Shown here one piece after another: positions 1 to 64,000 of a DNA stretch of 64,000 nucleotides. A program made the position numbers and the translations under genes. The notes under the pieces were generated by a model, which searched no databases, was not told the DNA's origin, and worked only from the letters and a program-made list of their open reading frames with translations. How positions within the stretch are numbered: position 1 is the first letter of the stretch; each line of letters opens with the position of its first letter. Source of the stretch: a bacterium OL-1 (GTDB taxonomy: Bacteria > Actinomycetota > Coriobacteriia > Coriobacteriales > Atopobiaceae); the NCBI GenBank assembly GCA_000752675.2, contig LM994625.1, positions 154,734 through 218,733 of the forward strand. Direction: 5' to 3'.

Positions 1-664
1 AGTCCGCATAGCAGAACGCGTCGTCCTCCCTCACGAGGGCATGCGCCATGGACACGTCGGACACGTTTGCGGCGGTCGTCTCCACGGTATGCACGAGGCC
101 GCTGCCGGCATCGACGCCGATATGCGCCTTGTATCCGAAATGCCAGTTCTTGCCCTTCTTGGACTGGTGCGCCTCGGGATCGCGTGCGTGGCCCCTGTTC
201 TTCGTGGAGCTCGGCGCCTCGATGAAGGTGGCATCCACGATGGAGCCGCCCCGCATCATGATCCCCGCCTCCTCGAGCTGGGCATCGAGATCGCGGAGTA
301 TGGCCCTGCCGAGTCCCTCCCTCTCGAGGACATGGCGGAACTTCGCGAGGGTCGTCGCGTCCGGCACCTGTTCCTGCATGAGGTCGAGGTGCATGAAGCG
401 CTGCATCGCCCGCGAGTCCAGGACGGCATCCTCGGTGCCCTCGTCGGAAAGGCCGAACATCACCTGGAGCAGGTACATCCTGAGCATCGTCTCCGCGCCG
501 CGCACATGCCTGCCGCGCGCCTGGGAATGGTAGCTGGGCCCCACCAGGGCGCACCACCTGTCCCAGGGCACGATCGCGTCCATCCGCTCGAGGAACTCCT
601 CCCGCCTGGTCTTTCGCCTCTGTCCCTGCGACTCCAGGTCCCCGAAGCTCATCTGGCTGCCCAT
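1..664 (-). CDS. IS5-family transposase, 5' part (cut by window edge)
   Basis: DDE transposase of an insertion sequence, reading leftwards out of the window. Translation of the minus strand from the ATG at 664 gives about 221 residues beginning MGSQMSFGDLESQG. An IS5-type N-terminal domain is followed by the first catalytic block GGSIVDATFIEAPSSTKN and then KGKNWHFGYKAHIGVDA, which carries the second aspartate. The catalytic glutamate would lie beyond position 1. A GGGAGG-type ribosome site precedes the ATG, and a TATAAT-like box lies at about 703-709 on the minus strand. The reading frame is intact as far as visible. The end of the element (terminal inverted repeat) cannot be fixed because only one side is in view. 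IS5 family is a confident call; the subgroup is not. Confidence 0.85.
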   Translation of the reverse strand, partial: MGSQMSFGDLESQGQRRKTRREEFLERMDAIVPWDRWCALVGPSYHSQARGRHVRGAETMLRMYLLQVMFGLSDEGTEDAVLDSRAMQRFMHLDLMQEQVPDATTLAKFRHVLEREGLGRAILRDLDAQLEEAGIMMRGGSIVDATFIEAPSSTKNRGHARDPEAHQSKKGKNWHFGYKAHIGVDAGSGLVHTVETTAANVSDVSMAHALVREDDAFCYAD

Positions 665-765
665 GCCTGCCTCCCGGTCGTGCTGCGCGATGCATAGTCA
701 GATTATAGTATAACCGCAGGTAGATGGCATTATATGCAGGCTCTGGCAGCATCTGCCGAGCACCG

Positions 766-797
766 GCGGTCCGGATGATGCGGCTCCGCCTGACCGC
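766..797 (-). terminator. weak hairpin downstream of the PTS gene
   Basis: On the minus strand GCGGTC pairs with GACCGC around an inner GCGG-AG-CCGC stem, 24 bases past the PTS stop codon. There is no clear T run, so termination is only a possibility. The rest of 665-820 holds the transposase promoter. Confidence 0.3.
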
Positions 798-820
798 ATT
801 AATCATCGTTTCCCTAGGTT

Positions 821-2269
821 CTAAGCGGTCTGCTGTCCTCCGGCAGCCTTGCCCTTGTTCTGCCTGAGCGTCATGAGGGCAATGACAATCGCTGCGCAGA
901 CGAGCGAACCCACGATGAGGCAGATGAGGAATCCCGGAATGTTGTTAATAACGTTGGGGATGAAGAGAAGGAAGATGCCACCGTGCGGAGCCGTGCATTC
1001 GATTCCCATGAGCAGGGACATCACCGCAGCCACGGCGCCACCAATCATGCAGCCGGGCAGAACCTGCAGCGGATAGCTTGTCGCAAACGGAATTGCACCC
1101 TCGGTGATATAGGAGAAGCCGAGAAGGATAGCAGCCTTACCGGAGTCACGCTCCTCCTGGGTCCAGAGGCTCCTCTTGAAGAAGGTCGCGAATGCAACGC
1201 CAATAGGAGGCACCATACCACACAGCATGACGGCGGCCATGGGGCCATAGACGCCGGCGTCAAGCGCGCCGATAGCGAAGGCATAGAGGACCTTCGAAAC
1301 CGCGCCGCCAAGGTCAAAGTACAGAAGACCGCACACGATACCGAGCACAACATTGCCGGCACCGTTGAGCGAGCTCAGGAAGCTCGTAATGGCAGCAGTC
1401 AGTGCAGCAACCGGGGTTCCAATAACGTAGTACATACCAAGCCCAACGATGGTCGTTGAGAGCAGTGGGAGGATGAGAATCGGCTTTAGGCCGGTGAACG
1501 CTGGCGGGAGCTTGATGGCCTTGTTCAGCCAGTACGTGAGGTAGCCCGCAAAGAGGCCAGCAAGGATGCCGCCGATGAAGCCGGATTGAATCTGGACCGC
1601 AATGAGGCCCCCAATGAGACCAGGCACGAAGCCGGGACGATCAGCAACGGAGTCAGCAATGAAGGCGGAGAGGACCGGCACCATCATCCCCAGGCCGAAG
1701 GTGGCGCCGACTTGCCTGATGTAGTAGGGAAGCGTTCCTTCGGCTTCAAACGCCCATACGATTCCGGAGTCACTCAGGACATTGCCGAACGCATAGCTCA
1801 CTGCAGTCAGGATGCCGCCCGCTACAACGATGGGCAGCATGTGAGAGACGCCGTTCATGATGTGCTTGAAGATGGTCGACGCACCCGAGGCGGCCGAAGA
1901 ACCCGTAGTTGTCACCTCGACTGAAGTGGCGGGCTGCTCCTCGCCAGAGATTCGGACGGTCCCGGTCTTTGAGACAGCTTTCTCGATGGCACCCTTGGGG
2001 TCCTTGATACCCGCATCGCAAGAAATTATGAGAACGTCTTTGCCAACGAAGCGGGACTCGTCAACGGCCTTGTCGGTCGCGAAAACGACCGCATCGGCTG
2101 CAGCAATGTCCTCGGCGCTCAGCACATCCTCAGCACCGGAAGCGCCCTGCTTCTCGACGCTAATCTCGTAGCCAAGCTCCTCGGCTGCGTTCTCGAGCGC
2201 CTTTGCGGCCATATAGGTGTGCGCGATACCAGTGATGCACGACGTGATAGCCACTACCCGCTTGCCCAT
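821..2269 (-). CDS. PTS fructose-type transporter subunit IIBC
   Basis: Membrane permease of the phosphotransferase system that imports a fructose-like sugar and phosphorylates it. Residues 1-100 are a fructose-type IIB domain with the phospho-accepting Cys11 in the motif SCITGIAHTYMA. A Ser/Thr/Ala linker (about 110-130) leads to a IIC domain of about eight hydrophobic segments (about 133-470) starting IFKHIMNGVSHMLPIVVAGG. At 482 residues it has the usual length of a IIBC fusion, but no IIA domain is attached or encoded nearby, so IIA must be supplied in trans. It is the last gene of the minus-strand set glycyl radical enzyme, activase, GntR, PTS. A TTGT-N4-ACTA site in its promoter resembles the other sites of the cluster. 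The substrate is not necessarily fructose: in E. coli the PflD glycyl radical enzyme sits beside fructose-like Frw PTS genes. Confidence 0.9.
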   Translation of the reverse strand: MGKRVVAITSCITGIAHTYMAAKALENAAEELGYEISVEKQGASGAEDVLSAEDIAAADAVVFATDKAVDESRFVGKDVLIISCDAGIKDPKGAIEKAVSKTGTVRISGEEQPATSVEVTTTGSSAASGASTIFKHIMNGVSHMLPIVVAGGILTAVSYAFGNVLSDSGIVWAFEAEGTLPYYIRQVGATFGLGMMVPVLSAFIADSVADRPGFVPGLIGGLIAVQIQSGFIGGILAGLFAGYLTYWLNKAIKLPPAFTGLKPILILPLLSTTIVGLGMYYVIGTPVAALTAAITSFLSSLNGAGNVVLGIVCGLLYFDLGGAVSKVLYAFAIGALDAGVYGPMAAVMLCGMVPPIGVAFATFFKRSLWTQEERDSGKAAILLGFSYITEGAIPFATSYPLQVLPGCMIGGAVAAVMSLLMGIECTAPHGGIFLLFIPNVINNIPGFLICLIVGSLVCAAIVIALMTLRQNKGKAAGGQQTA

Positions 2270-2355
2270 CTTCTCTCCTCACCACTAGGCGAATTATCGG
2301 GAGGGCGACCTGTCCCCCCTCCGTTATGCTGATATAGTCGTTTCTATTTACTTAT

Positions 2356-2367
2356 TTGTCAATACTA
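2356..2367. promoter_or_regulatory. putative GntR operator (TTGTCAATACTA)
   Basis: Imperfect copy of the TTGT-N4-ACAA motif found upstream of the other two transcription starts of this cluster. It overlaps a minus-strand TTGACA (2356-2361 on the complement), a candidate -35 box for the PTS gene. A GGAGGG/CCCTCC hairpin lies in the leader at about 2300-2324. Confidence 0.4.
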
Positions 2368-2463
2368 ATTTGAGCTGATAATGTAGTTCCGACGGCGGGC
2401 GGTACCATCTTGGACCGCGAAAGACGCAGGTGGCAGGCCAGATCCGCTGGCCCAAACGCTGCG

Positions 2464-3153
2464 TTATCGAACAGATGTGATTGTTATGCCGCTGTCGAGC
2501 GTGATTTCCTCGGTAGACTGCACGAAAACGCTTCTGAGCAGGTAGACCATATGGTTCACCTGGAGGAGCGGCGTACCCGCCTTTACGTTGAGGAGCTCAG
2601 CAACGTCGCCTCTGGCACTGATCGCGGAGATGCGCTTGTTGACATGGCTAATCGAGTAGCCGCACTCGTCCTCGATGTAGTGAATCATGGAGCCATAGAG
2701 GGCCTTCTCCGAAAACCCGGGAAAGAGGTAGAGAGGCATGTAGGTGTTCTCGAGGGCGTGCGGTTTCCCACCGACGATGCGAAGGCGCCGATAGTGAATG
2801 AGGGAGTCCGTCTCCGACACCTGGAACTGCTCTGCCATCTCGCCCGCGGGGACATTCTCAAGCTCAAGCACGCGGCTCTCGATGCTAACGTGCTGCCCAG
2901 CGTATCGCTCCGAAAGGGTCGTGAGGTTGTTCTCGATGAAGAACTCGGGCGGGTTCACGAAGAAGCCCGAGCCCTGGCGGCTGTGGATGAGGCCGTCCTG
3001 TTTAAGGGCATCGAGCGCCTTACGCAATGTGGGCCGACTCACTTCGTAGCGCTTGCAGAGGACCTCCTCGCTCTCGAGGGCACTTCTCGAGGCGTAGGTC
3101 CCATCAAGAATCTTCTTGCGAAGGTCACGGTAGACCGCGTCGTGCTTGCTCAT
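2464..3153 (-). CDS. GntR-family regulator with UTRA domain (HutC/FarR type)
   Basis: DNA-binding repressor, likely sensing a sugar-phosphate or related metabolite and controlling the glycyl radical/PTS cluster. Residues about 5-70 form the GntR winged helix (VSRPTLRKALDALKQDG). About 85-225 form a UTRA ligand-binding domain (motifs SETDSLIHYRRLR and YGSMIHYIEDECGYSISHVN). The ATG at 3153 is preferred over the in-frame ATG at 3186: it has TTGAGG seven bases upstream, while the upstream codons contain the palindrome TTGTACATACAA, which is better read as an operator. The gene starts 48 bases after the activase stop and precedes the PTS gene. Regulation of its own promoter is inferred from the operator position. 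Confidence 0.85.
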   Translation of the reverse strand: MSKHDAVYRDLRKKILDGTYASRSALESEEVLCKRYEVSRPTLRKALDALKQDGLIHSRQGSGFFVNPPEFFIENNLTTLSERYAGQHVSIESRVLELENVPAGEMAEQFQVSETDSLIHYRRLRIVGGKPHALENTYMPLYLFPGFSEKALYGSMIHYIEDECGYSISHVNKRISAISARGDVAELLNVKAGTPLLQVNHMVYLLRSVFVQSTEEITLDSGITITSVR

Positions 3154-3174
3154 GACGGACCTCAAGTCGATGGG

Positions 3175-3186
3175 TTGTACATACAA
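3175..3186. promoter_or_regulatory. putative GntR operator (TTGTACATACAA)
   Basis: Palindrome of the TTGT-N4-ACAA form lying just upstream of the preferred GntR start, between the activase and regulator genes. This is consistent with an autoregulated internal promoter. Confidence 0.45.
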
Positions 3187-3201
3187 GTTGATTGTTACCC
3201 A

Positions 3202-4107
3202 TTATGACTTACGGATGTCACGTCCGCCAAACGATTCAATTTTCGCAATCCACATTGCCGTCGCATTGGCAGTGGGCACCGCTACGTCCTTAAGGTACTG
3301 ATGTGAGCCTATGCTCTTCGCCTTGCCAATGCCGAAATCGTGGTAGGGAAGCAGCTCCACGTGATCGATGCCGGGACGTCTACTTAAATCGGCTATTCGC
3401 TTGAAGTGCTCAATGTCATCGGAGAAGCCGGGGATGATAGGACAGCGCAGAACAATTTGCGAGCCCGCCGCACCAAGAGCTTCGATTTTTTCGAGAACCA
3501 TACTCTCGGGCATGCCAACAACCGATTTGTAACGGCACTCCCCTGTCACCTTGTAGTCGAGAAGAAAGAGGTCGACGAAGCGCGCAATTTCAACGAAGTG
3601 CGCCGTAGGCCCGAATCCGCTCGTCTCAAGTGCAAGATGCCAGCCTCGTTCCTTCACTGCCCGGGCAATGGCGAGGGTGTCAGCGTAGCGGCTCATGGCC
3701 TCACCCCCCGAGATTGTGACGCCTCCGCCCGAGGCAGCATAATATGCCTCGTCACGAGCGATGACATCTACAATCGCTTCAACGCTCATCTCGCGGCCGT
3801 AGAGCTTGAGCGCATCATGCGGGCATGCTCTAACACAGCGGCCACAGGTTACGCATCGCGAGAAGTCGACCACGTGCGCACCTGACGAAAAGTCATGGAC
3901 ACCCTGCTCGCACACCTCTGCACACCGGCCGCAACCAACGCAGTTCTCGGCGATAAAGGCCAGCTGTGGTAGAGGGCTATTAGACTCCGGGTTATGACAC
4001 CAGGGGCACGTGAGCGGACAACCCTTGAGATAGACCGTCGTGCGAATGCCTGGCCCGTCGTTCACGCAGAAGCGTTGGATGTCAAAAACGGTGGGCATGA
4101 GAATCAT
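3202..4107 (-). CDS. glycyl radical enzyme activating protein (radical SAM)
   Basis: Radical SAM enzyme that uses a 4Fe-4S cluster and S-adenosylmethionine to abstract hydrogen from the conserved glycine of its partner enzyme. The radical SAM cysteines are C30, C34 and C37 (LKGCPLTCPWCHNPES). They are followed by two ferredoxin-like CxxCxxCxxxC motifs (C56-C66 and C85-C95) inserted before the barrel. That insertion is typical of activases for non-pyruvate-formate-lyase glycyl radical enzymes. The SAM-binding GG motif is seen in GGGVTISGGEAM. The start overlaps the stop of the upstream enzyme by four bases (ATGA at 4104-4107), implying translational coupling; M4 is an alternative start. The length of 301 residues is normal for the family. 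Confidence 0.95.
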   Translation of the reverse strand: MILMPTVFDIQRFCVNDGPGIRTTVYLKGCPLTCPWCHNPESNSPLPQLAFIAENCVGCGRCAEVCEQGVHDFSSGAHVVDFSRCVTCGRCVRACPHDALKLYGREMSVEAIVDVIARDEAYYAASGGGVTISGGEAMSRYADTLAIARAVKERGWHLALETSGFGPTAHFVEIARFVDLFLLDYKVTGECRYKSVVGMPESMVLEKIEALGAAGSQIVLRCPIIPGFSDDIEHFKRIADLSRRPGIDHVELLPYHDFGIGKAKSIGSHQYLKDVAVPTANATAMWIAKIESFGGRDIRKS

Positions 4108-6383
4108 CCGTTCAACGTACGCGCCAGGATTTCCTGCTGCACATCCTTCTCGAGGGCGACGAAGCGAGCCGAGAAACCCCCGACGCGCACGAGGAGGTTC
4201 TGGTGAAGCTCAGGGTGCGCGATGGCGTCCTCGAGCTCGCCGGGGTCCACGACCGACACCATGAGCTGGCATCCTCCGTTTTCGAAGTAGGTCTTGATTA
4301 ACGCGCGCAGCACCGGCATCTTGGACACAAACATGTCATGCGTGAACTTGATGTTCTGAACCGAACCGGCATGGTCATTGACGTCAAGCTTGACCAGCGA
4401 GTTGAGCATCGCCGTGGGACCGTTATGGTCGGCGCCGGATTGTGGGTTGTTGCCATTGTTCATGAACATCCCGCACAGGCGGCCATCGGGACTCGCGCCA
4501 GTCTTCCTACCCCACTCAGTGTTCACCTGGTTGTTGATCAGCACGGTTCCGTAGTTGTGGAAGCCAACCTCCTCGCCGGTCTTCCTCACCGTTCGGCAGA
4601 TGAACTCATGGAGGCACACGGCAATGTCATCGGCGTAGTCATCATCGTTGCCGTACTTGGGAGCGGCGAGCAGGTCATGCCTCAGTGCCTCGTAACCCTC
4701 GAAGTTGGCGTTGGTAGCGTCAACTACCTCGCGAAGGGTATAGCGCCCCTCGTCAAAGACAACCTTTTTAATTGCGGCAAGCGAGTCGGAGGCATTGATG
4801 TTGCCATAGGTCTCGTCAGTTCCTCCGAGGTATCGAACGCCACCCTTGAGAATAGAACGGCCGCGCTCGAGGCAGTCATTTGTGAGAAGCGACGTCATGA
4901 GGAAGTCGCACTGGGTGCGCATGAGCTCGTAGGAGTACCAGTGGATGCGTGCGCAGTCGGAGAAGTACTTTTCCAGCAAGCGCTCGTACTGCTCGAAGAC
5001 GTCATCGAAACTCTTGAGCTCTTCTGGTGCCTTCAGCCTGACTCCGTTGGAGCGATCGACGCCGTCATAGTTGTCAATCCCCTTGTTGAGGGAGACATTC
5101 AAGAGCTTAAGCACGTTGATGAGGGCGTTGGGCGTCCCAACGCTTGCGTGGTTGATGACGAGTTCGCCACAGCCGAAGGGCACGTAGTCCTCCGCGGTAC
5201 GCTCGTCAACGTTGAGGGCGCTCATGACCTGGGGAACCACAACCTCGTCATTGAGCAGCATCGGGTACGTGCAACCCGAGCCGATGCAATCGAGCGCCTG
5301 CTGGTAGATGCTCTCGTCCATGCCCCTGTAACAACGCAGAGTGAACTGAGGCTCCACAGTGCGGTTTTGGCGGACGGCCTCGATTGCGATGCGGACAAAG
5401 CGGTCGGATGCCTCGGGCGCCTTGCGGCCAAGTCCCCCAACGATGATGCGGCCATTGACGTTGGAGTGGCGAGCGTCGATGAGCTTAAACCAGGACTTGA
5501 TGATGGCGAGGGCATCGGACTCGCTGAGAACCCCAGCATCGAGATCATGCGCCAGCAGCTCCCCAAGGTAGACGTCCGCACGGCCGTAGTTGACGACGCC
5601 AGCCATGAGTGTGTAGAGCCAGCAGAGCTCAATGCCCTCCATGAGGGTCTCGGGCTTGTGGACGAGAATGCCAGATAGCGCATCCTCGATGCGATCAAGT
5701 TCGGCCACACGACACTGGGACTTGCCCTGCTTGGCTGCCTCGCAAAGGCCTATGTGGCAGCGGATGGTCTTAGCGAGGAGATCAAGACACTCTCCCATAA
5801 TGTCGAAGAACTCGTTGTTACCGGGGCTGGCGACACGGCAACGCTCGATTTTGTCCCTTAAGCCAGGTATACCGAGGGAGACGAGGGACTCGTAGTCGAG
5901 CATGGTCCCGGATAGACGTGCGGTCACAACGGCACCATACTTGCCATCGACGAACTTGCCAAAGGTATCTGGCGTGAGCACCTGCTCGTAGAAGATCGAG
6001 CGGGTGTCATTCTTGTCCCAGTACGCTTCGATATTATCGATGCGACGCAGGTCATTGGGGTCATCGGTCTGAGAGCGAAGGGCATTGAGCTTGGCAAAGC
6101 TGCAATAGTGCCCTACCCCGCCAACCGACGTGACGCAACCGAAGCCCACGGGCAGGACGTCAGTGCGCCCAACGACAAGATCCTCATCCTCAACGTGACG
6201 GAAGGTGACAGGATAGAGCACCTTAAGGCACTCCATCTCTCTTCGCGCGGTCGAGGAGGAGGCGTTTGCGCGATGGGTGTCTGTATACGCCTCCATGATG
6301 TCAATCTGCTGGTGGACGGGCTTCTCGCAAGGGACCTTCTTGTTTACCTCAACGATTTCGGCAACGCTCTTGTCGTTTTTCAT
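4104..6383 (-). CDS. glycyl radical enzyme, lyase/dehydratase type
   Basis: Anaerobic radical enzyme of 759 residues, active after its glycine is converted to a radical by the neighbouring activase. The C-terminal glycyl loop reads LLVRVGGFSARF, with the radical glycine at about G736. The thiyl cysteine is C405 in VPFGCGELVI, followed at +2 by E407. The GCxE arrangement marks lyases and dehydratases such as CutC, propanediol dehydratase and YbiW, whereas pyruvate formate-lyase has adjacent cysteines. Position +1 is Gly here, where Val or Ile is commoner. Partners are a fructose-type PTS permease and a GntR regulator. This resembles the context of E. coli PflD and YbiW, which are reported to open anhydrohexitol 6-phosphates. 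That function is only inferred here: no aldolase or propanediol-forming gene is nearby. Start: GGGAGGG seven bases before the ATG. Confidence 0.93.
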   Translation of the reverse strand: MKNDKSVAEIVEVNKKVPCEKPVHQQIDIMEAYTDTHRANASSSTARREMECLKVLYPVTFRHVEDEDLVVGRTDVLPVGFGCVTSVGGVGHYCSFAKLNALRSQTDDPNDLRRIDNIEAYWDKNDTRSIFYEQVLTPDTFGKFVDGKYGAVVTARLSGTMLDYESLVSLGIPGLRDKIERCRVASPGNNEFFDIMGECLDLLAKTIRCHIGLCEAAKQGKSQCRVAELDRIEDALSGILVHKPETLMEGIELCWLYTLMAGVVNYGRADVYLGELLAHDLDAGVLSESDALAIIKSWFKLIDARHSNVNGRIIVGGLGRKAPEASDRFVRIAIEAVRQNRTVEPQFTLRCYRGMDESIYQQALDCIGSGCTYPMLLNDEVVVPQVMSALNVDERTAEDYVPFGCGELVINHASVGTPNALINVLKLLNVSLNKGIDNYDGVDRSNGVRLKAPEELKSFDDVFEQYERLLEKYFSDCARIHWYSYELMRTQCDFLMTSLLTNDCLERGRSILKGGVRYLGGTDETYGNINASDSLAAIKKVVFDEGRYTLREVVDATNANFEGYEALRHDLLAAPKYGNDDDYADDIAVCLHEFICRTVRKTGEEVGFHNYGTVLINNQVNTEWGRKTGASPDGRLCGMFMNNGNNPQSGADHNGPTAMLNSLVKLDVNDHAGSVQNIKFTHDMFVSKMPVLRALIKTYFENGGCQLMVSVVDPGELEDAIAHPELHQNLLVRVGGFSARFVALEKDVQQEILARTLNG

Positions 6384-6419
6384 TTCGTGCCCTCCCTTGA
6401 GGTTCCTTCGATTGACACC

Positions 6420-6448
6420 AATGTAGCATGACTAATTTGTAATTACAA
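6420..6448 (-). promoter_or_regulatory. promoter and GntR-like operator of the glycyl radical cluster
   Basis: On the minus strand a TTGTAA box (6443-6448) and a TACATT box (6420-6425) are separated by 17 bases. The perfect 12-base palindrome TTGTAATTACAA (6437-6448) covers the -35 region, a typical repressor position. The enzyme start codon is at 6383. Confidence 0.5.
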
Positions 6449-6480
6449 TTTGTTCACAACATTCTCTGCAATCATTCTCA

Positions 6481-6516
6481 AGGACGCCGGACCGAACGAT
6501 TCGGATCCGGCGTCCT
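6481..6516. terminator. strong hairpin between clusters
   Basis: An 11-base stem AGGACGCCGGA/TCCGGCGTCCT encloses a second CCGAA/TTCGG stem. Neither side has a clear T run, so it may be an attenuator, boundary element or terminator upstream of the glycyl radical promoter. Confidence 0.45.
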
Positions 6517-6550
6517 ACGTCAGCAGTCTGCCATGTGCGCCAATATCGTC

Positions 6551-6592
6551 CCCCGTCATCACGCAATCGAGAACGGATGTGTGACGACGGGG
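6551..6592. repeat. inverted repeat, CCCCGTCATCAC arms
   Basis: CCCCGTCATCAC at 6551-6562 pairs with GTGACGACGGGG at 6581-6592 (11 of 12), with an 18-base loop. It is one of many intergenic palindromes in this window. Confidence 0.5.
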
Positions 6593-6620
6593 CTGTTCTG
6601 GTAGAAGAGGAGTCAGAGAA

Positions 6621-6656
6621 GCCCGCGGGCGACGGAAGCTCCATCGCCCGCGGGCC
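6621..6656 (-). terminator. terminator of the dehydratase-activator operon
   Basis: GCCCGCGGGCGA pairs perfectly with TCGCCCGCGGGC around an 11-base loop, six bases past the stop of the large activator gene. On the minus strand a pyrimidine-rich tail follows. Confidence 0.75.
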
Positions 6657-6662
6657 CCTTCC

Positions 6663-9600
6663 CTACTTGATCACGCCAGCCCGGCGCTTGGCGTCCTCGA
6701 TCTGGGCGAGCTGCTCGTCCGAGAGGTGAATCGCCGGCGCGCCGTGGCCCACGCCGCCCTCGTTCACGATGGAGTCGTGGTGGTAGCGCGACTCGTCCAC
6801 GTACGGCGCCACGGCGTCGTTCACCGTGGGGTCGTTGGGGTTCTCAAGGTGGAACCCGCGCGAGTGATCCTTGCGGTAGTTCTCCTTGGCCACGCTGATC
6901 ATGAGCTTGATGCGGTTAAGCTGGTTCACCTCGGAGGCGCCGGGGTCGTAGTCGACGGCCACGATGTTGCTCTCAGGGTGCATCTGGCGCAGGCGCTTGA
7001 TCACGGACTTGCCCACCACGTGGTTGGGCAGGCACGCGAAGGGCTGCGCGCACACGATGTTGGGCGTACCGTGCTCGATGAGGTCTACCATCTCGGCCGT
7101 GAGCAGCCAGCCCTCGCCCATGGTGTTGCAAAGGGAGAGGACCTGCTCGGCCTTGTCGGCAAGCTCAAAGATGTCCTCGTACGGCTCGAAGCGCGAGGAC
7201 TGCGCCAGCATGCGGTCCATTGGCTTGCGGGCGGCCTCGATGAGCTTGATACCCGCCATGTGCGTGAGGCGCTTGGACGCCTTGGAGCCAAGCTCGCCCT
7301 TCATGTTGATGGGGCTCGTGAGGCCAAAGAGGAAGAAGTCGACAAGGCCGGGCACGTTGGCCTCGCAACCCTCGGCCTCGATGACCTTGACCAGCTGGTT
7401 GTTGGCCGTGGGGTGGAACTTGACGAGAATCTCGCCCACCACGCCCACGCGCGGCTTGGAGCGGTCGTTCACGAGCGGCACCTGATCGAAGGCAGTGATG
7501 GTCTCCTGGCAGATCCGCTCGAAGCTGCGCTTGTTGAGCGTGTGCACGGCCGCCTTCATGCGGGCCATGTACTTGTCGTGCAGCGCGTCAACCGAACCCT
7601 TCTCGGCCTCGTACGGACGCGTGCGATAGACGCACTGCATCATGAGGTCGCCGTAGAGCAGGATGTAGATGGCCTTGGTGAGAAGGGCCGGGTCCTTGAT
7701 GGACCAGCCGGGGTTGTCCTCGTCCAGGCCCGTGGCCATGTTGATCGAGATCACGGGGATGTCAGGGTGACCACTCTCGCGCAGTGCCTTGCGGATAAGG
7801 GCGATGTAGTTGGTGGCTCGGCAGCCGCCGCCGGTCTGCGAGATGAGGACGGCCGTGTGCGAGAGGTCGTACTTGCCGCTCTCGATTGCCTCCATGATCT
7901 GGCCCACCGTGAGGATGGACGGGTAGCAGATGTCGTTGTTCACGTACTTCAGGCCCGCGTCAACGGCGCCCTGGTCAACCGAGGGGAGAAGCACCAGGTT
8001 GTAGCCATAGTCGCGAAGGACAGCTTCGGCCAGCTCAAAGTGCACGGGGCTCATCTGCGGCGCGAGGATGGTGTAGTGCGCGTCCTGCATCTCCTTGGTG
8101 TAGCGCACCTTCTGGAAGGCCGCGCTCTTGGCCTCGCGGTAGACGGGCGTGCGGCGCGAGAGGTCGGTCTTGCGGGCGCGCTCGAGCGAGCCGTCGGCCA
8201 GGCGCACGCCCACGGGCTCGACCTCCTTGGCCTCGCCCTCGGCGGTCTTCTCCTCGAGCTGCTCCTGCTGCTCCTTCAGGGCCGCCATCAGCGAGCGAAT
8301 GCGGATGCGGGCGGCACCAAGGTTGGAGACCTGGTCGATCTTGAGCACCGTGTAGATCTTGCCGGATGCCTCGAGGATCTCCTGGACCTGGTCGGTGGTG
8401 AGGGCGTCAAGGCCGCAGCCAAACGAGAAGAGCTGGATGAGGTCGAGGTCATTGCGGGTGGCCACAAAGCGGGCGGCGCGGTAGAGGCGGCTGTGGAACA
8501 TCCACTGGTCAACCACGCGGATGGGGCGCTCGGGGCTCATCTTGTGCGCCACAGAGTCCTCGGTGAGCACCGCAAAGCCAAAGGAGTGAACCAGCTCGGG
8601 GATGGCGTGGTTGATCTCGGGGTCGTTGTGATAGGGGCGCCCTGCCAGCACGATGCCGTGGGCGTTGTGCTCCTCCATCCAGGCCAGGGCCTCGTCGCCG
8701 GCGCGGTGCATGGCGTTCTTGAAGTCGATGTCGGCCTGCCAGGCAACGTTCACGGCCTCGTCGATCTCTGCGCGGGTGATGTGCTGCCCGTGGAAGCGTC
8801 CCTTGCCCTTGGCGGCGTCCTGCTCGCGCTGGACCGAAATGATCTCGTACAGGCGGCGCTTGAGCTCGCGCTTGTCGTCATACGGAACGAAGGGCGCAAG
8901 GTACTCCACGCTGGGGTCCGAGAGCTCGTCCACGTTGAGCCCCAGCGCCTGCGGGTAGCTCATCACGATGGGGCAGTTGTAGTGGTTGGTGGCGGTGTCG
9001 TCCTCCTTGCGCTCCCAGCGGATGCAGGGCATCCAGATAAAGTCCGGGTCCTTGGCAAGGAGATTCATGATGTGGCCGTGGCTCAGCTTTGCCGGATAGC
9101 ACGCGGACTCGGAGGGCATGGACTCGATGCCGGCGTCGTAGGTCTTCGAGGACGTCTGGTCAGAGATCATCACCGAGAAGCCCAGCTTGGTGAAGAACGC
9201 GTGCCAGAAGGGGTAGTTCTCGTACATGTTGAGCGCGCGCGGGATGCCCACCGTGCCACGCGGCGCGGTCTCTGCATCCAGGCAGGGACGGTCGAACAGC
9301 AGCTTGTTCTTGAACTCGAAGAGGTTGGGGGCGTCGTTTTTGGTCTTGCCCGAACGGCCCGCGCCCTTCTCGCAGCGGTTACCCGTGATGAAGCGGTGGC
9401 CGCCGCCAAAGTCGTTAATCGTGAGCAGGCAGTTGTTTGCGCAGCGCCCGCAGTGGACGTTGGTGTGCTTGACCTTGAGGTTGTCGATGTCCTCGCGCGA
9501 GAGGACCGTCGAGGTACCCGTGGCGCCCGCGCGGTCACGGGCGAGAAGCGCCGCGCCGTAGGCGCCCATGCAGCCGGCGATATCGGGGCGGATGACCTGG

Positions 9601-11351
9601 CGGCCAGTGAGCAGCTCGAAGGCGCGCAGGGTGGCGTCGCTCATGAAGGTGCCGCCCTGGACCACGCAGTACTTGCCAATCTCGTCAAAGTCGCGCAGCT
9701 TGATGACCTTGAAGAGGGCGTTCTTGATCACGGAGTACGAGAGGCCCGCGGCCACGTCGCCAATGGTCGCACCCTCCTTCTGCGCTTGCTTGACGCGGGA
9801 GTTCATGAAGACGGTGCAGCGGCTACCCAGGTCAACAGGGGCCTTTGCGGTCACGGCGACCTTTGCAAAGTCCTGGACGCTCATGTCCATGGACTTGGCA
9901 AAGCTCTCGATAAACGAGCCGCAGCCCGAAGAGCAGGCCTCGTTGAGCATGATGTGCTCGATGACGCCATTGCGCACCTGGAGGCACTTCATGTCCTGGC
10001 CGCCAATGTCGAGAATGAACTCGACGCCTGGGACGAAGGCCTTCGCGCCGCGCAGGTGGGCGACGGTCTCGATCTCGCCAGAGTCCGCGCGCAGGGCCTC
10101 GATGAGGATGCCCTCGCCGTAGCCCGTGGTGGTCACGTGGCCAATGGTGCAACCCTCGGGCATGGCGTCGTAGATGCCGTCCATGATGTGGCGCGCAGTG
10201 CCCAGGACGTCGCCGTTGTTGTTGCCGTACCAGGTGTAGAGAAGCTCGCCGTTCTCGCCCACCACGGCGCACTTCATGGTGGTGGAGCCAGCGTCGATGC
10301 CAATGAAGACGCGACCGCGGTAGCTGGCCAGGTCACCCTTGGGCACGACCTCCTTGTTGTGGCGCTCCTTGAACTCCTTGTAGTCCTCCTCGGTGGCAAA
10401 GAGCGGGTCCAGACGCTGGACCTCGGAGCCCTGGACGTCCTTCAGCTGCTCGAGCGAGCGGATGACCTCGGCAAAGGTCACGCGCTTGTCGGACTCGCCC
10501 GCCAGCGCGGCGCCGGTCGCCACGAAGAGGTGCGCGTTGGTGGGAACCACGCGGTGCTCCTCGTCGAGGTCAAGCGTGATGTAGAAGCGGCGGCGCAGCT
10601 CGGAGAGGTACTGCAGGGGACCGCCGAGAAACGCCACGTAGCCCTTGATGGGGTGACCGCAGGCCAGGCCCGAGACGGTCTGCGTGACCACGGCCTGGAA
10701 GATGGAGGCGGCCACGTCCTCGGGGCGGGCGCCCTCGTTGAGCAGCGGCTGGACGTCGGACTTGGCAAAGACGCCGCAGCGGCTGGCGATGGGGTGGATC
10801 TGCGTGGCGCCCTTGGCCAGCTCGTTCAGGCCCATGGCGTCGGTCTTGAGGAGAGTTGCCATCTGGTCGATGAAGGCGCCCGTGCCGCCGGCGCAGGTGC
10901 CGTTCATGCGCTGCTCGATGCCGTTGTCAAAGTAGATAATCTTGGCGTCCTCGCCGCCCAGCTCGATGGCGACGTCGGTCTGCGGGATGAGGGCCTCCAC
11001 GGCGCGCTTGGACGCGATGACCTCCTGGACAAACTCGAGGTCGAGCCACTTGGCAAGCAGCATGCCGCCGGAGCCGGTAATCGAGACGCGCATGGGGACG
11101 TTGCCCACCACGCGCTGGGCGCCCGCGAAGAGCTCCTTGGCCGTGGCGCGGATGTCGGTGTGGTGGCGCTCGTAGTTGGCGTAGACCAGGTTCCCCGAGG
11201 CGTCAATCACGGCGAGCTTGACCGTGGTCGAGCCAACGTCGATGCCCAGGCGCAGGTCGGCGCCGGTGAAGTCCTGCGGCGTTGCGGGATAGAGCTCCGC
11301 GCCGTTCTCGGTGAGCTCGAGCGGCTCTGCAGTTGCGTTGTTCTCGGTCAT
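6663..11351 (-). CDS. fused acyl-CoA dehydratase activase (two BadF/HgdC ATPase domains plus DUF2229 and HgdB-like regions)
   Basis: Large soluble iron-sulfur ATPase (1562 residues) of the 2-hydroxyacyl-CoA dehydratase activator family, which drives low-potential electron transfer by ATP hydrolysis. Two ASKHA domains are visible: about 34-290 (LGIDVGSTTVKLAVID; cluster cysteine in NGTCAGGTGAF) and about 349-610 (IGIDAGSTTMKCAVVG; EACSSGCGSF). A CGRCANNC segment follows at about 634-641. Then comes a DUF2229-like region (about 700-930, with SACYPAKLSHG) and a C-terminal part with further conserved cysteines (SFGCGLDALT, NDICYPSILTVG, SQTGGGCRATNY). This resembles the cluster-binding half of dehydratase and double-cubane proteins. 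No separate dehydratase subunits lie nearby, so the electron acceptor is unknown. It overlaps the TetR stop by one base (TGATG). The length is normal for the fused anaerobe family. Confidence 0.92.
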   Translation of the reverse strand: MTENNATAEPLELTENGAELYPATPQDFTGADLRLGIDVGSTTVKLAVIDASGNLVYANYERHHTDIRATAKELFAGAQRVVGNVPMRVSITGSGGMLLAKWLDLEFVQEVIASKRAVEALIPQTDVAIELGGEDAKIIYFDNGIEQRMNGTCAGGTGAFIDQMATLLKTDAMGLNELAKGATQIHPIASRCGVFAKSDVQPLLNEGARPEDVAASIFQAVVTQTVSGLACGHPIKGYVAFLGGPLQYLSELRRRFYITLDLDEEHRVVPTNAHLFVATGAALAGESDKRVTFAEVIRSLEQLKDVQGSEVQRLDPLFATEEDYKEFKERHNKEVVPKGDLASYRGRVFIGIDAGSTTMKCAVVGENGELLYTWYGNNNGDVLGTARHIMDGIYDAMPEGCTIGHVTTTGYGEGILIEALRADSGEIETVAHLRGAKAFVPGVEFILDIGGQDMKCLQVRNGVIEHIMLNEACSSGCGSFIESFAKSMDMSVQDFAKVAVTAKAPVDLGSRCTVFMNSRVKQAQKEGATIGDVAAGLSYSVIKNALFKVIKLRDFDEIGKYCVVQGGTFMSDATLRAFELLTGRQVIRPDIAGCMGAYGAALLARDRAGATGTSTVLSREDIDNLKVKHTNVHCGRCANNCLLTINDFGGGHRFITGNRCEKGAGRSGKTKNDAPNLFEFKNKLLFDRPCLDAETAPRGTVGIPRALNMYENYPFWHAFFTKLGFSVMISDQTSSKTYDAGIESMPSESACYPAKLSHGHIMNLLAKDPDFIWMPCIRWERKEDDTATNHYNCPIVMSYPQALGLNVDELSDPSVEYLAPFVPYDDKRELKRRLYEIISVQREQDAAKGKGRFHGQHITRAEIDEAVNVAWQADIDFKNAMHRAGDEALAWMEEHNAHGIVLAGRPYHNDPEINHAIPELVHSFGFAVLTEDSVAHKMSPERPIRVVDQWMFHSRLYRAARFVATRNDLDLIQLFSFGCGLDALTTDQVQEILEASGKIYTVLKIDQVSNLGAARIRIRSLMAALKEQQEQLEEKTAEGEAKEVEPVGVRLADGSLERARKTDLSRRTPVYREAKSAAFQKVRYTKEMQDAHYTILAPQMSPVHFELAEAVLRDYGYNLVLLPSVDQGAVDAGLKYVNNDICYPSILTVGQIMEAIESGKYDLSHTAVLISQTGGGCRATNYIALIRKALRESGHPDIPVISINMATGLDEDNPGWSIKDPALLTKAIYILLYGDLMMQCVYRTRPYEAEKGSVDALHDKYMARMKAAVHTLNKRSFERICQETITAFDQVPLVNDRSKPRVGVVGEILVKFHPTANNQLVKVIEAEGCEANVPGLVDFFLFGLTSPINMKGELGSKASKRLTHMAGIKLIEAARKPMDRMLAQSSRFEPYEDIFELADKAEQVLSLCNTMGEGWLLTAEMVDLIEHGTPNIVCAQPFACLPNHVVGKSVIKRLRQMHPESNIVAVDYDPGASEVNQLNRIKLMISVAKENYRKDHSRGFHLENPNDPTVNDAVAPYVDESRYHHDSIVNEGGVGHGAPAIHLSDEQLAQIEDAKRRAGVIK

Positions 11352-12109
11352 CAGTTGTTGTCCTCCTCGTCGGGAAGCATGACTGCCAGCGCAAAGCTGG
11401 GCAGGTCGAGCTCTATGGGGCTGTCGTACAGGTCGCCGGGGCGCACGAACATGAGGGCGGTCATGATGCGAGCCATGGTGCGAACGCTCTCGCGCATGCC
11501 GCCCTCGAGCCAGCGGAGAAGCACGCCGACCTCGGCAGATATCGCAAAGGTGAGGTAGTAGTCAAAGAAGGCGCCCAAGGCGCGCAGGTCGATGCCGTCG
11601 AGCGCGCGGCCGGCCACGACCTCGTGGACCATGGAGCGGATGCGCTGCGAGAAGGCCGGGTCTCCGCCCTCCCCCAGAAGCGGGCGCAGGTACGAGCCGC
11701 GCTTCTTGAAGTAGGAGAGCACCTCCTGCGAGCCGGGGCAGGGCTCCTGGTGGTTTATGGCATCCGCGAGCTGGTCGAGATGCACGCTGGCAAGTTGCGC
11801 CACCAGCGGACGGAGCTCCGCGACCGTTTCCTTCTCGATGCAGTTCACGAGGTCCGGGATGTCCCTGTAGTGCGAGTAGAACGTGCGACGTGTGACGCCG
11901 GCGCGGCTGGTCACGGCAGTCACCGTGACGCGGGAGAGGTCGCCCGTGGCGGCTATCTCCTCCGCGAGCGCGTCCCGGAGCGCGAGGCGCGTGCGACGCG
12001 TGCGACGGTCCGTGACCTGCGGGACATCGCTCGCGGCCGGTTGGACTTCGCGTGCGGCGCGCTGGACGTCGCGTGCTGCCGGCGAAACGTCGCTGACGGT
12101 TTGGCTCAA
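11351..12109 (-). CDS. TetR-family regulator
   Basis: Predicted transcriptional repressor of 252 residues. A TetR helix-turn-helix occupies about 32-80 (VTVTAVTSRAGVTRRTFYSHYRDIPDLV) and is followed by an all-helical ligand domain. The first 30 residues are an unusual low-complexity stretch of short units ending in D/E-V (SDVSPAARDVQRAAREV), absent from most TetR proteins; a shorter form starting later cannot be excluded. It is translationally coupled to the acyl-CoA dehydratase activase downstream, suggesting it controls that gene. Nested inverted repeats directly upstream (12128-12176) are its likely operator. Confidence 0.85.
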   Translation of the reverse strand: MSQTVSDVSPAARDVQRAAREVQPAASDVPQVTDRRTRRTRLALRDALAEEIAATGDLSRVTVTAVTSRAGVTRRTFYSHYRDIPDLVNCIEKETVAELRPLVAQLASVHLDQLADAINHQEPCPGSQEVLSYFKKRGSYLRPLLGEGGDPAFSQRIRSMVHEVVAGRALDGIDLRALGAFFDYYLTFAISAEVGVLLRWLEGGMRESVRTMARIMTALMFVRPGDLYDSPIELDLPSFALAVMLPDEEDNN

Positions 12110-12127
12110 GCCCTGGCCCCCATTTCT

Positions 12128-12176
12128 TCACACAGTGAGTACTATTTCACGCCTTGTGAAGTATTGCACAGTGTGA
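12128..12176. promoter_or_regulatory. nested inverted repeats upstream of TetR (putative operator)
   Basis: TTCAC-GCCTT-GTGAA at 12146-12160 is flanked symmetrically by TCACAC (12128) and GTGTGA (ending 12176). The site covers the region where the TetR promoter should lie, which is consistent with autoregulation. Confidence 0.5.
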
Positions 12177-12219
12177 GTAGTTATTTCTCGGCAAGTCTAC
12201 CGCTGCCCAAGTGTCACAC

Positions 12220-12270
12220 GCGCTCCACAATGAGACAAAGGGACAGTCCCTTTGTCTCATTGTGGAGCGC
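12220..12270. repeat. 51-bp perfect palindrome, copy 1 of the ATGAGACAAAGGGAC family
   Basis: The core ATGAGACAAAGGGAC and its complement flank a single central A. The pairing then continues perfectly for ten more bases on each side (GCGCTCCACA and its complement), flanks not found in the other copies. It lies upstream of the TetR gene. Confidence 0.9.
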
Positions 12271-12331
12271 TGACGTTGGAACAGCCAAAGGTCCCGGCAC
12301 CAAGAGCGCTGCGCTGTTCCTAGGACACTGC

Positions 12332-12710
12332 GTTGTTACCGGCGTGTCGCGTTACTCAGACATTTGCCCAGTTGATGGATGCCACCTCCCAACAGGCCGG
12401 TAACAACACCAATGGGCGCGCAGATAGGCACGCAGCTCTTGTTACCGGGCCATCGTCACACTTGAGAATTGCCCCAGATAACAACAGCACTCACACAACG
12501 AGCCGGTAACAAGCGGGCGAGATACCTGCAGTCAGCAAGGCTGTTGTTACCGACCAGTCATGAGGCTCGCACATTTGTCCAGTTGGCACGCGCAATCTCA
12601 AACGGGCCGGTAACAACGGCAATTGGGCAGCGGGTGTTGTTACCGGCTTGCAGTTTCCATCAAACCTTACCTGGGAAAACAATCAGATCCCAAGCCGAGC
12701 CGGTAACAAC
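12332..12710. repeat. array of four 75-76 bp inverted-repeat units (GTTGTTACCGG ends)
   Basis: Units at 12332-12407, 12438-12513, 12543-12617 and 12635-12710 each begin with a form of GTTGTTACCGG and end with its complement, enclosing about 52 bases. Spacers are 30, 29 and 17 bases. In unit 2 the outermost pair is C-G instead of G-C, a compensatory change. Internal sequence is partly shared (ACATTTGYCCAGTTG in units 1 and 3). A fifth unit lies at 18496-18570. No open reading frame explains the array. The remainder of 12110-13090 has no gene. Confidence 0.85.
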
Positions 12711-12849
12711 GTTGGTGCCATAGGGGCTGGGGAGCAGGGAAGGCATAGGGGGCCTGAGCGCGGGGCAAGCCAGAACTTTTCTATTCATTTCCGCACGCGA
12801 GGAAAACCCAGAATTTATGACAGATTTTGGTCAGAACCTTGAAAGGTCC

Positions 12850-12900
12850 TTGTCAGCAAGCTGCATGCACCATGCAGCAGCACAATCTGGCTGCTGACAA
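12850..12900. repeat. nested hairpin element
   Basis: TTGTCAGCA (12850) pairs with TGCTGACAA (ending 12900). Inside, GCTGCATG-CAC-CATGCAGC (12860-12878) forms a second perfect hairpin. It lies about 190 bases upstream of the next gene. Confidence 0.6.
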
Positions 12901-13090
12901 AGGGGAGAAAACCAGGTCTTGCTGCCCCCCGTGGATGCAAACGAGCTCGAAAAAGTCCCTATCACGTAACCCAAAGTGACAGAGGATGACAATGCATAGT
13001 TTAAAAATAAAATTCACTGAATATTAGCGCCTCGCGACAGCAGCGCATTCGTATACTACTCGCCAACCATCGGCCGAAGGCGAGTAGGTC

Positions 13091-14299
13091 ATGCAGCTGT
13101 CGCTTAACAAACAATCTGCGCTTCGAGCGCTCAGGGCAATCAGATGTGGAAAGATTCCGCAGGTTAATCGGCCCATAGCCCGCATGGCAAGGGCCCCTCT
13201 CCGCTCATCCCAACGTCCGGACGGCAGGAAGCGCTGGTCTCCAGCGGCCGCCCACCTTACCTGGCTGGGCATGCCCCAGCCAACCCAACGCGCACCGCTG
13301 CATGTTGCCGTACCGTCTGACCCCAGCCGCGTTCGCGCCCGTTTCTTCTCGTGCACTATCTACTCGGCCGGGCTTCCAGATGACGCGTTCCTGGACATTG
13401 GCAACGGAATCCAAGTTGCGTCGCCCGAGCTCCTGTTTGTCGAGCTCGCAACCGTGATGATTCCCCAGGTGCTGGTACTTCTCGGCTACGAGCTCACCGG
13501 AAGATACTCGCGTGACGCAGACAGTCCGAGGCTTGGCCCCATCACCTACGGAATACCACCGCTTACAACTGTCGAGAAAATCAAAAACTTCATCGCGCGA
13601 TGCCACGGCATTCCGGGGCTCTACTCTGCAAGGGAATGCATAAAGTATGTATCAGACAATTCATGGTCACCCACAGAATCGCTCATTGCCGCCATAGCCG
13701 CGCTCCCGATCGAGCGCCTGGGGTACGGAATTGGCACGCTCATCCTCAACGAGCGGTCGACCGCGCATGACGGCAACGCGCTTGGCAACGCAAAGGAGTC
13801 GCGAGTCCCGGACATGCGGGTGCCCGCTACGCCCGTTGGCATCAACTACGAAGGCGGCGGCCACCTTGAGCTGGACCGCATTGTCGCAGCCGCCATTGCA
13901 GCAACCGTGAATCCGGGCAACGTCCATCTGCAGGAAGAGGTTGCCGGCGAGAAGGACCATGTGCGCGAGAAGTACGTCGACGACGTGCGCCGGACGCGGG
14001 AGCTTGCATCGCGAGGCTTGGTTATTGTCAACGCCACGATGGAAGACCTGTTCGACAACCATGGCCTCGACACCCTTATGCAACAGGTCATGAGTGCCAC
14101 TGAGCGTTTCTCGAACCAAGACTTCTCCATGTGTCGGAAGGCCTTCGCCTCCCCCACCGTCTGCGCCAAGCGGCAGCTCCTCATTTGGGCGCTCCTCGAT
14201 TGGAAGCCCGGCATCGAGTACATGCGCCAATTCATGGCAAAGGAGTACTTGGAGCCGCGCCAGGCAATCGAGGGCCATGCCATTGAGTTTGTGCTCTAG
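13091..14299 (+). CDS. hypothetical protein, possible DUF559/Vsr-like nuclease fold at the C-terminus
   Basis: A 402-residue soluble protein that I do not recognise as a named family. The N-terminal 90 residues are basic and low in secondary structure. The middle (about 95-215, with IQVASPELLFVELATVMI) resembles the central domain of AbiEi-like Coriobacteriia proteins. The C-terminal third has a pattern reminiscent of Vsr/DUF559 endonucleases: NYEGGGHLELDRI, then an Asp/Arg helix (KYVDDVRRTRELASRG), then a hydrophobic strand (LVIVNATMEDLF). The active-site motif is not clear enough to claim catalysis. The gene stands alone, preceded by a palindrome-rich 980-base region and converging on a disrupted gene. 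The start ATG follows GAAGGCGAGTAGGTC. The stop TAG lies in a CTCTAGGGC repeat shared with the converging gene. Confidence 0.6.
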   Translation: MQLSLNKQSALRALRAIRCGKIPQVNRPIARMARAPLRSSQRPDGRKRWSPAAAHLTWLGMPQPTQRAPLHVAVPSDPSRVRARFFSCTIYSAGLPDDAFLDIGNGIQVASPELLFVELATVMIPQVLVLLGYELTGRYSRDADSPRLGPITYGIPPLTTVEKIKNFIARCHGIPGLYSARECIKYVSDNSWSPTESLIAAIAALPIERLGYGIGTLILNERSTAHDGNALGNAKESRVPDMRVPATPVGINYEGGGHLELDRIVAAAIAATVNPGNVHLQEEVAGEKDHVREKYVDDVRRTRELASRGLVIVNATMEDLFDNHGLDTLMQQVMSATERFSNQDFSMCRKAFASPTVCAKRQLLIWALLDWKPGIEYMRQFMAKEYLEPRQAIEGHAIEFVL

Positions 14300-14390
14300 G
14301 GCAGCCGCGCCCGAACGGCCCTAGAGCCCTGCCTACCGCAGAGCCCGACGGCCCTAGAGCCGCGGCCTTCCCCGGCCGGCCCTAGAGCAC
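14291..14390. repeat. four copies of GGCCCTAGAGC at the meeting point of convergent genes
   Basis: GTGCTCTAGGGC (14291) is inverted relative to three copies of GGCCCTAGAGC (about 14317, 14350 and 14378). The first and last form an inverted repeat that could act as a bidirectional terminator. The TAG stop codons of both flanking genes lie inside the arms. Confidence 0.6.
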
Positions 14391-15479
14391 GCCAAGGCCC
14401 TTGGCCACGATGAAGATGAAGTCCTGCACGTTGGTGACAATCGTCTTTGCCGAGAGGCTCCCCCGATCGTGCAGCTTGTTGACGACAAACTCAGAGGCGT
14501 CCACGGCATAGATGTAGACCGGCCGCACGGTGCCGTCATCGTCGACGTGATAGCTGGGCGTGATGTTGCCGGTCGCAATTGTGTGCAGCATCGTAGCCAT
14601 GCAGATGACCGTCGTAGCCTTGCGCGCGAGCACACGGATCTGGTGCTGGGACTCGTACACGTCCGCGATGGTCTCGGGCAGCGGTCCGTCATCGCGAATC
14701 GACCCCGCCAGCAGAAAGGGGATGTTCTTCTTCACGCACGCGTACATGATGCCGTCGTGCAGGTCGTAGTCATCAACAAATTGCGCAATCGAGCCGGACC
14801 GTCGCACGCGGTTGATGGTGTCAAGGTGGTTGTAGTGGCCGTTTGGCATGCTCTGCTGCGTGCGAATGTCCTGGCCAAGCGCCGTGTGGAACATGGCGCC
14901 CTCGAGGTCGTGCGTGGCAAGGGCGTTGCCGCCAGAGAGCGCGCCCACGTAGCCCTCCTCGACCAGCCGCTGCATGGCGTGACGAGAATCCGCGTCAAAC
15001 GCAAACGCCGGGCCCATCACCCACTCGATGAACCCGTGGTCGCGCTCGTATTTCAGCAGTTCGATAAGGTCATCGTAGTCTCGCGTGTAGGCGGTCTCGC
15101 GGCTGCGGCCCTGGCGGAAGGAGAACTTCTCGCCGTTGGACGCAGTAGGATCGTCGAAGCCGTCCGTGTGGACGTAGATTCCCTCGGAGCCGTCCTCGCT
15201 TCGCCCTAGCGCGACAAGGTCCCCCTGCTTGAGGTGGCGACCCGTGACCACGTGGAGGGTGCCGTCGTCTCTTAGAACGATGCAGGCATCCATGCGAGAA
15301 GAGGACGCCAGCCTCCAGCTGCCATCAATCTTGAAATACTACGGGTACATTGACGTGCTATGGAATCCCTCGGGTATCACGCCGTTCTGCTCGACGGTCC
15401 CCCACCTCACGTTGGGTGCGTCGTCCAAGCCGAGCGCAGAGAAATCAGGGTGGTGATAGACCGGCGGCTGGAACGCCAT
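14382..15479 (-). pseudogene. LOR/SDH-family protein (TIGR00300-like) interrupted by an in-frame TAG
   Basis: Homologue of the LOR/SDH bifunctional-domain family, which includes archaeal-type ornithine cyclodeaminases. Recognisable family blocks are GYVGALSGGNALATHDLEGA, FLLAGSIRDDGPLPETIADV and MLHTIATGNITPSYH. The gene has a good start: ATG at 15479 with GAGGGGAG upstream. It reads MAFQPPVYHHPDF to HSTSMYP, meets TAG at 15339-15341, and continues in the same frame with YFKIDGSWRLASSSRMDACIV. By my recall of the family, this matches its normal sequence on both sides of the TAG without a gap. The next ATG (15293) has only a poor ribosome site and would make a 303-residue fragment. The N-terminal ~80 residues of longer relatives are also absent. 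A nonsense mutation is the simplest reading; amber read-through is possible but unsupported. Confidence 0.75.
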
Positions 15480-15715
15480 GGTTGCTCCCCTCTCGTCGAT
15501 GCGTTGGATATAGCACGCGCGGGCTTGCCGCATAGCAGCGCGTGGCGCATGGCAACAAACTTGACCCAGCGGGATAGCACGACGAAAACATGGGACCCGC
15601 GAGAGCCGCCGCACCGGCGATGGGCCGCGGGAACAGCGAGGAGCCGACGCACCGGCGCATGCGTATACTTCTCGCGGGACCAAATGCTCTCACAAGGCCA
15701 CCGAGAGGAGCAGAC

Positions 15716-16324
15716 GTGAAGACCTACAGCTTTAGCGCGCCAATCGAGAAGGTCGAGGGCATCGACGGCGCATTCGTGCGGGTGCCGCTCGACGTGCCGC
15801 GAGTGTTTGGCGCCGGGCGAATCAAGGTGCACGCAACCTTTGATGGCGCGCCCTACGACGGAAGCGTAGTTGCGTTCAAGCGCGACGACGGCGGGCGCGA
15901 CTACGTGCTGGGCATTCGCAAGGACATCCGCGCTGCCATTGGCAAGGGGCCGGGCGAGGGCGTGGATGTCACGCTCGTCTGTGCGCAGGTGGACGGGCCG
16001 GCCAAGCGCTACGTTGACCTTCTCGCCGCCAAGGTTGAGCGCAAGGGTCGGAGCCGAGAGGAGCTGTGCGCCGTAATTGAGTGGCTTCTCGGCTACGCTC
16101 CCGAGAAGCTTTGCGACAGCCGCCTGAAGGCGGTGAGCTTTACCGACTGGCTTGATAACGCGCCGGCGTACAATCCCGCGGCGGCACTGGTGAGCGGCAA
16201 GGTCTGCGGCATTGACGTGGCAGCGGTGGAGGACCCCACCATGCACCGGGTGCGCGTGCTTGACAAGCTGGTGGACGAGCTGGCCAAGGGACGTCCACTC
16301 GAGAAAATCCTCCGGCAGGGGTGA
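15716..16324 (+). CDS. DUF1905-DUF2200 fusion protein
   Basis: Small soluble protein (202 residues) made of two conserved domains of unknown function. The N-terminal ~95 residues match the DUF1905 beta-barrel pattern (YSFSAPIEKVEGIDGAFVRV, then DYVLGIRKDIRAAIGKG). The C-terminal ~100 match DUF2200 (KGRSREELCAVIEWLLGY, SGKVCGIDV, VRVLDKLVDELAKGRPLEKI). The start is GTG at 15716 with GAGAGGAG seven bases upstream; upstream in-frame ATG codons lack a ribosome site. It converges on the ArsC-like gene across a hairpin terminator. Function cannot be assigned. Confidence 0.85.
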   Translation: MKTYSFSAPIEKVEGIDGAFVRVPLDVPRVFGAGRIKVHATFDGAPYDGSVVAFKRDDGGRDYVLGIRKDIRAAIGKGPGEGVDVTLVCAQVDGPAKRYVDLLAAKVERKGRSREELCAVIEWLLGYAPEKLCDSRLKAVSFTDWLDNAPAYNPAAALVSGKVCGIDVAAVEDPTMHRVRVLDKLVDELAKGRPLEKILRQG

Positions 16325-16325
16325 T

Positions 16326-16375
16326 GGGATTTATTCGCCCGGTAACGGAATCCCGTTGCCCGGTAAATCAATCCC
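16326..16375. terminator. bidirectional hairpin between convergent genes
   Basis: Nested near-palindrome: GGGATTTA/TAAATCAATCCC outside, CCCGGTAACGG/CCCGTTGCCCGG inside. It starts two bases after the stop of the DUF1905-DUF2200 gene and ends two bases before the end of the ArsC-like gene. Confidence 0.65.
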
Positions 16376-16377
16376 AC

Positions 16378-16740
16378 CTAGAGGAGGCGCTCCGACCACT
16401 CGGCTTCCTTGAAGCCGACAAGCACGAAGTCCTCTCCCACAACCAGAGGCCGCTTGACCAGCATGCCGTTGGTGGCGAGAAGGTCGAAGGCGTCCGCGTC
16501 GCTCATCCCCGCATCCAGCTGAGCCTTCACGCCCATCTGCCGGTAGAGCTGCCCGCTGGTGTTGAAGAAGCGCCGCACGGGAAGCCCGGAGCGGGCCTGC
16601 CATTCCGCGAGCTCCGCCGCCGTGGGGTTCTCCTCCACGATGTGACGGTCAGCATATGCAACGCCATGCTCGTCCAGCCACTTCTTGGCGCGCTTGCAGG
16701 TAGAGCACTTGGGGTACTCGATGAAGAGCAGCTTGTTCAC
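16378..16740 (-). CDS. arsenate reductase/Spx-family (ArsC-like) protein
   Basis: Thioredoxin-fold protein of 120 residues. The redox motif CSTC (residues 10-13, in FIEYPKCSTCKRAKKWLDEH) has the CxxC spacing of Spx/MgsR and YffB-type relatives. The conserved C-terminal block MLVKRPLVVGEDFVLVGF carries the family arginine. It may act as a thiol reductase or stress regulator; arsenate specificity is unproven and no ars genes are nearby. The start is GTG at 16740 with GAGGAGAAC upstream. Upstream in-frame codons fall in a palindromic repeat and are not coding. Confidence 0.85.
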   Translation of the reverse strand: MNKLLFIEYPKCSTCKRAKKWLDEHGVAYADRHIVEENPTAAELAEWQARSGLPVRRFFNTSGQLYRQMGVKAQLDAGMSDADAFDLLATNGMLVKRPLVVGEDFVLVGFKEAEWSERLL

Positions 16741-16760
16741 GATGTTCTCCTCGTGTTCGC

Positions 16761-16791
16761 ATGAGACAAAGGGACTGTCCCTTTGTCTCAT
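16761..16791. repeat. ATGAGACAAAGGGAC palindrome, copy 2
   Basis: Perfect 31-base palindrome with a central T. It lies between two minus-strand genes and supplies the TGA stop codon (16788-16790) of the JetD-like gene. Confidence 0.9.
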
Positions 16792-18305
16792 AGGTCGCGG
16801 CGGGTGAGGATCTCCTGCGGGATCAGGCGGCAGCCCTCCACAACGCTGCGCGCATAGGCGGCAGCCTCCTCGGTGAGGTCATCGCACATGAGCGACATGT
16901 CCGGCATGCCAAGGTTCACCTGGCAGGTCTGCTCGTTGTCAGCGGGATCCGGATAGCGCTCCTGAGCCTTGTCAATCATGAGCTGGTAGGCGGGGGTGAA
17001 GGGCGCAAAGGGGTAGTGCTCGCCCAAAACGTCACGCAGACGCACCATGATGTCGATGCCCGCGCGGTCGATGTCGCCCCAGTAGAGGACCTCAACGGAG
17101 TCTGCGCCCAGCGTGTCAAGGAGCAGCGCAAGGCGGTTGTGCTCGAGGATGGGCGTGCCCCCGCCCAGCACCACGGCATGGATGCGCTCGCCCAGGATGG
17201 TTGTGCGACCCTCCTCGTACATGAGGTCGTGCACGTCAAGCCAGGGATCGAGGTTCTCGGTCACCAGCACGCGCATGTGCTTCCTGCGACGCGGCGCGTG
17301 GTAGAGAAGGTCAGGCTTGGGCATGGGCCGGTGGCGGATGACGTCCTCCATGCCCATCGCACGCAGCAGCTTGTGGCCGTCGGAGCCGTACTCAAAGAAC
17401 TTCTCGTCGCCGCCCATCTGGTAGGCAAGCTGACGACGCGTGATGTCACCGGGGAGCGCACCGTTTACCAGGGCGTCATTGATGGCCGTGAGCTGGCGCT
17501 CGAAGAGCGTGTACGCGCCGGGGTGGCTGAGAAGCCAACCGTTCATCCAGAAGCGCTGGTCAAGCTCGAGGATCTTTGCGCGCACCTCGGTCTCGGCGGG
17601 GCCGCCGCGGCGGACGTAGGGAACCTCGGAGAGCTGCGTGGGATGAGAGGGACTGCCCTTCCCCACCCGGCGCAGGCGTCCGCGCTGGGTGCGCGGGGCG
17701 GAGGAGCGACCGGGCTTCTCGACACGCGCGGGGGGCGCGGGCTGTGCGGCATCACCGGGCTGTGCAGATGCTTCGGGCACCTGAGCGTCGCCGGGCTTCG
17801 AGGCGTCGGCGGGCGTGGGGTCCGTCGCAGCGGCGGGCTCCTCGGCTGCAGTGGTACCGTCCGCAGCGGCGGGGTCCTCGGCTGCAGTGGTACCGTCCGC
17901 AGCGGCAGGCTCCTCGACCGTCTCGGAAGTATCGACGACCTCGGGCGCGGGCTCGTTCTCGTCCACAGCGCCAGCCGTGCCCGCGTCGCCCTCGGCCTTC
18001 TCGCCAGCGCCGTCAGCGCCCTCCACCTGCGACGGAACGCGCAGCGTGTAGACGCCCTCCTGCCCCTCCACGGGGTCGAGCGCCTCAGAGCACACCGCCG
18101 CAGTCAGCGCTACCTGGGCTTCCTTGCCATACTTGCCCACGATTCGCTTGATGTCCTCGTCGGTCACAACGTCGCCCCGCACGCGCACCAGCGCGCTCGC
18201 CACGGACGCAGCCTTGTTCTTCTGCGAGGGCTCCAGAACTTGGCAGAGGGTCTCCCTCAGATAATCAAGATTCATACGTTCCACGTCGGTCAGTTTTCGC
18301 GCCAT
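16788..18305 (-). CDS. solitary JetD-like protein (DUF2220/TOPRIM-type)
   Basis: Protein of 505 residues in three parts. The N-terminal ~95 residues form a small helical domain beginning KLTDVERMNLDYLRETLCQV. Residues ~95-215 are Pro/Ala/Glu-rich and presumably disordered, including a 12-residue tandem repeat. The C-terminal ~280 residues resemble the JetD nuclease subunit of Wadjet: VEVLYWGDIDRAGIDIMVRL is the characteristic WGDID block of its TOPRIM-like domain, followed by YPFAPFTPAYQLMIDKA. In Wadjet, JetD cleaves DNA loaded by the JetABC condensin complex. No jetA, jetB or jetC genes flank this copy, so it is either an orphan or does something else. The stop codon lies inside a palindromic repeat. 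Confidence 0.8.
   Translation of the reverse strand: MARKLTDVERMNLDYLRETLCQVLEPSQKNKAASVASALVRVRGDVVTDEDIKRIVGKYGKEAQVALTAAVCSEALDPVEGQEGVYTLRVPSQVEGADGAGEKAEGDAGTAGAVDENEPAPEVVDTSETVEEPAAADGTTAAEDPAAADGTTAAEEPAAATDPTPADASKPGDAQVPEASAQPGDAAQPAPPARVEKPGRSSAPRTQRGRLRRVGKGSPSHPTQLSEVPYVRRGGPAETEVRAKILELDQRFWMNGWLLSHPGAYTLFERQLTAINDALVNGALPGDITRRQLAYQMGGDEKFFEYGSDGHKLLRAMGMEDVIRHRPMPKPDLLYHAPRRRKHMRVLVTENLDPWLDVHDLMYEEGRTTILGERIHAVVLGGGTPILEHNRLALLLDTLGADSVEVLYWGDIDRAGIDIMVRLRDVLGEHYPFAPFTPAYQLMIDKAQERYPDPADNEQTCQVNLGMPDMSLMCDDLTEEAAAYARSVVEGCRLIPQEILTRRDL
17827..17916. repeat. 36-bp in-frame tandem repeat, 2.5 copies
   Basis: Units at 17827-17862, 17863-17898 and a partial copy at 17899-17916 differ by one or two bases. 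They encode the repeated EPAAADGTTAAE in the linker of the JetD-like protein, a candidate for length variation between strains. Confidence 0.85.
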
Positions 18306-18495
18306 GCAGGGTTCCTTTCATGCGGTCATGCAAGAATGATACGGCAATGACGAGAAAATCCCTGCATCGAAGCAGCCAATCTTGCATAACTACACGCGAT
18401 ATTACGCCTGCTTTGAATGGGATGAAGTGCGCAGTGAGAAGTGCTTGCACGCGCGGAGCGTGGAGCGTGGCGCGCTGCCGCTCCGCGCCGCACCC

Positions 18496-18570
18496 GTTCT
18501 TACCGGCTCGTCGCGCCTCTCGGCAAAATCCTGCGGAAACGCAGAGGGGATCCCACGTCCCGGTAACAAG
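18496..18570. repeat. 75-bp inverted-repeat unit, fifth copy of the GTTGTTACCGG family
   Basis: Begins GTTCTTACCGGC and ends CCGGTAACAAG. Its length equals that of the units at 12332-12710, and it shares a GTCGCG segment after the left arm with unit 1. It lies in the 424-base gap between the JetD-like and cysteine desulfurase genes. That gap also holds short imperfect repeats (GAGCACGGCAAG type, about 18596-18650) and nothing else recognisable. Confidence 0.75.
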
Positions 18571-18729
18571 CGAGACGCCCTACTCTTCTGAGGCAAGAGC
18601 ACGGCAAGACTGCGACAAGAGCACGGCAGGAGCGCGGCAAGAGCGCATCGCCGCAGCTACACCCCGGCCTCTCTTGGATAATCACACGGTTCTACACGCA
18701 CGTTGCCACCGGGGTGCTGCCCCCAACTG

Positions 18730-19890
18730 TTAGCGCCTCTCCAGAAGCTCCGCCAGTGCGCGAAGCGCATAGTCAACGTCGTCCTCCGAGTTAAAACACC
18801 CAAACGAGAAGCGAATGGCGCCCGTGGGGAAGGTGCCAATGGTCTTGTGCGCAGAGGGCGCGCAGTGCAGCCCAACGCGCACGCTGATGTGGTAAAGCTC
18901 GTCCAGAAGGGTCGCCACCTCGGCCTCATCGCGCCCCGGCGTGGCAAGAGAGACCACGCCCACGCGCTGCTCCACGTCATGGCGCCCGCACACGCGCACG
19001 TGCCCGGCACGCTCCAGCGACTCCAGGCCGTCGAGGAACCGCTGCGTAAGGCCAAGCTCGTGTGCAAGCACAGCACCGCCCTCCTGCGCAGCGCGCCACT
19101 CCAGCGCCGCATGCAGCCCCACGATACCCGGCAGGTTGGGCGTGCCAGCCTCAAGCCGATCCGGCATGAAGCGAGGGATGGTCTCCTTGTCGCTCACGGA
19201 GCCCGTACCCCCAACCACCAGCGGCTCAACGCGATGCGCAAGCTCCTCCGTGAGCGCCACGCCGCCAATGCCTTGCGGGCCGAGAAGCCCCTTGTGGCCA
19301 GTGAACGCCACGGCATCTATGCCCATGACCTCCATGTTTATGGGAAGCACGCCCGCGGTCTGCGCTGAGTCGAGAATGAACGCCAACCCGTGCGCACGGC
19401 AGAACTCCCCCACCTTGGCCACAGGCATCACGGTGCCCGTCACGTTGCTGGCGTGCAGCATGACAACGGCGCGCGTGTTGGGCCGCAGGCACCCAGCAAG
19501 CGCATCGATGTCGAGCATGCCCGTCTCGTCGCACGGGCAGCGTGTAAAGCTCACACTACGCGACTCAAGCTGAACAAGAGGTCGCATGACCGCATTGTGC
19601 TCCATGGACGAGACAATCACGTGATCGCCCTCGTGGAGAAGGCCTTTTATCAAGAGGTTGAGCGACTCGGTCACGTTTCGGGTGAAGACGATGTCCCGGG
19701 CATCCGGCGCGCCAAAGAGCGAGGCGAGTGCCTCCCTGGTCTCCAGCACCACGCCCTCGATGTCAAACGCGCTGGCATACGAGCCTCGCCCCACGTTTGC
19801 GCCGCATGTGGTCATGAACTCGTACATGGCCCGAGGCACGCATTCTGGTTTAGGGAACGTAGTGGCGGCGTTATCCAAATACGCGTTCAT
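18730..19890 (-). CDS. cysteine desulfurase family protein (class V aminotransferase)
   Basis: PLP enzyme that releases sulfur, or selenium from selenocysteine, as a protein persulfide or perselenide. It has 386 residues. The PLP lysine is K200 in AFTGHKGLLGPQGIGG. The Asp contacting PLP lies in FILDSAQTAG. The catalytic cysteine is C343 in VGLHCAPSAHKTIGT. This pattern marks the cysteine desulfurase subfamily (TIGR01977-like) commonly found with yedE/yedF. It is transcribed divergently from yedE across a short AT-rich gap, supporting a joint role in selenium or sulfur trafficking. Choice between selenium and sulfur is inference from neighbours. Confidence 0.9.
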   Translation of the reverse strand: MNAYLDNAATTFPKPECVPRAMYEFMTTCGANVGRGSYASAFDIEGVVLETREALASLFGAPDARDIVFTRNVTESLNLLIKGLLHEGDHVIVSSMEHNAVMRPLVQLESRSVSFTRCPCDETGMLDIDALAGCLRPNTRAVVMLHASNVTGTVMPVAKVGEFCRAHGLAFILDSAQTAGVLPINMEVMGIDAVAFTGHKGLLGPQGIGGVALTEELAHRVEPLVVGGTGSVSDKETIPRFMPDRLEAGTPNLPGIVGLHAALEWRAAQEGGAVLAHELGLTQRFLDGLESLERAGHVRVCGRHDVEQRVGVVSLATPGRDEAEVATLLDELYHISVRVGLHCAPSAHKTIGTFPTGAIRFSFGCFNSEDDVDYALRALAELLERR

Positions 19891-19997
19891 CGGTCTACCA
19901 GTACCTTTCGCCTAATAACAAACAAATTTTCATGAATCCAAACAATTATATATGAGTCCCCAGCCCTACACGGACGGTCAGGAAAGGAACGTGTCAC

Positions 19998-21080
19998 ATG
20001 AACCTTAGCAAGAACGAGAAGGCGATGACGATCATTGCCGGCGTCATCATGGGCGTGATAGGCGCCTCGCTCGTGCTCTTTGGGAACCCCAAGAACATGG
20101 GCTTTTGCATCGCGTGCTTCCTGCGTGACACCGCCGGCGGCGTTGGCCTTCACCGCGCCGAGGTGGTCCAGTACATCAGGCCCGAGATTATAGGCCTCAT
20201 CTTTGGCAGCCTTTTTGCGGCCCTGGCCACCAAGGAGTTCTCGCCCCGCGGCGGCTCTGCGCCCATGACCCGCTTTGTGCTGGGCTTCTTTGCCATGATC
20301 GGCGCCCTCATGTTCCTGGGCTGCCCGTTCCGCATGATTCTGCGCATCGCCGGCGGCGACCTCAACGCCATCGTGGCCTTTGTGGGCTTTGTCTGCGGCA
20401 TCGCAACCGGCGTGTTCTTCCTCAACCGCGGCTACTCGCTCAACCGCACCCGCAAGGTCTCCAAGTCCGAGGGCAGCATCCTTCCCGTGATTGCCCTCGT
20501 CTTCCTGGTTCTGCTCGTTGCCGCGCCCGCCTTCATCTTCTTTAGCGAGAAGGGCCCCGGTTCGATGCACGCGCCTCTCGCCATCTCGCTCATCGCCGGC
20601 ATCATCGTGGGCGCGCTTGCCCAGCGCACCCGCTTCTGCATGGTGGGCGGCATCCGCGACATGATCCTCTTCCGCGAGAATCGCCTGCTCCTGGGCTTTG
20701 TGGCCGTGCTCGTCTCCGCGCTGGTGATGAACCTCATCTTCTCCGCCACCACCGGAACCTCGTACTTCAACCTTGGCTTTGAGAACCAGCCCATCGCCCA
20801 CAGCGACGGCCTGTGGAACTTCCTGGGCCTCTATCTCACCGGCTTTGCCTGCGTGCTCCTGGGTGGCTGCCCGGTGCGCCAGCTCATCCTCTCCGGCGAG
20901 GGAAACACCGATAGCGCCGTGACCATCCTCGGCCTCTTTGTTGGCGCGGCTTTCGCGCACAACTTTGGCCTCGCCGCCAGCGGCGACGGCCCCACCGTCA
21001 ACGGCATGATCGCCGTTGTCATTGGCATCGTCGTTGTTGCCGTTATCGCCCTCACCAACCTCAAGACCGCAAAGGAGTAG
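19998..21080 (+). CDS. yedE: YedE-family selenium/sulfur transporter
   Basis: Integral membrane protein (360 residues) of the YeeE/YedE family, with about ten hydrophobic helices in two related halves. Conserved cysteine-containing loops are visible: MGFCIACFLRDTAGG, FLGCPFRMILRIAGGDLNA, RTRFCMVGGIRDM and LLGGCPVRQLILSGEGN. The family carries thiosulfate or, in the YedE subgroup next to yedF, is thought to carry a selenium species. It is first in a tight operon with yedF (two-base gap) and a DUF3343 gene. The ATG at 19998 follows GGAAAGGAACGTGTCAC. Confidence 0.9.
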   Translation: MNLSKNEKAMTIIAGVIMGVIGASLVLFGNPKNMGFCIACFLRDTAGGVGLHRAEVVQYIRPEIIGLIFGSLFAALATKEFSPRGGSAPMTRFVLGFFAMIGALMFLGCPFRMILRIAGGDLNAIVAFVGFVCGIATGVFFLNRGYSLNRTRKVSKSEGSILPVIALVFLVLLVAAPAFIFFSEKGPGSMHAPLAISLIAGIIVGALAQRTRFCMVGGIRDMILFRENRLLLGFVAVLVSALVMNLIFSATTGTSYFNLGFENQPIAHSDGLWNFLGLYLTGFACVLLGGCPVRQLILSGEGNTDSAVTILGLFVGAAFAHNFGLAASGDGPTVNGMIAVVIGIVVVAVIALTNLKTAKE

Positions 21081-21082
21081 CC

Positions 21083-21292
21083 ATGAAGACCATCGACGCA
21101 CAGGGGCTTTCGTGCCCGGAGCCGGTCGTGCTCACGAGAAACGCCGTGAAGGAGAACCCCGAGGGTGTGATTGTACTGGTAGACGCCGTGGCCGCACGCG
21201 AGAACGTTACGAGGTTTGGAAAGAGCCAGGGCTACGACGTGGCCGTGGAGGACACCGAGGACGGGTGGAAGCTCACCCTCACCAAGGCGTAG
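21083..21292 (+). CDS. yedF: TusA/SirA-like sulfurtransferase, YedF type
   Basis: Small cytoplasmic carrier protein (69 residues) with the TusA/SirA fold. The motif AQGLSCPEPVVLTRNAV carries the single conserved cysteine (C11) that holds sulfur or selenium as a persulfide or perselenide. It matches the N-terminal domain of YedF; the usual second YedF domain is missing. It starts two bases after the yedE stop, so the two are co-translated. Confidence 0.88.
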   Translation: MKTIDAQGLSCPEPVVLTRNAVKENPEGVIVLVDAVAARENVTRFGKSQGYDVAVEDTEDGWKLTLTKA

Positions 21293-21300
21293 GCAGAGCC

Positions 21301-21561
21301 GTGGCCTACAAGAGCTACATAGCCCTGTTCTACTCGCACTTTGGCGCCACGCGCTACGCCAAGCTACTCAAAGGCGCCGGCTGGGAAAACCGCATGTGCC
21401 CCGTGCCGCGCTCGCTCAGCAGCAGCTGCGGCACCTGCGTGCGGTATGCGGGACCTGCGCCCTGCCCCACGCCAGACGTGCCCGAGGAAGTCGAGAAGAT
21501 CGTGGAGGTACACGAGGGCGAGGACCCGCTTTACACCACGGTCTACGAGTTCGAGGACTAG
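21301..21561 (+). CDS. DUF3343 protein, putative Se/S carrier
   Basis: Protein of 86 residues starting at GTG 21301, eight bases after the yedF stop. It has the DUF3343 pattern: an N-terminal strand-helix (YIALFYSHFGATRYAKLLKG), then PVPRSLSSSCGTCVRY with a CxxC pair. DUF3343 genes are regularly found with yedE, yedF and cysteine desulfurases and are proposed to relay selenium or sulfur. The ribosome site (GGCAGAGCC) is weak. A longer in-frame extension upstream is an overlap artefact. Confidence 0.8.
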   Translation: MAYKSYIALFYSHFGATRYAKLLKGAGWENRMCPVPRSLSSSCGTCVRYAGPAPCPTPDVPEEVEKIVEVHEGEDPLYTTVYEFED

Positions 21562-21600
21562 CCGCAGTACGGCAGACAACAGCAAGCGTCCCACAAGAAA

Positions 21601-21629
21601 GGGCCCGCCGGCTTCGTGCCGACGGGCCC
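21601..21629. terminator. hairpin terminator between convergent operons
   Basis: GGGCCCGCCGGC pairs with GCCGACGGGCCC (one G-T pair) around a 5-base loop. On the minus strand it is followed by TTTCTTG, which suits the end of the phosphoketolase transcript; it may also stop the yedE operon. Confidence 0.75.
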
Positions 21630-21707
21630 TAAAGCGTGGGCTATGCGAGGCGCGCGAGACAAGCGCGACGAGCGCGCAGCCTGCCGTGACAATCGCGCAG
21701 CCTGCTA

Positions 21708-24212
21708 CTACTCGTTGTCGCCGCCAGTGGCCTTGGTAGCGCTGATCGCCGCGGCGGTATCCTTGGCGTCGTGCCACACCCAGTCGGTGAAGGCGGGGTG
21801 ATCGTAGCCGTTGTCGACGGCAAACTGGAAGGCGTCCTGGCGGAACTGCTCCCACTCGGCAATCTGGTCGGCCCACTTCTCGGCATCCAGGATGCGCAGC
21901 GCGTCGGCGGCAAGCGCCCAACGGTCCATGTGGTTCAGGCGCAGCATGTCGTATGGCGTGGTCGTGGAGCCCTGCTCCTCGTAGCCATGGACGTGGAAGT
22001 TGTCGTGGTTCGGGCGGTCCCAGATGAGGCGGCGAACCGTGCCGGGATAGGCGTGGAAGGCAAAGAGCACGGGCTTATCGGCCGTAAAGAGCTCCGTGAA
22101 CTGCTCGTCAGAGAGGGCCTCGTCGTTCTCGGAGGCGTTCTGGATCTTGAGCAGCTCAACCACGTTGACCAGGCGGCACTTCACGCCCAGCTTGTCGAGA
22201 AGCTCGAGGGCGGCCATGGTCTCCTGCGTGGGCACGTCGCCGCAGCAGCCGAGGACGATGTCGGGCTCCTCGCCGTCGGCGGTGTTGGACGCCCACTTCC
22301 ACTCGGCGGCGCCAGCCGCGAGCTCCTCGCGGGCCTCGTCAAGCGTGACCCACGTGGGGGCGGGCTGCTTGCCGGCGAAGACCGCGTTCACGCAGTTGGT
22401 GGACGTGTAGCAGCGCTCGGCCACAGCCAGCAGCAGGTTAGCGTCGGCGGGGTAGTAGATGTTCACCACGTGATCGTTGTTGAACGTCTTGTTGAGAAGC
22501 ACGTCGACAAAGCCGGGGTCCTGGTGCGAGAAGCCGTTGTGGTCCTGGCGCCAGACGTGGCTGGAGAGCAGCATGTTGAGGCCGGAGATGGGCTTGCGCC
22601 AAGGGATCTCGCGCACGGTGGCCTCAAGCCACTTGCAGTGCTGGTTGACCATCGAGTCGACGATGTGCACGAACGACTCGTAGCTGGACCACAGGCCGTG
22701 GCGGCCGGTCAGGATGTAGCCCTCGAGAAGGCCCTCGCACTGGTGCTCGGAGAGCTGCTCGATGACGTTACCCACGGGCGCGAGGTGCTCGTCGTTGGCG
22801 GGGTCGTCGTTGAGGTCGCCGTTGAACCACTGCTTGTCCGTCACCTGGTAGCTGGGCTGCAGACGGTTGGAGGCCGTCTCGTCGGGGCCAAAGATGCGGA
22901 ACTTGTCGCGGTTGTTGTTGATGAGCTCGGCGGTGTACTCGCCCAGCACGCGCGTGGCCTCGGTGGCGCCAAAGCCGTGACCACCGTTCTTGACGTCGAT
23001 CTCGTACTTGGACGTCTCGGGGAGCTTGAGGTCCTCGAGGAGCTTGCCGCCGTTGGTGTTGGGGTTGGCACCCAGGCGCAGCTCGCCCTCGGGCATGAAC
23101 TCGGTGACCTCGGGACGGATGCCGCCCTTCTCGTCAAAGAGACCGTCGGGCTCGTAGGACTCGAGCCAGCCCTTGAGGACCTCGAAGTGGGCCTCGGTGT
23201 CGCGGGCGGACGCCAGGGGCACCTGGTGCGCACGCCAGGAACCCTCGGTCTTCTTGCCGTCGATCTCCTTGGGGCAGGTCCAGCCCTTGGGGGTGCGGAA
23301 GATGATCATGGGATAGAACGGGCGGGACGCCTCGCCGGCGGCCGCGCGGCGCTTGATGTCGCAAATCTCGTCGAAGACGGCCTCGAGGAGCGTGGCAAAG
23401 CGACGGTGGATGGAGGCGTGGTCCTCCTCGTCAAAGCCGGCAACAAAGTTGTAGGGGTGGTAGCCCATGCCGCGGAAGAACTCGTCACGCTCGCCGTCAG
23501 AGATGCGGGCGAGGATGGTGGGGTTCGCGATCTTGTAGCCGTTGAGGTGCAGAATCGGCAGGACGATGCCATCGGTCAGCGGGTCCATGAACTTGTTCGT
23601 CTGCCAGCTGGTGGCAAGCGGGCCGGTCTCGGCCTCGCCGTCGCCAACCACGGCAACCGCGAGCATGCTGGGGTTGTCGAGCACGGCGCCGTAGGCGTGG
23701 GAGAGCACGTAGCCCAGCTCGCCGCCCTCGTGGATGGAGCCGGGGGTCTCGGGCGCGTAGTGGCTGGGGATACCGCCGGGGTAGGAGAACTGGCGGAAGA
23801 ACTTCTGGAGGCCGGCCTCGTCATCGGTAATGTCGGGACGGATCTCGCGGTAGGTGCCGTCGAGCAGGGACTGCGCGGTGCCGGCAGGTCCACCGTGGCC
23901 GGGGCCCATGAGGAAGATGGCGTTCTGCTGGTGGTCGCGGATGAGGCGGTTCACGTGGCCAAAGAGGAAGTTCAGGCCGGGCGTGGTGCCCCAGTGGCCA
24001 ACGAGGCGGTGCTTGACGTCCTCACGGGTGAAGCCGTCGGGGCCGTCCTGGTTCTTGAAGTCCGCGCGCATGAGGGGGTTGGAGCGCAGATAGATCTGGC
24101 CAACGGACAGGTAGTTGGCGGCGCGCCAGTACTTGTCGACCCACGCAATCTCGTCCTCGCTCACCGGGCCGTTGAGCTTCTTCCAGGGAGTTCCCAACAC
24201 AGGCTGAGCCAT
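21708..24212 (-). CDS. xfp: phosphoketolase (xylulose-5-P/fructose-6-P)
   Basis: Thiamine diphosphate enzyme that splits xylulose 5-phosphate (and often fructose 6-phosphate) with phosphate to acetyl phosphate plus a triose or tetrose phosphate. It is the key step of the phosphoketolase pathways. The 834-residue length is typical. Visible features: substrate-site [29 protein letters not shown], the ThDP motif [10 protein letters not shown] followed by NGYKIANPT, and the C-terminal block [21 protein letters not shown]. The start [10 protein letters not shown] at 24212 follows GAGAGGAGAGA; the 19 upstream in-frame codons lack support. A LacI-type operator about 100 bases upstream suggests carbon-source control. 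Confidence 0.97.
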
Positions 24213-24312
24213 TCTCTCTCCTCTCACTGGCGGGCCCTCGGCACCGCCACTCGAGCGGCCCTTTGGCACCGCTCGCCTACTTGTTGTTTGTTGCTCGAAC
24301 TAGAGTGTAGTT

Positions 24313-24328
24313 GGTAAAACGATTTACC
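24313..24328. promoter_or_regulatory. LacI/cre-type operator upstream of xfp
   Basis: GGTAAAACGATTTACC: six-base arms GGTAAA/TTTACC around a central CG, the hallmark of LacI-family sites. On the minus strand it lies just upstream of a TACACT -10 candidate. Related 16-mers occur at 34171-34186 and 44890-44905. Confidence 0.6.
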
Positions 24329-24339
24329 TTGACGAGAAG

Positions 24340-24684
24340 GAACGGGAATTCTCGGCTGCGCCGCAAGTTCTGCACAATTGGAGGTGCGGAGCTGCGGCAA
24401 ACAAAGGAGCCTGAGAAGCCCGTTCGCACGAAATCGTCGTGAGAACGCGCCTTTGGGGACCGGGCGATTCGCTACGTCATGCAATACGCCTGCTGTCGAG
24501 ACCCCGCTCCTACCTGTCTCGCAGAGTTTTGGTTAAGTCCCTTATACGTCCCTGTTGAAGGGACAATTCTCTGACCTGAGGTTTATCAAATATCGAATCG
24601 CCTGATACTTTGGGATACCGAGAAAACCCTAGCCCAACCGTCAATTCATGCCAACAGGCCGCGCATCACCGTCACTCGACGACC
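24340..24684. other. intergenic region between LacI gene and xfp
   Basis: No gene is seen. It holds an imperfect inverted repeat with GCCGCA/TGCGGC arms (about 24360-24398) and a small GTCCCT/AGGGAC hairpin (about 24549-24565) that may end the LacI transcript. Confidence 0.4.
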
Positions 24685-25707
24685 TCATAACGCCCGAACG
24701 CTGTCCTTCTCGACCAGCCGCGGAGTGAGCATGCGCTCGACCGGCGCCGCAACGTCTGCGTCCTCGGCGCGCTCCCCTACCCGTGCGAGCATCATCTGCA
24801 CCGCGACCTCGGAGATTGCCGGCACGTTCTGCTCGATGGAGGTGAGCGCCGGCTCGAAGAGCGAGTCGGCGGCACTGTTGTCGTAGCTCACCACCGAGAG
24901 GTCGCCCGGCACGCGAAGGCCGCGCTCGTACACACGCTTGAGCAGCCCCAGCGCAATGTTGTCGCTGCTCGCAAATGCTGCCGTGGCGTCCGTGGCGAGA
25001 AGCCCCTCGGCCGCCTGCCAGGCGTCGGGGATGTAGTAGTCACTCTCAAAGACCAGCGCGGGATCAAACGAAATGCCGCGCTCGCTTAAGGCACGGCGAT
25101 AGCCCGCGAGGCGCAACCGGCCGGTATTGGAATCTGGATTGATGATGCACGCCACGCGTCGGTGGCCGTGGCGCAGCAGGTGGTCCGTGGCCAGGTAGCC
25201 GCCAAGCTCGTTGTCGTAGCGCACGCGGTCACAGCTCACGCCGTCGATAAAACGGTCAACCATCACAAGCGGAACGGGCAGCTGTGTGAGATCGTCCATC
25301 AGCTCCTTATCGGTGGTGAACTCGTCCGAGACCACAAGGAAGATGCCATCCACTCCGCGGTTCACCAGCAGGCGGACCAGCTCGGCGTCGCTCTCGGAGG
25401 AACCAACGGAGTTGGTGATGAGCAGCAGGTATCCCCTCTCGCGGCAGAGAATCTCGAGGTTGTTGGCAAGCGAGGCAAAGTAGCGGCTCTGGATGTTGGG
25501 CACGACCAGCCCAAACGAGCGCGACTGCTGCATCACGAGGCTGCGGGCGATCTGGTTGGGGATGTAGTGCTTGCGACGCGCGACCTCCTTGATGCGACGT
25601 CGGTTCTCCTCGCTCACGCGACACGGTCGGTTGTTGAGAACGAGAGACACCGAGGCGGGCGAAAGCCCCACCTCGCGCGCGATGTCCTTGAGCGTCACCT
25701 TTGCCAT
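24685..25707 (-). CDS. LacI-family transcriptional regulator
   Basis: Repressor of 340 residues. The N-terminal helix-turn-helix is VTLKDIAREVGLSPASVSLV with the hinge helix RRKHYIPNQIARSL. A periplasmic-binding-protein-like effector domain follows (about 65-335; FGLVVPNIQSRYFASLANNL, GVDGIFLVVSDEF, CIINPDSNTGRLRLAGYRRAL). The start MAKVTLKD at 25707 has GGAGGGATAAC upstream. It begins one base after the stop of the DUF4143-type ATPase, so the two are probably co-transcribed. Candidate targets are the LacI-type sites upstream of xfp, the GPH symporter and the GH3 gene; this is inference. Confidence 0.93.
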   Translation of the reverse strand: MAKVTLKDIAREVGLSPASVSLVLNNRPCRVSEENRRRIKEVARRKHYIPNQIARSLVMQQSRSFGLVVPNIQSRYFASLANNLEILCRERGYLLLITNSVGSSESDAELVRLLVNRGVDGIFLVVSDEFTTDKELMDDLTQLPVPLVMVDRFIDGVSCDRVRYDNELGGYLATDHLLRHGHRRVACIINPDSNTGRLRLAGYRRALSERGISFDPALVFESDYYIPDAWQAAEGLLATDATAAFASSDNIALGLLKRVYERGLRVPGDLSVVSYDNSAADSLFEPALTSIEQNVPAISEVAVQMMLARVGERAEDADVAAPVERMLTPRLVEKDSVRAL

Positions 25708-25708
25708 G

Positions 25709-26890
25709 TTATCCCTCCAATAGAGGAACCCGGCCAAGAAGGAAGTCCTCAAGCGTGCACTCGGCAGACCCAACAATGAGTGTCCGTGCCTCGGGGTACC
25801 GAAGGACGAACGCGGTCAGTCCACCAGTCGACTTGATTCTCCCACTCTTAACTTCGATGCCCAGGACCTGTCGCTCGTTGCTCACGACAAAGTCGACCTC
25901 ATTCGACCCGTCACGCCACCAATTGAGCGAGAAGCCCTCGACCTGGGACCGTGCGATAAGGTATGCGCCTACAGCCGATTCGACAAGGCGCCCCTTTAGG
26001 TCCGGATCCTCTAGCAATCGTGTTCTGCGCGATCCATACGCAGCTGTCATGAGAGCCGTATCGTGGACAAGCAGACGAGGAGAGCTAGAGCGCTCGCGCA
26101 ACAGCTTTGGATCGTACTTCAAGATACCTGACATCATGCCAGCCTGAGCGAGAAGCTCCAGGTAGTGGGCTATGGTCGCGGTATTGCCACGGTCATCAAG
26201 CTGTCCTAGGAGCTTACGATACGACACTTCCTGCGCCGAATAAGGAGCGCCAAGATAAAACAGGCGTCGCAGCAGGGCGGGATTGCGCACGTCCTCAAGC
26301 GCAAGCACGTCCTTTGCTATCGACGGCTCGATGATCGCGTCAGTGACATATGAAGCCCAACGCGACACGTCTTCGCGAAGCCCTGCAGCTCCGGGATACC
26401 CACCAAAGAACAAGAAATCGTCAAGCGAGAAGCCAAAGGCATCGCGACACTCGCCATACGTCCAATGCGTGCAGCGGATAAGTTCGAAGCGGCCAGCAAG
26501 CGACTCGTCCATCCCACTCTTGAGCAGGGTAGCCGACGAACCGGTAAGAACAACGCGCAGGTCAATACCAGTGCGAGCGTCCTCGTCCCACAACGCTTTT
26601 ACCGCATCGGCCCACCCTTTGACGTACTGAATCTCATCTATCACGAGAAGCGCGCAGGCGTTGGCATCGTTCACCAGGGACCTCGCTTGATACCACTGTG
26701 CACGTATCCAATCAGGCGACTCGCCGTGCTCCCCCACCTCTCGGTAGAGATATGGGATATCAATCTGCTTAAGCGCCTGGGTTACAGCAGTTGTCTTGCC
26801 CGTCTGGCGAGGACCGATGAGAATCTGCAGGAAGCGACGCGGCTCTGACATGCGCTGGGAGAGCGTGGCGACTATGCTGCGCTGGTACAT
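25709..26890 (-). CDS. AAA-family ATPase with DUF4143 domain
   Basis: Soluble ATPase of 393 residues. Walker A is GPRQTGKTTAVTQ (about 28-40) and Walker B is ALLVIDEIQYVKGWADAVKAL. A sensor-like LRVVLTGSSATLL and the C-terminal DUF4143 segment (LLRRLFYLGAPYSAQEVSYRKLLGQL, then NEVDFVVSNERQVLGIEVKSGR) follow. The latter looks like a PD-(D/E)xK-type core (D...E-x-K). Family members are widespread in anaerobes and lack a defined role. It ends immediately before the LacI gene. The promoter region has two direct CTCCCAATTTTG-containing repeats. Confidence 0.85.
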   Translation of the reverse strand: MYQRSIVATLSQRMSEPRRFLQILIGPRQTGKTTAVTQALKQIDIPYLYREVGEHGESPDWIRAQWYQARSLVNDANACALLVIDEIQYVKGWADAVKALWDEDARTGIDLRVVLTGSSATLLKSGMDESLAGRFELIRCTHWTYGECRDAFGFSLDDFLFFGGYPGAAGLREDVSRWASYVTDAIIEPSIAKDVLALEDVRNPALLRRLFYLGAPYSAQEVSYRKLLGQLDDRGNTATIAHYLELLAQAGMMSGILKYDPKLLRERSSSPRLLVHDTALMTAAYGSRRTRLLEDPDLKGRLVESAVGAYLIARSQVEGFSLNWWRDGSNEVDFVVSNERQVLGIEVKSGRIKSTGGLTAFVLRYPEARTLIVGSAECTLEDFLLGRVPLLEG

Positions 26891-26933
26891 GGAAGCTCCT
26901 TTGCAACGGCCAATGTAGAGCAGTATATCCTAC

Positions 26934-26972
26934 CTCCCAATTTTGCGAGCCAAGCTCCCAATTTTGGGAGCC
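26934..26972. promoter_or_regulatory. two direct repeats upstream of the ATPase gene
   Basis: CTCCCAATTTTGCGAGCC (26934) and CTCCCAATTTTGGGAGCC (26955) are spaced 21 bases apart; the second is a palindrome. They lie upstream of a minus-strand TATACT box (about 26921-26926), a plausible repressor site. Confidence 0.5.
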
Positions 26973-27006
26973 AATGAGACAAAGGGACTGTCCCTTTGTC
27001 TCATTG
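26972..27006. repeat. ATGAGACAAAGGGAC palindrome, copy 3
   Basis: Perfect 35-base palindrome with a central T and copy-specific CA/TG ends, between divergent genes. Confidence 0.9.
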
Positions 27007-27054
27007 CAGGGCTACACTGGTGGGTGCAGTATCCCGACGTCGTGCGGAGAGCCC

Positions 27055-27705
27055 ATGCAGTTCAACCCCATCACCATCGCGCTTATCGCCATTGCCGCCG
27101 CCTACTTCATCGTGGAGCAAATCATGCGCAGCACCCGCCTCAACAAGTTTGCGCTGCTCCTGCGCGAGGGCAGCTGCGACGAGGCGCTCGAGCTTCTCGA
27201 CAAGCCCAGCTCAAAGTGGCTCTACCCGCCGTTCAACAGGGAGTACATGAAGCTCAACGCCTACCTCGTGAAGGACGACGTCGAGGGCGCTTCTCGGCAG
27301 TTCGACGTCCTGCTCACCATGCGCTCGTCCAAGAACCAGCGCAGCGAGGCCGTGGTGAAGGCCTACCGCTTCTACATGGAGCACGAGCGCTACAAGGACG
27401 CAAAGCCGCTGCTCGAGGAGATCGAGAAGACCGCCGAGAAGCCCGTGGCAGAGGAGTCGCGCCTCATGTGGGAGATCTTCGCCGAGAACGACACGAGCCA
27501 CATCCCCGAGATGGAGAAGCAATACGAGGAGGCAAAGGGGCCGCAGCAGCGCATGCGGCTCGCGCTGCTCATTGCCACCCAGTACGAGAACGCCCACAAC
27601 AAGGTCAAGGTCGCCGAGTGGCGCAGCAAGGCCAACGACGCCGCGGGCGAGCTTGAGGACATGGCGCGCCGTGCGTCCAACAGCAAGGGTGGCGACAAGC
27701 AGTAA
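27055..27705 (+). CDS. membrane-anchored helical-repeat protein, unknown function
   Basis: A 216-residue protein with one N-terminal membrane segment (about 8-25, ITIALIAIAAAYFIVEQI) followed by a cytoplasmic, highly charged all-helical domain resembling TPR repeats (DEALELLDKP, YKDAKPLLEEIEKT, RMRLALLIATQYENAHNKVK). I do not recognise the family. The start ATG at 27055 has GGAGAGCCC upstream; in-frame codons further upstream come from the palindrome at 26972-27006. It probably forms an operon with the lipase-fold gene 27 bases downstream. Confidence 0.75.
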   Translation: MQFNPITIALIAIAAAYFIVEQIMRSTRLNKFALLLREGSCDEALELLDKPSSKWLYPPFNREYMKLNAYLVKDDVEGASRQFDVLLTMRSSKNQRSEAVVKAYRFYMEHERYKDAKPLLEEIEKTAEKPVAEESRLMWEIFAENDTSHIPEMEKQYEEAKGPQQRMRLALLIATQYENAHNKVKVAEWRSKANDAAGELEDMARRASNSKGGDKQ

Positions 27706-27732
27706 GGCCCCGTTTGGTCTCGGGAGGCCCAC

Positions 27733-29358
27733 GTGGAGCTTGGCGAGAACATCCAGTCGTACCTTCGCTGGCGAGGCGACGTGCCCTTCTCGCATGCGGC
27801 TGTGAACCATGCGGATGCGCTCGTTCTCTGCAAGCTTGCCTACTTTGACCTCTCGCGCATCGCCGAGGCAGCCGAAGACCAGGGAATCACGCTGGCGAAG
27901 TGCCCCTCCCTTGTCTCGGACATCCACCCCAAGGGGCCGGGCGACGCCGGCGAGGGGTTCTTTGACGAGGCGGCATCCACGGCACGCTTTGGCAGTGTCA
28001 TCGCCCGTTGCTACGTGGATGCCACGCCCTATGACGACGACACGCAGTTCTCGGCAACCGAATATGTGCTCCCAGATGGCCCGGTATTTGTTGCCTTCCG
28101 GGGAACAGATGACACCGTCCTTGGCTGGCGCGAGGACTTCGAGCTGGGCTATCGGCGCATTCCGGCCCAGGAGAAGGCCGAGAGGTACCTGCGAGACGCG
28201 CTTGCGCGAGCGGCCACGGAAGGCAGGCACGTGATTGTGGGCGGACACTCGAAGGGCGCAAACCTTGCCCAATATGCGACATCCTCGCTCACCGACTCCG
28301 AGCTTGCGGCCATCGACGCCATCTACCTCTTGGACGGCCCCGGCATCTGTGGAGACGTCCAGCCCATTCCGCCCGGCGCCGAGTGGGTTAAGCGGGTGGT
28401 CCGCATCATCCCCACCTCAAGCGTCATGGGGAGGCTCTTCGAGCCTGGCGTTCGCCCCATTGTGGTGCGCAGCAGCGAGACCGGCATCTTGCAGCACGAG
28501 CTCATGACCTGGCAGGTAGCTGACGGAGGCCTTGCCACGGCGGACGCGCCGGACCGGGAGAGCGACTGGTTTGCCAGCGTCTTTAGGGAGTGGATGGACA
28601 ACGTCTCTCTCGCCGGCAGGCAGGAGTTCGTCGACGACCTCTTTGACGCCATCGAACGCGCCGGCTCAAGCACCTCCCAGATTACCTCGTCGCTTTCCGA
28701 CAGCCTCCCCACGATCCTTGCCGGCATCGTTGGCTCGAGGCCAAGCGCAAAGGCTGCTGCAGCAAAGCTGCCGCTGCGCGCGCTTCTCGGCAGCGTGTCC
28801 GACGCACTTGGCGCGTCGCCCTCGTTTCGCTGGCTCTTTGCCAACGGCCTTGCCCACTGCCTTGAGCTTGCGGCGGGCGGCGTCCTTCTCATCATGCTCA
28901 ACCGCATTGCCATTCCCCTGGCACTTACGCTGGCTATGTTCTGTGGGGTAATTGCACTCTTTGTTGAGATGCTGGCGCGCCTCAGGGCAAGCGGCTGGAA
29001 CACGCGCCGAGAAGGACCCCGCATCTTTGCCTTTGGCGTCGCCCTTGTCGTCTTTGTGCTCACGCTGGTGAAGCCCGACGCGCTCTATGTGTACGCGAGC
29101 CTGGCTTTTGGCATTTCGCTGGGGGCGGCAGCCTGGTCGTACGCCCAGAAGGCGGCGGCACGGACGCGGGGCGGGACCTCCGTTGCCTTCAACGCCACGA
29201 TGGCGGTGCTTCTCGGCTTCTCGGCGGCGTTTGTCCTGGTGGCACCCCAGGAGATGCTCGCAGCGTATGCCGTGACGCTGGGGATAACGCTGCTTGTGTG
29301 CTCGGTGGGCAGCTTCCTTGACTGGCGCCACGACGTAATGGAGCGCCTTGGCGAGTAG
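27733..29358 (+). CDS. Mbeg1-like (DUF2974) alpha/beta-hydrolase with membrane domain
   Basis: A 541-residue protein starting at GTG 27733 (GGGAGG upstream). Residues ~20-270 form a lipase-like alpha/beta hydrolase: FVAFRGTDDTVLGWREDF matches the DUF2974 signature, and IVGGHSKGANLAQY contains the nucleophile serine in G-H-S-K-G. The C-terminal ~180 residues contain four to six hydrophobic segments (LAAGGVLLIMLNRIAIPLAL onward). It is therefore probably a membrane-bound esterase or lipase of unknown substrate. It follows the TPR-like gene closely. Confidence 0.82.
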   Translation: MELGENIQSYLRWRGDVPFSHAAVNHADALVLCKLAYFDLSRIAEAAEDQGITLAKCPSLVSDIHPKGPGDAGEGFFDEAASTARFGSVIARCYVDATPYDDDTQFSATEYVLPDGPVFVAFRGTDDTVLGWREDFELGYRRIPAQEKAERYLRDALARAATEGRHVIVGGHSKGANLAQYATSSLTDSELAAIDAIYLLDGPGICGDVQPIPPGAEWVKRVVRIIPTSSVMGRLFEPGVRPIVVRSSETGILQHELMTWQVADGGLATADAPDRESDWFASVFREWMDNVSLAGRQEFVDDLFDAIERAGSSTSQITSSLSDSLPTILAGIVGSRPSAKAAAAKLPLRALLGSVSDALGASPSFRWLFANGLAHCLELAAGGVLLIMLNRIAIPLALTLAMFCGVIALFVEMLARLRASGWNTRREGPRIFAFGVALVVFVLTLVKPDALYVYASLAFGISLGAAAWSYAQKAAARTRGGTSVAFNATMAVLLGFSAAFVLVAPQEMLAAYAVTLGITLLVCSVGSFLDWRHDVMERLGE

Positions 29359-29415
29359 CACACCGCCCTTCTTGCGACGCCCCCCGCTCTAGCGGCGCCC
29401 TCCTCTCGCGACGCA

Positions 29416-29506
29416 CCCTCGTTCTTTAGCGGAATCTGAGAAAAGCACTTCTCGCGACCTGGGCAAACGTCGGTCTCGGTTCTCAAAAACCGCTAAAGAA
29501 CGGGGG
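29416..29506. repeat. 91-bp inverted repeat (CGTTCTTTAGCGG arms)
   Basis: CCCTCGTTCTTTAGCGG on the left pairs with CCGCTAAAGAACGGGGG on the right (one mismatch). Pairing partly continues inward through a TCTGAGAA/TTCTCA stretch. It lies between the DUF2974 and toxin-antitoxin genes. Confidence 0.75.
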
Positions 29507-29544
29507 CGTTGTCCACAGACAGCCTACTTAGGCTTCAATTGCTA

Positions 29545-29568
29545 CAATAGAAGAAATTTCTTCTATTG
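29545..29568. promoter_or_regulatory. 24-bp perfect palindrome, toxin-antitoxin operator
   Basis: CAATAGAAGAAA joined to its exact complement, 16 bases upstream of the antitoxin start. Its position suits autorepression by the antitoxin or its complex. Confidence 0.7.
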
Positions 29569-29584
29569 CAGTGAGGTGAGAGCC

Positions 29585-29857
29585 ATGCCAAGGATCGTTC
29601 CCGTAAGTGACTTTCGCGCAGACATCAAGTCCGTCTCCCAGTTCACCGACGAGGGCGAGGTAGTTGTTCTCACCCAGAACGGGCGTCCCAAGTGGGCGAT
29701 GGTTGACTACGACACCTGGAACGCCGCAGCAAGCGCGCAGGAGAGGTCATTCTCGCAGGCTATTCGAGAGACTGAGCGGCGCGAGGCGACGGGTAATCTC
29801 ACCCTCCTGAGCGCGAAGGAGGCGCGAGCCGCCCTCAAGGCGAGGCGATCGTCGTGA
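29585..29857 (+). CDS. Phd/YefM-family antitoxin
   Basis: Antitoxin of 90 residues. The N-terminal half has the Phd/YefM dimerisation and DNA-binding pattern (IVPVSDFRADIKSVSQFT, then GEVVVLTQNGRPKWAMVDYD). The C-terminal half is charged and helical, as expected for toxin wrapping. The ATG at 29585 has GAGGTGAGA upstream; the GTG nine bases earlier is less likely. Its stop overlaps the toxin start by four bases (GTGA). The perfect palindrome upstream is its likely operator. Confidence 0.88.
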   Translation: MPRIVPVSDFRADIKSVSQFTDEGEVVVLTQNGRPKWAMVDYDTWNAAASAQERSFSQAIRETERREATGNLTLLSAKEARAALKARRSS

Positions 29858-30165
29858 AGCGCAAGGAATACCTGCTCACCGATGATGCCGTGAGGGACCT
29901 TGGCAAGCTCGAGAACTACGTGCTCACCTACCAGGACGAGGTGTTTGTCGAGCACCTCGAGGACGAGTTCTTCTCCGCCTTCGAGCGCCTGCTCCAAGAG
30001 GCGGAGCAGCACCCCGTCTACCAATTTGAGCCACCGCTGCCAACGCTTCACGAGTACAGGTCAGTCAACGTGTACAACTTCAAGGTCTTCTACTATATCG
30101 ACGGTGAGCGCGTGATCATCTACCGCATCCGGCACCTGCTCTCCGACTTCTCGCACGGGGCGTAG
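29854..30165 (+). CDS. RelE/ParE-superfamily toxin
   Basis: Toxin of 103 residues starting with GTG at 29854, overlapping the antitoxin stop by four bases. The RelE/ParE pattern is seen in LTDDAVRDLGKLENYVLTYQ (N-terminal helices) and the C-terminal strands YNFKVFYYIDGERVIIYRIR ending in HLLSDF. This could be an mRNA interferase or a gyrase poison; the sequence does not decide between them. Confidence 0.85.
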   Translation: MKRKEYLLTDDAVRDLGKLENYVLTYQDEVFVEHLEDEFFSAFERLLQEAEQHPVYQFEPPLPTLHEYRSVNVYNFKVFYYIDGERVIIYRIRHLLSDFSHGA

Positions 30166-30174
30166 TAGGCAGCA

Positions 30175-30250
30175 TACAGATGCGTGCCGGCACATGCCAG
30201 TGCTTGTCGGCGCATGCCGGCGCTTGTCGGCACTCCTCGACTCATGTCGG
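30175..30250. repeat. imperfect tandem repeats (GTGCCGGCACATGCC type)
   Basis: Five or so degenerate 12-15 base units of the form GCATGCCGGCGCTTGTCGGC follow directly after the toxin stop. Confidence 0.5.
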
Positions 30251-30258
30251 CCTAACAG

Positions 30259-30359
30259 AAACCTGCGGCTTAATTGCAGTCCAAGAAGGGCGCTGCTGAG
30301 AAGAACCCCAGGTAGCGGGCTTGCAGGCTTCTCGGTGACTGCTATTAAGCCGCAGGTTT
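30259..30359. repeat. 101-bp inverted repeat (22-bp arms)
   Basis: Arms AAACCTGCGGCTTAAT... (30259-30280) and its complement (30338-30359) match at 21 of 22 bases, enclosing 57 bases. No coding potential. It is a MITE-like or large-hairpin element. Confidence 0.8.
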
Positions 30360-30419
30360 GCCGCAGTAGCGAGGGGAGCGCCGCCAAGAAGGAAAGCAAC
30401 GGCGCCGAGAGAAACGGGT

Positions 30420-30443
30420 GCCCGGAGCCGCGCGGCCCCGGGC
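30420..30443 (-). terminator. terminator of the rhaBAD operon
   Basis: GCCCGGGGCC/GGCTCCGGGC hairpin nine bases beyond the rhaD stop. The minus strand continues ACCCGTTTCTCTC. Confidence 0.6.
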
Positions 30444-30452
30444 GCCAAACCC

Positions 30453-31265
30453 CTAGAGCATCGCCGGGTTGAGCGTCACGCCAAAGTCGCGCGCAATGGC
30501 ACGCAGGTCGTCATCGGTGATGGTCTGCCTCACGCCGCCGCAGGAGAGAACGCGCACGTAGACGTCGGCGCTCTTCTCGATGGTATGCGCAAGCCCAAAC
30601 GCGGTGTCAAAGTCCGGCCCGCTCACGAAGAGCCCATGCATGGCCCAGATTGCGGCCTGGTAGGTCTCCATCTTCTTGCTCGTGGCGCGCGCAATGTCAA
30701 CGCCGCCGGGGACCATCCACGGCACCACGCCCACACCCTCGGGGAAGACCACCGGGCACTCCGTGGCGCTCTGCCAGAGCGCGCGCGTGAAGTCGCGGTC
30801 GGTGAGCGGCAGCACGTAGGTAAGCGCAATCACGTTGGTGGCGTGGCAGTGGTAGATCACGCGGTTGGTGCCGCCGGTCACGCGCTTGCGCACGCTGTGG
30901 TTCATGAGGTGCGTGGGGAACTCGCTCGTGGGGACGCTGCCAGGAAGGCCCCACACAACGCGCCAGCGCTCGCCCTTCTCGTCCAACTCGCAGATACCAA
31001 TGTTTGCCTCGGGGTCAAGCGCCACGTTTCTCAGGTACTTGCCCGAGCCCGTCGCAACAAAGTACTCCCTCGCCAGGTTGGGCAGGGCAACGCCAATCTC
31101 GTGCCACTCGCGGGGCTCGCCAAAGAACGAGCGCGCCGCCTCGACGTCCTTCTCGCTCAGACGATACGTGAGGTTCCCGCCGTTGCGCTCGTGCCAGCCC
31201 TGGAGCCAGCCGTCGTTGCACATGCGCACGTATGCCTTAACAAAGTCCAGATCAACCATTGCCAT
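30453..31265 (-). CDS. rhaD: rhamnulose-1-phosphate aldolase
   Basis: Zinc class II aldolase that cleaves L-rhamnulose 1-phosphate to dihydroxyacetone phosphate and L-lactaldehyde. It has 270 residues, the normal length. Family features: ERNGGNLTYRL near the N-terminus, FVATGSGKYLRN, the metal-binding IYHCHATNVIAL (H-x-H) and the further zinc ligand in IWAMHGLFVSG. It is last in the minus-strand operon rhaB-rhaA-rhaD, 25 bases after rhaA. Confidence 0.95.
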   Translation of the reverse strand: MAMVDLDFVKAYVRMCNDGWLQGWHERNGGNLTYRLSEKDVEAARSFFGEPREWHEIGVALPNLAREYFVATGSGKYLRNVALDPEANIGICELDEKGERWRVVWGLPGSVPTSEFPTHLMNHSVRKRVTGGTNRVIYHCHATNVIALTYVLPLTDRDFTRALWQSATECPVVFPEGVGVVPWMVPGGVDIARATSKKMETYQAAIWAMHGLFVSGPDFDTAFGLAHTIEKSADVYVRVLSCGGVRQTITDDDLRAIARDFGVTLNPAML

Positions 31266-31290
31266 GAGTGTTTTCCCTTCTCGCCGGCAC

Positions 31291-32562
31291 CTATGCGCGG
31301 GCGCTTAGAACGTTGTCCTCGTACGACTTGACCTTGTCCCAAAGCTCGCCCTCGAGCGGCGCGCCCTCGCGGCGGCAGTACTCGTCCCAGACGTCGCCAA
31401 ACGGCATGCACTTGAACTGCTCGAGCACGATCATCTTGCGCGAGTCCTGGAAGGTGTCCTGCATCTCTTTGAGCTGGTCGTTTGGCTGGAGCAGCTGGAA
31501 GAGCAGGGCCTTCTCCATGGAGCGCATGCCGCAGGCCCACGCGCCAATGCGGTTGATGGCCGCGTCGAAGAAGTCCATGCCGATCATCGACTTCTCCCAG
31601 GCGCCCGGCACGCGCACAATCTCGCCGGCAAGCTCGCGCAGGTCGTCGTTGAAGAGGGTCACGTGGTCCGAGTCCCAGTGCATGGGGCGTGTCACGTGCA
31701 GCGGCAGCCGGTCAAAGAAGAGCGCCAGCGCCGAGAGCTTGTCCGCCACGTCCTCGGTGGGGTTGAAGTGGCCGGTGTCGAGAAGCACGCAGGCGCTCCC
31801 GCCGTGGCGCGCGGCCCAGCCCTCGTAGAGCTCCTGGTCGCCCACCGTGAAGCCCTCGACGCCCAGGCCAAAGACCTTCTGCTCGAAGGCGTCCACCACG
31901 TGCGGCGCGGGCTCGGCGTAGATGCGGTCCAGGGCGTCCACCAGGTTCTTGCGCAGGCCGTAGCGGTCGGTTGGGGTGTCCTTCAGGCCGTCGGGGATCC
32001 AGAAGTTGAGAAGGACCTCGTCGTCCAGCTCCTCGCCGATCCTCTCGGCAATCTGGCGGCAGCAGATGCCGTGGCGAATCCAGAACTCGCGGGTCTCCGC
32101 GTCCGGCGAGCTCACCGTGAGGCCGTGGTTCACGCGCGGGTGCGAGAAGAACGTGGGGTTGAAGTCGATTCCAAAGCCCTGCTCGCGCGCCCACTCGACC
32201 CAAGGACGGAAGTCCTCGTAGGTGAGCTGGTCGCGGTCGTGCCAGGGGTTCTCGTCCGAGAAGACCGCATAGCTGGCGTGCAGGTTCACGCGCTTGGCGC
32301 CGGGGATGAGGCTCGCGGCGTAGGCGAAGTCCGCCGTGAGCTCCTCGAAGTTGCGGGCGCGGCCAGGATAGTTGCCCGTGGTCATGATTCCGCCCGAGGC
32401 GGGGTTGTCGCCCTGGTCAAAGCCCTGCACGTCATCGCCCTGCCAGCAGTGCATGGAGATTGGCTTTGCCGCCAGGCGTGCGAGAATGGCCTCGGTGTCA
32501 ATGCCGTAGGCTGCATAGCGCGCGCGGGCCGCCTCGTAGGCGGTGATACCTGCGTCACTCAT
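31291..32562 (-). CDS. rhaA: L-rhamnose isomerase
   Basis: Isomerises L-rhamnose to L-rhamnulose with divalent metal ions. It has 423 residues from the ATG at 32562. Typical blocks are ISMHCWQGDDVQGF, GNYPGRARNFEEL, the metal site region VLLDTGHFNPTEDV and MHWDSDHVT. GGAGGTACTACCCC precedes this ATG, and the start overlaps the rhaB stop by eight bases. An upstream in-frame extension lies within rhaB and is not favoured. Confidence 0.96.
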   Translation of the reverse strand: MSDAGITAYEAARARYAAYGIDTEAILARLAAKPISMHCWQGDDVQGFDQGDNPASGGIMTTGNYPGRARNFEELTADFAYAASLIPGAKRVNLHASYAVFSDENPWHDRDQLTYEDFRPWVEWAREQGFGIDFNPTFFSHPRVNHGLTVSSPDAETREFWIRHGICCRQIAERIGEELDDEVLLNFWIPDGLKDTPTDRYGLRKNLVDALDRIYAEPAPHVVDAFEQKVFGLGVEGFTVGDQELYEGWAARHGGSACVLLDTGHFNPTEDVADKLSALALFFDRLPLHVTRPMHWDSDHVTLFNDDLRELAGEIVRVPGAWEKSMIGMDFFDAAINRIGAWACGMRSMEKALLFQLLQPNDQLKEMQDTFQDSRKMIVLEQFKCMPFGDVWDEYCRREGAPLEGELWDKVKSYEDNVLSARA

Positions 32563-33991
32563 GGGGTAGTACCTCCTTGATGTCAAAGCTGCTTGCTATG
32601 GCCGCGCGGGCGGACGCGAGGTCCTCAAGCTCGCCCGCGTGGATCATCTGCACGATGAGGTTGCCAAGAGCTGTGCCCTCGGTGGGACCGGCATAGACCG
32701 GAAGGTTGCAGGCGTTGGCCGTGGCCTGGTTGAGGTAGGCATTAGCGGAGCCCCCGCCAACAATGTTCACGCTGGTAAACGAGGTATCGGTAAGCCCTTC
32801 CATCTGGTGCACGGTGCGCGCGTAGTCTGCGGCCAGGGAATCGTAGACCACGCACGCAACCTCGCCCGTCGTCGCGGGCACCGGCTGGCCGGCGTCCGAG
32901 CATGCGGAGCGGACCTCGGCCACCATCGAGCGCGGCGAGAGGAAGCGCGCGTCCTCCGCGTCCACAAGCGCGCGGAAGCCCTGCCTGTGGGCGAATTCGG
33001 CGGCAGAGACAAGCTCGCCCCAGCTAGGAAGGGTGCCGTCCGGGCGCGCGGACTCGCGTCGCACGCACTGGATCATCCAGAGGCCCATGATGTTCTTGAG
33101 GTAGCGATATCGTGCCTGGTAGCCACCCTCGTTCGTGAAGTTTGCCGCCGCGCTCGCGGGCGTGGTCACGGGCGCCGCGAGCTCCGTGCCCAGAAGGCTC
33201 CAGGTGCCGGAGCTGAGGAAGGCCGCATGGTCGTCTCGCGCGGGAACGGCCAGGAAGGCCGAGCCCGTGTCGTGCGTGGCGGGAAGTACCACCTCGGAGT
33301 CAAAGCCCACGCGGCGGGCGACCTCGGGACGCAGGTGACCCAGCGAGCAGCCCGGCATGCAAGCGGGCAGGAAGATGTCTGCAGGAAGGCCCAGGCGGGC
33401 GAGAAGCTCGCGGTCCCAGTCGCGCGACGTGGCCCCCACCAGCGCGGTTGTGGATGCATTGGTGTACTCGTTGGCCTTCTCGCCGCAGAGCAGGAAGTTG
33501 AGGTAGTCGGGCACCATGAGGAAGGCGTGGGCGGCGGCAAGCTGCTCTGGGTGCTCGTGCTTGAGGGCGCAGAGCTGGTAGGCCGTGTTGAACGGTTGGT
33601 ACTGTATGCCCGTGCGCGCGTAGTGCTCCGAGAAGGGCAGCACGCCCGTACGCTCAAGCTCCTCGCGAACGCCCTGGGTGCGCGCGTCGCGGTAGCCAAC
33701 GGCCTCGCCGATGCGGCGGTCCTGGGCGTCGAGCAGGACAAAGTCCACGCCCCAGGTGTCGATGCCAACGGTTGCGGGCGTGAGGCCCTGCTCGTGCGCG
33801 GCAGTGAGGCCGTGAAGGACGCTCTCCCACAGGGCGTCGATGTCCCAGCACAGATGCCCCGCGCGCTGCACAAGGCCGTTCTCAAAGCGGTGGACCTCGG
33901 TGAGCCGCAGGCGGCCCGTCTCGTCAAGCTCGCCCACGATGGCGCGACCGCTTGACGCCCCAATGTCTATTGCCAGATGGCGCGAAGCCAT
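32555..33991 (-). CDS. rhaB: rhamnulokinase
   Basis: FGGY-family sugar kinase phosphorylating L-rhamnulose at O1. It has 478 residues. The N-terminal phosphate loop is LAIDIGASSGRAIVGEL. The catalytic region GIDTWGVDFVLLD contains the likely base aspartate, and the second ATP-binding motif is TSVNIVGGGSANAYLNQ. It is first gene of the rhaBAD operon and divergent from the GPH symporter. The ATG is preceded by GGGAGGCACC. Confidence 0.96.
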   Translation of the reverse strand: MASRHLAIDIGASSGRAIVGELDETGRLRLTEVHRFENGLVQRAGHLCWDIDALWESVLHGLTAAHEQGLTPATVGIDTWGVDFVLLDAQDRRIGEAVGYRDARTQGVREELERTGVLPFSEHYARTGIQYQPFNTAYQLCALKHEHPEQLAAAHAFLMVPDYLNFLLCGEKANEYTNASTTALVGATSRDWDRELLARLGLPADIFLPACMPGCSLGHLRPEVARRVGFDSEVVLPATHDTGSAFLAVPARDDHAAFLSSGTWSLLGTELAAPVTTPASAAANFTNEGGYQARYRYLKNIMGLWMIQCVRRESARPDGTLPSWGELVSAAEFAHRQGFRALVDAEDARFLSPRSMVAEVRSACSDAGQPVPATTGEVACVVYDSLAADYARTVHQMEGLTDTSFTSVNIVGGGSANAYLNQATANACNLPVYAGPTEGTALGNLIVQMIHAGELEDLASARAAIASSFDIKEVLPHE

Positions 33992-34069
33992 GGTGCCTCC
34001 CTGAATGTTGGTCTAGCCCCCCTGTTGGCGTCTACAATACCTGCCTGTTCCCGGCTTCCAAGCAGGAAT

Positions 34070-34109
34070 TTGGTAATTCATCCCAAAATTCCGCTAAACG
34101 TTGGTAATT
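34070..34109. promoter_or_regulatory. two TTGGTAATT direct repeats in the rhaB/symporter intergenic region
   Basis: TTGGTAATT at 34070-34078 and 34101-34109, 31 bases apart (three helical turns), about 80-120 bases upstream of rhaB. These could be binding sites for a rhamnose-responsive activator that is not encoded in this window. Confidence 0.4.
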
Positions 34110-34170
34110 GTTTTCTAATCGGCATGAGGCTCCTCTCCAGAAAACCTGTCACCGGGAGAACCCGACCGTC

Positions 34171-34186
34171 TGCAAATCGTTTTCAC
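34171..34186. promoter_or_regulatory. LacI/cre-type operator upstream of the GPH symporter
   Basis: Reads GTGAAAACGATTTGCA on the minus strand. Twelve bases (GTGAAAACGATT, plus the next T) are identical with the site upstream of the GH3 gene, and it is related to the xfp site. It lies 98 bases upstream of the symporter start. Confidence 0.55.
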
Positions 34187-34283
34187 GTTTACCTAGAATC
34201 TTGTTAACATATCCCATAACAAGTATCTGTCGAATTCGTCATCATTGTTGGACCTCTGGTCCACAGCCTGACAGGGGGATCAC

Positions 34284-35789
34284 ATGGCCGAGAAAGCAAC
34301 AGCCCCGCAGAAGAGCAAGGGGCTCTGGGAAAGCCCATTTACCAGCTCGCTTGCAAAGCGTGACCGGGTCACGCCACCCGAGGTGATTTTTGGGTACTTC
34401 CTCGGCCCCTTTGGCGGGCTTCTCGCCTCCGGCATCTTCACGAGCCAGCTGCAGAACTACTTCACGGACGTCCTGCGCCTTGACCTCTCGTTCCTCACGG
34501 CGCTGCAGCTTGTCTCGACGGTTCTTATCGTGATAGCCAACCTCATGGTGGGCCAGCTCATCGAGCGCACGCACTGCCTTGCCGGCAAGGCTCGCCCGTG
34601 GATTCTGCTCTCGGCCCTCACGCTTGCCGTGTCCACGGTCCTCATGTTCTTTGTGCCGTTTGAGGGCATGGCGCGCATGGTGTGGATCGCCATCGCCTTC
34701 AACCTGTACTACTCGGTTGCCTACCCCATCTACAACACCGCCAACTCGACCCTCGTCGCCGTCTCCACGCGCGACACCGAGAAGCGCGGGACCATGGCCT
34801 CCTTCACCAACATCGCGGGCTTTGGCGTCATGGGCGCCGGCACCATGGTCTTCCCCATCCTCGTCTCGTTCTTCCTTAAGGAGGACCAGAACCTCTGGCT
34901 CCTTGCGATGTCAGCCATCGCCCTCTTCACCCTCATTACCGTCTACCTGCAGTTTCGCTTCACGCGCGAGCGCATTACCGAGGAGGTAAGCGCCTCGCAG
35001 ACCGAGGGCGAGCAGAAGGAAGCGCCGTCCCTCGCGCGCCAGCTGTCCTCTGTCACACACGAGCCCATGTGGTGGGTGATCATCGTTGCCTATCTGCTTT
35101 ACCAGTTCAGCGGCGCCTTCAAGAACGGCTCAATGGTGTACTTCTGCAAGTGGGTCCTGGACAACAGCTACTTTGGCACTGCGGAGGCCTGGGGCGCGTC
35201 ACAGTCGCTTCTCAGCATCATGGGCGCGCTTCCCATGGCGGCGGCCATCCTCTTTGTGATCCCGCTGTGCAACAAGTTTGGCAAGCAGCGCGTGTGCATC
35301 GTGGGCATGATCGTGGGCGTGATTGGCGGCATCATCGCCGGGCTTGGCGGGAGCAGCATTGTGCCCGTCGCCGCAGGCGTTGCCATCAAGTGCCTTGGGT
35401 CCGCGCCGCTTGGCTACATGATCCTTGCCATGCTCGCCGACGTAATCGACCACATCGAGTACAAGAACCACATCCGCACCGACGGCCTCACCATGTCGAT
35501 CTACAGCTGCATCGCCGTTGCCGCCACGCCCATCTGCAACGCGGTCTTCTCGGGAATCCTTGCTGGCGTTGGCTACGACCAGGCCGCCAACGTCGCGCTG
35601 GGCGTTGCGGCGCAGACCGCCGCCGCGCAGACAGCAATCGCGAGCTGCTACATCTGGGTGGAGACCGTTGCCTTTGCCATCTGCGGAGTCCTGCTCCTCT
35701 TCTTCACGGTCGAGAAGAACCTCCCGGCGGAGCAGGCAGCCCTCAAGGAGCGCAACGAGGGCGCGGCGCCCGAGGCGGAGCGCGCGTAG
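34284..35789 (+). CDS. GPH-family glycoside:cation symporter
   Basis: Membrane transporter of 501 residues with about twelve hydrophobic helices, of the glycoside-pentoside-hexuronide branch of the MFS superfamily. Typical blocks are VIFGYFLGPFGGLLASGIF, the loop GQLIERTHCLAGKARPWILL, YNTANSTLVAVSTRDTEKRG and the late ADVIDHIEYKNHIRTDGL. It sits between rhaBAD and the rhamnosidase/GH2 genes, so rhamnose or a rhamnosyl glycoside is the likely substrate. The start ATG follows AGGGGGATCAC. Confidence 0.92.
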   Translation: MAEKATAPQKSKGLWESPFTSSLAKRDRVTPPEVIFGYFLGPFGGLLASGIFTSQLQNYFTDVLRLDLSFLTALQLVSTVLIVIANLMVGQLIERTHCLAGKARPWILLSALTLAVSTVLMFFVPFEGMARMVWIAIAFNLYYSVAYPIYNTANSTLVAVSTRDTEKRGTMASFTNIAGFGVMGAGTMVFPILVSFFLKEDQNLWLLAMSAIALFTLITVYLQFRFTRERITEEVSASQTEGEQKEAPSLARQLSSVTHEPMWWVIIVAYLLYQFSGAFKNGSMVYFCKWVLDNSYFGTAEAWGASQSLLSIMGALPMAAAILFVIPLCNKFGKQRVCIVGMIVGVIGGIIAGLGGSSIVPVAAGVAIKCLGSAPLGYMILAMLADVIDHIEYKNHIRTDGLTMSIYSCIAVAATPICNAVFSGILAGVGYDQAANVALGVAAQTAAAQTAIASCYIWVETVAFAICGVLLLFFTVEKNLPAEQAALKERNEGAAPEAERA

Positions 35790-35850
35790 GTCCCGCGGGC
35801 GGCAGCCAAGCCGCCCATCTGCCACCTGAACAAGTCCCTCCCTTCCCCGT

Positions 35851-35887
35851 CCCCTCCGGCAATCAATTGCCGGAGGGGTTATTTTTC
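35851..35887 (+). terminator. rho-independent terminator of the symporter gene
   Basis: CCCCTCCGGCAAT pairs with ATTGCCGGAGGGG around a two-base loop, followed by TTATTTTT. Confidence 0.9.
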
Positions 35888-35940
35888 ACCGTGAGAAGGG
35901 CCTGCGCGAGAAGGGCCTCCGACACAAGCAAACGCATAAG

Positions 35941-36010
35941 GCTGCGGGGCCAATTCTCGACAGAATGGGCACCTCGTGGTGCGCAAAATGTCGGAAAATG
36001 GCCCCGCAGC
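35941..36010. repeat. 70-bp inverted repeat (GCTGCGGGGCCA arms)
   Basis: Left arm GCTGCGGGGCCAATTCTCGACA pairs with the right arm at 35989-36010 (19 of 22). It lies between convergent symporter and GH2 genes, in addition to a normal terminator. Confidence 0.7.
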
Positions 36011-36060
36011 TTCCAACAACAAGACCGCAGCCCCAACAGCAAGACGGCCGTGGTTTACAG

Positions 36061-38553
36061 CTACGCGACGGGCAGCTCCACCGATGCCGAGAGCGCACCA
36101 TCGGTGACCGAGAGGCGCACGCAATCCGAATCCAAGACCGGCCGCACAACCGCCAGCGCCTCGCCAAAGTAGGTCTGCGTCTCTCCCGTGACAAAGCTCC
36201 CCTCGTTGAAGGGAGAGGCGCATCCAAAGCCGAGAAGGTCTCCGCCCTCGACCGATGCCCTCAGCACGCCCCTTGCAAGCGACCGGGTCTCGCCGTTTGT
36301 CCCGGTGTAGCGCACGCGCACAAAGGCCAGCCTGCCGGCCCCAACGCACGCGGGCCCCGCTGCCGCGCCCTCGTGCCAGACGTCGCGGCGCGCGAACCCA
36401 CCCGGCACGCCGGCATACTCCACCTCGGCCCGAAGCTCCGTCTGGCCGCTCGCGCTTCTCAGCGAGCGCCTGCCCAGCTCGCGACCGTCCTCGTCATAGG
36501 CAACGGCCTCAAGCGTCCCCGGCTCGTAGCGGCAGGACATGCGAGCAACGCAAGAACCCTTGAGGAGCCTCCGCCCCACCTCGCGCCCGTTAAGGAGCAG
36601 CGCCACCGCGTGCGCATGCGCGTATACCTCGACGTTGGCAGCTCTCCCCTCGCAGCCGTCCCAGCTCCACGACTCGATAGCGCTCGACATCTTCCAGGCG
36701 CTTGGCGAGTGGCGCTCCCCGGTGTGATTCACGGGACAGACAGCCAGGTAGGGGCCCGTCTCACCGGTAAGCGCAACGCGCGTGTAGAGTGCTTCGCCAA
36801 GCGGCTTGCCTGTGAGATCCACGCGCCCAGACCCCGCCGTAAGCCATCCAAACCCGCTCTCGCGCGGCGCGTAGTCGTTGTACTCCCAGGCACCCACGCC
36901 CGTCTCGCCCAGGTAGTCCATGCCGGCCCAGACAAAGTCGCCAACAAGCCGCGGCTCCTTTTTGGCCAGCTCGGCAAATCGCTGGGCGTCGGAGCAGAAG
37001 GTCTCGCTGCCCAGGATCAGCCGGTGCGGGTATGCGCGAAGGTCGTGCCTGTAGCGGTCGATGCCATAGTTGTAGCCCGCAACGTCCATCTGGGCGAAGG
37101 CGTCCCGCGTGACGCGGTCGCATGCGGGCAGCGCGGCACCCTTCTTCATGAAGCCCGCGCCGAGAAGCCCGGCCAATCTGTTGTAGAACTCGCTTCCCAC
37201 CGCGCGATGCGGCGTTGCGCCCTGGTGCGCGGCCTGCTCGGCCTCGCGCCGCGCCTTCTCGTCGGAGTACTGCCCCAACCCAAGCGAGCTCAGCAGGTTA
37301 AAGAAGATGTTGACGCCACAGGTGACGGGACGCGTGGGATCAAGCACGTGCAGGTGCTCGACCATCTGGCGGGTGAGAAGGACACCTCGCTCCTGGGCGG
37401 TCTCGGCAACCTCGTTGCCAATCGAGTAGAGCAGCACGCTGGGGTGGTTGCGGTCCTTCTCGACCATGTCGGCAAGATCGCGGCGCCACCACGCATCGAA
37501 GTACTCAACGTAGTCGTGGAGCGTCTTGTGGATGTACCAATGGTCCACGTACTCGTCCATGACCAGCACGCCCAGGTGGTCGCAGGCGTCGAGCAGCGCC
37601 TTCGAGCAAGGGTTGTGGGCAGAGCGCACGGCGTTGTAGCCCTGCTCGCGCATGAGCAGGACCTTGCGCCACTCCGCATCGGCAAAGGCGCAAGCACCCA
37701 GCACGCCGTTGTCGTGGTGGATGCAGGCGCCCCGAAGCACGATGCGGTCACCGTTGAGGAGAAGCCCGTCATCGCCCCACGCAAGGGTGCGGATGCCAAA
37801 GAGCGTCTCGCCGTGATCGACGGCATTGCCCCCTGCCGCAAGGTCAACACGGCAACGATAGAGGTCCGGATGGTCCGGCGACCAGGTGCGGGGCTGCGGC
37901 ACCTCGAGCGTCATCGCCCCGGTTCCGTCTTCGCCCAGCTCGACGCTACCGGCTGCCACCGGCATCTGGGAGCCCTCGGGGAGAAGCTCGACCGTTGCCA
38001 GCCCATGTCCGCTCGCCTCGAGCGAGACCCCAACGCAGGCACGGCTGCCATCCAGCGAGAGCGTCCGCACGGCAATGCCATTGGGCCGCAGGTGAACCGG
38101 CTCGCCTACCCACAGCGTGACGGGACGGTAGATGCCGGCGCCAGAGTACCAGCGGCTGTTGGGCTGGTCGGAGTTCCTGGCAACAACGCGCAGCTCGCAG
38201 GGCCTACCGGGCTCCACAAGCCCAGCAAGGTCCACGTAGAAGTTCGTGTAGCCGTACGGCCGCTCCGCAACAAGCGTGCCGTCAATCCATACCTGGGCCA
38301 GGTGGCAGACGCCCTCGAACTCGAGGAGGAGGGACTTACCGCCAAGCTCCTCTGGCGGGGTCCAGGTCTTGACGTACTCGTAGTCGCGTCCCTCGAACCA
38401 GCCGCTGTTCTGGGCCGAGACCGCCTGCGGGCTGCGCGTCTCGCCAATCATCGCGTCGTGGGGAAGCGTGACTTCCTCGAACGGCTCGTCCTTCTCGCCC
38501 TCAAGGGCAATCCGCCTGAACTGCCATCCCTCGTTAAACGAAAGACCCTTCAT
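36061..38553 (-). CDS. glycoside hydrolase family 2 protein (beta-galactosidase-like)
   Basis: Cytoplasmic beta-glycosidase of 830 residues without a signal peptide. GH2 domain order is visible: a sugar-binding jelly roll (about 1-180, WFEGRDYEYVKTW), an immunoglobulin-like domain (about 190-270), and a TIM barrel. The acid/base glutamate is in SIGNEVAE and the nucleophile in RLILGSETFCSD. Further beta domains follow. The specific sugar (galactose, glucuronic acid, glucose) cannot be fixed. The ATG at 38553 overlaps the GH78 stop by four bases (ATGA), so it is translated with the rhamnosidase. Together the two may trim rhamnose-containing oligosaccharides after import. Confidence 0.9.
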   Translation of the reverse strand: MKGLSFNEGWQFRRIALEGEKDEPFEEVTLPHDAMIGETRSPQAVSAQNSGWFEGRDYEYVKTWTPPEELGGKSLLLEFEGVCHLAQVWIDGTLVAERPYGYTNFYVDLAGLVEPGRPCELRVVARNSDQPNSRWYSGAGIYRPVTLWVGEPVHLRPNGIAVRTLSLDGSRACVGVSLEASGHGLATVELLPEGSQMPVAAGSVELGEDGTGAMTLEVPQPRTWSPDHPDLYRCRVDLAAGGNAVDHGETLFGIRTLAWGDDGLLLNGDRIVLRGACIHHDNGVLGACAFADAEWRKVLLMREQGYNAVRSAHNPCSKALLDACDHLGVLVMDEYVDHWYIHKTLHDYVEYFDAWWRRDLADMVEKDRNHPSVLLYSIGNEVAETAQERGVLLTRQMVEHLHVLDPTRPVTCGVNIFFNLLSSLGLGQYSDEKARREAEQAAHQGATPHRAVGSEFYNRLAGLLGAGFMKKGAALPACDRVTRDAFAQMDVAGYNYGIDRYRHDLRAYPHRLILGSETFCSDAQRFAELAKKEPRLVGDFVWAGMDYLGETGVGAWEYNDYAPRESGFGWLTAGSGRVDLTGKPLGEALYTRVALTGETGPYLAVCPVNHTGERHSPSAWKMSSAIESWSWDGCEGRAANVEVYAHAHAVALLLNGREVGRRLLKGSCVARMSCRYEPGTLEAVAYDEDGRELGRRSLRSASGQTELRAEVEYAGVPGGFARRDVWHEGAAAGPACVGAGRLAFVRVRYTGTNGETRSLARGVLRASVEGGDLLGFGCASPFNEGSFVTGETQTYFGEALAVVRPVLDSDCVRLSVTDGALSASVELPVA

Positions 38554-41108
38554 CGCGCACCCTCCACTTCGCATGAAAACGCGTACGAACCGCACCCCAC
38601 CTCGCGCGTGCTTCCGTCGGGCAGCACGACCTCGCAGGTGGTGCCCAGGGGCACCTCGACCTCAAGCGAGAAGGACGAGCCATCAAGCTTCCAACTACTG
38701 GCAAGCCGCCCATAGGGCGTCTCGACCGCACCGTGGGCGGAGCAAAGCCCTCCCCCAACAAGCGGCTGCACCCGTGACCTGCGGTATCCCGGCTCAAGCG
38801 GCTCAAGGCCGGCAATGCGACGGTAGAGGAAGTCTCCCACCGCACCGCTCGCGTAGTGATTGTACGAAATCATGATGTCCGTGCCGTCATCGCCGATGGG
38901 ACAGTTGCCGTTCTCGTCCAGGCCGTCCCAACGCTCCCAGATGGTTGTTGCGCCGTGAACCACCTCGTAGAGCCACGAGGGGCACGACGTGCACTCGAGC
39001 ATCTGGAACGCAGTGTCCTTCTCGCCATTGTCTGCCAGGGCAAAGAGGATGTACGGGGTGCCGGGGAAGCCCGTCCCAATGCGATACCCGCCCTGCTCGA
39101 CCAGCTGGGAGAGGCGCTTCACCGCCGCGCGCAGCTCGTCTCCCTTGAGCATGCCAAACTGGATGGGGAGCACGTAGGCGGTCTGGAACTCCTGCTTGAG
39201 CCTACCGTGGCCGTTGGTGAAGACGTTGCGGTACGCCCTGGCAACGCGCGCGCTCAGGCGGCCGTACTTCTCGGCGGCGTCCTTCTCGCCGAGGATCTTT
39301 GCAATGCGGGCCACCAGTGCGCTTGTGTGCTGGAGGCTTGCCGTTGCCGTCCACTTGCTGCGCGCCTGCCACTGGCCCATCTTGGGCACGTCGGGGGCAA
39401 CCCAGTCGCCAAAGTGGAGCACCGCCGGTGTGTGCCATATGTAGCGGTAGTCGCCCACGCCAAAGCCCGCCCAGAATCGGCAGGCGTCGACGTAGCGCCT
39501 CATGGTCTCGAAGTTCTCGCGCAAGACCTCCACGTCCCCCTCGGCCTGGTAGAGCGCCCACGGCACCAGGACGCAGGCGTCTCCCCAGAAGTCCACCGCC
39601 ATGGGCGGGATGGTGGTGGGAAAGCCAAAGCCCTGCGCAGGCACGGTCACGGGGATGCCGCCCGTGCGGTACTGCTCCGAGCGCACGTCGCGCAGCCATT
39701 TGCGCAGGAAGCGGCCCATATCAAAGTTGTAGCAGGCCGTTGGGGCAAAGACCGCGATGTCACCGGTCCAGCCCATGCGCTCGTCTCGCTGCGGGCAGTC
39801 GGTGGGGATGTCCATGAGGTTGGACTTCGAGCTCCACACGATGTTTTCCTGCAAGCGGTTGAGGCGCTCGTCCGAGCAGGCAAACTCGCCGGTCGTGCGC
39901 AGGTCCGAGTAGAGCGCGAGCGCGCGGACCTCGACCTCGCCCTCGCTCGCTCCGCTCACCGCAACGTAGCGAAATCCCATGTAGGTGAGGCGCGGCGAGA
40001 ACTCCTGGCGCCCTTCTCGGCACACGTAGGTGAGGGTTGCCTTGGCCGTGCGCAGGAAGTCAGTGTTGAGCGTGCCGTCTGGCTTCAGGATCTCTGCATG
40101 GCGCACCGTGATGGTCTGGCCCTCGTGCCCGTTAACCACCAGGTCAACCACTCCGGCGAAGTTTTGCCCAAAGTCATAGACCAGCTCGTCGCCCACCTTT
40201 GTGCAGCTCACAGGGCTCATCACCTCGTGGGCACGCACGGGTGCGCCGTCCTCGGCGACAAGCGCGGGGCTCACGCGCAGGGTCTCTCGCATGGCCGGGC
40301 GCCAGGCGGCATTGTCCAGGCTCACACGGGCGTCGTACGTCTCGCCATCATAGAAGCAGGCCATGCGGCACGGCCCGTCCTCGGTGACCTGCCAGTCCTC
40401 GCCGGTTCCCAGGACCTGCGTCGAGCCGTCCGCATACTCCACGCGCACCTCGAGGAGCAGGGCCTGCCTGTCCGCGGTGACGCGGTTCTTGCGCGTGTAG
40501 GAGAAGGGCCCCACCGCCCAGCCTCCGGCAACGGTCACCACCAGCTCGTTCGAGGCTCCAAGCCGGTCCGTTACGTCATAGGTCTGGTACTGGAGCGTCG
40601 AGCCATACGAGGTGAAGCCGGGCGCAAAGTAGCGCTCTCCCACGCGTTGGCCATTGAGCGAGATGTCGTAGATGCCCAGCGCCGTGGCATAGACGCGGGC
40701 GCGACGCACCGTGCCTCCAAGCGCGAAGGCGTGCCTAAAGACCATGGGCACAGGTGCCACGCCCTTCTCGTCAAAGCGGTAGGCGGCATCGCTGATCCAC
40801 TCTGCCTCCCACGAGCCGCCGAGAAGCCCCGTCTCAAACTCCAGCGTGCCCTCGGCGGACTCGCCGGCGTCGTCGGTCGCGCAAACGCGTGCCTGGTACG
40901 TTGTGCAGGGCGCGAGGGGGGCACCATCGTAGCGCACCGAGGCCCGACCGGTGCCTCGCCAGGTCCAGCCGTTGACCTCGAGCGTTACCTCACGCAGGCT
41001 CGCGCCCTGCCGGTCGCTCTCGAAGACAAAGGAGAAGCGAGGGCGCGCCTCGTCCGTCACGCAACCGGTCTCAAGGCCCTCGCAGGCAAAACGCCGTAGC
41101 TTCAGCAT
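38550..41108 (-). CDS. alpha-L-rhamnosidase, GH78
   Basis: Releases terminal alpha-L-rhamnose from glycosides. It has 852 residues with the family architecture: N-terminal beta domains (GYFAPGFTSYGS-like region at YFAPGFTSYGSTLQYQTYDV), then an (alpha/alpha)6 barrel. The GH78 signature NLMDIPTDCPQRDERMGWTG supplies acidic catalytic residues, and ATTIWERWDG a further glutamate. No signal peptide is present, so hydrolysis is cytoplasmic. The ATG at 41108 (GGGGGAT upstream) is preferred to the GTG at 41120. The product rhamnose would feed rhaBAD. It lies only 22 bases downstream of a terminator hairpin, so a promoter must be squeezed in there or read-through occurs. Confidence 0.95.
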   Translation of the reverse strand: MLKLRRFACEGLETGCVTDEARPRFSFVFESDRQGASLREVTLEVNGWTWRGTGRASVRYDGAPLAPCTTYQARVCATDDAGESAEGTLEFETGLLGGSWEAEWISDAAYRFDEKGVAPVPMVFRHAFALGGTVRRARVYATALGIYDISLNGQRVGERYFAPGFTSYGSTLQYQTYDVTDRLGASNELVVTVAGGWAVGPFSYTRKNRVTADRQALLLEVRVEYADGSTQVLGTGEDWQVTEDGPCRMACFYDGETYDARVSLDNAAWRPAMRETLRVSPALVAEDGAPVRAHEVMSPVSCTKVGDELVYDFGQNFAGVVDLVVNGHEGQTITVRHAEILKPDGTLNTDFLRTAKATLTYVCREGRQEFSPRLTYMGFRYVAVSGASEGEVEVRALALYSDLRTTGEFACSDERLNRLQENIVWSSKSNLMDIPTDCPQRDERMGWTGDIAVFAPTACYNFDMGRFLRKWLRDVRSEQYRTGGIPVTVPAQGFGFPTTIPPMAVDFWGDACVLVPWALYQAEGDVEVLRENFETMRRYVDACRFWAGFGVGDYRYIWHTPAVLHFGDWVAPDVPKMGQWQARSKWTATASLQHTSALVARIAKILGEKDAAEKYGRLSARVARAYRNVFTNGHGRLKQEFQTAYVLPIQFGMLKGDELRAAVKRLSQLVEQGGYRIGTGFPGTPYILFALADNGEKDTAFQMLECTSCPSWLYEVVHGATTIWERWDGLDENGNCPIGDDGTDIMISYNHYASGAVGDFLYRRIAGLEPLEPGYRRSRVQPLVGGGLCSAHGAVETPYGRLASSWKLDGSSFSLEVEVPLGTTCEVVLPDGSTREVGCGSYAFSCEVEGAR

Positions 41109-41130
41109 GCAATCCCCCACTTCAAAGAAA

Positions 41131-41160
41131 GGCGGGCACGGGACGCATCCCCTGCCCGCC
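41131..41160 (-). terminator. terminator after the GH3/membrane protein pair
   Basis: GGCGGGCA pairs with TGCCCGCC around a 14-base loop containing GGGA/TCCC. The minus strand continues CTTTCTTTG. It could act as an attenuator, since the GH78 gene follows almost at once. Confidence 0.7.
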
Positions 41161-41207
41161 CAGTACGGTCAATTCTCGCCGACGCGCGGCCGCCGGCCAA
41201 GATCTGG

Positions 41208-41660
41208 CTACTTTGTGCTCTTGCCGTGGCCCAGGAAGGCGGCAATCACGGAGAAGAGCCAGGTCACCAGCGAGATGACGATAACCGCAACGGCCTGGGT
41301 GGCCGCCTCGTGCGCCTCGACGTTGCCCAGCTCGAGGTTCGAGCCAAAGACCTGCGCCAGGGACTCGACGCGGGCGGAGATGAACATCACACCGGCAACC
41401 GCAAGGCAGCAGGGCACGGCAACGCGCAGCACGTCAGAGACAATGGCCAGGGCATAGCCCTCCTTGCCACGGCCAAGGGCAAGGACGATGACCTCCGCCG
41501 CAATGGCAACAACGAGCAGGGCGGCGATGACCGAGTTGAGGTCGACGTAGTACGCGCGGGTCGCGTTCATCACATAGAGCACGAACGTCACGATGCTCAG
41601 CAGGCAAACAATGGCGTTGAAGACGCCGGCTGCACCCATGGACTTCTTGGCAGATTCCAT
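41208..41660 (-). CDS. four-helix membrane protein coupled to GH3
   Basis: A 150-residue integral membrane protein with four hydrophobic segments (about 12-32, 42-62, 70-97, 122-145). I do not recognise a named family, though similar small proteins accompany permuted GH3 glucosidases in gut actinobacteria and Firmicutes. Its start overlaps the GH3 stop by one base (TAATG), implying coupled translation and perhaps a physical association with the membrane-anchored glucosidase. Confidence 0.75.
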   Translation of the reverse strand: MESAKKSMGAAGVFNAIVCLLSIVTFVLYVMNATRAYYVDLNSVIAALLVVAIAAEVIVLALGRGKEGYALAIVSDVLRVAVPCCLAVAGVMFISARVESLAQVFGSNLELGNVEAHEAATQAVAVIVISLVTWLFSVIAAFLGHGKSTK

Positions 41661-44600
41661 TACTTCTCCTCCTTGGCTTCCGTGGCGTCATGCGCACCCT
41701 TGACGGCATCGCGGACGTAGAGCGCACCAAACACTGCGGCAAGTCCGTAGCCGGCCACCGTGGCGCCGTTGAGCGCCATCTCCCACCAGGGCGTCACTCG
41801 CACGGTCTTGATGTTCTGCGCAGCGCTCTGGGCAAATGCGTAGAGCTGGTACTTCATGTTCTGGCGGGCATACTCGACGAGCGTCGCGTCGCTGGCGATG
41901 AGGTCGTGGGTCATGTACGGCCAGCTCTCCTGGACATCGGTGAGGGTCTCGTCGGTCGAGAAGTCAGCCATCATCGTGACGCCGCCGTAGATGCACGTCT
42001 CGGGGCGGAAGTAGCCGGGATTGTTCACCATGTCGGTCGACATGAGGCCCTTGAATCCCCACTCGCCTCGCAGGATGTTGCGGAGAAGCCCCCAGGAGCC
42101 GTTGACGGGGGTTGCGCCGACCCTGCCGAAGGCGGTCATGATGCCGAGGGCGCCAGAGTCTTCGAAGGAGGCGCGGAACGCGCGGAGCTCGCCCTCGCGG
42201 GCCTTCTGCTCGGTCATGTACGGGGCAACGCCGGCGCGCTTGGTCTCCTGGTCGTTGAAGGCGAAGTGCTTGGGGCCGATGATGATGCCGTACTCGAGCG
42301 CGCCCTCGACCGTACGCGCGGACATGAGGCTCGAGAGCACCGGATCCTCGGAGTAGTACTCGAAGTTACGGCCGTTGTAGGGGCAGCGGTGCAGGTTCGC
42401 CGCAGCGCCCCACAGGAGGTAGTTGCCGCTCCAGAGGCCGTCGTTGCCGAGAAGCTCGCCCCAGCTCTTGGCGATGTCCTCGCTGAAGGTGCTAGCGATG
42501 GTCGTCTCGTTAGCCATGGTGTTGAGCACGTAGTTGGCGTTGGCGTCGTCGGTGTGCAGGCCGCGGCCGGCGAGCGTGGTGCCAAAGCCATTGGGGCCGT
42601 CGTTCTGGTAGACCACGGGGTTCTCGATCTCGGGGATGACGTCCGACTGGCTGCCGCCCTTGATGATCTTCGCGAAGAGCGTGTCCACGGGGATCTCGTC
42701 GACGAGCTTGTCCCACTGGGCATCGTCGATGTTGTCATCGCCCGCAAGACTGGAGAGCGTGAGGCCAGCGGGTGCGCCGTTGACGTCTGTGACCTCGCCG
42801 TTCTTCGTGATCTGGTACTCCTCACAGCAGAGGTTCCTGACCCATTCCTCCTGCCTGTCTCCGCCAATGGTGAGGTCGTCGTAGGTGCGCGGGAAGGTGC
42901 CGTTCCAGTCGCTCCTCGAGAGAGGCGTTGCGTAGCCGGGCTGGTAGTAGTTCACGTCGGCATCTGCGAGCTGGTTCTCAATCTCGGTGCCGTTCTTGGA
43001 CTTGGCGAGCGTCGACTCGTCAACCGTGCCCTCGGAGCCGATGGGCTTGATGCTCACCAGGGAGGCGTCTCCCGCAGCCCCGTTACCCTGCGCCGCCAGG
43101 ACGTTGTTCACGGCGTCGTGGGCATCCTCGGCAAGCACGAAGCAGTAGTCGCCGCCATCGAGGATCCAGCCGCCCTTGCCGCCCTTGGCGGAGGAGTCCC
43201 AGCTTGCCATGTCGTAGAGGTCGGCGGTGATGGTGAGCTGCTGGTCGTCGCCAGGCTTGAGCTCGTCGGTCTTGGCAACGCCAATCAGCTGGATGGCGGA
43301 CTTCTCGACGCCAGCCTTCTTGTCGTAGTCGGTATAGGGGACAGAGACGTAGAGCTGGGCCACGTGCTTGCCAGCAACGGAGCCGGTGTTGGTGACGGTG
43401 ACCTTGGCGGTGACGGTCTTCTCGTCCGCGTTTACCTGGACGTCGTCGAGCGTCTGCTGGAAGGTGGTGTAGGAGAGGCCGTAGCCAAACGGGTAGACGA
43501 CCTCGTCGTCGTAGTTCCACGACGACGCGCCGTTGGAGGCGCCGGCCGCTCCGGTTGCGTTGCCGGAACCCGTGACGGAGTCGTAGTAGCGGGTCTCGTA
43601 GTACTTGTAGCCCGTGTAGATGCCCTCCGCCTCAACGACGTAGTAGGCCGAGGCGGTGCTGTTCTCGCCGCCGAGGAAACCGCCCGCGATATCGGTGCCC
43701 ATGGCACCCATGAGGGAGTCTGGCCAGGTGACCATGCTCGTATCGGCGACCTTGATCGAGCCAAAGTTCTGGGAGCTGGGCGCCATGGCGGTGTCCACCG
43801 CATACGTGTCCGCCAGGCAGCCAGAGGGGCTCACGGTGCCGTTGAGGATATCCGCGATTCCCAGCGTACCGTAGGCGCCCGGGAAGCCGATGTTCAGGAT
43901 CGCCGCGATCTTGGGGTCATCCTTGAGGTCGCCAAGCTCCATGGTCGAGCCGCTGTTGACCATCACGATGACTTTGTCGAAGTTCTCCTCGGCAAGCTGG
44001 ATGAGCGCACGTTCGTTGGTGCATATGCCAAGCGGGTTCTTTGTCCCGTATGTCTCGGCGTCGATGCCGGCAGCGCCGGGGTAGTAGTCGCTGCCCTCGG
44101 AGCCGGGACGAGAGATCACCACGATTGCCGCGTCACCGTACTCGGCGAAGCTGCTGGCAAAGTCCTCGCTCGCGCCGCCCTCGGTCACATAGGTGTCAAA
44201 GGAGGGCTCGTTGGGCACGTACGGGGTCGCGAACCCGGCAGGACGATACTTGTAGGCAACCGACTGCATCCAGGGCGTGGGGTTTACCGCCGAGGTGTCC
44301 TCAACGGCGCCCAGGGTCTCGTAGATGCTGGTCATGGTTGGGTTGATATCGAAGCCGCCCTGCTCAAGCGCCGAGACAAGGTCGACGGCGTCCTCCGTGG
44401 TGATCGAAGAGCCCATCTTGCCACCCAGGAAGGGATACATCGAGCCCATGCCCAGGAGCGTGACCTTTGCCCCCTTGGCAAGCGGAAGGGCCTGACCCTC
44501 GTTCTTCATGAGGACGGTGCCCTCCTGGCCAACGCGACGGCCAAGGTCCTCGTGGGCCTTCACGAGGTCGTCCGTCGAAGCGATGCTCGGCGTGAACTTG

Positions 44601-44758
44601 TCGTCTGCGGTCTGCTCGGTACTTGTCGTCCCCAGCGCAGAGTCGATGGTCCCTCTCCAGGAATCAGCGACGCCATGTGCGCCCGTCAGCCCGAGGCCGG
44701 CAGACAGCGCAAGGGCAACAGCACCGCGACGCGTGACCTGCTTCTGTTCTATCCCCAT
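41660..44758 (-). CDS. surface-anchored GH3 beta-glucosidase with permuted domains
   Basis: Protein of 1032 residues. The N-terminus VTRRGAVALALSAGLGLTGA resembles a twin-arginine signal. The usual GH3 order is reversed: the C-terminal-type alpha/beta domain comes first (GQEGTVLMKNEGQALPL, then VVISRPGSEGSDYYPG), followed by the fibronectin-like domain (YPFGYGLSYTTF...NTGSVAGKHVAQLYVSVPY). The catalytic barrel part comes last: IIIGPKHFAFNDQETKRAGV and GFKGLMSTDMVNN, which carries the nucleophile Asp. A single membrane helix near the C-terminus (ATVAGYGLAAVFGALYV) suggests anchoring. The ATG at 44758 follows GGAGGGAGCAATCGG; upstream in-frame codons are not supported. A LacI/cre-like site lies 132 bases upstream. 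Confidence 0.92.
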   Translation of the reverse strand: MGIEQKQVTRRGAVALALSAGLGLTGAHGVADSWRGTIDSALGTTSTEQTADDKFTPSIASTDDLVKAHEDLGRRVGQEGTVLMKNEGQALPLAKGAKVTLLGMGSMYPFLGGKMGSSITTEDAVDLVSALEQGGFDINPTMTSIYETLGAVEDTSAVNPTPWMQSVAYKYRPAGFATPYVPNEPSFDTYVTEGGASEDFASSFAEYGDAAIVVISRPGSEGSDYYPGAAGIDAETYGTKNPLGICTNERALIQLAEENFDKVIVMVNSGSTMELGDLKDDPKIAAILNIGFPGAYGTLGIADILNGTVSPSGCLADTYAVDTAMAPSSQNFGSIKVADTSMVTWPDSLMGAMGTDIAGGFLGGENSTASAYYVVEAEGIYTGYKYYETRYYDSVTGSGNATGAAGASNGASSWNYDDEVVYPFGYGLSYTTFQQTLDDVQVNADEKTVTAKVTVTNTGSVAGKHVAQLYVSVPYTDYDKKAGVEKSAIQLIGVAKTDELKPGDDQQLTITADLYDMASWDSSAKGGKGGWILDGGDYCFVLAEDAHDAVNNVLAAQGNGAAGDASLVSIKPIGSEGTVDESTLAKSKNGTEIENQLADADVNYYQPGYATPLSRSDWNGTFPRTYDDLTIGGDRQEEWVRNLCCEEYQITKNGEVTDVNGAPAGLTLSSLAGDDNIDDAQWDKLVDEIPVDTLFAKIIKGGSQSDVIPEIENPVVYQNDGPNGFGTTLAGRGLHTDDANANYVLNTMANETTIASTFSEDIAKSWGELLGNDGLWSGNYLLWGAAANLHRCPYNGRNFEYYSEDPVLSSLMSARTVEGALEYGIIIGPKHFAFNDQETKRAGVAPYMTEQKAREGELRAFRASFEDSGALGIMTAFGRVGATPVNGSWGLLRNILRGEWGFKGLMSTDMVNNPGYFRPETCIYGGVTMMADFSTDETLTDVQESWPYMTHDLIASDATLVEYARQNMKYQLYAFAQSAAQNIKTVRVTPWWEMALNGATVAGYGLAAVFGALYVRDAVKGAHDATEAKEEK

Positions 44759-44889
44759 CCGATTGCTCCCTCCAACTGCGTGATCGCTGGCCGAACTCTG
44801 GCGGTCGCCCCCGCGACCCCTCGTGCGGCCGGCCTTCTCGGCATCCGTGCCGTTTGCTGTAAAAAACGATGCCATATCTGAAAGATTTT

Positions 44890-44905
44890 GTGAAAACGAT
44901 TTTCC
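44890..44905. promoter_or_regulatory. LacI/cre-type operator upstream of GH3
   Basis: GTGAAAACGATTTTCC with a central CG. It shares its first 13 bases with the symporter site (34171-34186, opposite strand) and resembles the xfp site. Confidence 0.55.
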
Positions 44906-44966
44906 GTCAACGGTATGCGCAAGGCTGCAAGCGCGTTATGCGGCATAGTTTTTCTATGTCACGACA

Positions 44967-45012
44967 CCACCAACGGGCGACGCCCCCGAGAGGAAGCGTC
45001 GCCCGTTGGTGG
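44967..45012. terminator. long perfect hairpin downstream of the RpiR gene
   Basis: A 17-base perfect stem (CCACCAACGGGCGACGC and complement) with a 12-base loop, 28 bases past the stop of the RpiR-family gene. No T run. Confidence 0.6.
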
Positions 45013-45040
45013 CTCAAGAACCTGGGGTTCGTCCTTCTCG

Positions 45041-45910
45041 CTAGCCTTGCTTTTCGCTTGCGATAGTACGGTTGAAGAGCTCGAGGTTGTACTCGTTTGC
45101 GTCTCGCGAGCTGTGGAAGAGGAGCAACAGGAGCGATTCCAACACGTAGTTGATCGAGTTGTGGGAGAAGTCGAAGTCGTTCACAAGCAGGTGGTCGCGC
45201 GAGACCACCTTCAGGACAACGTCCGCGCGCTCGGCGAGGGGCGATTCCTCGTTGCGCGTGATCACGATGGTTGAGACGCCGCGGTCGATTGCGTTGTTCA
45301 TGATCTTGCGCAACCGGTCAGACCGTCCGGAGTTGGAAATCACTACCAGGCAATCCTCCGACTGCATAAGCGAGGCGGTAATCATAGCGCCGTCGCTCGT
45401 GGAGGGAGAGATGGCGTTGACGCCCGCCTGCGAGAACTTAATGGCGGCGCTCTGCGCGACGGGCAAGGAGCTGCCCACGCCAACAAGCATCGCGATACGC
45501 GCGGAAGAGAGAATGCCCACTGCCTTGGTGACGCTTTCCTCGCTGAGGGCGGCAAACGTGCTTCTCAGCTCCTCGATCTTGGTTTCCATAACGTAGTCGA
45601 GCGAGCCTTGGACGTCGGAGAGGCCAATGCCGCGAGAGTCATCGAACGAACGCTCCTTGCTTGCAGTTTCCTCGCGCGCAAGGGCGTAGCGCATGTCGGC
45701 GAAGCTCGCGTAGCCCAGAGAGCGGACGAAGCGCGAGACGGTTGTGTTAGAGATGCCGGAAAGGCGGGCGATTTCCACTGCCGAGAGGGATGAGACGGTT
45801 CCCTTGTGAGTAAGGATAAAATCCGCAACGGCCTTCTCGGCATCCGAAAGGTCCTCGTAGCGCTGGAGGATTGCATCGACGACCCCGCTGCGGCTCTCGT
45901 TTCCTGTCAT
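45041..45910 (-). CDS. MurR/RpiR-family regulator with SIS domain
   Basis: Transcription factor of 289 residues. The N-terminal ~77 residues form the RpiR helix-turn-helix domain (SDAEKAVADFILTHKGTV, ARLSGISNTTVSRFVRSLGY). The remainder is a SIS sugar-phosphate isomerase-like domain (IAMLVGVGSSLPVAQSAA, CLVVISNSGRSDRLRKIM) that would sense a phosphosugar. It is adjacent to the GH3 gene but separated by a strong hairpin and its own promoter; it may regulate glycoside utilisation. The ATG follows GAGAGGGGATGCC. Confidence 0.92.
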   Translation of the reverse strand: MTGNESRSGVVDAILQRYEDLSDAEKAVADFILTHKGTVSSLSAVEIARLSGISNTTVSRFVRSLGYASFADMRYALAREETASKERSFDDSRGIGLSDVQGSLDYVMETKIEELRSTFAALSEESVTKAVGILSSARIAMLVGVGSSLPVAQSAAIKFSQAGVNAISPSTSDGAMITASLMQSEDCLVVISNSGRSDRLRKIMNNAIDRGVSTIVITRNEESPLAERADVVLKVVSRDHLLVNDFDFSHNSINYVLESLLLLLFHSSRDANEYNLELFNRTIASEKQG

Positions 45911-46030
45911 GGCATCCCCTCTCTGGATAGGCCTCTAGGGTAGCACCCGGAGGAGCCAAAGGCGTCATCGCGAGACGCGTCCTTCTCGCGTTATCCTAGG
46001 TACGCCGAGCTTGCAACGAGAGGGAGCCAC

Positions 46031-46666
46031 ATGGACAAGGGCCGGATGGAAGCGTTCAGCGATGGCGTGATTGCCATCATTATCACCATCATGGTGCTGG
46101 GGATTGCCGCACCGGATGGTACCGGGCTTTCCGACCTGCTGGGGCTGCTGCCGGCCATTGCCGCATACGCGGTGAGCTTCATTGGCGTGGGGACGTACTG
46201 GAACAACCACCATCACCTGCTCAAGCTGGTCAACTGCGTGAACGGGCGCATGCTCTGGTCGAACCTCGCGTTCCTCTTTGTGCTCTCGTTCTTCCCTCTG
46301 GCCACGGACTGGATGCAGAAGACGGGGTTCGCGGCGCTGCCCACCACCTGCTACGTGATTGTGAACATGCTGGTGTCCCTTACGTACATGAACCTCGAGC
46401 GCGTCATTCGTCGCGAGCTGAGCCAGTCCTGCCCGCCCAACCCCGCCAGCGAGAGGGAGGCAGAGCGCCGCGCGATGGTGGAGAAGCGGTCGCTGCTCAA
46501 GGAGCGCCTCACTCTGGGACTTGAGACGGTCGGGCTGGTCATTGCACTGGTACTGCCAAGCTCTCACATTGCACTTGTGGCGATAGTCATCGCGTTTCTG
46601 CTATGGATTGTCCCCGACCTGCGCATTGTTCGCCTGCTTGACTTTCTTGCGGAGGAGCAGGAGTAG
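46031..46666 (+). CDS. TMEM175-family (DUF1211) channel protein
   Basis: Integral membrane protein of 211 residues with six hydrophobic segments. The family signature is at the start: RMEAFSDGVIAIIITIMVL, corresponding to the pore-lining FSDG helix of bacterial TMEM175 potassium channels. GVGTYWNNHHHLLKLV also fits the family. Potassium conduction is known for some family members; it is inferred here. The ATG follows GAGAGGGAGCCAC. Confidence 0.88.
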   Translation: MDKGRMEAFSDGVIAIIITIMVLGIAAPDGTGLSDLLGLLPAIAAYAVSFIGVGTYWNNHHHLLKLVNCVNGRMLWSNLAFLFVLSFFPLATDWMQKTGFAALPTTCYVIVNMLVSLTYMNLERVIRRELSQSCPPNPASEREAERRAMVEKRSLLKERLTLGLETVGLVIALVLPSSHIALVAIVIAFLLWIVPDLRIVRLLDFLAEEQE

Positions 46667-46743
46667 GCGGCAGGCGTTTGCAGTCTGGGAGGCCTAGCTC
46701 TGGCCTCGAAGACGTCTCGCCAGCCCAATCCGGAAGACCACTG

Positions 46744-46993
46744 TGCACAAAAACGCTCTATCGGACGGTTTTTTCGTAGTCGCTGCATAAAAACGCTCTA
46801 TCGGACGGCTCTTGCCTGCACTTGTTATCAATAATCAAATTTAAATTACATATTTATGCATATAATATACACAATATGCAATCGTACTCATACTTAATAA
46901 GAATCTTGATGTAAGCGAACTCGAAGCACCGTCCGATAGAGCATTTTTGTGCAGCGACAGAGAAATTTCTGTTCGATAACCCATTTTTACGCA
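46744..46993. repeat. 250-bp MITE-like element with doubled inverted ends
   Basis: Two direct copies of TGCAYAAAAACGCTCTATCG (46744 and 46784) face one good and one degenerate inverted copy (46929-46953 and 46970-46993). The linkers between paired copies also pair (GTCGC/GCGAC). The central ~100 bases (46815-46915) are strongly AT-rich, unlike the surroundings. No open reading frame. The flanks of 46667-47062 hold no gene. Confidence 0.75.
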
Positions 46994-47062
46994 GAGAGGC
47001 AGCGTCGCGTTGCCCCGAAACCGATCAAAGCGAGACGTGGATGCGTTCCCGATGCCCTAACT

Positions 47063-47440
47063 TTACTCGTCCATGCCAGGACGCCGGCGCAGATGCTTCA
47101 CCGCCGCACGTCTACCCTTCTCTTCAAGGCGACGACGCACAGATGCCCTGGTGGGCTTGGTAGCATGGCGCTTTTTTGGCCGACGCGAACGCCGAAGCAG
47201 CTCTGCGTGGATCTTCTCTAGGCAGCGTTCCCGATTCTGGAGCTGGCTGCGAGATTCCCTGCTTACAACAATAATTCCAGTAGGCATGTGACGCATGCGC
47301 ACGGCAGAGTCGGTGGTGTTAACACCCTGTCCTCCCGGGCCAGTGGCACGAAACGCCTCCGCTTCACACTGGCGGGCGAGCTCCGCCAGGCTCAGCCGCG
47401 CAAAACTGGCGTAATCCTGGTATGTGAGTCTCTTGTCCAT
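47063..47440 (-). CDS. peptide chain release factor-like protein (ArfB type)
   Basis: Small protein of 125 residues with the release factor GGQ domain: [20 protein letters not shown] contains the catalytic GGQ that hydrolyses peptidyl-tRNA. The C-terminus ([20 protein letters not shown]) is highly basic, like the ArfB/YaeJ tail that enters the empty mRNA channel of stalled ribosomes. No codon-recognition domain is present. The role is therefore ribosome rescue, by homology. Start ATG 47440 follows TAAGGTTGGCTT. Confidence 0.9.
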
Positions 47441-47449
47441 AAGCCAACC

Positions 47450-47812
47450 TTACGCCAAGGGGGTCCGTGCGTCGAGAAAAAGCTCGGCGACATACGGCTC
47501 GGCAAAGTCGCGCAAGCTGGCATTGGCGTCCAGGCAGCCTCGCGCGCAGGCGTCCAGCGGGGCCGCGGGGCAGAAATCGTACGTTATTGAATCAAGAATC
47601 GTTGTTATGTGTCGAAAAGCTGCCCCGTAGACGCAAATGACAGGAGCGCCTACGCTGCGGAGCACTAATCCGCGCTCCCTTGGCGCATGGCGATGCTCCA
47701 TAAACACCCCATCCCGCACAAACTCGTGGTGCGGCCAAGTGGCGACGGCAAGCTCGGGCGCTCCGGCACGTCGAAGGTTGTCGCGTTGTCCCCTACGCTC
47801 TTCTCGCAACAC
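47450..47812 (-). CDS. possible small hypothetical gene
   Basis: Open frame of about 120 codons (GTG at 47812) between the BFD-DUF1653 gene (20-base overlap) and the ArfB-like gene (9-base gap). The 3' half has strong G/C preference at third codon positions (SLRDFAEPYVAELFLDAR), and its stop codon abuts the next ribosome site, as in an operon. Against it: no clear ribosome site, a weak inverted repeat inside (47566-47627, CGGGGCAG arms) and no family I recognise. It could be a remnant. Confidence 0.3.
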   Translation of the reverse strand: MLREERRGQRDNLRRAGAPELAVATWPHHEFVRDGVFMEHRHAPRERGLVLRSVGAPVICVYGAAFRHITTILDSITYDFCPAAPLDACARGCLDANASLRDFAEPYVAELFLDARTPLA

Positions 47813-48320
47813 TTTCGACGTGCTGCAGCTCGAAGCGCCAGTGCTGTGTTGCCTCCGGGTACTTCTCACGATCCACGGGCGAGAGGAACATCGCCTTTGG
47901 CCGCACCCAGAGCGAGCCGTCTCCGTAGAGTTTGCGATAGACCACAACCTCCTCGCCAGTCTCGGAGTCGCGCGCAACGTCCTCGACGAGGTAGGAGTCG
48001 CCCTTGAAGTGGCGGTAGATTCCATGGATGACGAGGAGGTTCTCGGTAGCGGGCTCCGGCACGGGCTCCGGCACTGTCGGCATTTCAACCGCAGCTGGCT
48101 GCTCCTTCGCCGCGGCCCTTGCCTCGAGCGCCTGCTCCAGGCACTCCTTCACGCGGCCCTTGCACTTGCCGCACTTGGTTGCCGCACCGGTCATGCGCTT
48201 GACATCAGCCATGCTCGTTGCACCGGCGTCCACCGCCGCTTCAACGTCTTCCCTGGTCACGTGCTTACAGCCGCAAACGATATCCTTCTTGGCACCCTTG
48301 CCGCCATGCTTCTTGCCCAT
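47793..48320 (-). CDS. BFD-like [2Fe-2S] domain fused to DUF1653
   Basis: A 175-residue protein from the ATG at 48320 (GGGAGCGAC upstream). Residues ~12-65 form a BFD/NifU-middle-like cluster domain (DIVCGCKHVTREDVEAAVDA with CGC, then AATKCGKCKGRV with CxxC), four cysteines in the expected spacing. A Pro/Glu-rich linker follows. The C-terminal ~70 residues are DUF1653 (GIYRHFKGDSYLVEDVARDS, VVVYRKLYGDGSLWVRP). DUF1653 is usually a stand-alone small protein of unknown function; this fusion links it to an iron-sulfur domain. In-frame codons further upstream lack support. Confidence 0.85.
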   Translation of the reverse strand: MGKKHGGKGAKKDIVCGCKHVTREDVEAAVDAGATSMADVKRMTGAATKCGKCKGRVKECLEQALEARAAAKEQPAAVEMPTVPEPVPEPATENLLVIHGIYRHFKGDSYLVEDVARDSETGEEVVVYRKLYGDGSLWVRPKAMFLSPVDREKYPEATQHWRFELQHVESVARRA

Positions 48321-48444
48321 GTCGCTCCCAACGTCGCGAACAGAACCGTGGCACCATTCTGCACAACTCGAAAGGCCATCTCTGCCAGAATATCGAACCC
48401 GGCACTGCAATATGGCGGCACGCCCTCAAGACACAGGAGGCAGC

Positions 48445-49095
48445 ATGAAGAAGTCGCACCGGCCAGCGCGCATCGCGGCAGCGCTCTTCGACTTCGACGG
48501 CACGCTCGCAGACACCGAGCGCTTTGGCATCGAGTTGGACGATGAGGCCTATGCCTACTATGACATCAAACCAACACCTGCCGAGAAGGCCTCGCTTGCC
48601 GGCACTGATGGTTCTGAATCGGTCCCAGCGCTCTTTCGCGCGTACGGCATGGAGGTAAGCGCCGAGGAATTCTTTGCGCATCGCCGTCCAAACAACATCA
48701 TCTACCAGGAGTTTCCCATCAAGGCATCGCCTGGGGCTGCCGAGGTCATTCGCCGGCTGCACGCGGATGGCGCGCGTATCGCCGTGGTCTCGACCACGCA
48801 GCACACACTCGTAGCAACTGCGCTCCAACGCATTGGCCTCGCAAGCCTCGTTGACCTGGTAATTGGCGGGGACGACGTGGAGCACCACAAGCCGGACCCA
48901 GAGCCGTATGCCCGTGCGCTCGAGGCGTTTGGCATGGCGCCCGCGGAGGCCGTGGCGTTTGAGGACTCGCCTGCAGGCGTTGCCTCGGCGCAGGCAGCTG
49001 GCATCTACACGTTTGGGTTCACGGGCTCCTGCGTGCCGCACGAGCTGCCGGCCGCAGACGAGCACTTCTCGTCGTTTGCGGAGCTGGACCTGTAA
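48445..49095 (+). CDS. HAD-superfamily hydrolase (beta-phosphoglucomutase-like)
   Basis: Cytoplasmic phosphatase or phosphomutase of 216 residues. HAD motif I is AALFDFDGTLADTE (nucleophile D16, acid/base D18). Motif II is IAVVSTTQHT. Motif III/IV is KPDPEPYARALEAFG with VAFEDSPAGVASAQAAG. A helical cap lies between motifs I and II, as in subfamily IA. The substrate is not predictable. The ATG at 48445 has CAGGAGGCAGC upstream. Confidence 0.92.
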   Translation: MKKSHRPARIAAALFDFDGTLADTERFGIELDDEAYAYYDIKPTPAEKASLAGTDGSESVPALFRAYGMEVSAEEFFAHRRPNNIIYQEFPIKASPGAAEVIRRLHADGARIAVVSTTQHTLVATALQRIGLASLVDLVIGGDDVEHHKPDPEPYARALEAFGMAPAEAVAFEDSPAGVASAQAAGIYTFGFTGSCVPHELPAADEHFSSFAELDL

Positions 49096-49215
49096 AGCCA
49101 ACCGCGGCTTCACAACTTTGCGAGGCCTTTTCCTATTGCGCACTGCGGCGCGGGCGTCGTGCTAGCTCACCTATAATGGCGTGACGAAGCCAGCAGCCAC
49201 AGCGAAAGGGCCCAG

Positions 49216-50580
49216 ATGGACATCACGCCGCAGGAAGTATCCGAGACGCTTGCCATGGTAACGGAGCAGAACCTTGACCTCCGAACGATCACCATGGGCA
49301 TCTCGCTTGCAGGCTGCGCCGATGAGGACATGAGCCGCATGTGCGACAAGATCTACGACCGCATCGCGCACCAGGCGGAGCATCTGGTCTCCGTTGCCGA
49401 CGACCTTGCTGCCGAGTACGGCATTCCCATCGCGAACAAGCGCGTCTCGGTGACGCCGGTGGCACAGGTGGCAGCGTGCTGCGCAGACGAGGACCTCTCC
49501 CCCATTGCGCACGCCATGGACCGCGCCGCGCAGACGCTGGGCATCGACTTCATGGGCGGCTTCTCCGCGCTGGTGCAGAAGGGCATCGGCAACGCCGACC
49601 GTCGCCTCATCAACTCGGTGCCCGAGGCGCTCGCCACCACGGAGCGCGTGTGCTCCTCGCTGAACATTGCGTCTACCAGGGCCGGCATCAACATGGATGC
49701 CGTGCTTCTCTCGGCACAGACGATCCTCGAGTGCGCGCGCCGCACCACCGACATCGACTGCTACGGCGCGGCAAAGTTCGTGGTCTTTGCCAACATGGTG
49801 GAGGACTCGCCGTTCATGGCCGGCGCCGTGCACGGGACCGGCGAGGCCGACGCAGTCATCAACGTGGGCGTCTCTGGCCCCGGCGTGATGGCCGCCGCGC
49901 TTGAGCAGCTTCCCGACGACGCCAACCTCATGGAGGTTGCCGAGGCCATCAAGAAGACGGCGTTCAAGATCACGCGCGCTGGCGAGCTCATGAGCCGCGA
50001 GGCATCGCGCCGGCTGGGCGTCGAGAAGGGCATCGTCGACCTGTCGCTGGCACCCACCCCTGCCGCTGGCGACTCCGTTGCCAAGATCCTAGAGATCATC
50101 GGCGTGGGCGAGTGCGGCGGTCCCGGCACCACCTGCGCGCTTGCGCTTCTCAACGACTGCGTCAAAAAGGGCGGCGTCATGGCCAGCTCCAGCGTTGGCG
50201 GGCTCTCGGGCGCCTTCATCCCCGTATCCGAGGACGCCGGCATGATTCGCGCCGCCGAGGATGGGTCGCTTTCTATCGAGAAGCTCGAGGCCATGACCAG
50301 CGTGTGTTCCGTGGGCCTCGACATGATTGCCATTCCCGGTGACACCCCCGTGGAGGCCATCGCCGGCATCATCGCCGACGAGATGGCCATCGGTGTCATC
50401 AACACCAAGACCACGGCGGTGCGCCTGATTCCGGCGATTGGCCACAAGGAGGGCGACATGCTGGAGTTTGGCGGCCTCTTTGGCAGCGCGCCGGTGATGA
50501 GCGTGAACCGCTTTGCCGGTAACGTGCTGGCGCATCGCGGCGGTCGCTTCCCCGCACCGCTCAACAGCCTGAAGAACTAG
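49216..50580 (+). CDS. DUF711/UPF0210 family protein (PFL-like fold)
   Basis: Protein of 454 residues belonging to the conserved UPF0210 family, structurally related to the pyruvate formate-lyase barrel but lacking a glycyl radical motif. Typical blocks are [51 protein letters not shown] and [20 protein letters not shown]. Enzymatic activity is unknown. An ACT-domain protein (UPF0237) often accompanies this family but is not adjacent here. The ATG follows GAAAGGGCCCAG; a terminator follows the gene. Confidence 0.92.
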
Positions 50581-50610
50581 GGTCGCAAGTTTTCTCGCCG
50601 AAAGGCTTTT

Positions 50611-50645
50611 CGCCGCGACACCAACCCTGTCGCGGCGTTCATTTT
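50611..50645 (+). terminator. rho-independent terminator of the DUF711 gene
   Basis: CGCCGCGACA pairs with TGTCGCGGCG around a 7-base loop, followed by TTCATTTTG. Confidence 0.85.
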
Positions 50646-50649
50646 GCCC

Positions 50650-50745
50650 AAACCTCACACGTGGTGTTTCTTTTCTTATATTCAGCGACAAAATCCCTGA
50701 TGGGTAATAGCGATTATAGAAAAAGAAACATCACGTGTGAGGTTT
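50650..50745. repeat. 96-bp inverted repeat with 31-bp arms
   Basis: Left arm AAACCTCACACGTGGTGTTT... (50650-50680) matches the complement of the right arm (50715-50745) at 28 of 31 bases. The loop is 34 bases and AT-rich. It lies between the DUF711 terminator and the 3' end of murB. Confidence 0.85.
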
Positions 50746-50802
50746 TGAGCACGAGAAGAGCATGCGAGAAGAACGGCTGGGAGCTCCCCAGAAGGCGCCT
50801 GT

Positions 50803-51738
50803 CTACCCCAGGAAGCGTACCTCGGGCTCCAGGCGCACGCCAAACTGGCGCTCGACCTCGTCCTGGACGTGCGCGATAACCGCACGAACATCTGCCGCCG
50901 TCGCTCCACCCAAGTTGACCACAAAGCCAGCGTGCTTCTTCGAGACGGCAGCGCCACCCACCTGGTAGCCACGCAAACCGGCGTCGGTCACAAGCTTGCC
51001 CACGAAGTAGCCCTCGGGGCGCTTGAACGTGGATCCGGCGCTGGGCAGCTCGAGAGGCTGCTTCTCCTCGCGCCGGCGCGTAAGCTCGTCCATAGTCTCG
51101 CGAATCTTCTCGGGATCGGCCGGGTCAAGGTTGAAGGTGGCCGAGAGTACCACCATGTCCTCGTCCGCAATGCGACTGTGGCGATAGCCCAGGTCAAGCT
51201 CGTCAACGGGGATAGTCTCCTCGCGACCGTCCTGATGCAGCACGTAAACGCTCTTGAGAACGTCTGCCATGCAGCCGCCGTACGCACCCGCGTTCATGAA
51301 GCAGGCACCGCCAATGGAGCCGGGAATGCCGCACGCAAACTCGAGGCCAGAAAGCCCCAGCTCGCACGCCATCTCGGAGGCCTCGCGCAGGGTCACGCCC
51401 GCCTGGCACCACATCTCGTCGTCATCGACGCTCACGCCCACGAGACCGTCGGCCACGGCAACAATCACGCCGCGGTACCCCTCGTCTGCAACCAGTAGAT
51501 CGGACCCACGGCCCAGCACGAAGTAAGGCACGTCCGCCTGCTTGCAGGCATCGATAACACCATGGACCTCGTCAAAGTCCTCGGGAATCACATAGAGGTC
51601 GGCCGGACCACCAATCTCGAACGACGTGTGCTCGCTCATGGGCTCGTTTACAAGGACGTTGTCCTCGCCAACAATCGAGCGAAGCTTCCAGGCGAGCGGT
51701 TGCAAGTGGTCGTCGCCGGTAGTGCCACTTTCGGACAT
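50803..51738 (-). CDS. murB: UDP-N-acetylenolpyruvoylglucosamine reductase
   Basis: FAD enzyme of peptidoglycan precursor synthesis that reduces UDP-GlcNAc-enolpyruvate to UDP-MurNAc with NADPH. It has 311 residues from the ATG at 51738 (TGAGGAGCAAG upstream). FAD-binding blocks are YFVLGRGSDLLVADEGYRGV and SGLEFACGIPGSIGGACFMN. The catalytic serine lies in PSAGSTFKRPEGYFVGKLV, and the C-terminal HAGFVVNLGGATAADV is of the type I/II MurB pattern. A longer in-frame start at 51771 lacks a ribosome site. Confidence 0.96.
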   Translation of the reverse strand: MSESGTTGDDHLQPLAWKLRSIVGEDNVLVNEPMSEHTSFEIGGPADLYVIPEDFDEVHGVIDACKQADVPYFVLGRGSDLLVADEGYRGVIVAVADGLVGVSVDDDEMWCQAGVTLREASEMACELGLSGLEFACGIPGSIGGACFMNAGAYGGCMADVLKSVYVLHQDGREETIPVDELDLGYRHSRIADEDMVVLSATFNLDPADPEKIRETMDELTRRREEKQPLELPSAGSTFKRPEGYFVGKLVTDAGLRGYQVGGAAVSKKHAGFVVNLGGATAADVRAVIAHVQDEVERQFGVRLEPEVRFLG

Positions 51739-51904
51739 CTTGCTCCTCAGTTTGGGTTTTGCGCGCTGCATGCACGCGCTTGGCTCTTGAGTATAGCAAG
51801 GTGGGCTACGATGTTGGATGTTGCGCGCGTGCCTTCATCCTGCGCTTACACTCCCGACACCTCAAACGCGAATGATTCCTTGCCTCCGTTTGCGGGCTCC
51901 TTCT

Positions 51905-51915
51905 CACGTGCTATA
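51905..51915 (+). promoter_or_regulatory. promoter of the ribU operon
   Basis: A TATAGT -10 box (about 51911-51916) with a weak TTGCGG -35 about 16 bases upstream, starting transcription just before the FMN riboswitch. Confidence 0.45.
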
Positions 51916-51927
51916 GTTCCTCTGACA

Positions 51928-52054
51928 GTTTCAGGGCGGGGTGAGATTCCCCACTGGTGGTGACGCGCAACCGCGCGGAGTCCGCGACCCGCTAAAAAGG
52001 CGGCTGACCTGGTGAGATTCCAGGACCAACGGTTACAGTCCGGATGGAAGAAAC
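51928..52054 (+). ncRNA. FMN riboswitch (RFN element)
   Basis: Conserved RFN blocks are all present in order: AGGGCGGGGTGAGATTCCCC, ACTGGTGG, the TCCGCGACCCGC segment, TGACCTGGTGAGATTCCAGG, ACCAACGGTTACAGTCCGGA and TGGAAGAA. P1 is formed by GTTTC (51928) with GAAAC (ending 52054). The ribosome site of ribU follows within a few bases, and no terminator hairpin is evident, so translational control by FMN is likely. Confidence 0.95.
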
Positions 52055-52066
52055 GGAGAAGCCATT

Positions 52067-52678
52067 ATGGCACCCACTTCACCACGCAACGCAAGCCACT
52101 CCACGCATGCGGCCTCGGGCTGGGATACCCGTCGCATCGCGGTCACCGCGCTTCTCTGCGCCATGGCAGCCGTCTGCACGTTGCTGCTTGAGTTCCCCAT
52201 CCTGCCCGGCGTCACCTGGCTCAAGTACGATCCCTCGGGCATCGTAGCGCTCATCGCGGGCTTTGCGTTTGGACCGGCCACGGGAGCCGTGGTCTCGGTC
52301 ATTCCGTACCTGGTGCACGTTGCCACGGCAAGCGGCGTCTACGGCATGATCATGGCAATCCTCGCCACGTTCTCGCTGGTCATGCCCGCGTCTCTCATCT
52401 ACCGCAGGCAGTGCACCATGCGCGGAGCAGTGCTTGGTCTTGTGGTTGGCGGCCTCGTCTGCCTGGCTGCCTGCATCGTGGGCAACCTCATCGTGACGCC
52501 GTTCTACACCGGAATGCCACTCGATAAGGTCATCGCCCTCATCGTGCCGGCGCTGCTGCCCTTCAACCTCATCAAGATTGTCATCAACTGCGTCGTGTTT
52601 GTCCTCATCATGAGGCCCGCCTTCAAGGCAATGGGTGTCGAGGTTCCCGGCGCGAGCAACGCAGGAGACGCCCGCTAG
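52067..52678 (+). CDS. ribU: riboflavin ECF transporter S component
   Basis: Substrate-binding membrane subunit of an energy-coupling-factor transporter for riboflavin (203 residues, six hydrophobic segments). RibU features are MAAVCTLLLEFPILPGVTWL, the following LKYDPSGIVALIAGFAFGP and GNLIVTPFYTGMPLDKVIAL. Riboflavin specificity is supported by the FMN riboswitch in the leader. The next gene starts immediately after the stop codon, giving a complete S-A-T operon. Confidence 0.95.
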   Translation: MAPTSPRNASHSTHAASGWDTRRIAVTALLCAMAAVCTLLLEFPILPGVTWLKYDPSGIVALIAGFAFGPATGAVVSVIPYLVHVATASGVYGMIMAILATFSLVMPASLIYRRQCTMRGAVLGLVVGGLVCLAACIVGNLIVTPFYTGMPLDKVIALIVPALLPFNLIKIVINCVVFVLIMRPAFKAMGVEVPGASNAGDAR

Positions 52679-54499
52679 ATGGCGCAGCCAGCCACAACCT
52701 CAGCCGCCAGCGCAAACGCGAGCGAGGCGCCCATCGTCTCGCTCGCGCACGTGACGCTTTCCTATGGAGACTTGCGGGCACTCGACAACGTCTCGCTCGA
52801 CGTGCGCCAGGGAGAGCGCCTCTGTGTCCTGGGTGCCAACGGCTCCGGCAAGTCAACGCTGGCCTCGGTCATCTGTGGGCTTCTCGCCCCAGACGCTGGC
52901 GAGGTCACGCTTGTGGGCGAGAAGGTCTTTACGGCCGGCATCGCGGACTTTGATGCCTACCGCCGCGCCCGCCGCAAGCTGGGGCTGGTCTTCCAGAACC
53001 CCGAGGACCAGATTGTGACCAGCGTGGTCGAGGAAGACGTGGCCTTTGGCCCCGAGAACCTGGGCCTTCCGCCCGAGAGAATCGAGCACCTGGTTCGCCG
53101 CGAGCTGCACCGCGTTGCCATGGAGCGCTACGCAAAGGCGGACCCGGCGCGACTCTCCGGCGGCCAGCGTCAGCGCGTGACCATCGCAGGCGCGCTTGCC
53201 ATGGAGCCTCGCGTGCTGGTGCTCGACGAGCCCTCGTCTTCGCTCGACGTGCGCGGGAGGCGCTCGGTCATGAAGGTAGTCGAGAAGCTCCGCGGCGTTG
53301 GCTGCACCGTGGTCCACGTGACCCACTTCATGGACGAGGCCCTGGGCGCCGACCGCGTGGTGGTGCTCGACCACGGCCACGTTGCCCTGGTGGGAACGCC
53401 GCAGGAGGTCTTCTCGCACGTTGAGGAGGTGCGCAGCCTGGGACTGGAGGAGCCCTTCGCCGGACGCCTCTCCTCGCAGCTGCGCGAGCGCGGGCTGGAC
53501 ATCCCATGGACCTGCGACGAGGACGCGCTTCTCGCCGAGCTGGCGAGAAGAACGAGCGGCTGCCGCGCTGGACGCGTTGCCGCTGCGCCGAGCTATGCGC
53601 CTCGCGTCGGCACAGCGCCTGTGGTGCGCGCGGAGGACGTGCACTTCTCGTACGAGCAGTCCCGCCGCCGGTGCCGCGCTGACGCCGCGCCCGCAGCCCT
53701 TGACGGCGTGACGCTCGACGTGCCGCGTGGCGCGCACGTTGCGCTGGTGGGGCAGACGGGCTCGGGCAAGTCCACGCTGCTGCGCCTCATTGCGGCGCTC
53801 GAGGTGCCCGACCAGGGCAGCATTGAGGTGGACGGCATCTCCACGGCAGACCGACGCGAACGGCGCCTGCTCCATGGCCGTGTGGGCTACGTGATGCAGC
53901 GCCCAGAGCGCCAGCTCTTTGCGGAGACTGTGGCGCAAGACGTGGCCTACGGCCCCTCTAACCTGGGGCTTTCTCCCAGCGAGGTGGACCAGCGCGTGAG
54001 GCGCGCGCTCGACCTGGTGGGTCTTGCGGGCAAGGACGACGCCTCGCCGTTCCAGCTCTCCGGCGGACAGCAGCGCCTCTGCGCGCTTGCCGGCATCCTG
54101 GCCATGAAGCCCAACCTTCTCGTCTTGGACGAGCCAACCGCCGGCCTCGACCCGCGGGGCCGCCGCAAGCTGCGGCGCATACTCGACGGCCTCAACGCCG
54201 CTGGTACCACGCTTGTAGAGGTCACGCATGCCATGGAGGACGCCGCGCGGGCAGACCTCGTGACTGTGCTCGACGGCGGGCGCGTGGCGCTCGCAGGCAC
54301 GCCGGACAAGGTCTTCTCGGCAGAGAACGCCGAGAAGCTCCACGACATGGGGCTGGGCACGCCCCACCCGCTTGCGTTTGCGCGGGCTCTGGAGGATGCC
54401 GGTTGCGATCCCTTGGGAGACCCGCTCACCAACGAGGCCCTGGCAGACGCCATCGCCGACGCAACCAGCGTGCCCGCGGCCAACGGGAGGGACGAGTAG
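52679..54499 (+). CDS. ECF transporter ATPase, two domains fused (EcfA-EcfA')
   Basis: Cytoplasmic energising subunit of 606 residues containing two ABC ATPase domains in one chain. Domain 1 (about 18-260): Walker A GANGSGKST (52-60), Q-loop FQNPEDQIVTSVVEEDVAFG, signature LSGGQRQRV, Walker B VLVLDEPSSSLD. Domain 2 (about 315-560): Walker A GQTGSGKST, Q-loop MQRPERQLFAETVAQDVAYG, signature LSGGQQRLC, Walker B LLVLDEPTAGLD. Most ECF systems use two separate ATPases. It starts directly at the ribU stop and is followed two bases later by the T component. Confidence 0.96.
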   Translation: MAQPATTSAASANASEAPIVSLAHVTLSYGDLRALDNVSLDVRQGERLCVLGANGSGKSTLASVICGLLAPDAGEVTLVGEKVFTAGIADFDAYRRARRKLGLVFQNPEDQIVTSVVEEDVAFGPENLGLPPERIEHLVRRELHRVAMERYAKADPARLSGGQRQRVTIAGALAMEPRVLVLDEPSSSLDVRGRRSVMKVVEKLRGVGCTVVHVTHFMDEALGADRVVVLDHGHVALVGTPQEVFSHVEEVRSLGLEEPFAGRLSSQLRERGLDIPWTCDEDALLAELARRTSGCRAGRVAAAPSYAPRVGTAPVVRAEDVHFSYEQSRRRCRADAAPAALDGVTLDVPRGAHVALVGQTGSGKSTLLRLIAALEVPDQGSIEVDGISTADRRERRLLHGRVGYVMQRPERQLFAETVAQDVAYGPSNLGLSPSEVDQRVRRALDLVGLAGKDDASPFQLSGGQQRLCALAGILAMKPNLLVLDEPTAGLDPRGRRKLRRILDGLNAAGTTLVEVTHAMEDAARADLVTVLDGGRVALAGTPDKVFSAENAEKLHDMGLGTPHPLAFARALEDAGCDPLGDPLTNEALADAIADATSVPAANGRDE

Positions 54500-54501
54500 C
54501 C

Positions 54502-55296
54502 ATGGCACTTCGCATCTCCGTGGGCCAGTATTACGCCGCAGACTCCCCCATCCACCGGCTAGATCCCCGTACCAAGGCGGCCTGCGCCCTGGCGCTCATG
54601 ATTGCCACGTTCTTCGTGCACACGCCGCTTGGGCTGGCGGTGCTTGCGGCCAGCGTGCTCGTGCTGCTTCTTGCGGCGCGCGTCCCGGCGGGCGAGGTTC
54701 TCTCGTCCGTGCAAGGCGTGCTCTGGGTGCTCCTCATCCTTGCGGTCTTCAACCTGCTGCTCATTCGCGATGGCAGCGTGCTTCTCGCCGCCGGACCCAT
54801 CACGATAACCACGGGCGGTGCGTGGTCTGCGGTCCTCTATCCGGTGCGCGTGTTTGCCGCCATCGTGGTGGGCGCGCTGCTCCTGCTCACCACCACGCCC
54901 ACCGAGCTGGGCGACGCCTTCGACGCCGCGTGTTCGCCGCTCACCAGGCTGGGCCTTCCCGGCCACGAGCTTGCCATGGTCTTCTCGCTCATGCTGCGCT
55001 TTATCCCCACGCTGGCAAACGACGCCTCGGCAATCATGGACGCGCAGGTCGCACGCGGTGGCGAGGTGGCACGCGGCAGCCTGGGCCGGCGCCTTCGCGC
55101 GGTTGGTTCGGTGCTTGTGGCGCTCATGGCAAGCTCGATGCACCACGCCGACGACCTCGCGCGCGCCCTCGACGCGCGCTGCTACGAGAGCGGCGGCACG
55201 CGTTCGCACTGGCATCCGCTGCACTTTGGCGCGCGCGACGCCGTGGCCTTTGCGGCCACGGCAGCCATGGTCTCCCTCCTCGTCGCGCTAGGATGA
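54502..55296 (+). CDS. ECF transporter transmembrane (T) component
   Basis: Membrane coupling subunit of 264 residues with about six hydrophobic stretches. The family coupling-helix motifs are seen as AIMDAQVARGGEVARG and DDLARALDARCYESGG (the two Ala-Arg-Gly/Ala-type motifs). The opening DSPIHRLDPRTKAACALALM is typical. The ATG at 54502 is two bases after the ATPase stop. The stop TGA (55294-55296) is part of an ATGAGACAAAGGGA palindrome. Confidence 0.94.
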   Translation: MALRISVGQYYAADSPIHRLDPRTKAACALALMIATFFVHTPLGLAVLAASVLVLLLAARVPAGEVLSSVQGVLWVLLILAVFNLLLIRDGSVLLAAGPITITTGGAWSAVLYPVRVFAAIVVGALLLLTTTPTELGDAFDAACSPLTRLGLPGHELAMVFSLMLRFIPTLANDASAIMDAQVARGGEVARGSLGRRLRAVGSVLVALMASSMHHADDLARALDARCYESGGTRSHWHPLHFGARDAVAFAATAAMVSLLVALG

Positions 55297-55324
55297 GACA
55301 AAGGGAAACTCCCTTTGTCTCATC
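55292..55324. repeat. ATGAGACAAAGGGA palindrome, copy 4 (shared stop codons)
   Basis: A 33-base inverted repeat with an AAC centre between convergent genes. Its left arm provides the TGA of the EcfT gene and its right arm the TGA of the flavodoxin-like gene. Likely a bidirectional terminator. Confidence 0.9.
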
Positions 55325-55943
55325 GGATGAAGTTCATCCAGGAGCCGCCCTCTACCTCGGGCGCGGGCACGCCGGCGGCACGACCAGCCTCTATGCTCTT
55401 GAGCAGCCACGCCATGTTGCGCCCCAGGTTACGCATGGTCTTCATGCCCTCGACGTCCAGCGCGGCCTCGCCGGTCTTGGCGCCGTAGACCATGTTCCAG
55501 TACGACGAGCCCACGGTGATCATGTTGGCAATGCCAAAGTACTTGTTCATCACGTCAAACGACGCGGTGCAGCCACCGCGGCGCGCCACGGTCACGCAGG
55601 CGCCCGGCTTGAAGGCAAACTGGCCGCTCTCGCTGTAGAAGACGCGGTCGAGGAAGGACAGCACGCGGCCGGCGGGATGCGCGTAGTAGACGGGCGCACC
55701 AAAGACAAAGCCATCCGCCAGGGCGGCCTTCTCGACAAACTCGTTCACGCCGTCGTCATCAAAGACGCAACGACCAAGCTTGGGGCACTTGCCGCAGCTT
55801 ACGCAGTCACGCGTGGGCGTGAGGGGCAGGTGATAGACCTCGGTGTCTATGCCCTGCTCGGAAAGCGTTTTTGCCACCTCCGCCAGCGCGATGCCGGTGT
55901 TTCCCTTGGGGCTCACGCCCCCATTGAGCATTAGGACCTTCAC
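55320..55943 (-). CDS. flavodoxin-family NAD(P)H-dependent oxidoreductase (iron-sulfur flavoprotein-like)
   Basis: FMN-binding protein of 207 residues with a flavodoxin fold. The phosphate loop is MLNGGVSPKGNTGIAL, and GFVFGAPVYYAHPAGRVLSF forms the flavin site. A cysteine cluster CVSCGKCPKLGRC (about 47-59) matches the iron-sulfur flavoprotein type, a probable redox enzyme of anaerobes. The start is GTG 55943 with GAGGGGGAAGCAC upstream (alternative M4). In-frame codons before it come from the palindrome at 55956-55996. Confidence 0.88.
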   Translation of the reverse strand: MKVLMLNGGVSPKGNTGIALAEVAKTLSEQGIDTEVYHLPLTPTRDCVSCGKCPKLGRCVFDDDGVNEFVEKAALADGFVFGAPVYYAHPAGRVLSFLDRVFYSESGQFAFKPGACVTVARRGGCTASFDVMNKYFGIANMITVGSSYWNMVYGAKTGEAALDVEGMKTMRNLGRNMAWLLKSIEAGRAAGVPAPEVEGGSWMNFIR

Positions 55944-55955
55944 GTGCTTCCCCCT

Positions 55956-55996
55956 CTCGGATGAGACAAAGGGACTGTCCCTTTGTCTCATCCGAG
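55956..55996. repeat. ATGAGACAAAGGGAC palindrome, copy 5
   Basis: Perfect 41-base palindrome with a central T and copy-specific pairing ends CTCGG/CCGAG, lying between divergent flavodoxin-like and yfbR genes. Confidence 0.9.
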
Positions 55997-56023
55997 CGTA
56001 CCATTCTGGGAGGAGGGATTGCC

Positions 56024-56626
56024 ATGACTGAACAGTCCACGTTCTTCGCTATCGTCTCGAGAATGAAGTACATCGAGCGCTGGGCGCTCATGCGCAGCGC
56101 CCGCCCGGAGAACCTCTCCGAGCACTCCCTCGAGGTAGCGGCCATCGCACACGGCCTGGCCACGCTCGGCAACGTCCGCTACGGACGACATCTTGACGCC
56201 GAGAAGGCCGCGCTCATCGGCCTCTTCCACGACACCACAGAAATCGTGACCGGCGACATGCCCACGCCCGTGAAGTACGCCAACCGCGGCATTCGCGATG
56301 CCTACAAGGATGTGGAGAGTAATGCCGAGGACACACTACTCGACACGCTGCCAGGAGACCTGCGCCCCACCTACGAGGCAATCTTCCGCGGCGACCCAGC
56401 AGACGAGGATGACGTATACCTGCGCCGCCTGGTGAAGGCCGCCGACAAGATCTCGGCACTCATCAAGTGCGTCGACGAGGCGCAGTCCGGAAACGCCGAG
56501 TTCAAGACCGCCGAGAAGGGCATCCACGCCAAGGTGGACGAGATGGCCGCGCAGATGCCCGAGGTCGCGGACTTTGTGACAGAGTTTCTCCCCAGCTACG
56601 GCAAGACGCTCGACCAGCTGCTCTAG
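56024..56626 (+). CDS. yfbR: HD-domain 5'-deoxynucleotidase, YfbR-like
   Basis: Metal-dependent phosphohydrolase of 200 residues that dephosphorylates deoxyribonucleoside 5'-monophosphates. The HD motif residues are visible: RPENLSEHSLEVAAIAHGLA supplies the first histidine, ALIGLFHDTTEIVTGDMPTP the central HD, and LRRLVKAADKISALIKCVDE the last aspartate. The ATG at 56024 follows GGAGGAGGGATTGCC. Confidence 0.92.
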   Translation: MTEQSTFFAIVSRMKYIERWALMRSARPENLSEHSLEVAAIAHGLATLGNVRYGRHLDAEKAALIGLFHDTTEIVTGDMPTPVKYANRGIRDAYKDVESNAEDTLLDTLPGDLRPTYEAIFRGDPADEDDVYLRRLVKAADKISALIKCVDEAQSGNAEFKTAEKGIHAKVDEMAAQMPEVADFVTEFLPSYGKTLDQLL

Positions 56627-56643
56627 GCACGCAGCGCAACAAC

Positions 56644-56678
56644 GGCCGCGCGGACCGGGCGCCCCGGCACGCGCGGCC
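56644..56678. terminator. bidirectional terminator between yfbR and ade
   Basis: GGCCGCGCG pairs with CGCGCGGCC, with an inner CCGGG/CCCGG stem, between convergent gene ends. Confidence 0.7.
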
Positions 56679-56686
56679 ATCTTGTC

Positions 56687-58513
56687 CTACTCCACAACCA
56701 CTGGCACAAACTGATAGGTGTGGCAGTCCACGTAGCCTCGGTTGGTAAGCCGCAGGTCAGGGATGCAGGCAAGCGAGAGAAGCGCCATGGTCATGAACGG
56801 CGAGGGCATCGTGCAGCCCATCTTTGCCCAAGCGGCCTCGGCGCCGCGGACCTCCGCGGCGACCTCCTCCACGCTCTTGGGACTCATGAGGCCCAAAATG
56901 GGCAGCTTCACCTGGCCAAGCACCTTGCCGTCCTCAACGGCAACCTCGCCGCCACCGCAGTCCACAAGGAGGCTTGCCGCCAGGGCCATGTCCTCATCGT
57001 TGTCGCCAATGACCAGCAGGTTGTGGGCATCGTGGGCAACAGTCTGCGCAAGCGCGCCGTGGATGCCAAAGCCCTTGGCGAAGCCGTAGGCAAACGAGCC
57101 CGTGTTGTGGTGGCGCTCAAAGACAAAGGCCTTAAGGATGTCGTCTGCGGGCGAGCCCTCCAGGCAGCCGTCGACCACGGGCACCTCGAGGTGCTCCTCC
57201 TTGGTGATGGTGGAGCCGGCGCTCGAGGTCATCACGCGCACCAGCGCGCGGTCACCCGCGATGGGCGAGCCGTCCGCATGAACGGCGGGAATGCGGAAGA
57301 TCTCGGGCTTGATGTCCGCCGCCACGTGCATGGAGTTGAACATGAAGTTGGGCCAGGGGTAGGGCTCTGGCGAGAAGAGCGCCGCGCCGTCTTGGGCCAC
57401 AAGCTCACCGTCGATGAAGGTGTGCGTCACGCGGAAGTCCTTGAGATCCTCGAGAATCACGAGGTCAGCGCACTTGCCCGGCGTGACGGAGCCCAGGTCG
57501 CGCGACATGCCAAAGCAGTCTGCCACGTTGATCGTGACCATCTGGATGGCCGAGACGGGATCGATGCCATAGCCCACAGCCTTGCGCAGGATGCGATCGA
57601 TGTGGCCCTCGGAGACCAGGGTCTCGGGGTGGTTGTCATCAGAGACGAGGTTCACGTGGCGCGTATCGATGTTGTTCTCGGTGATAACGTGCGCCAGCTC
57701 CTCGAGGTTCTGCCAGGCGGAACCCTCACGCAGCTGCGCATACTGGCCCAGACGGAGCTTGGCGAGCGCCTCTTCGCGCGTGATGGACTCGTGGCAGCAG
57801 GAGATACCGGAGGCGATATAGGCGTTGAGCTGGCGGTCTGTGTCTGGCACGGTGAAGTGGCCGGTCAGGGTCTTGTCGGCCTTGAGGGTCTCGTCCATCT
57901 CGGAGAGCGGACCCTCGTCGCAGGAAAGGACGCCTGGGTCGTTCATCATCTCGCCAAGACCCACCACGGCGTCCCAGCCCATGGTCTCGCGAATGTCCTT
58001 GGCATCAATCTTGGAACCGGTGTCCTCGAAGCCCGGCACCGCGGGCACGCACGAGCCCGGCGTGACCATGCACTTGAGCGGCACGCGCTCGGAGTCGCGG
58101 ATGAGCTCCTTCAACGCGGGCAGGCCAGCGACGTTCATGGCCTCGTGCGGGTCCCAGTAGATGCCGGTTGTGCCGTGCGGCACCACGGCGCGGGCGTACT
58201 CGGAGGGGCCCACCATGGCAGACTCAACATGGATGTGGCCATCCATGAAGCCCGGCGCCACGTAGCGGCCAGCGGCATCGATAACGGTGGTCTTCTCGCC
58301 AATGCAGTGCTCGGCCGTGTGGCCACCAATGCCCAGGTACGCAACGCGCCCTGCGGCAACGGCGATGTCTGCGTCCTCAAGGACCTCGTGCGTGGTGACG
58401 CTTACCAGCCGGGCGTGACGAATGACGAGGTCAGCGGGCTCCTGTCCCTGCGCCACGCGGATGAGCGTACGGTTGCATTCCCACAGTGGACTCTTGCAGA
58501 AGCGATTGAGCAT
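56687..58513 (-). CDS. ade: adenine deaminase
   Basis: Amidohydrolase of 608 residues converting adenine to hypoxanthine and ammonia. Metal-binding GFMDGHIHVESAMV (H-x-H) is present, with HGTTGIYWDPHEAMNVAG and the C-terminal cofactor region SFAYGFAKGFGIHGALAQTV. It ends CIPDLRLTNRGYVD. The ATG is preceded by GAGAGGGGCTGTC. Near-normal length (family about 550-600). The upstream 345 bases hold palindromes rather than genes. Confidence 0.95.
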   Translation of the reverse strand: MLNRFCKSPLWECNRTLIRVAQGQEPADLVIRHARLVSVTTHEVLEDADIAVAAGRVAYLGIGGHTAEHCIGEKTTVIDAAGRYVAPGFMDGHIHVESAMVGPSEYARAVVPHGTTGIYWDPHEAMNVAGLPALKELIRDSERVPLKCMVTPGSCVPAVPGFEDTGSKIDAKDIRETMGWDAVVGLGEMMNDPGVLSCDEGPLSEMDETLKADKTLTGHFTVPDTDRQLNAYIASGISCCHESITREEALAKLRLGQYAQLREGSAWQNLEELAHVITENNIDTRHVNLVSDDNHPETLVSEGHIDRILRKAVGYGIDPVSAIQMVTINVADCFGMSRDLGSVTPGKCADLVILEDLKDFRVTHTFIDGELVAQDGAALFSPEPYPWPNFMFNSMHVAADIKPEIFRIPAVHADGSPIAGDRALVRVMTSSAGSTITKEEHLEVPVVDGCLEGSPADDILKAFVFERHHNTGSFAYGFAKGFGIHGALAQTVAHDAHNLLVIGDNDEDMALAASLLVDCGGGEVAVEDGKVLGQVKLPILGLMSPKSVEEVAAEVRGAEAAWAKMGCTMPSPFMTMALLSLACIPDLRLTNRGYVDCHTYQFVPVVVE

Positions 58514-58710
58514 GACAGCCCCTCTCGACGCCCGACTTTTAAATTGTCAAAACGTTACCAGCCCTGTGTTGCGGTGCAGCAACAATTCTGCGAGCGGTAC
58601 GCAAAGGTTTGCTCGGTGTGCAGGCTGTTCGCGCGCAAGGTCGCAGACCGAACGCCGGAATCGCTAACCAATCGAAAAATGCAGGATGGAGGGCACAGCG
58701 AGACAAACGT

Positions 58711-58816
58711 GCAGATTCCGATCGGTTAAGGGCTGCTAACCAATCGGAATCTGCAACACTGCTGCCCAGCTGCAAATTTCGATCGGTTAGGGACCGCTAA
58801 CCGATCGAAATCTGCA
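58711..58816. repeat. two adjacent hairpins of the CGATCGGTTA family
   Basis: Hairpin 1 (58711-58754): GCAGATTCCGATCGGTTA and its complement, one mismatch. Hairpin 2 (58771-58816): TGCAAATTTCGATCGGTTA and its complement, one mismatch. The two share loop sequence (AGGGNCNGC). A degraded half-copy (TAACCAATCG..., about 58665-58684) precedes them. The rest of 58514-58858 has no gene. Confidence 0.8.
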
Positions 58817-58858
58817 AGATCTCAAAGCGCCAGTGGCAATTGCGGGTCCATCCGCAAC

Positions 58859-59518
58859 CTAGCGAGAGGAGAGAAGCCCCTTGACCTGGGAGGGAAGCTT
58901 GGAAGCAAGGTCCTTTGCGACGCCGCCCACGTTTTGGGCAACCTCCCGCGCGGTGGTGGCGGCGTCACCCAGGGTGTCCGCAATCCCTCCGAGGTCGGGG
59001 TCCGTGTCGGTACCAGAGGTGGAGCTTGTGGGCTCGGGGTTGGTGGTGCCCGTCGTGGTGGTTCTCGGCGCAGTACCGCTGGAGGCACCGGCGGCCACGC
59101 TCGACACGGCGTCACTCACGCAGCTTGACACCACCGCAAAGACGATGAGGGCGACAAGTGCCCCTACCAGCACAAGCGTGATTCGCTTGAGGTTGGGGCC
59201 GCGGTGAGCACCGCGCCCATCGCCGCCGGCGGCGCCATCGTAGCCATAGCCGTAGTAGCTCGTCTGCGAGGGAGAGGGAACGGCGTTGCGCACGGGCTCC
59301 GGGGCACGTCGAGGCTCCGGGGCACGCCGGGGAGCCGCAGCCGTGCGGGAGGCCACGGGCGGCGCGTACACCGTGGCGTCGGGGTTCTCGCCGGGACGAG
59401 CGTACACCGTGGCGTCGGGGTCACCCGCGACCCTGGCGCCACCACCCATCAGGTGCGTCGCATCGTTCTCGACCCCGGAACCACCGCCTATCAGGCGCGT
59501 CTTGTCGCTCTCGTCCAT
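58859..59518 (-). CDS. single-pass membrane protein with repetitive Thr-rich N-terminus
   Basis: Protein of 219 residues with no recognised family. Residues 1-105 are disordered and repetitive: DKTRLIGGG, DATHLMGGG and two DATVYA units. One membrane segment (about 111-133, ITLVLVGALVALIVFAVVSS) follows. The C-terminal ~85 residues are Ser/Thr/Gly-rich with a final amphipathic helix. The repeated acidic-x-Thr motifs resemble Ser/Thr kinase phosphosites read by FHA domains in actinobacteria, but this is speculative. It starts six bases after the CobW gene stop, with its ribosome site over that stop, so co-expression is likely. Confidence 0.75.
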   Translation of the reverse strand: MDESDKTRLIGGGSGVENDATHLMGGGARVAGDPDATVYARPGENPDATVYAPPVASRTAAAPRRAPEPRRAPEPVRNAVPSPSQTSYYGYGYDGAAGGDGRGAHRGPNLKRITLVLVGALVALIVFAVVSSCVSDAVSSVAAGASSGTAPRTTTTGTTNPEPTSSTSGTDTDPDLGGIADTLGDAATTAREVAQNVGGVAKDLASKLPSQVKGLLSSR

Positions 59519-59524
59519 GTAGCC

Positions 59525-60685
59525 CTACTCCAGGCCGTCGACGGCAGGCGCCTCGCCCTCCCACGTGGTGAGGCAGGCGTCAAGGCCACGCTCGACAGCC
59601 TCGCGATCCATGTGGCGGCCAATAACGCAGAGTCGAACCATGCGGTCGCCCACCTTGGGATCCCAGTCGCGGCGCAGCTCGGGGATCTCCTCCATGTTGC
59701 GCTTGAGCTCGTCTTCAGGCATGAGCGCCGCCCACTGGCCGTTCTCGGTGAGCGTGAACTGCTGGCCGGCCTGCTCGAACACGTAGCACATGTCAGGGTC
59801 GTTGTTGACCCACATGAGACCCTTGACGCGAATCACGGACTCGGGCCAGTTGTTCACGAACTCGGAGAGCGAGTGGTAGTCGAAGGGCTGGCGACGCTGG
59901 TAGACAAAGGTGGAGACGTCGTACTCCAGGACCTCGGGGTTCTCGTGCTCCTCGGGGTGCTCCATGGCATCCACCCACGCAGCCGAGCCGTACGCCTCGT
60001 CAAAGCTAAAGCGACCGGTGTTGAGTAGCTCGTCCATGGGGACGTTGCCGTTCACGGCCTCCACGATGCGCGCGTGGGGCTGCAGGCCGCGCACGATGGC
60101 CTTGAGCTCGGCCACCTGCTCGGGCGTCACGCGGTCGCACTTGTTGAGCACGAGCGTGGTGCAGAACTCGATCTGCTGGATGAGAAGGCTCTCGACGTCG
60201 TCCTCCTCGATGTCGTCGGAGAGAAGGGCGTGGCCACCGTTGAACTCGTCGTACATGCGGGCGCAGTCGACCACGGCCACGATGTTGTCCAGGTCGAGCG
60301 GAGCCGTGCCGCCCTTGGTCTGGTCGCAGATGGACGAGATGGTGTAGGCAATGGGGATGGGCTCGCAGATGCCAGAGGCCTCGATGATGATGTAGTCGAA
60401 GTCGCCGGTCTCGGCGATGGACGTGAGCTGCTGCGCCAGGTCGGAGGCAAGCGTGCAGCAGATGCAGCCGTTGCTCATGGGGATGAGGCTGTCCGTGGCG
60501 GAGAGGCCGCCGTTCTTGATGAGGCTTGCGTCAACGTTAATCTCGCCGATGTCGTTCACGATGACGGCGGCGCGAATGCCCTCGTCGTTGGCAAGGATGT
60601 GGTTGAGGAGCGTGGTCTTGCCCGCTCCCAGGTAACCGGTAAGCATGACGATCTTGACCGGAGTCGTGGTGTCCTTCGTGGGCAT
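59525..60685 (-). CDS. CobW/YjiA-family metallochaperone GTPase (COG0523)
   Basis: GTPase of 386 residues of the metal-trafficking COG0523 family. Walker A is LTGYLGAGKTTLLNHIL (17-25 core). The metal-binding C-x-C-C motif is at residues 74-77 (SNGCICCTLASDL). The guanine specificity motif is in VLNKCDRV. A C-terminal CobW domain (about 240-370) begins EVLEYDVSTFVYQRRQPFDY. The metal client cannot be deduced, and no zinc-responsive site or cobalamin gene is nearby. Confidence 0.93.
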   Translation of the reverse strand: MPTKDTTTPVKIVMLTGYLGAGKTTLLNHILANDEGIRAAVIVNDIGEINVDASLIKNGGLSATDSLIPMSNGCICCTLASDLAQQLTSIAETGDFDYIIIEASGICEPIPIAYTISSICDQTKGGTAPLDLDNIVAVVDCARMYDEFNGGHALLSDDIEEDDVESLLIQQIEFCTTLVLNKCDRVTPEQVAELKAIVRGLQPHARIVEAVNGNVPMDELLNTGRFSFDEAYGSAAWVDAMEHPEEHENPEVLEYDVSTFVYQRRQPFDYHSLSEFVNNWPESVIRVKGLMWVNNDPDMCYVFEQAGQQFTLTENGQWAALMPEDELKRNMEEIPELRRDWDPKVGDRMVRLCVIGRHMDREAVERGLDACLTTWEGEAPAVDGLE

Positions 60686-60829
60686 GGGTGCCCCCTTCTG
60701 CCGGCGCGCGAGACGCTGGCTACGTGTCTGGTGAACTGGAAGAGTCTAGGGCATACGTGTGGTGAGATTGAGGGGCAGAGAGCAACGCGGCACGTGGCAG
60801 CCGTGCAGCTCTCAGCCCGCCGCCTGCGC

Positions 60830-61567
60830 TCACAGCGCGTAGCAGTCGTAGCGTATGGCCTTGCCGGCCACGGTGTAGCTGGGCTTCTCTCCAGCAAGCC
60901 ATGGTCCCTTGGCCGGACGCTTCACCACAATGCGGCGAGGGCCCGCAGCCCGAGCGGCGTCCATGAGGCCGCGCTCGTCGTCACACGGCCGCTCCAGGCG
61001 TTGAATGAGCTGCAGCTTCTTCTTGACGGCCGCGCTCTTGCGGCGCTCGGGAAACATGGGGTCGAGAAGGACCACGTCAGGCGAGAAGCCCAGCGCGGGA
61101 AGCGCCGGCACGGAGTCCTCGCCGCGAAGCTCCATGCGTGAGACCGCCTCCGCCAGCGCCGGGTCCGCCGCCGCACGTGCCAGGGCGTCGCCCAGAAGCG
61201 CGCAGATCACGGGGTCGCGCTCGAAGAGCGTCACCGAGAAGCCCGCCGCAGCCAAAAGCAGCGAGTCCTCCCCCATCCCGGCCGTCGCGTCCACAGCCGT
61301 GAGCGGACCGGCCGCCCCGCGAATGCGTGCCGCGCGCACCACCAGCTCGCGGTTGAGGTTGCCCGCGCGAAGGCGCGGCACCATGCGTGAGAGGTCCGCG
61401 GCAAGCGACATGCCGTCACCCTCGAGCGAGAGACCCTTCTCGCCCACAAGAAGGCACAGCCCACCCACAGCAGCACTGGTACCCACGGGCACGCCGAGGC
61501 GCACCGCAAGCTCCTGCGCCCGCGCCGCATCCCCTCCTGCGCCAACCTCTACAACCAGGCCCTCCAC
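60830..61567 (-). CDS. rsmJ: 16S rRNA (guanine1516-N2)-methyltransferase-like protein
   Basis: SAM-dependent methyltransferase of 245 residues, RsmJ family. SAM-binding motif I is TAVDATAGMGEDSLLLAAAG and motif II FSVTLFERDP. The family-specific catalytic block is VVLLDPMFPERRKSAAVKKK, followed by RIVVKRPAKGPWL. The start is GTG at 61567, six bases after the ABC ATPase stop, with GGGGCGTAG upstream. Target nucleotide inferred from the family. Confidence 0.9.
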   Translation of the reverse strand: MEGLVVEVGAGGDAARAQELAVRLGVPVGTSAAVGGLCLLVGEKGLSLEGDGMSLAADLSRMVPRLRAGNLNRELVVRAARIRGAAGPLTAVDATAGMGEDSLLLAAAGFSVTLFERDPVICALLGDALARAAADPALAEAVSRMELRGEDSVPALPALGFSPDVVLLDPMFPERRKSAAVKKKLQLIQRLERPCDDERGLMDAARAAGPRRIVVKRPAKGPWLAGEKPSYTVAGKAIRYDCYAL

Positions 61568-61573
61568 CGGCGT

Positions 61574-62392
61574 CTACGCCCCGTACTGTCCGCGCATCGA
61601 GTACCAGCCGTCGTGCTCGTCCACCACTAGCGGCACGTCAAAGAGATCGGAGAGGACCTTGTCGCACAGGATCTGCTCCTTGGGGCCATCGGCGAAGATG
61701 GCTGCATTCTTGATGAGCATCACGCGCCCGATGGCCGGGATGATGTCCTCGGGGTAGTGCGTGACCAGGATGATCGAGCGGCCCTCGGCGGCTAGTGTGC
61801 TCATGGTCTCGCGCACGTGGTACATGCCCTCGGGATCAAGGCCGGTGCACGGCTCGTCAAAGACGAGCACCTGCGGGTCGCGGATAAGCTCGCGTGCCAC
61901 CAGGACGCGGCGGGCCTGGCCGGTCGAGAGGGTCATCACGTCGCAATCGGCCACCTCGGGGATGCCCAGGCGGTCAAGCGCATCGAGCGCCAGCTGGCGG
62001 TCGCGCTCGGTGACCTCCACCTGCTTGGGCAGCCCCAGCGTGCCAAAGAGCCCGCCCACCACGATGTCGACGGACGGCAGGTGCACGCGGATCTGCTCGT
62101 GCATGGTAGAGCTCACCACGCCCAGCGCGCGACGCACGTCGGTAAGCTGCGGGCGCGGATTGCCGCGAAAGCGTACCGGCGGCTCGTCTCGGTAGAGCGG
62201 AAAGACCTCCCTGGTGAGGAGCTGTATGAACGTGGACTTGCCCGCGCCGTTGGGGCCAAGAAGCGCCACGTGCTCGCCCTCGTGCAGCGTGAAGTCGTCC
62301 ACGTGGAGGATGGTCTTGCTCGCCCTCACCACGCTGGCGTCGTGGATGGCAAAGAGCGGCGTATTGTCGCCGGCGTTCTTCTCGCCCTGCAT
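61574..62392 (-). CDS. ABC transporter ATP-binding protein
   Basis: Cytoplasmic ATPase of 272 residues. Walker A is LLGPNGAGKSTFIQLL, the signature LSTGQARRVLVARELI, Walker B VLVFDEPCTGLDPEG and the switch histidine in IILVTHYPEDI. The LSTGQ signature resembles ModF/YlmA-type ATPases that lack a dedicated permease. No permease gene is adjacent. The ATG follows GGGAGACCGC. It heads a two-gene unit with rsmJ. Confidence 0.9.
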   Translation of the reverse strand: MQGEKNAGDNTPLFAIHDASVVRASKTILHVDDFTLHEGEHVALLGPNGAGKSTFIQLLTREVFPLYRDEPPVRFRGNPRPQLTDVRRALGVVSSTMHEQIRVHLPSVDIVVGGLFGTLGLPKQVEVTERDRQLALDALDRLGIPEVADCDVMTLSTGQARRVLVARELIRDPQVLVFDEPCTGLDPEGMYHVRETMSTLAAEGRSIILVTHYPEDIIPAIGRVMLIKNAAIFADGPKEQILCDKVLSDLFDVPLVVDEHDGWYSMRGQYGA

Positions 62393-62547
62393 GCGGTCTC
62401 CCGGTTTTTCCTTGGTGTAACTTCACACAAACGCACCACCACTTGGGGTGTCGTACAGACCTACTATAAGCATTACGTGCGCGTTCGCGGCAGATTGGCG
62501 ACGCGCTGTAACACGCCGTCACGTCCTTTGCGCAGATAGGGGTCCCT

Positions 62548-63768
62548 ATGCCAGAGATGCTCACACTTGAGGCTTTCGAGGAGGCATCCGAGAAAGTCAA
62601 AGAGGTCACGCTCGAGACGAAACTCATTGAGAGCCCGTACCTCTCGGCGGCGACCGGCAACCGCATGTGGCTCAAGCCCGAGAACATGCAGCGCACCGGC
62701 GCCTACAAGCTGCGCGGCGCGTACTACAAGATCTCGAAGCTCTCCCAGGAGGAGCTTGACCGCGGCGTGATCACCGCAAGTGCCGGCAACCACGCGCAGG
62801 GCGTGGCGTACGCCGCCACCCACGCGGGCGCACGCTCCATCGTGGTCATGCCCACCACCACACCGCTCATCAAGGTCGAGCGCACCAAGGGCTACGGCGC
62901 CGAGGTCATCCTCTACGGCGACGTCTTTGACGACGCCAAGCAGCGCGCCGTGGAGCTGGCCGAGGAGCAGGGCCTCACCTACATCCCACCGTTCAACGAC
63001 ACCACGGTGGCAACCGGCCAGGGCACCATCGCCATGGAGATCATCCAGGAGCTGCCGCTGGTCGACACCATCCTCGTGCCTGTGGGCGGCGGCGGCCTGG
63101 CCTGCGGCGTCTCGACTTTCGCCAAACTCTACAACCCCAAGATCCGCGTCATTGGCGTGGAGCCCACCGGCGCGGCAAGCCTCACGGCGGCGCTCGAGGC
63201 CGGCCACGTGGTGAAGCTCCCCAGCGCCAACACCATCGCCGACGGCACGGCCGTGCTCGAGGTGGGCGACAAGGTCTTCCCTTACCTGCAGCAGAACCTC
63301 GACGACGTCATCTGCGTGGACGACGATGAGCTTGTTGTCTCGTTCCTCGACATGGTCGAGAACCACAAGATGATCGTCGAGAACTCCGGCCTGCTCACGG
63401 TTGCCGCCGCAAAGCACCTGCCCGCCGAGGGCAAGCGCGTGGCGTGCATCCTCTCCGGCGGCAACATGGACGTGATCACCATGTCGAGCGTGGTGCAGCA
63501 CGGCCTCATCCAGCGCGGCCGCATCTTCACCGTGAGCGTGCTGCTCCCCGACCGCCCGGGCATGCTGGTGCGCGTGGCCAGCGTGATCGCCGAGCAAAAC
63601 GGCAACGTGATCAAGCTCGAGCACAACCAGTTTGTCTCGACCAACAGGAACGCGGCGGTCGAGCTGCGCGTGACCATCGAGGCGTACGGCGAGGAGCACA
63701 AGGCGCAGATCGTGGACGCAATCCACAAGGCAGGCTTCGACCCCACGCTGGTGCAGACGTCGCTGTAG
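62548..63768 (+). CDS. ilvA: threonine ammonia-lyase (catabolic/biosynthetic type with ACT domain)
   Basis: PLP enzyme of 406 residues converting threonine to 2-oxobutyrate and ammonia. The PLP lysine is K54 in QRTGAYKLRGAYYKIS. The glycine-rich phosphate loop is VGGGGLACGVS. A single C-terminal ACT domain (about 325-400, FTVSVLLPDRPGMLVRVASV) suggests allosteric control. The length matches the TIGR01127 class. AGGGGTCCCT precedes the ATG. Confidence 0.96.
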   Translation: MPEMLTLEAFEEASEKVKEVTLETKLIESPYLSAATGNRMWLKPENMQRTGAYKLRGAYYKISKLSQEELDRGVITASAGNHAQGVAYAATHAGARSIVVMPTTTPLIKVERTKGYGAEVILYGDVFDDAKQRAVELAEEQGLTYIPPFNDTTVATGQGTIAMEIIQELPLVDTILVPVGGGGLACGVSTFAKLYNPKIRVIGVEPTGAASLTAALEAGHVVKLPSANTIADGTAVLEVGDKVFPYLQQNLDDVICVDDDELVVSFLDMVENHKMIVENSGLLTVAAAKHLPAEGKRVACILSGGNMDVITMSSVVQHGLIQRGRIFTVSVLLPDRPGMLVRVASVIAEQNGNVIKLEHNQFVSTNRNAAVELRVTIEAYGEEHKAQIVDAIHKAGFDPTLVQTSL

Positions 63769-63777
63769 CGGCACAGA

Positions 63778-63820
63778 CGCACTCTCCGGCTATCCGTGTC
63801 GCCGGAGAGTGCGTTTTGTT
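63778..63820 (+). terminator. rho-independent terminator of ilvA
   Basis: CGCACTCTCCGGC pairs perfectly with GCCGGAGAGTGCG around a ten-base loop, followed by TTTTGTTG. Confidence 0.92.
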
Positions 63821-63840
63821 GCGGATGCACGCAGAATTGA

Positions 63841-63880
63841 GCCCTCCGGCGACATTTTGTCTCCGGAGGGCTTGCTTTGT
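63841..63880 (+). terminator. second, related hairpin after ilvA
   Basis: GCCCTCCGG pairs with CCGGAGGGC and is followed by TTGCTTTGTTGC, echoing the first terminator including its tail. A third, decayed copy (GGGCCTTCCGGCGACG) starts at 63899. Confidence 0.7.
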
Positions 63881-63975
63881 TGCAAATGCCGCCAAAATGG
63901 GCCTTCCGGCGACGCTGCTGAGACAAACGCGGCGCGCCGAGAAGCGCATGGTGACCGCGCGGCGGCGCGGCGCCC

Positions 63976-64000
63976 CTACAGGTACTCCACGACCTTGTCG
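63976..64000 (-). CDS. possible 3' end of a gene entering from the right
   Basis: The minus strand ends with codons for DKVVEYL and a TAG stop (63976-63978). Only seven residues are visible, too few for a family call. Confidence 0.35.

What the first reader, a model, noticed from the sequence alone, without database searches (positions are those of the whole stretch)
14382..15479. In-frame amber codon inside an otherwise intact LOR/SDH-family gene
The frame has a good ribosome site and start at 15479, reads normally to TAG at 15339-15341, and continues in frame with recognisable family sequence to a normal stop. The TAG replaces one residue without frameshift or indel. It is either a recent nonsense mutation, a sequencing error, suppressor-dependent expression, or programmed read-through giving 303- and about 365-residue products.
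Basis: partly seen in the sequence, partly recalled or inferred. Interest (0 to 1): 0.58.

Follow-up and report, generated by a model that had tools for sequence, protein, structure and literature searches.

The report
Recent stop mutation in enzyme gene
A gut bacterium's ornithine-processing enzyme gene carries one early stop codon where its sister species have an ordinary amino acid; this is most likely a recent knockout mutation (or a sequencing error), not a new way of reading the genetic code.

Summary
In detail: on the minus strand a 365-codon frame (15479-14382) is interrupted only by TAG at 15341-15339, codon 47. Read with X there, it is a full-length member of NF052526, putative nickel-pincer-nucleotide (NPN) dependent ornithine cyclodeaminase, in a genome near Tractidigestivibacter. 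All six sister copies and 80 of 80 database relatives have glutamate there. No read-through or suppression system was found: no relative has the TAG, none of 46 tRNA matches has an amber anticodon, PylS was not found, RF1 is present, TAG is the commonest stop in the window and ends this gene too. The rest of the gene still looks selected (own-lineage missense:synonymous 3:8 or 4:24; neutral 2.4-3.2), so the lesion is young. Restart at Met63 would remove three predicted strands and several invariant residues. Best explanation: a recent inactivating nonsense allele, in a genus where the gene has also decayed in one sister and is not found in another. Sequencing error is the main rival. An ordinary result.

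The parts
15485..15491 (-). Shine-Dalgarno-like AGGGGAG, 5 bases before the start codon
   Evidence: the GGAGCA stretch is kept in the 6 aligned sisters
15342..15479 (-). N-terminal 46 codons of the interrupted ODC_var gene
   Evidence: NF052526 positions 1-46, E 1.8e-11
15339..15341 (-). in-frame TAG, codon 47; glutamate codon in all relatives examined
   Evidence: E in 80 of 80 loci and in 6 of 6 sister genomes
14382..15338 (-). rest of the ODC_var frame (318 codons plus final TAG at 14384-14382)
   Evidence: NF052526 E 1.9e-161 and Pfam PF21570 E 1.8e-64
14382..15293 (-). possible restart ORF from Met63, 303 aa, lacking part of the N-terminal domain
   Evidence: invariant P36, H40, P46, E47, W55, S61, R62 lie before it; predicted strands 25-28, 47-51, 54-57 lie before it
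14293..14386 (-). ARAGORN 'tRNA-???(ctag)' call, judged a chance hit in the G+C-rich intergenic region; not a suppressor tRNA
   Evidence: not among the 46 RF00005 matches; 0 of 6 sisters have it

Best explanation
This is a formerly normal gene for a putative NPN-dependent ornithine cyclodeaminase (ornithine to proline plus ammonia) that acquired a nonsense mutation at codon 47 very recently in this species or strain. Translation should stop after 46 residues and leave no working enzyme. Shown: the stop, its absence from all relatives examined, the otherwise selected sequence, no amber-suppressing apparatus detected. Inferred: loss of product; that the mutation is real and not a read error.
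For: Sister copies in 6 of 6 genomes have a glutamate codon there and so do 80 of 80 loci from the genome collection. Of 48 genomes with a match among 140 of the family, stops inside are reported only for this one (TAG) and for G003 (TGA). Own-lineage changes: 8 synonymous, 3 missense, 1 nonsense against four sisters; 24 synonymous, 4 missense against two; neutral missense:synonymous would be 2.4-3.2, so the neutral part of the branch is at most about 0.51 (first set) or 0.14 (second set). The gene is expendable in the genus: G003's copy has indels, a TGA and 23 missense plus 1 nonsense to 19 synonymous private changes; G006 has no match. RF1 present, no PylS found, no CTA anticodon among 46 tRNA matches.
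Against: The cofactor genes LarC and LarE are intact here and LarA is not detected, so this gene may be the only NPN client, which could hint that it still works; but G003 keeps LarC and LarE as well although its copy is plainly decayed. No transcript or protein data. No second strain of the species could be compared. Reaching TAG from the sisters' GAA needs two base changes. The rest of the gene shows no relaxed selection yet, which also fits an error or an expressed gene.
Confidence: 0.76

Rival explanations
1. Sequencing or assembly error: the real genome has a sense codon and the gene is intact.
For: The frame is otherwise intact and selected, and LarC and LarE are intact. One wrong base next to a silent difference would suffice.
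Against: Assembly of good quality (10 contigs, 99.34% complete). Of 24 window rows supported by G002 with dN/dS below 0.25, no other has an internal stop within its own coding frame.
Confidence: 0.16
2. Translation restarts at Met63 (15293) and a 303-aa partly functional product is made.
For: Met63 is in frame 16 codons after the stop; the Rossmann-like C-terminal part is whole.
Against: The only GGAGG-like stretch lies about 18 bases upstream, too far for a usual site. The product would lack predicted strands 25-28, 47-51 and 54-57 and invariant residues P36, H40, P46, E47, W55, S61, R62.
Confidence: 0.04
3. UAG is read through (suppressor tRNA, pyrrolysine, or programmed read-through) to give the full-length enzyme.
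For: The sequence after the stop still looks selected; the cofactor genes are kept; ARAGORN called a 'ctag' tRNA-like hairpin just downstream.
Against: No CTA anticodon in 46 of 46 tRNA matches; no PylS, only PheS and a weak match in an 831-codon frame; RF1 present; TAG ends 12 of 20 sister-supported window rows with a shared end, this gene among them; the TAG is in no relative; no unusual RNA structure after it (z -0.34); the 'ctag' hit is not in the RF00005 list, overlaps the gene's final stop and is absent from 6 of 6 sisters.
Confidence: 0.04

Closest known systems
NF052526 ODC_var, putative NPN-dependent ornithine cyclodeaminase (NCBIfam)
   Same: Whole-length match, 597.7 bits against a cut-off of 440, positions 1-362 of 364; single copy in the genome.
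   Different: Here codon 47 is TAG; 80 of 80 relatives have glutamate.
AgrE / ArgZ C-terminal ornithine cyclodeaminase part (PDB 6lrf, 6lrg, 6lrh, 6juy) and 3c2q
   Same: Sequence similarity at E 3e-54 to 1e-51 and the best structural matches of the model made from a sister protein.
   Different: No arginine dihydrolase domain; about a third of residues identical; threonine instead of glutamate at the codon-47 position.
Decayed copy in sister genome G003 (L008/L046)
   Same: Same gene, also inactivated.
   Different: Indels plus a TGA and many missense changes: an older pseudogene; sense codon at 47.
Amber recoding (pyrrolysine system, suppressor tRNA)
   Same: An in-frame UAG with conserved sequence on both sides.
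   Different: No tRNA or synthetase for it was found, and no relative has the codon.

Membership tests
NF052526 ODC_var | score over the curated cut-off along the whole model | tested here: met
   597.7 bits against 440, with X at codon 47
NF052526 ODC_var | an uninterrupted reading frame giving the enzyme | tested here: not met
   TAG at codon 47
NF052526 ODC_var | NPN cofactor genes in the same genome | tested here: met
   LarC and LarE found, no stops inside; LarB not searched
NF052526 ODC_var | ornithine cyclodeaminase activity | not testable with these tools
   the model's own name says putative; no assay
Pyrrolysine / amber suppression | tRNA with CUA anticodon | tested here: not met
   none among the 46 RF00005 matches by ARAGORN; a tRNA too odd for RF00005 elsewhere in the genome would be missed
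Pyrrolysine / amber suppression | PylS or other dedicated synthetase | tested here: not met
   PF01409: PheS and one weak match in an 831-codon frame only; the names PheS and PheT are recalled, not from a call
Programmed stop read-through | stop codon and context kept across relatives | tested here: not met
   sense codon in 80 of 80 loci and 6 of 6 sisters
Programmed stop read-through | downstream RNA structure | tested here: not met
   z -0.34 over 120 bases; three sisters -0.90, -0.06, 1.03
Pseudogene | lesion absent from functional relatives | tested here: met
Pseudogene | relaxed selection after the lesion | tested here: inconclusive
   none seen: 3:8 or 4:24 missense:synonymous, which fits only a young lesion; the method does see relaxation in G003

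The most novel reading that the evidence does not exclude
UAG at codon 47 is translated at a useful level in this one species by near-cognate reading or an undetected tRNA, so that a low, possibly regulated amount of NPN-dependent ornithine cyclodeaminase is still made; this would explain why the rest of the gene and the cofactor genes are unchanged.
Probability: 0.04. Interest if true: 0.55.

Novelty: already known. Interest (0 to 1): 0.12.

Why it matters
As recoding it would have been notable; as a young nonsense allele it is the ordinary way genes begin to be lost. The useful by-product is support for the NPN link: in 140 genomes of the family 47 of 48 with ODC_var also have LarC, against 32 of 92 without it, and 27 of those 47 have no LarA over the Pfam cut-off. 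The genus offers a natural series for loss of this enzyme: intact in five genomes, a fresh stop in one, decayed in one, no match in one.

Tried and rejected
The ARAGORN 'ctag' tRNA (14293-14386) looked like a suppressor tRNA next to an amber codon. Rejected: it overlaps the gene's stop codon, has a four-base anticodon and a long variable arm, is not among the RF00005 matches and is in none of six sisters.

A lone low-scoring tRNA-Gln (L137) was checked as a possible amber reader; its anticodon is CTG.

A first count of interrupted genes in the window was swamped by antisense open frames of this G+C-rich genome. It was repeated with a dN/dS filter: 24 of 40 G002 rows and 15 of 29 G001 rows kept, the others dropped. 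In the kept rows the only other internal stop, a TGA at 61002, lies just before the window's own start codon at 61005.

Papers: 0 hold both 'nickel-pincer nucleotide' and 'ornithine cyclodeaminase', and 0 hold 'nickel-pincer', 'LarA' and 'ornithine'. Passages of PMC8262935 were read for AgrE; the AgrE structure paper is not held. The other papers were seen only as search listings with the starts of their abstracts. Plasmid records have no match.

Full report
What is there. On the minus strand an ATG at 15479 with a Shine-Dalgarno-like AGGGGAG opens a frame that meets TAG at 15341-15339 (codon 47) and then continues, without indel or other stop, to TAG at 14384-14382. The two parts match consecutive positions of one family: residues 1-46 hit NF052526 positions 1-46 and the remainder positions 48-362; with X at the stop the score is 597.7 bits against a cut-off of 440. 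NF052526 is named a putative nickel-pincer-nucleotide (NPN) dependent ornithine cyclodeaminase. The nearest solved relatives are 3c2q and the C-terminal parts of ArgZ and AgrE. PMC8262935 (passages read) describes AgrE as making proline from arginine through ornithine.

Where it is. The window is part of a 2.46 Mb genome in 10 contigs, 99.34% complete. The nearest named relatives of the gene are Tractidigestivibacter scatoligenes (97%) and T. montrealensis (96%), so the genus is probably Tractidigestivibacter; the source genome itself is unnamed.

Relatives. Of the eight genomes of the genus held, including this one, seven have the gene. The five uninterrupted sisters align over all 1098 bases without gaps; all six sister copies have GAA at codon 47. 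In the genome collection 106 stretches encode a relative and 80 were kept; all 80 have glutamate there, 45 GAA and 35 GAG, and only L046 (the G003 copy) has a stop inside its match. Several of these 80 are the same genus genomes again. In 140 genomes of the family 48 have a match, and a stop inside is reported only for this genome and for G003; several of the others are partial matches. Glutamate 47 is therefore invariant in this subfamily, although the AgrE/ArgZ relatives have threonine.

How old. Private changes of this copy against four sisters are 8 synonymous, 3 missense and the nonsense change; the sisters have 18:3, 29:5, 22:5 and 31:7 synonymous:nonsynonymous. Pairwise dN/dS to the five intact sisters is 0.035-0.059. 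Against G001 and G002 only, the count is 24 synonymous to 4 missense plus two base changes in the stop codon, a ratio of 0.17; eleven neighbouring genes give 0.10 to 0.53 in nine, and 0.80 and 1.00 in two with few changes; three of the 15 genes tried had no orthologue in both sister stretches. Neutral change would give a missense:synonymous ratio of 2.4-3.2. Treating the branch as part selected and part neutral, the neutral part is at most about 0.37-0.51 (first count) or 0.08-0.14 (second count). The G003 copy, as a positive control, shows 23 missense and one nonsense to 19 synonymous private changes plus indels: the test does see decay. So the stop is young, or is not real, or does not inactivate.

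Is UAG read here? All evidence found is against it. TAG is the commonest stop: 12 of the 20 G002-supported window rows with a shared end (24 rows, 4 without a shared end). The gene's own final stop is TAG. RF1 is present. PF01409 finds one strong match, taken to be PheS, and one weak match in an 831-codon frame, taken from general knowledge to be PheT; no PylS. None of the 46 tRNA matches has a CTA anticodon, though ARAGORN was run only on those loci and on the window. The tRNA-like hit just downstream is a chance call. RNA after the stop folds no better than shuffles.

What product remains. The model of the intact T. scatoligenes protein (mean pLDDT 85.7) has a beta-rich N-terminal part (strands between 25 and 103) and a mixed helix-strand C-terminal part that Pfam calls a Rossmann fold. 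Codon 47 begins the second strand. A restart at Met63 would remove strands 25-28, 47-51 and 54-57 and the invariant residues P36, H40, P46, E47, W55, S61 and R62, and has no well-placed ribosome site. A working enzyme from it is unlikely.

NPN context. LarC and LarE are found without stops in seven of eight genus genomes, including this one and G003, and not (over cut-off) in G006, which has no ODC_var either; LarA (Lar_N) is in none of the eight. In the family 47 of 48 ODC_var genomes have LarC against 32 of 92 others (Fisher 9e-15, not corrected for relatedness), and 27 of those 47 have no Lar_N over the cut-off. This supports NPN dependence of ODC_var. It also means that here the cofactor genes have outlived their only recognised client, as in G003; 23 of the family's 79 LarC genomes have neither recognised client, so other clients may exist.

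Verdict. A recent nonsense allele is the best reading (0.76), a sequence error next (0.16); read-through and functional restart are each about 0.04. The finding is real as sequence but ordinary as biology.

Noticed in passing
window 47063-47440 (-): 125-aa release-factor-like protein (RF2 model E 3.3e-22, ArfB model E 3e-21, both under their cut-offs): a possible ribosome-rescue hydrolase of ArfB kind.
   Followed up: partly
window 15590-16324 (+): One ORF joins DUF1905 and DUF2200 domains, divergent from the interrupted gene.
   Followed up: no
window 16788-18305 (-): 505-aa protein with a weak match to Wadjet JetD C-terminal domain (27.4 bits, cut-off 22).
   Followed up: no
family genomes: ODC_var and LarC co-occur (47 of 48), while 23 genomes with LarC have neither ODC_var nor LarA over cut-off: further NPN clients may be undiscovered.
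   Followed up: partly
G070:C86:18080-19384: A LarC gene with one in-frame TAG in another genome of the family (8% contamination, second LarC piece elsewhere).
   Followed up: no
L137 (G000:C2:202823-202896): A lone, low-scoring second tRNA-Gln(CTG) with an unusual shape.
   Followed up: partly
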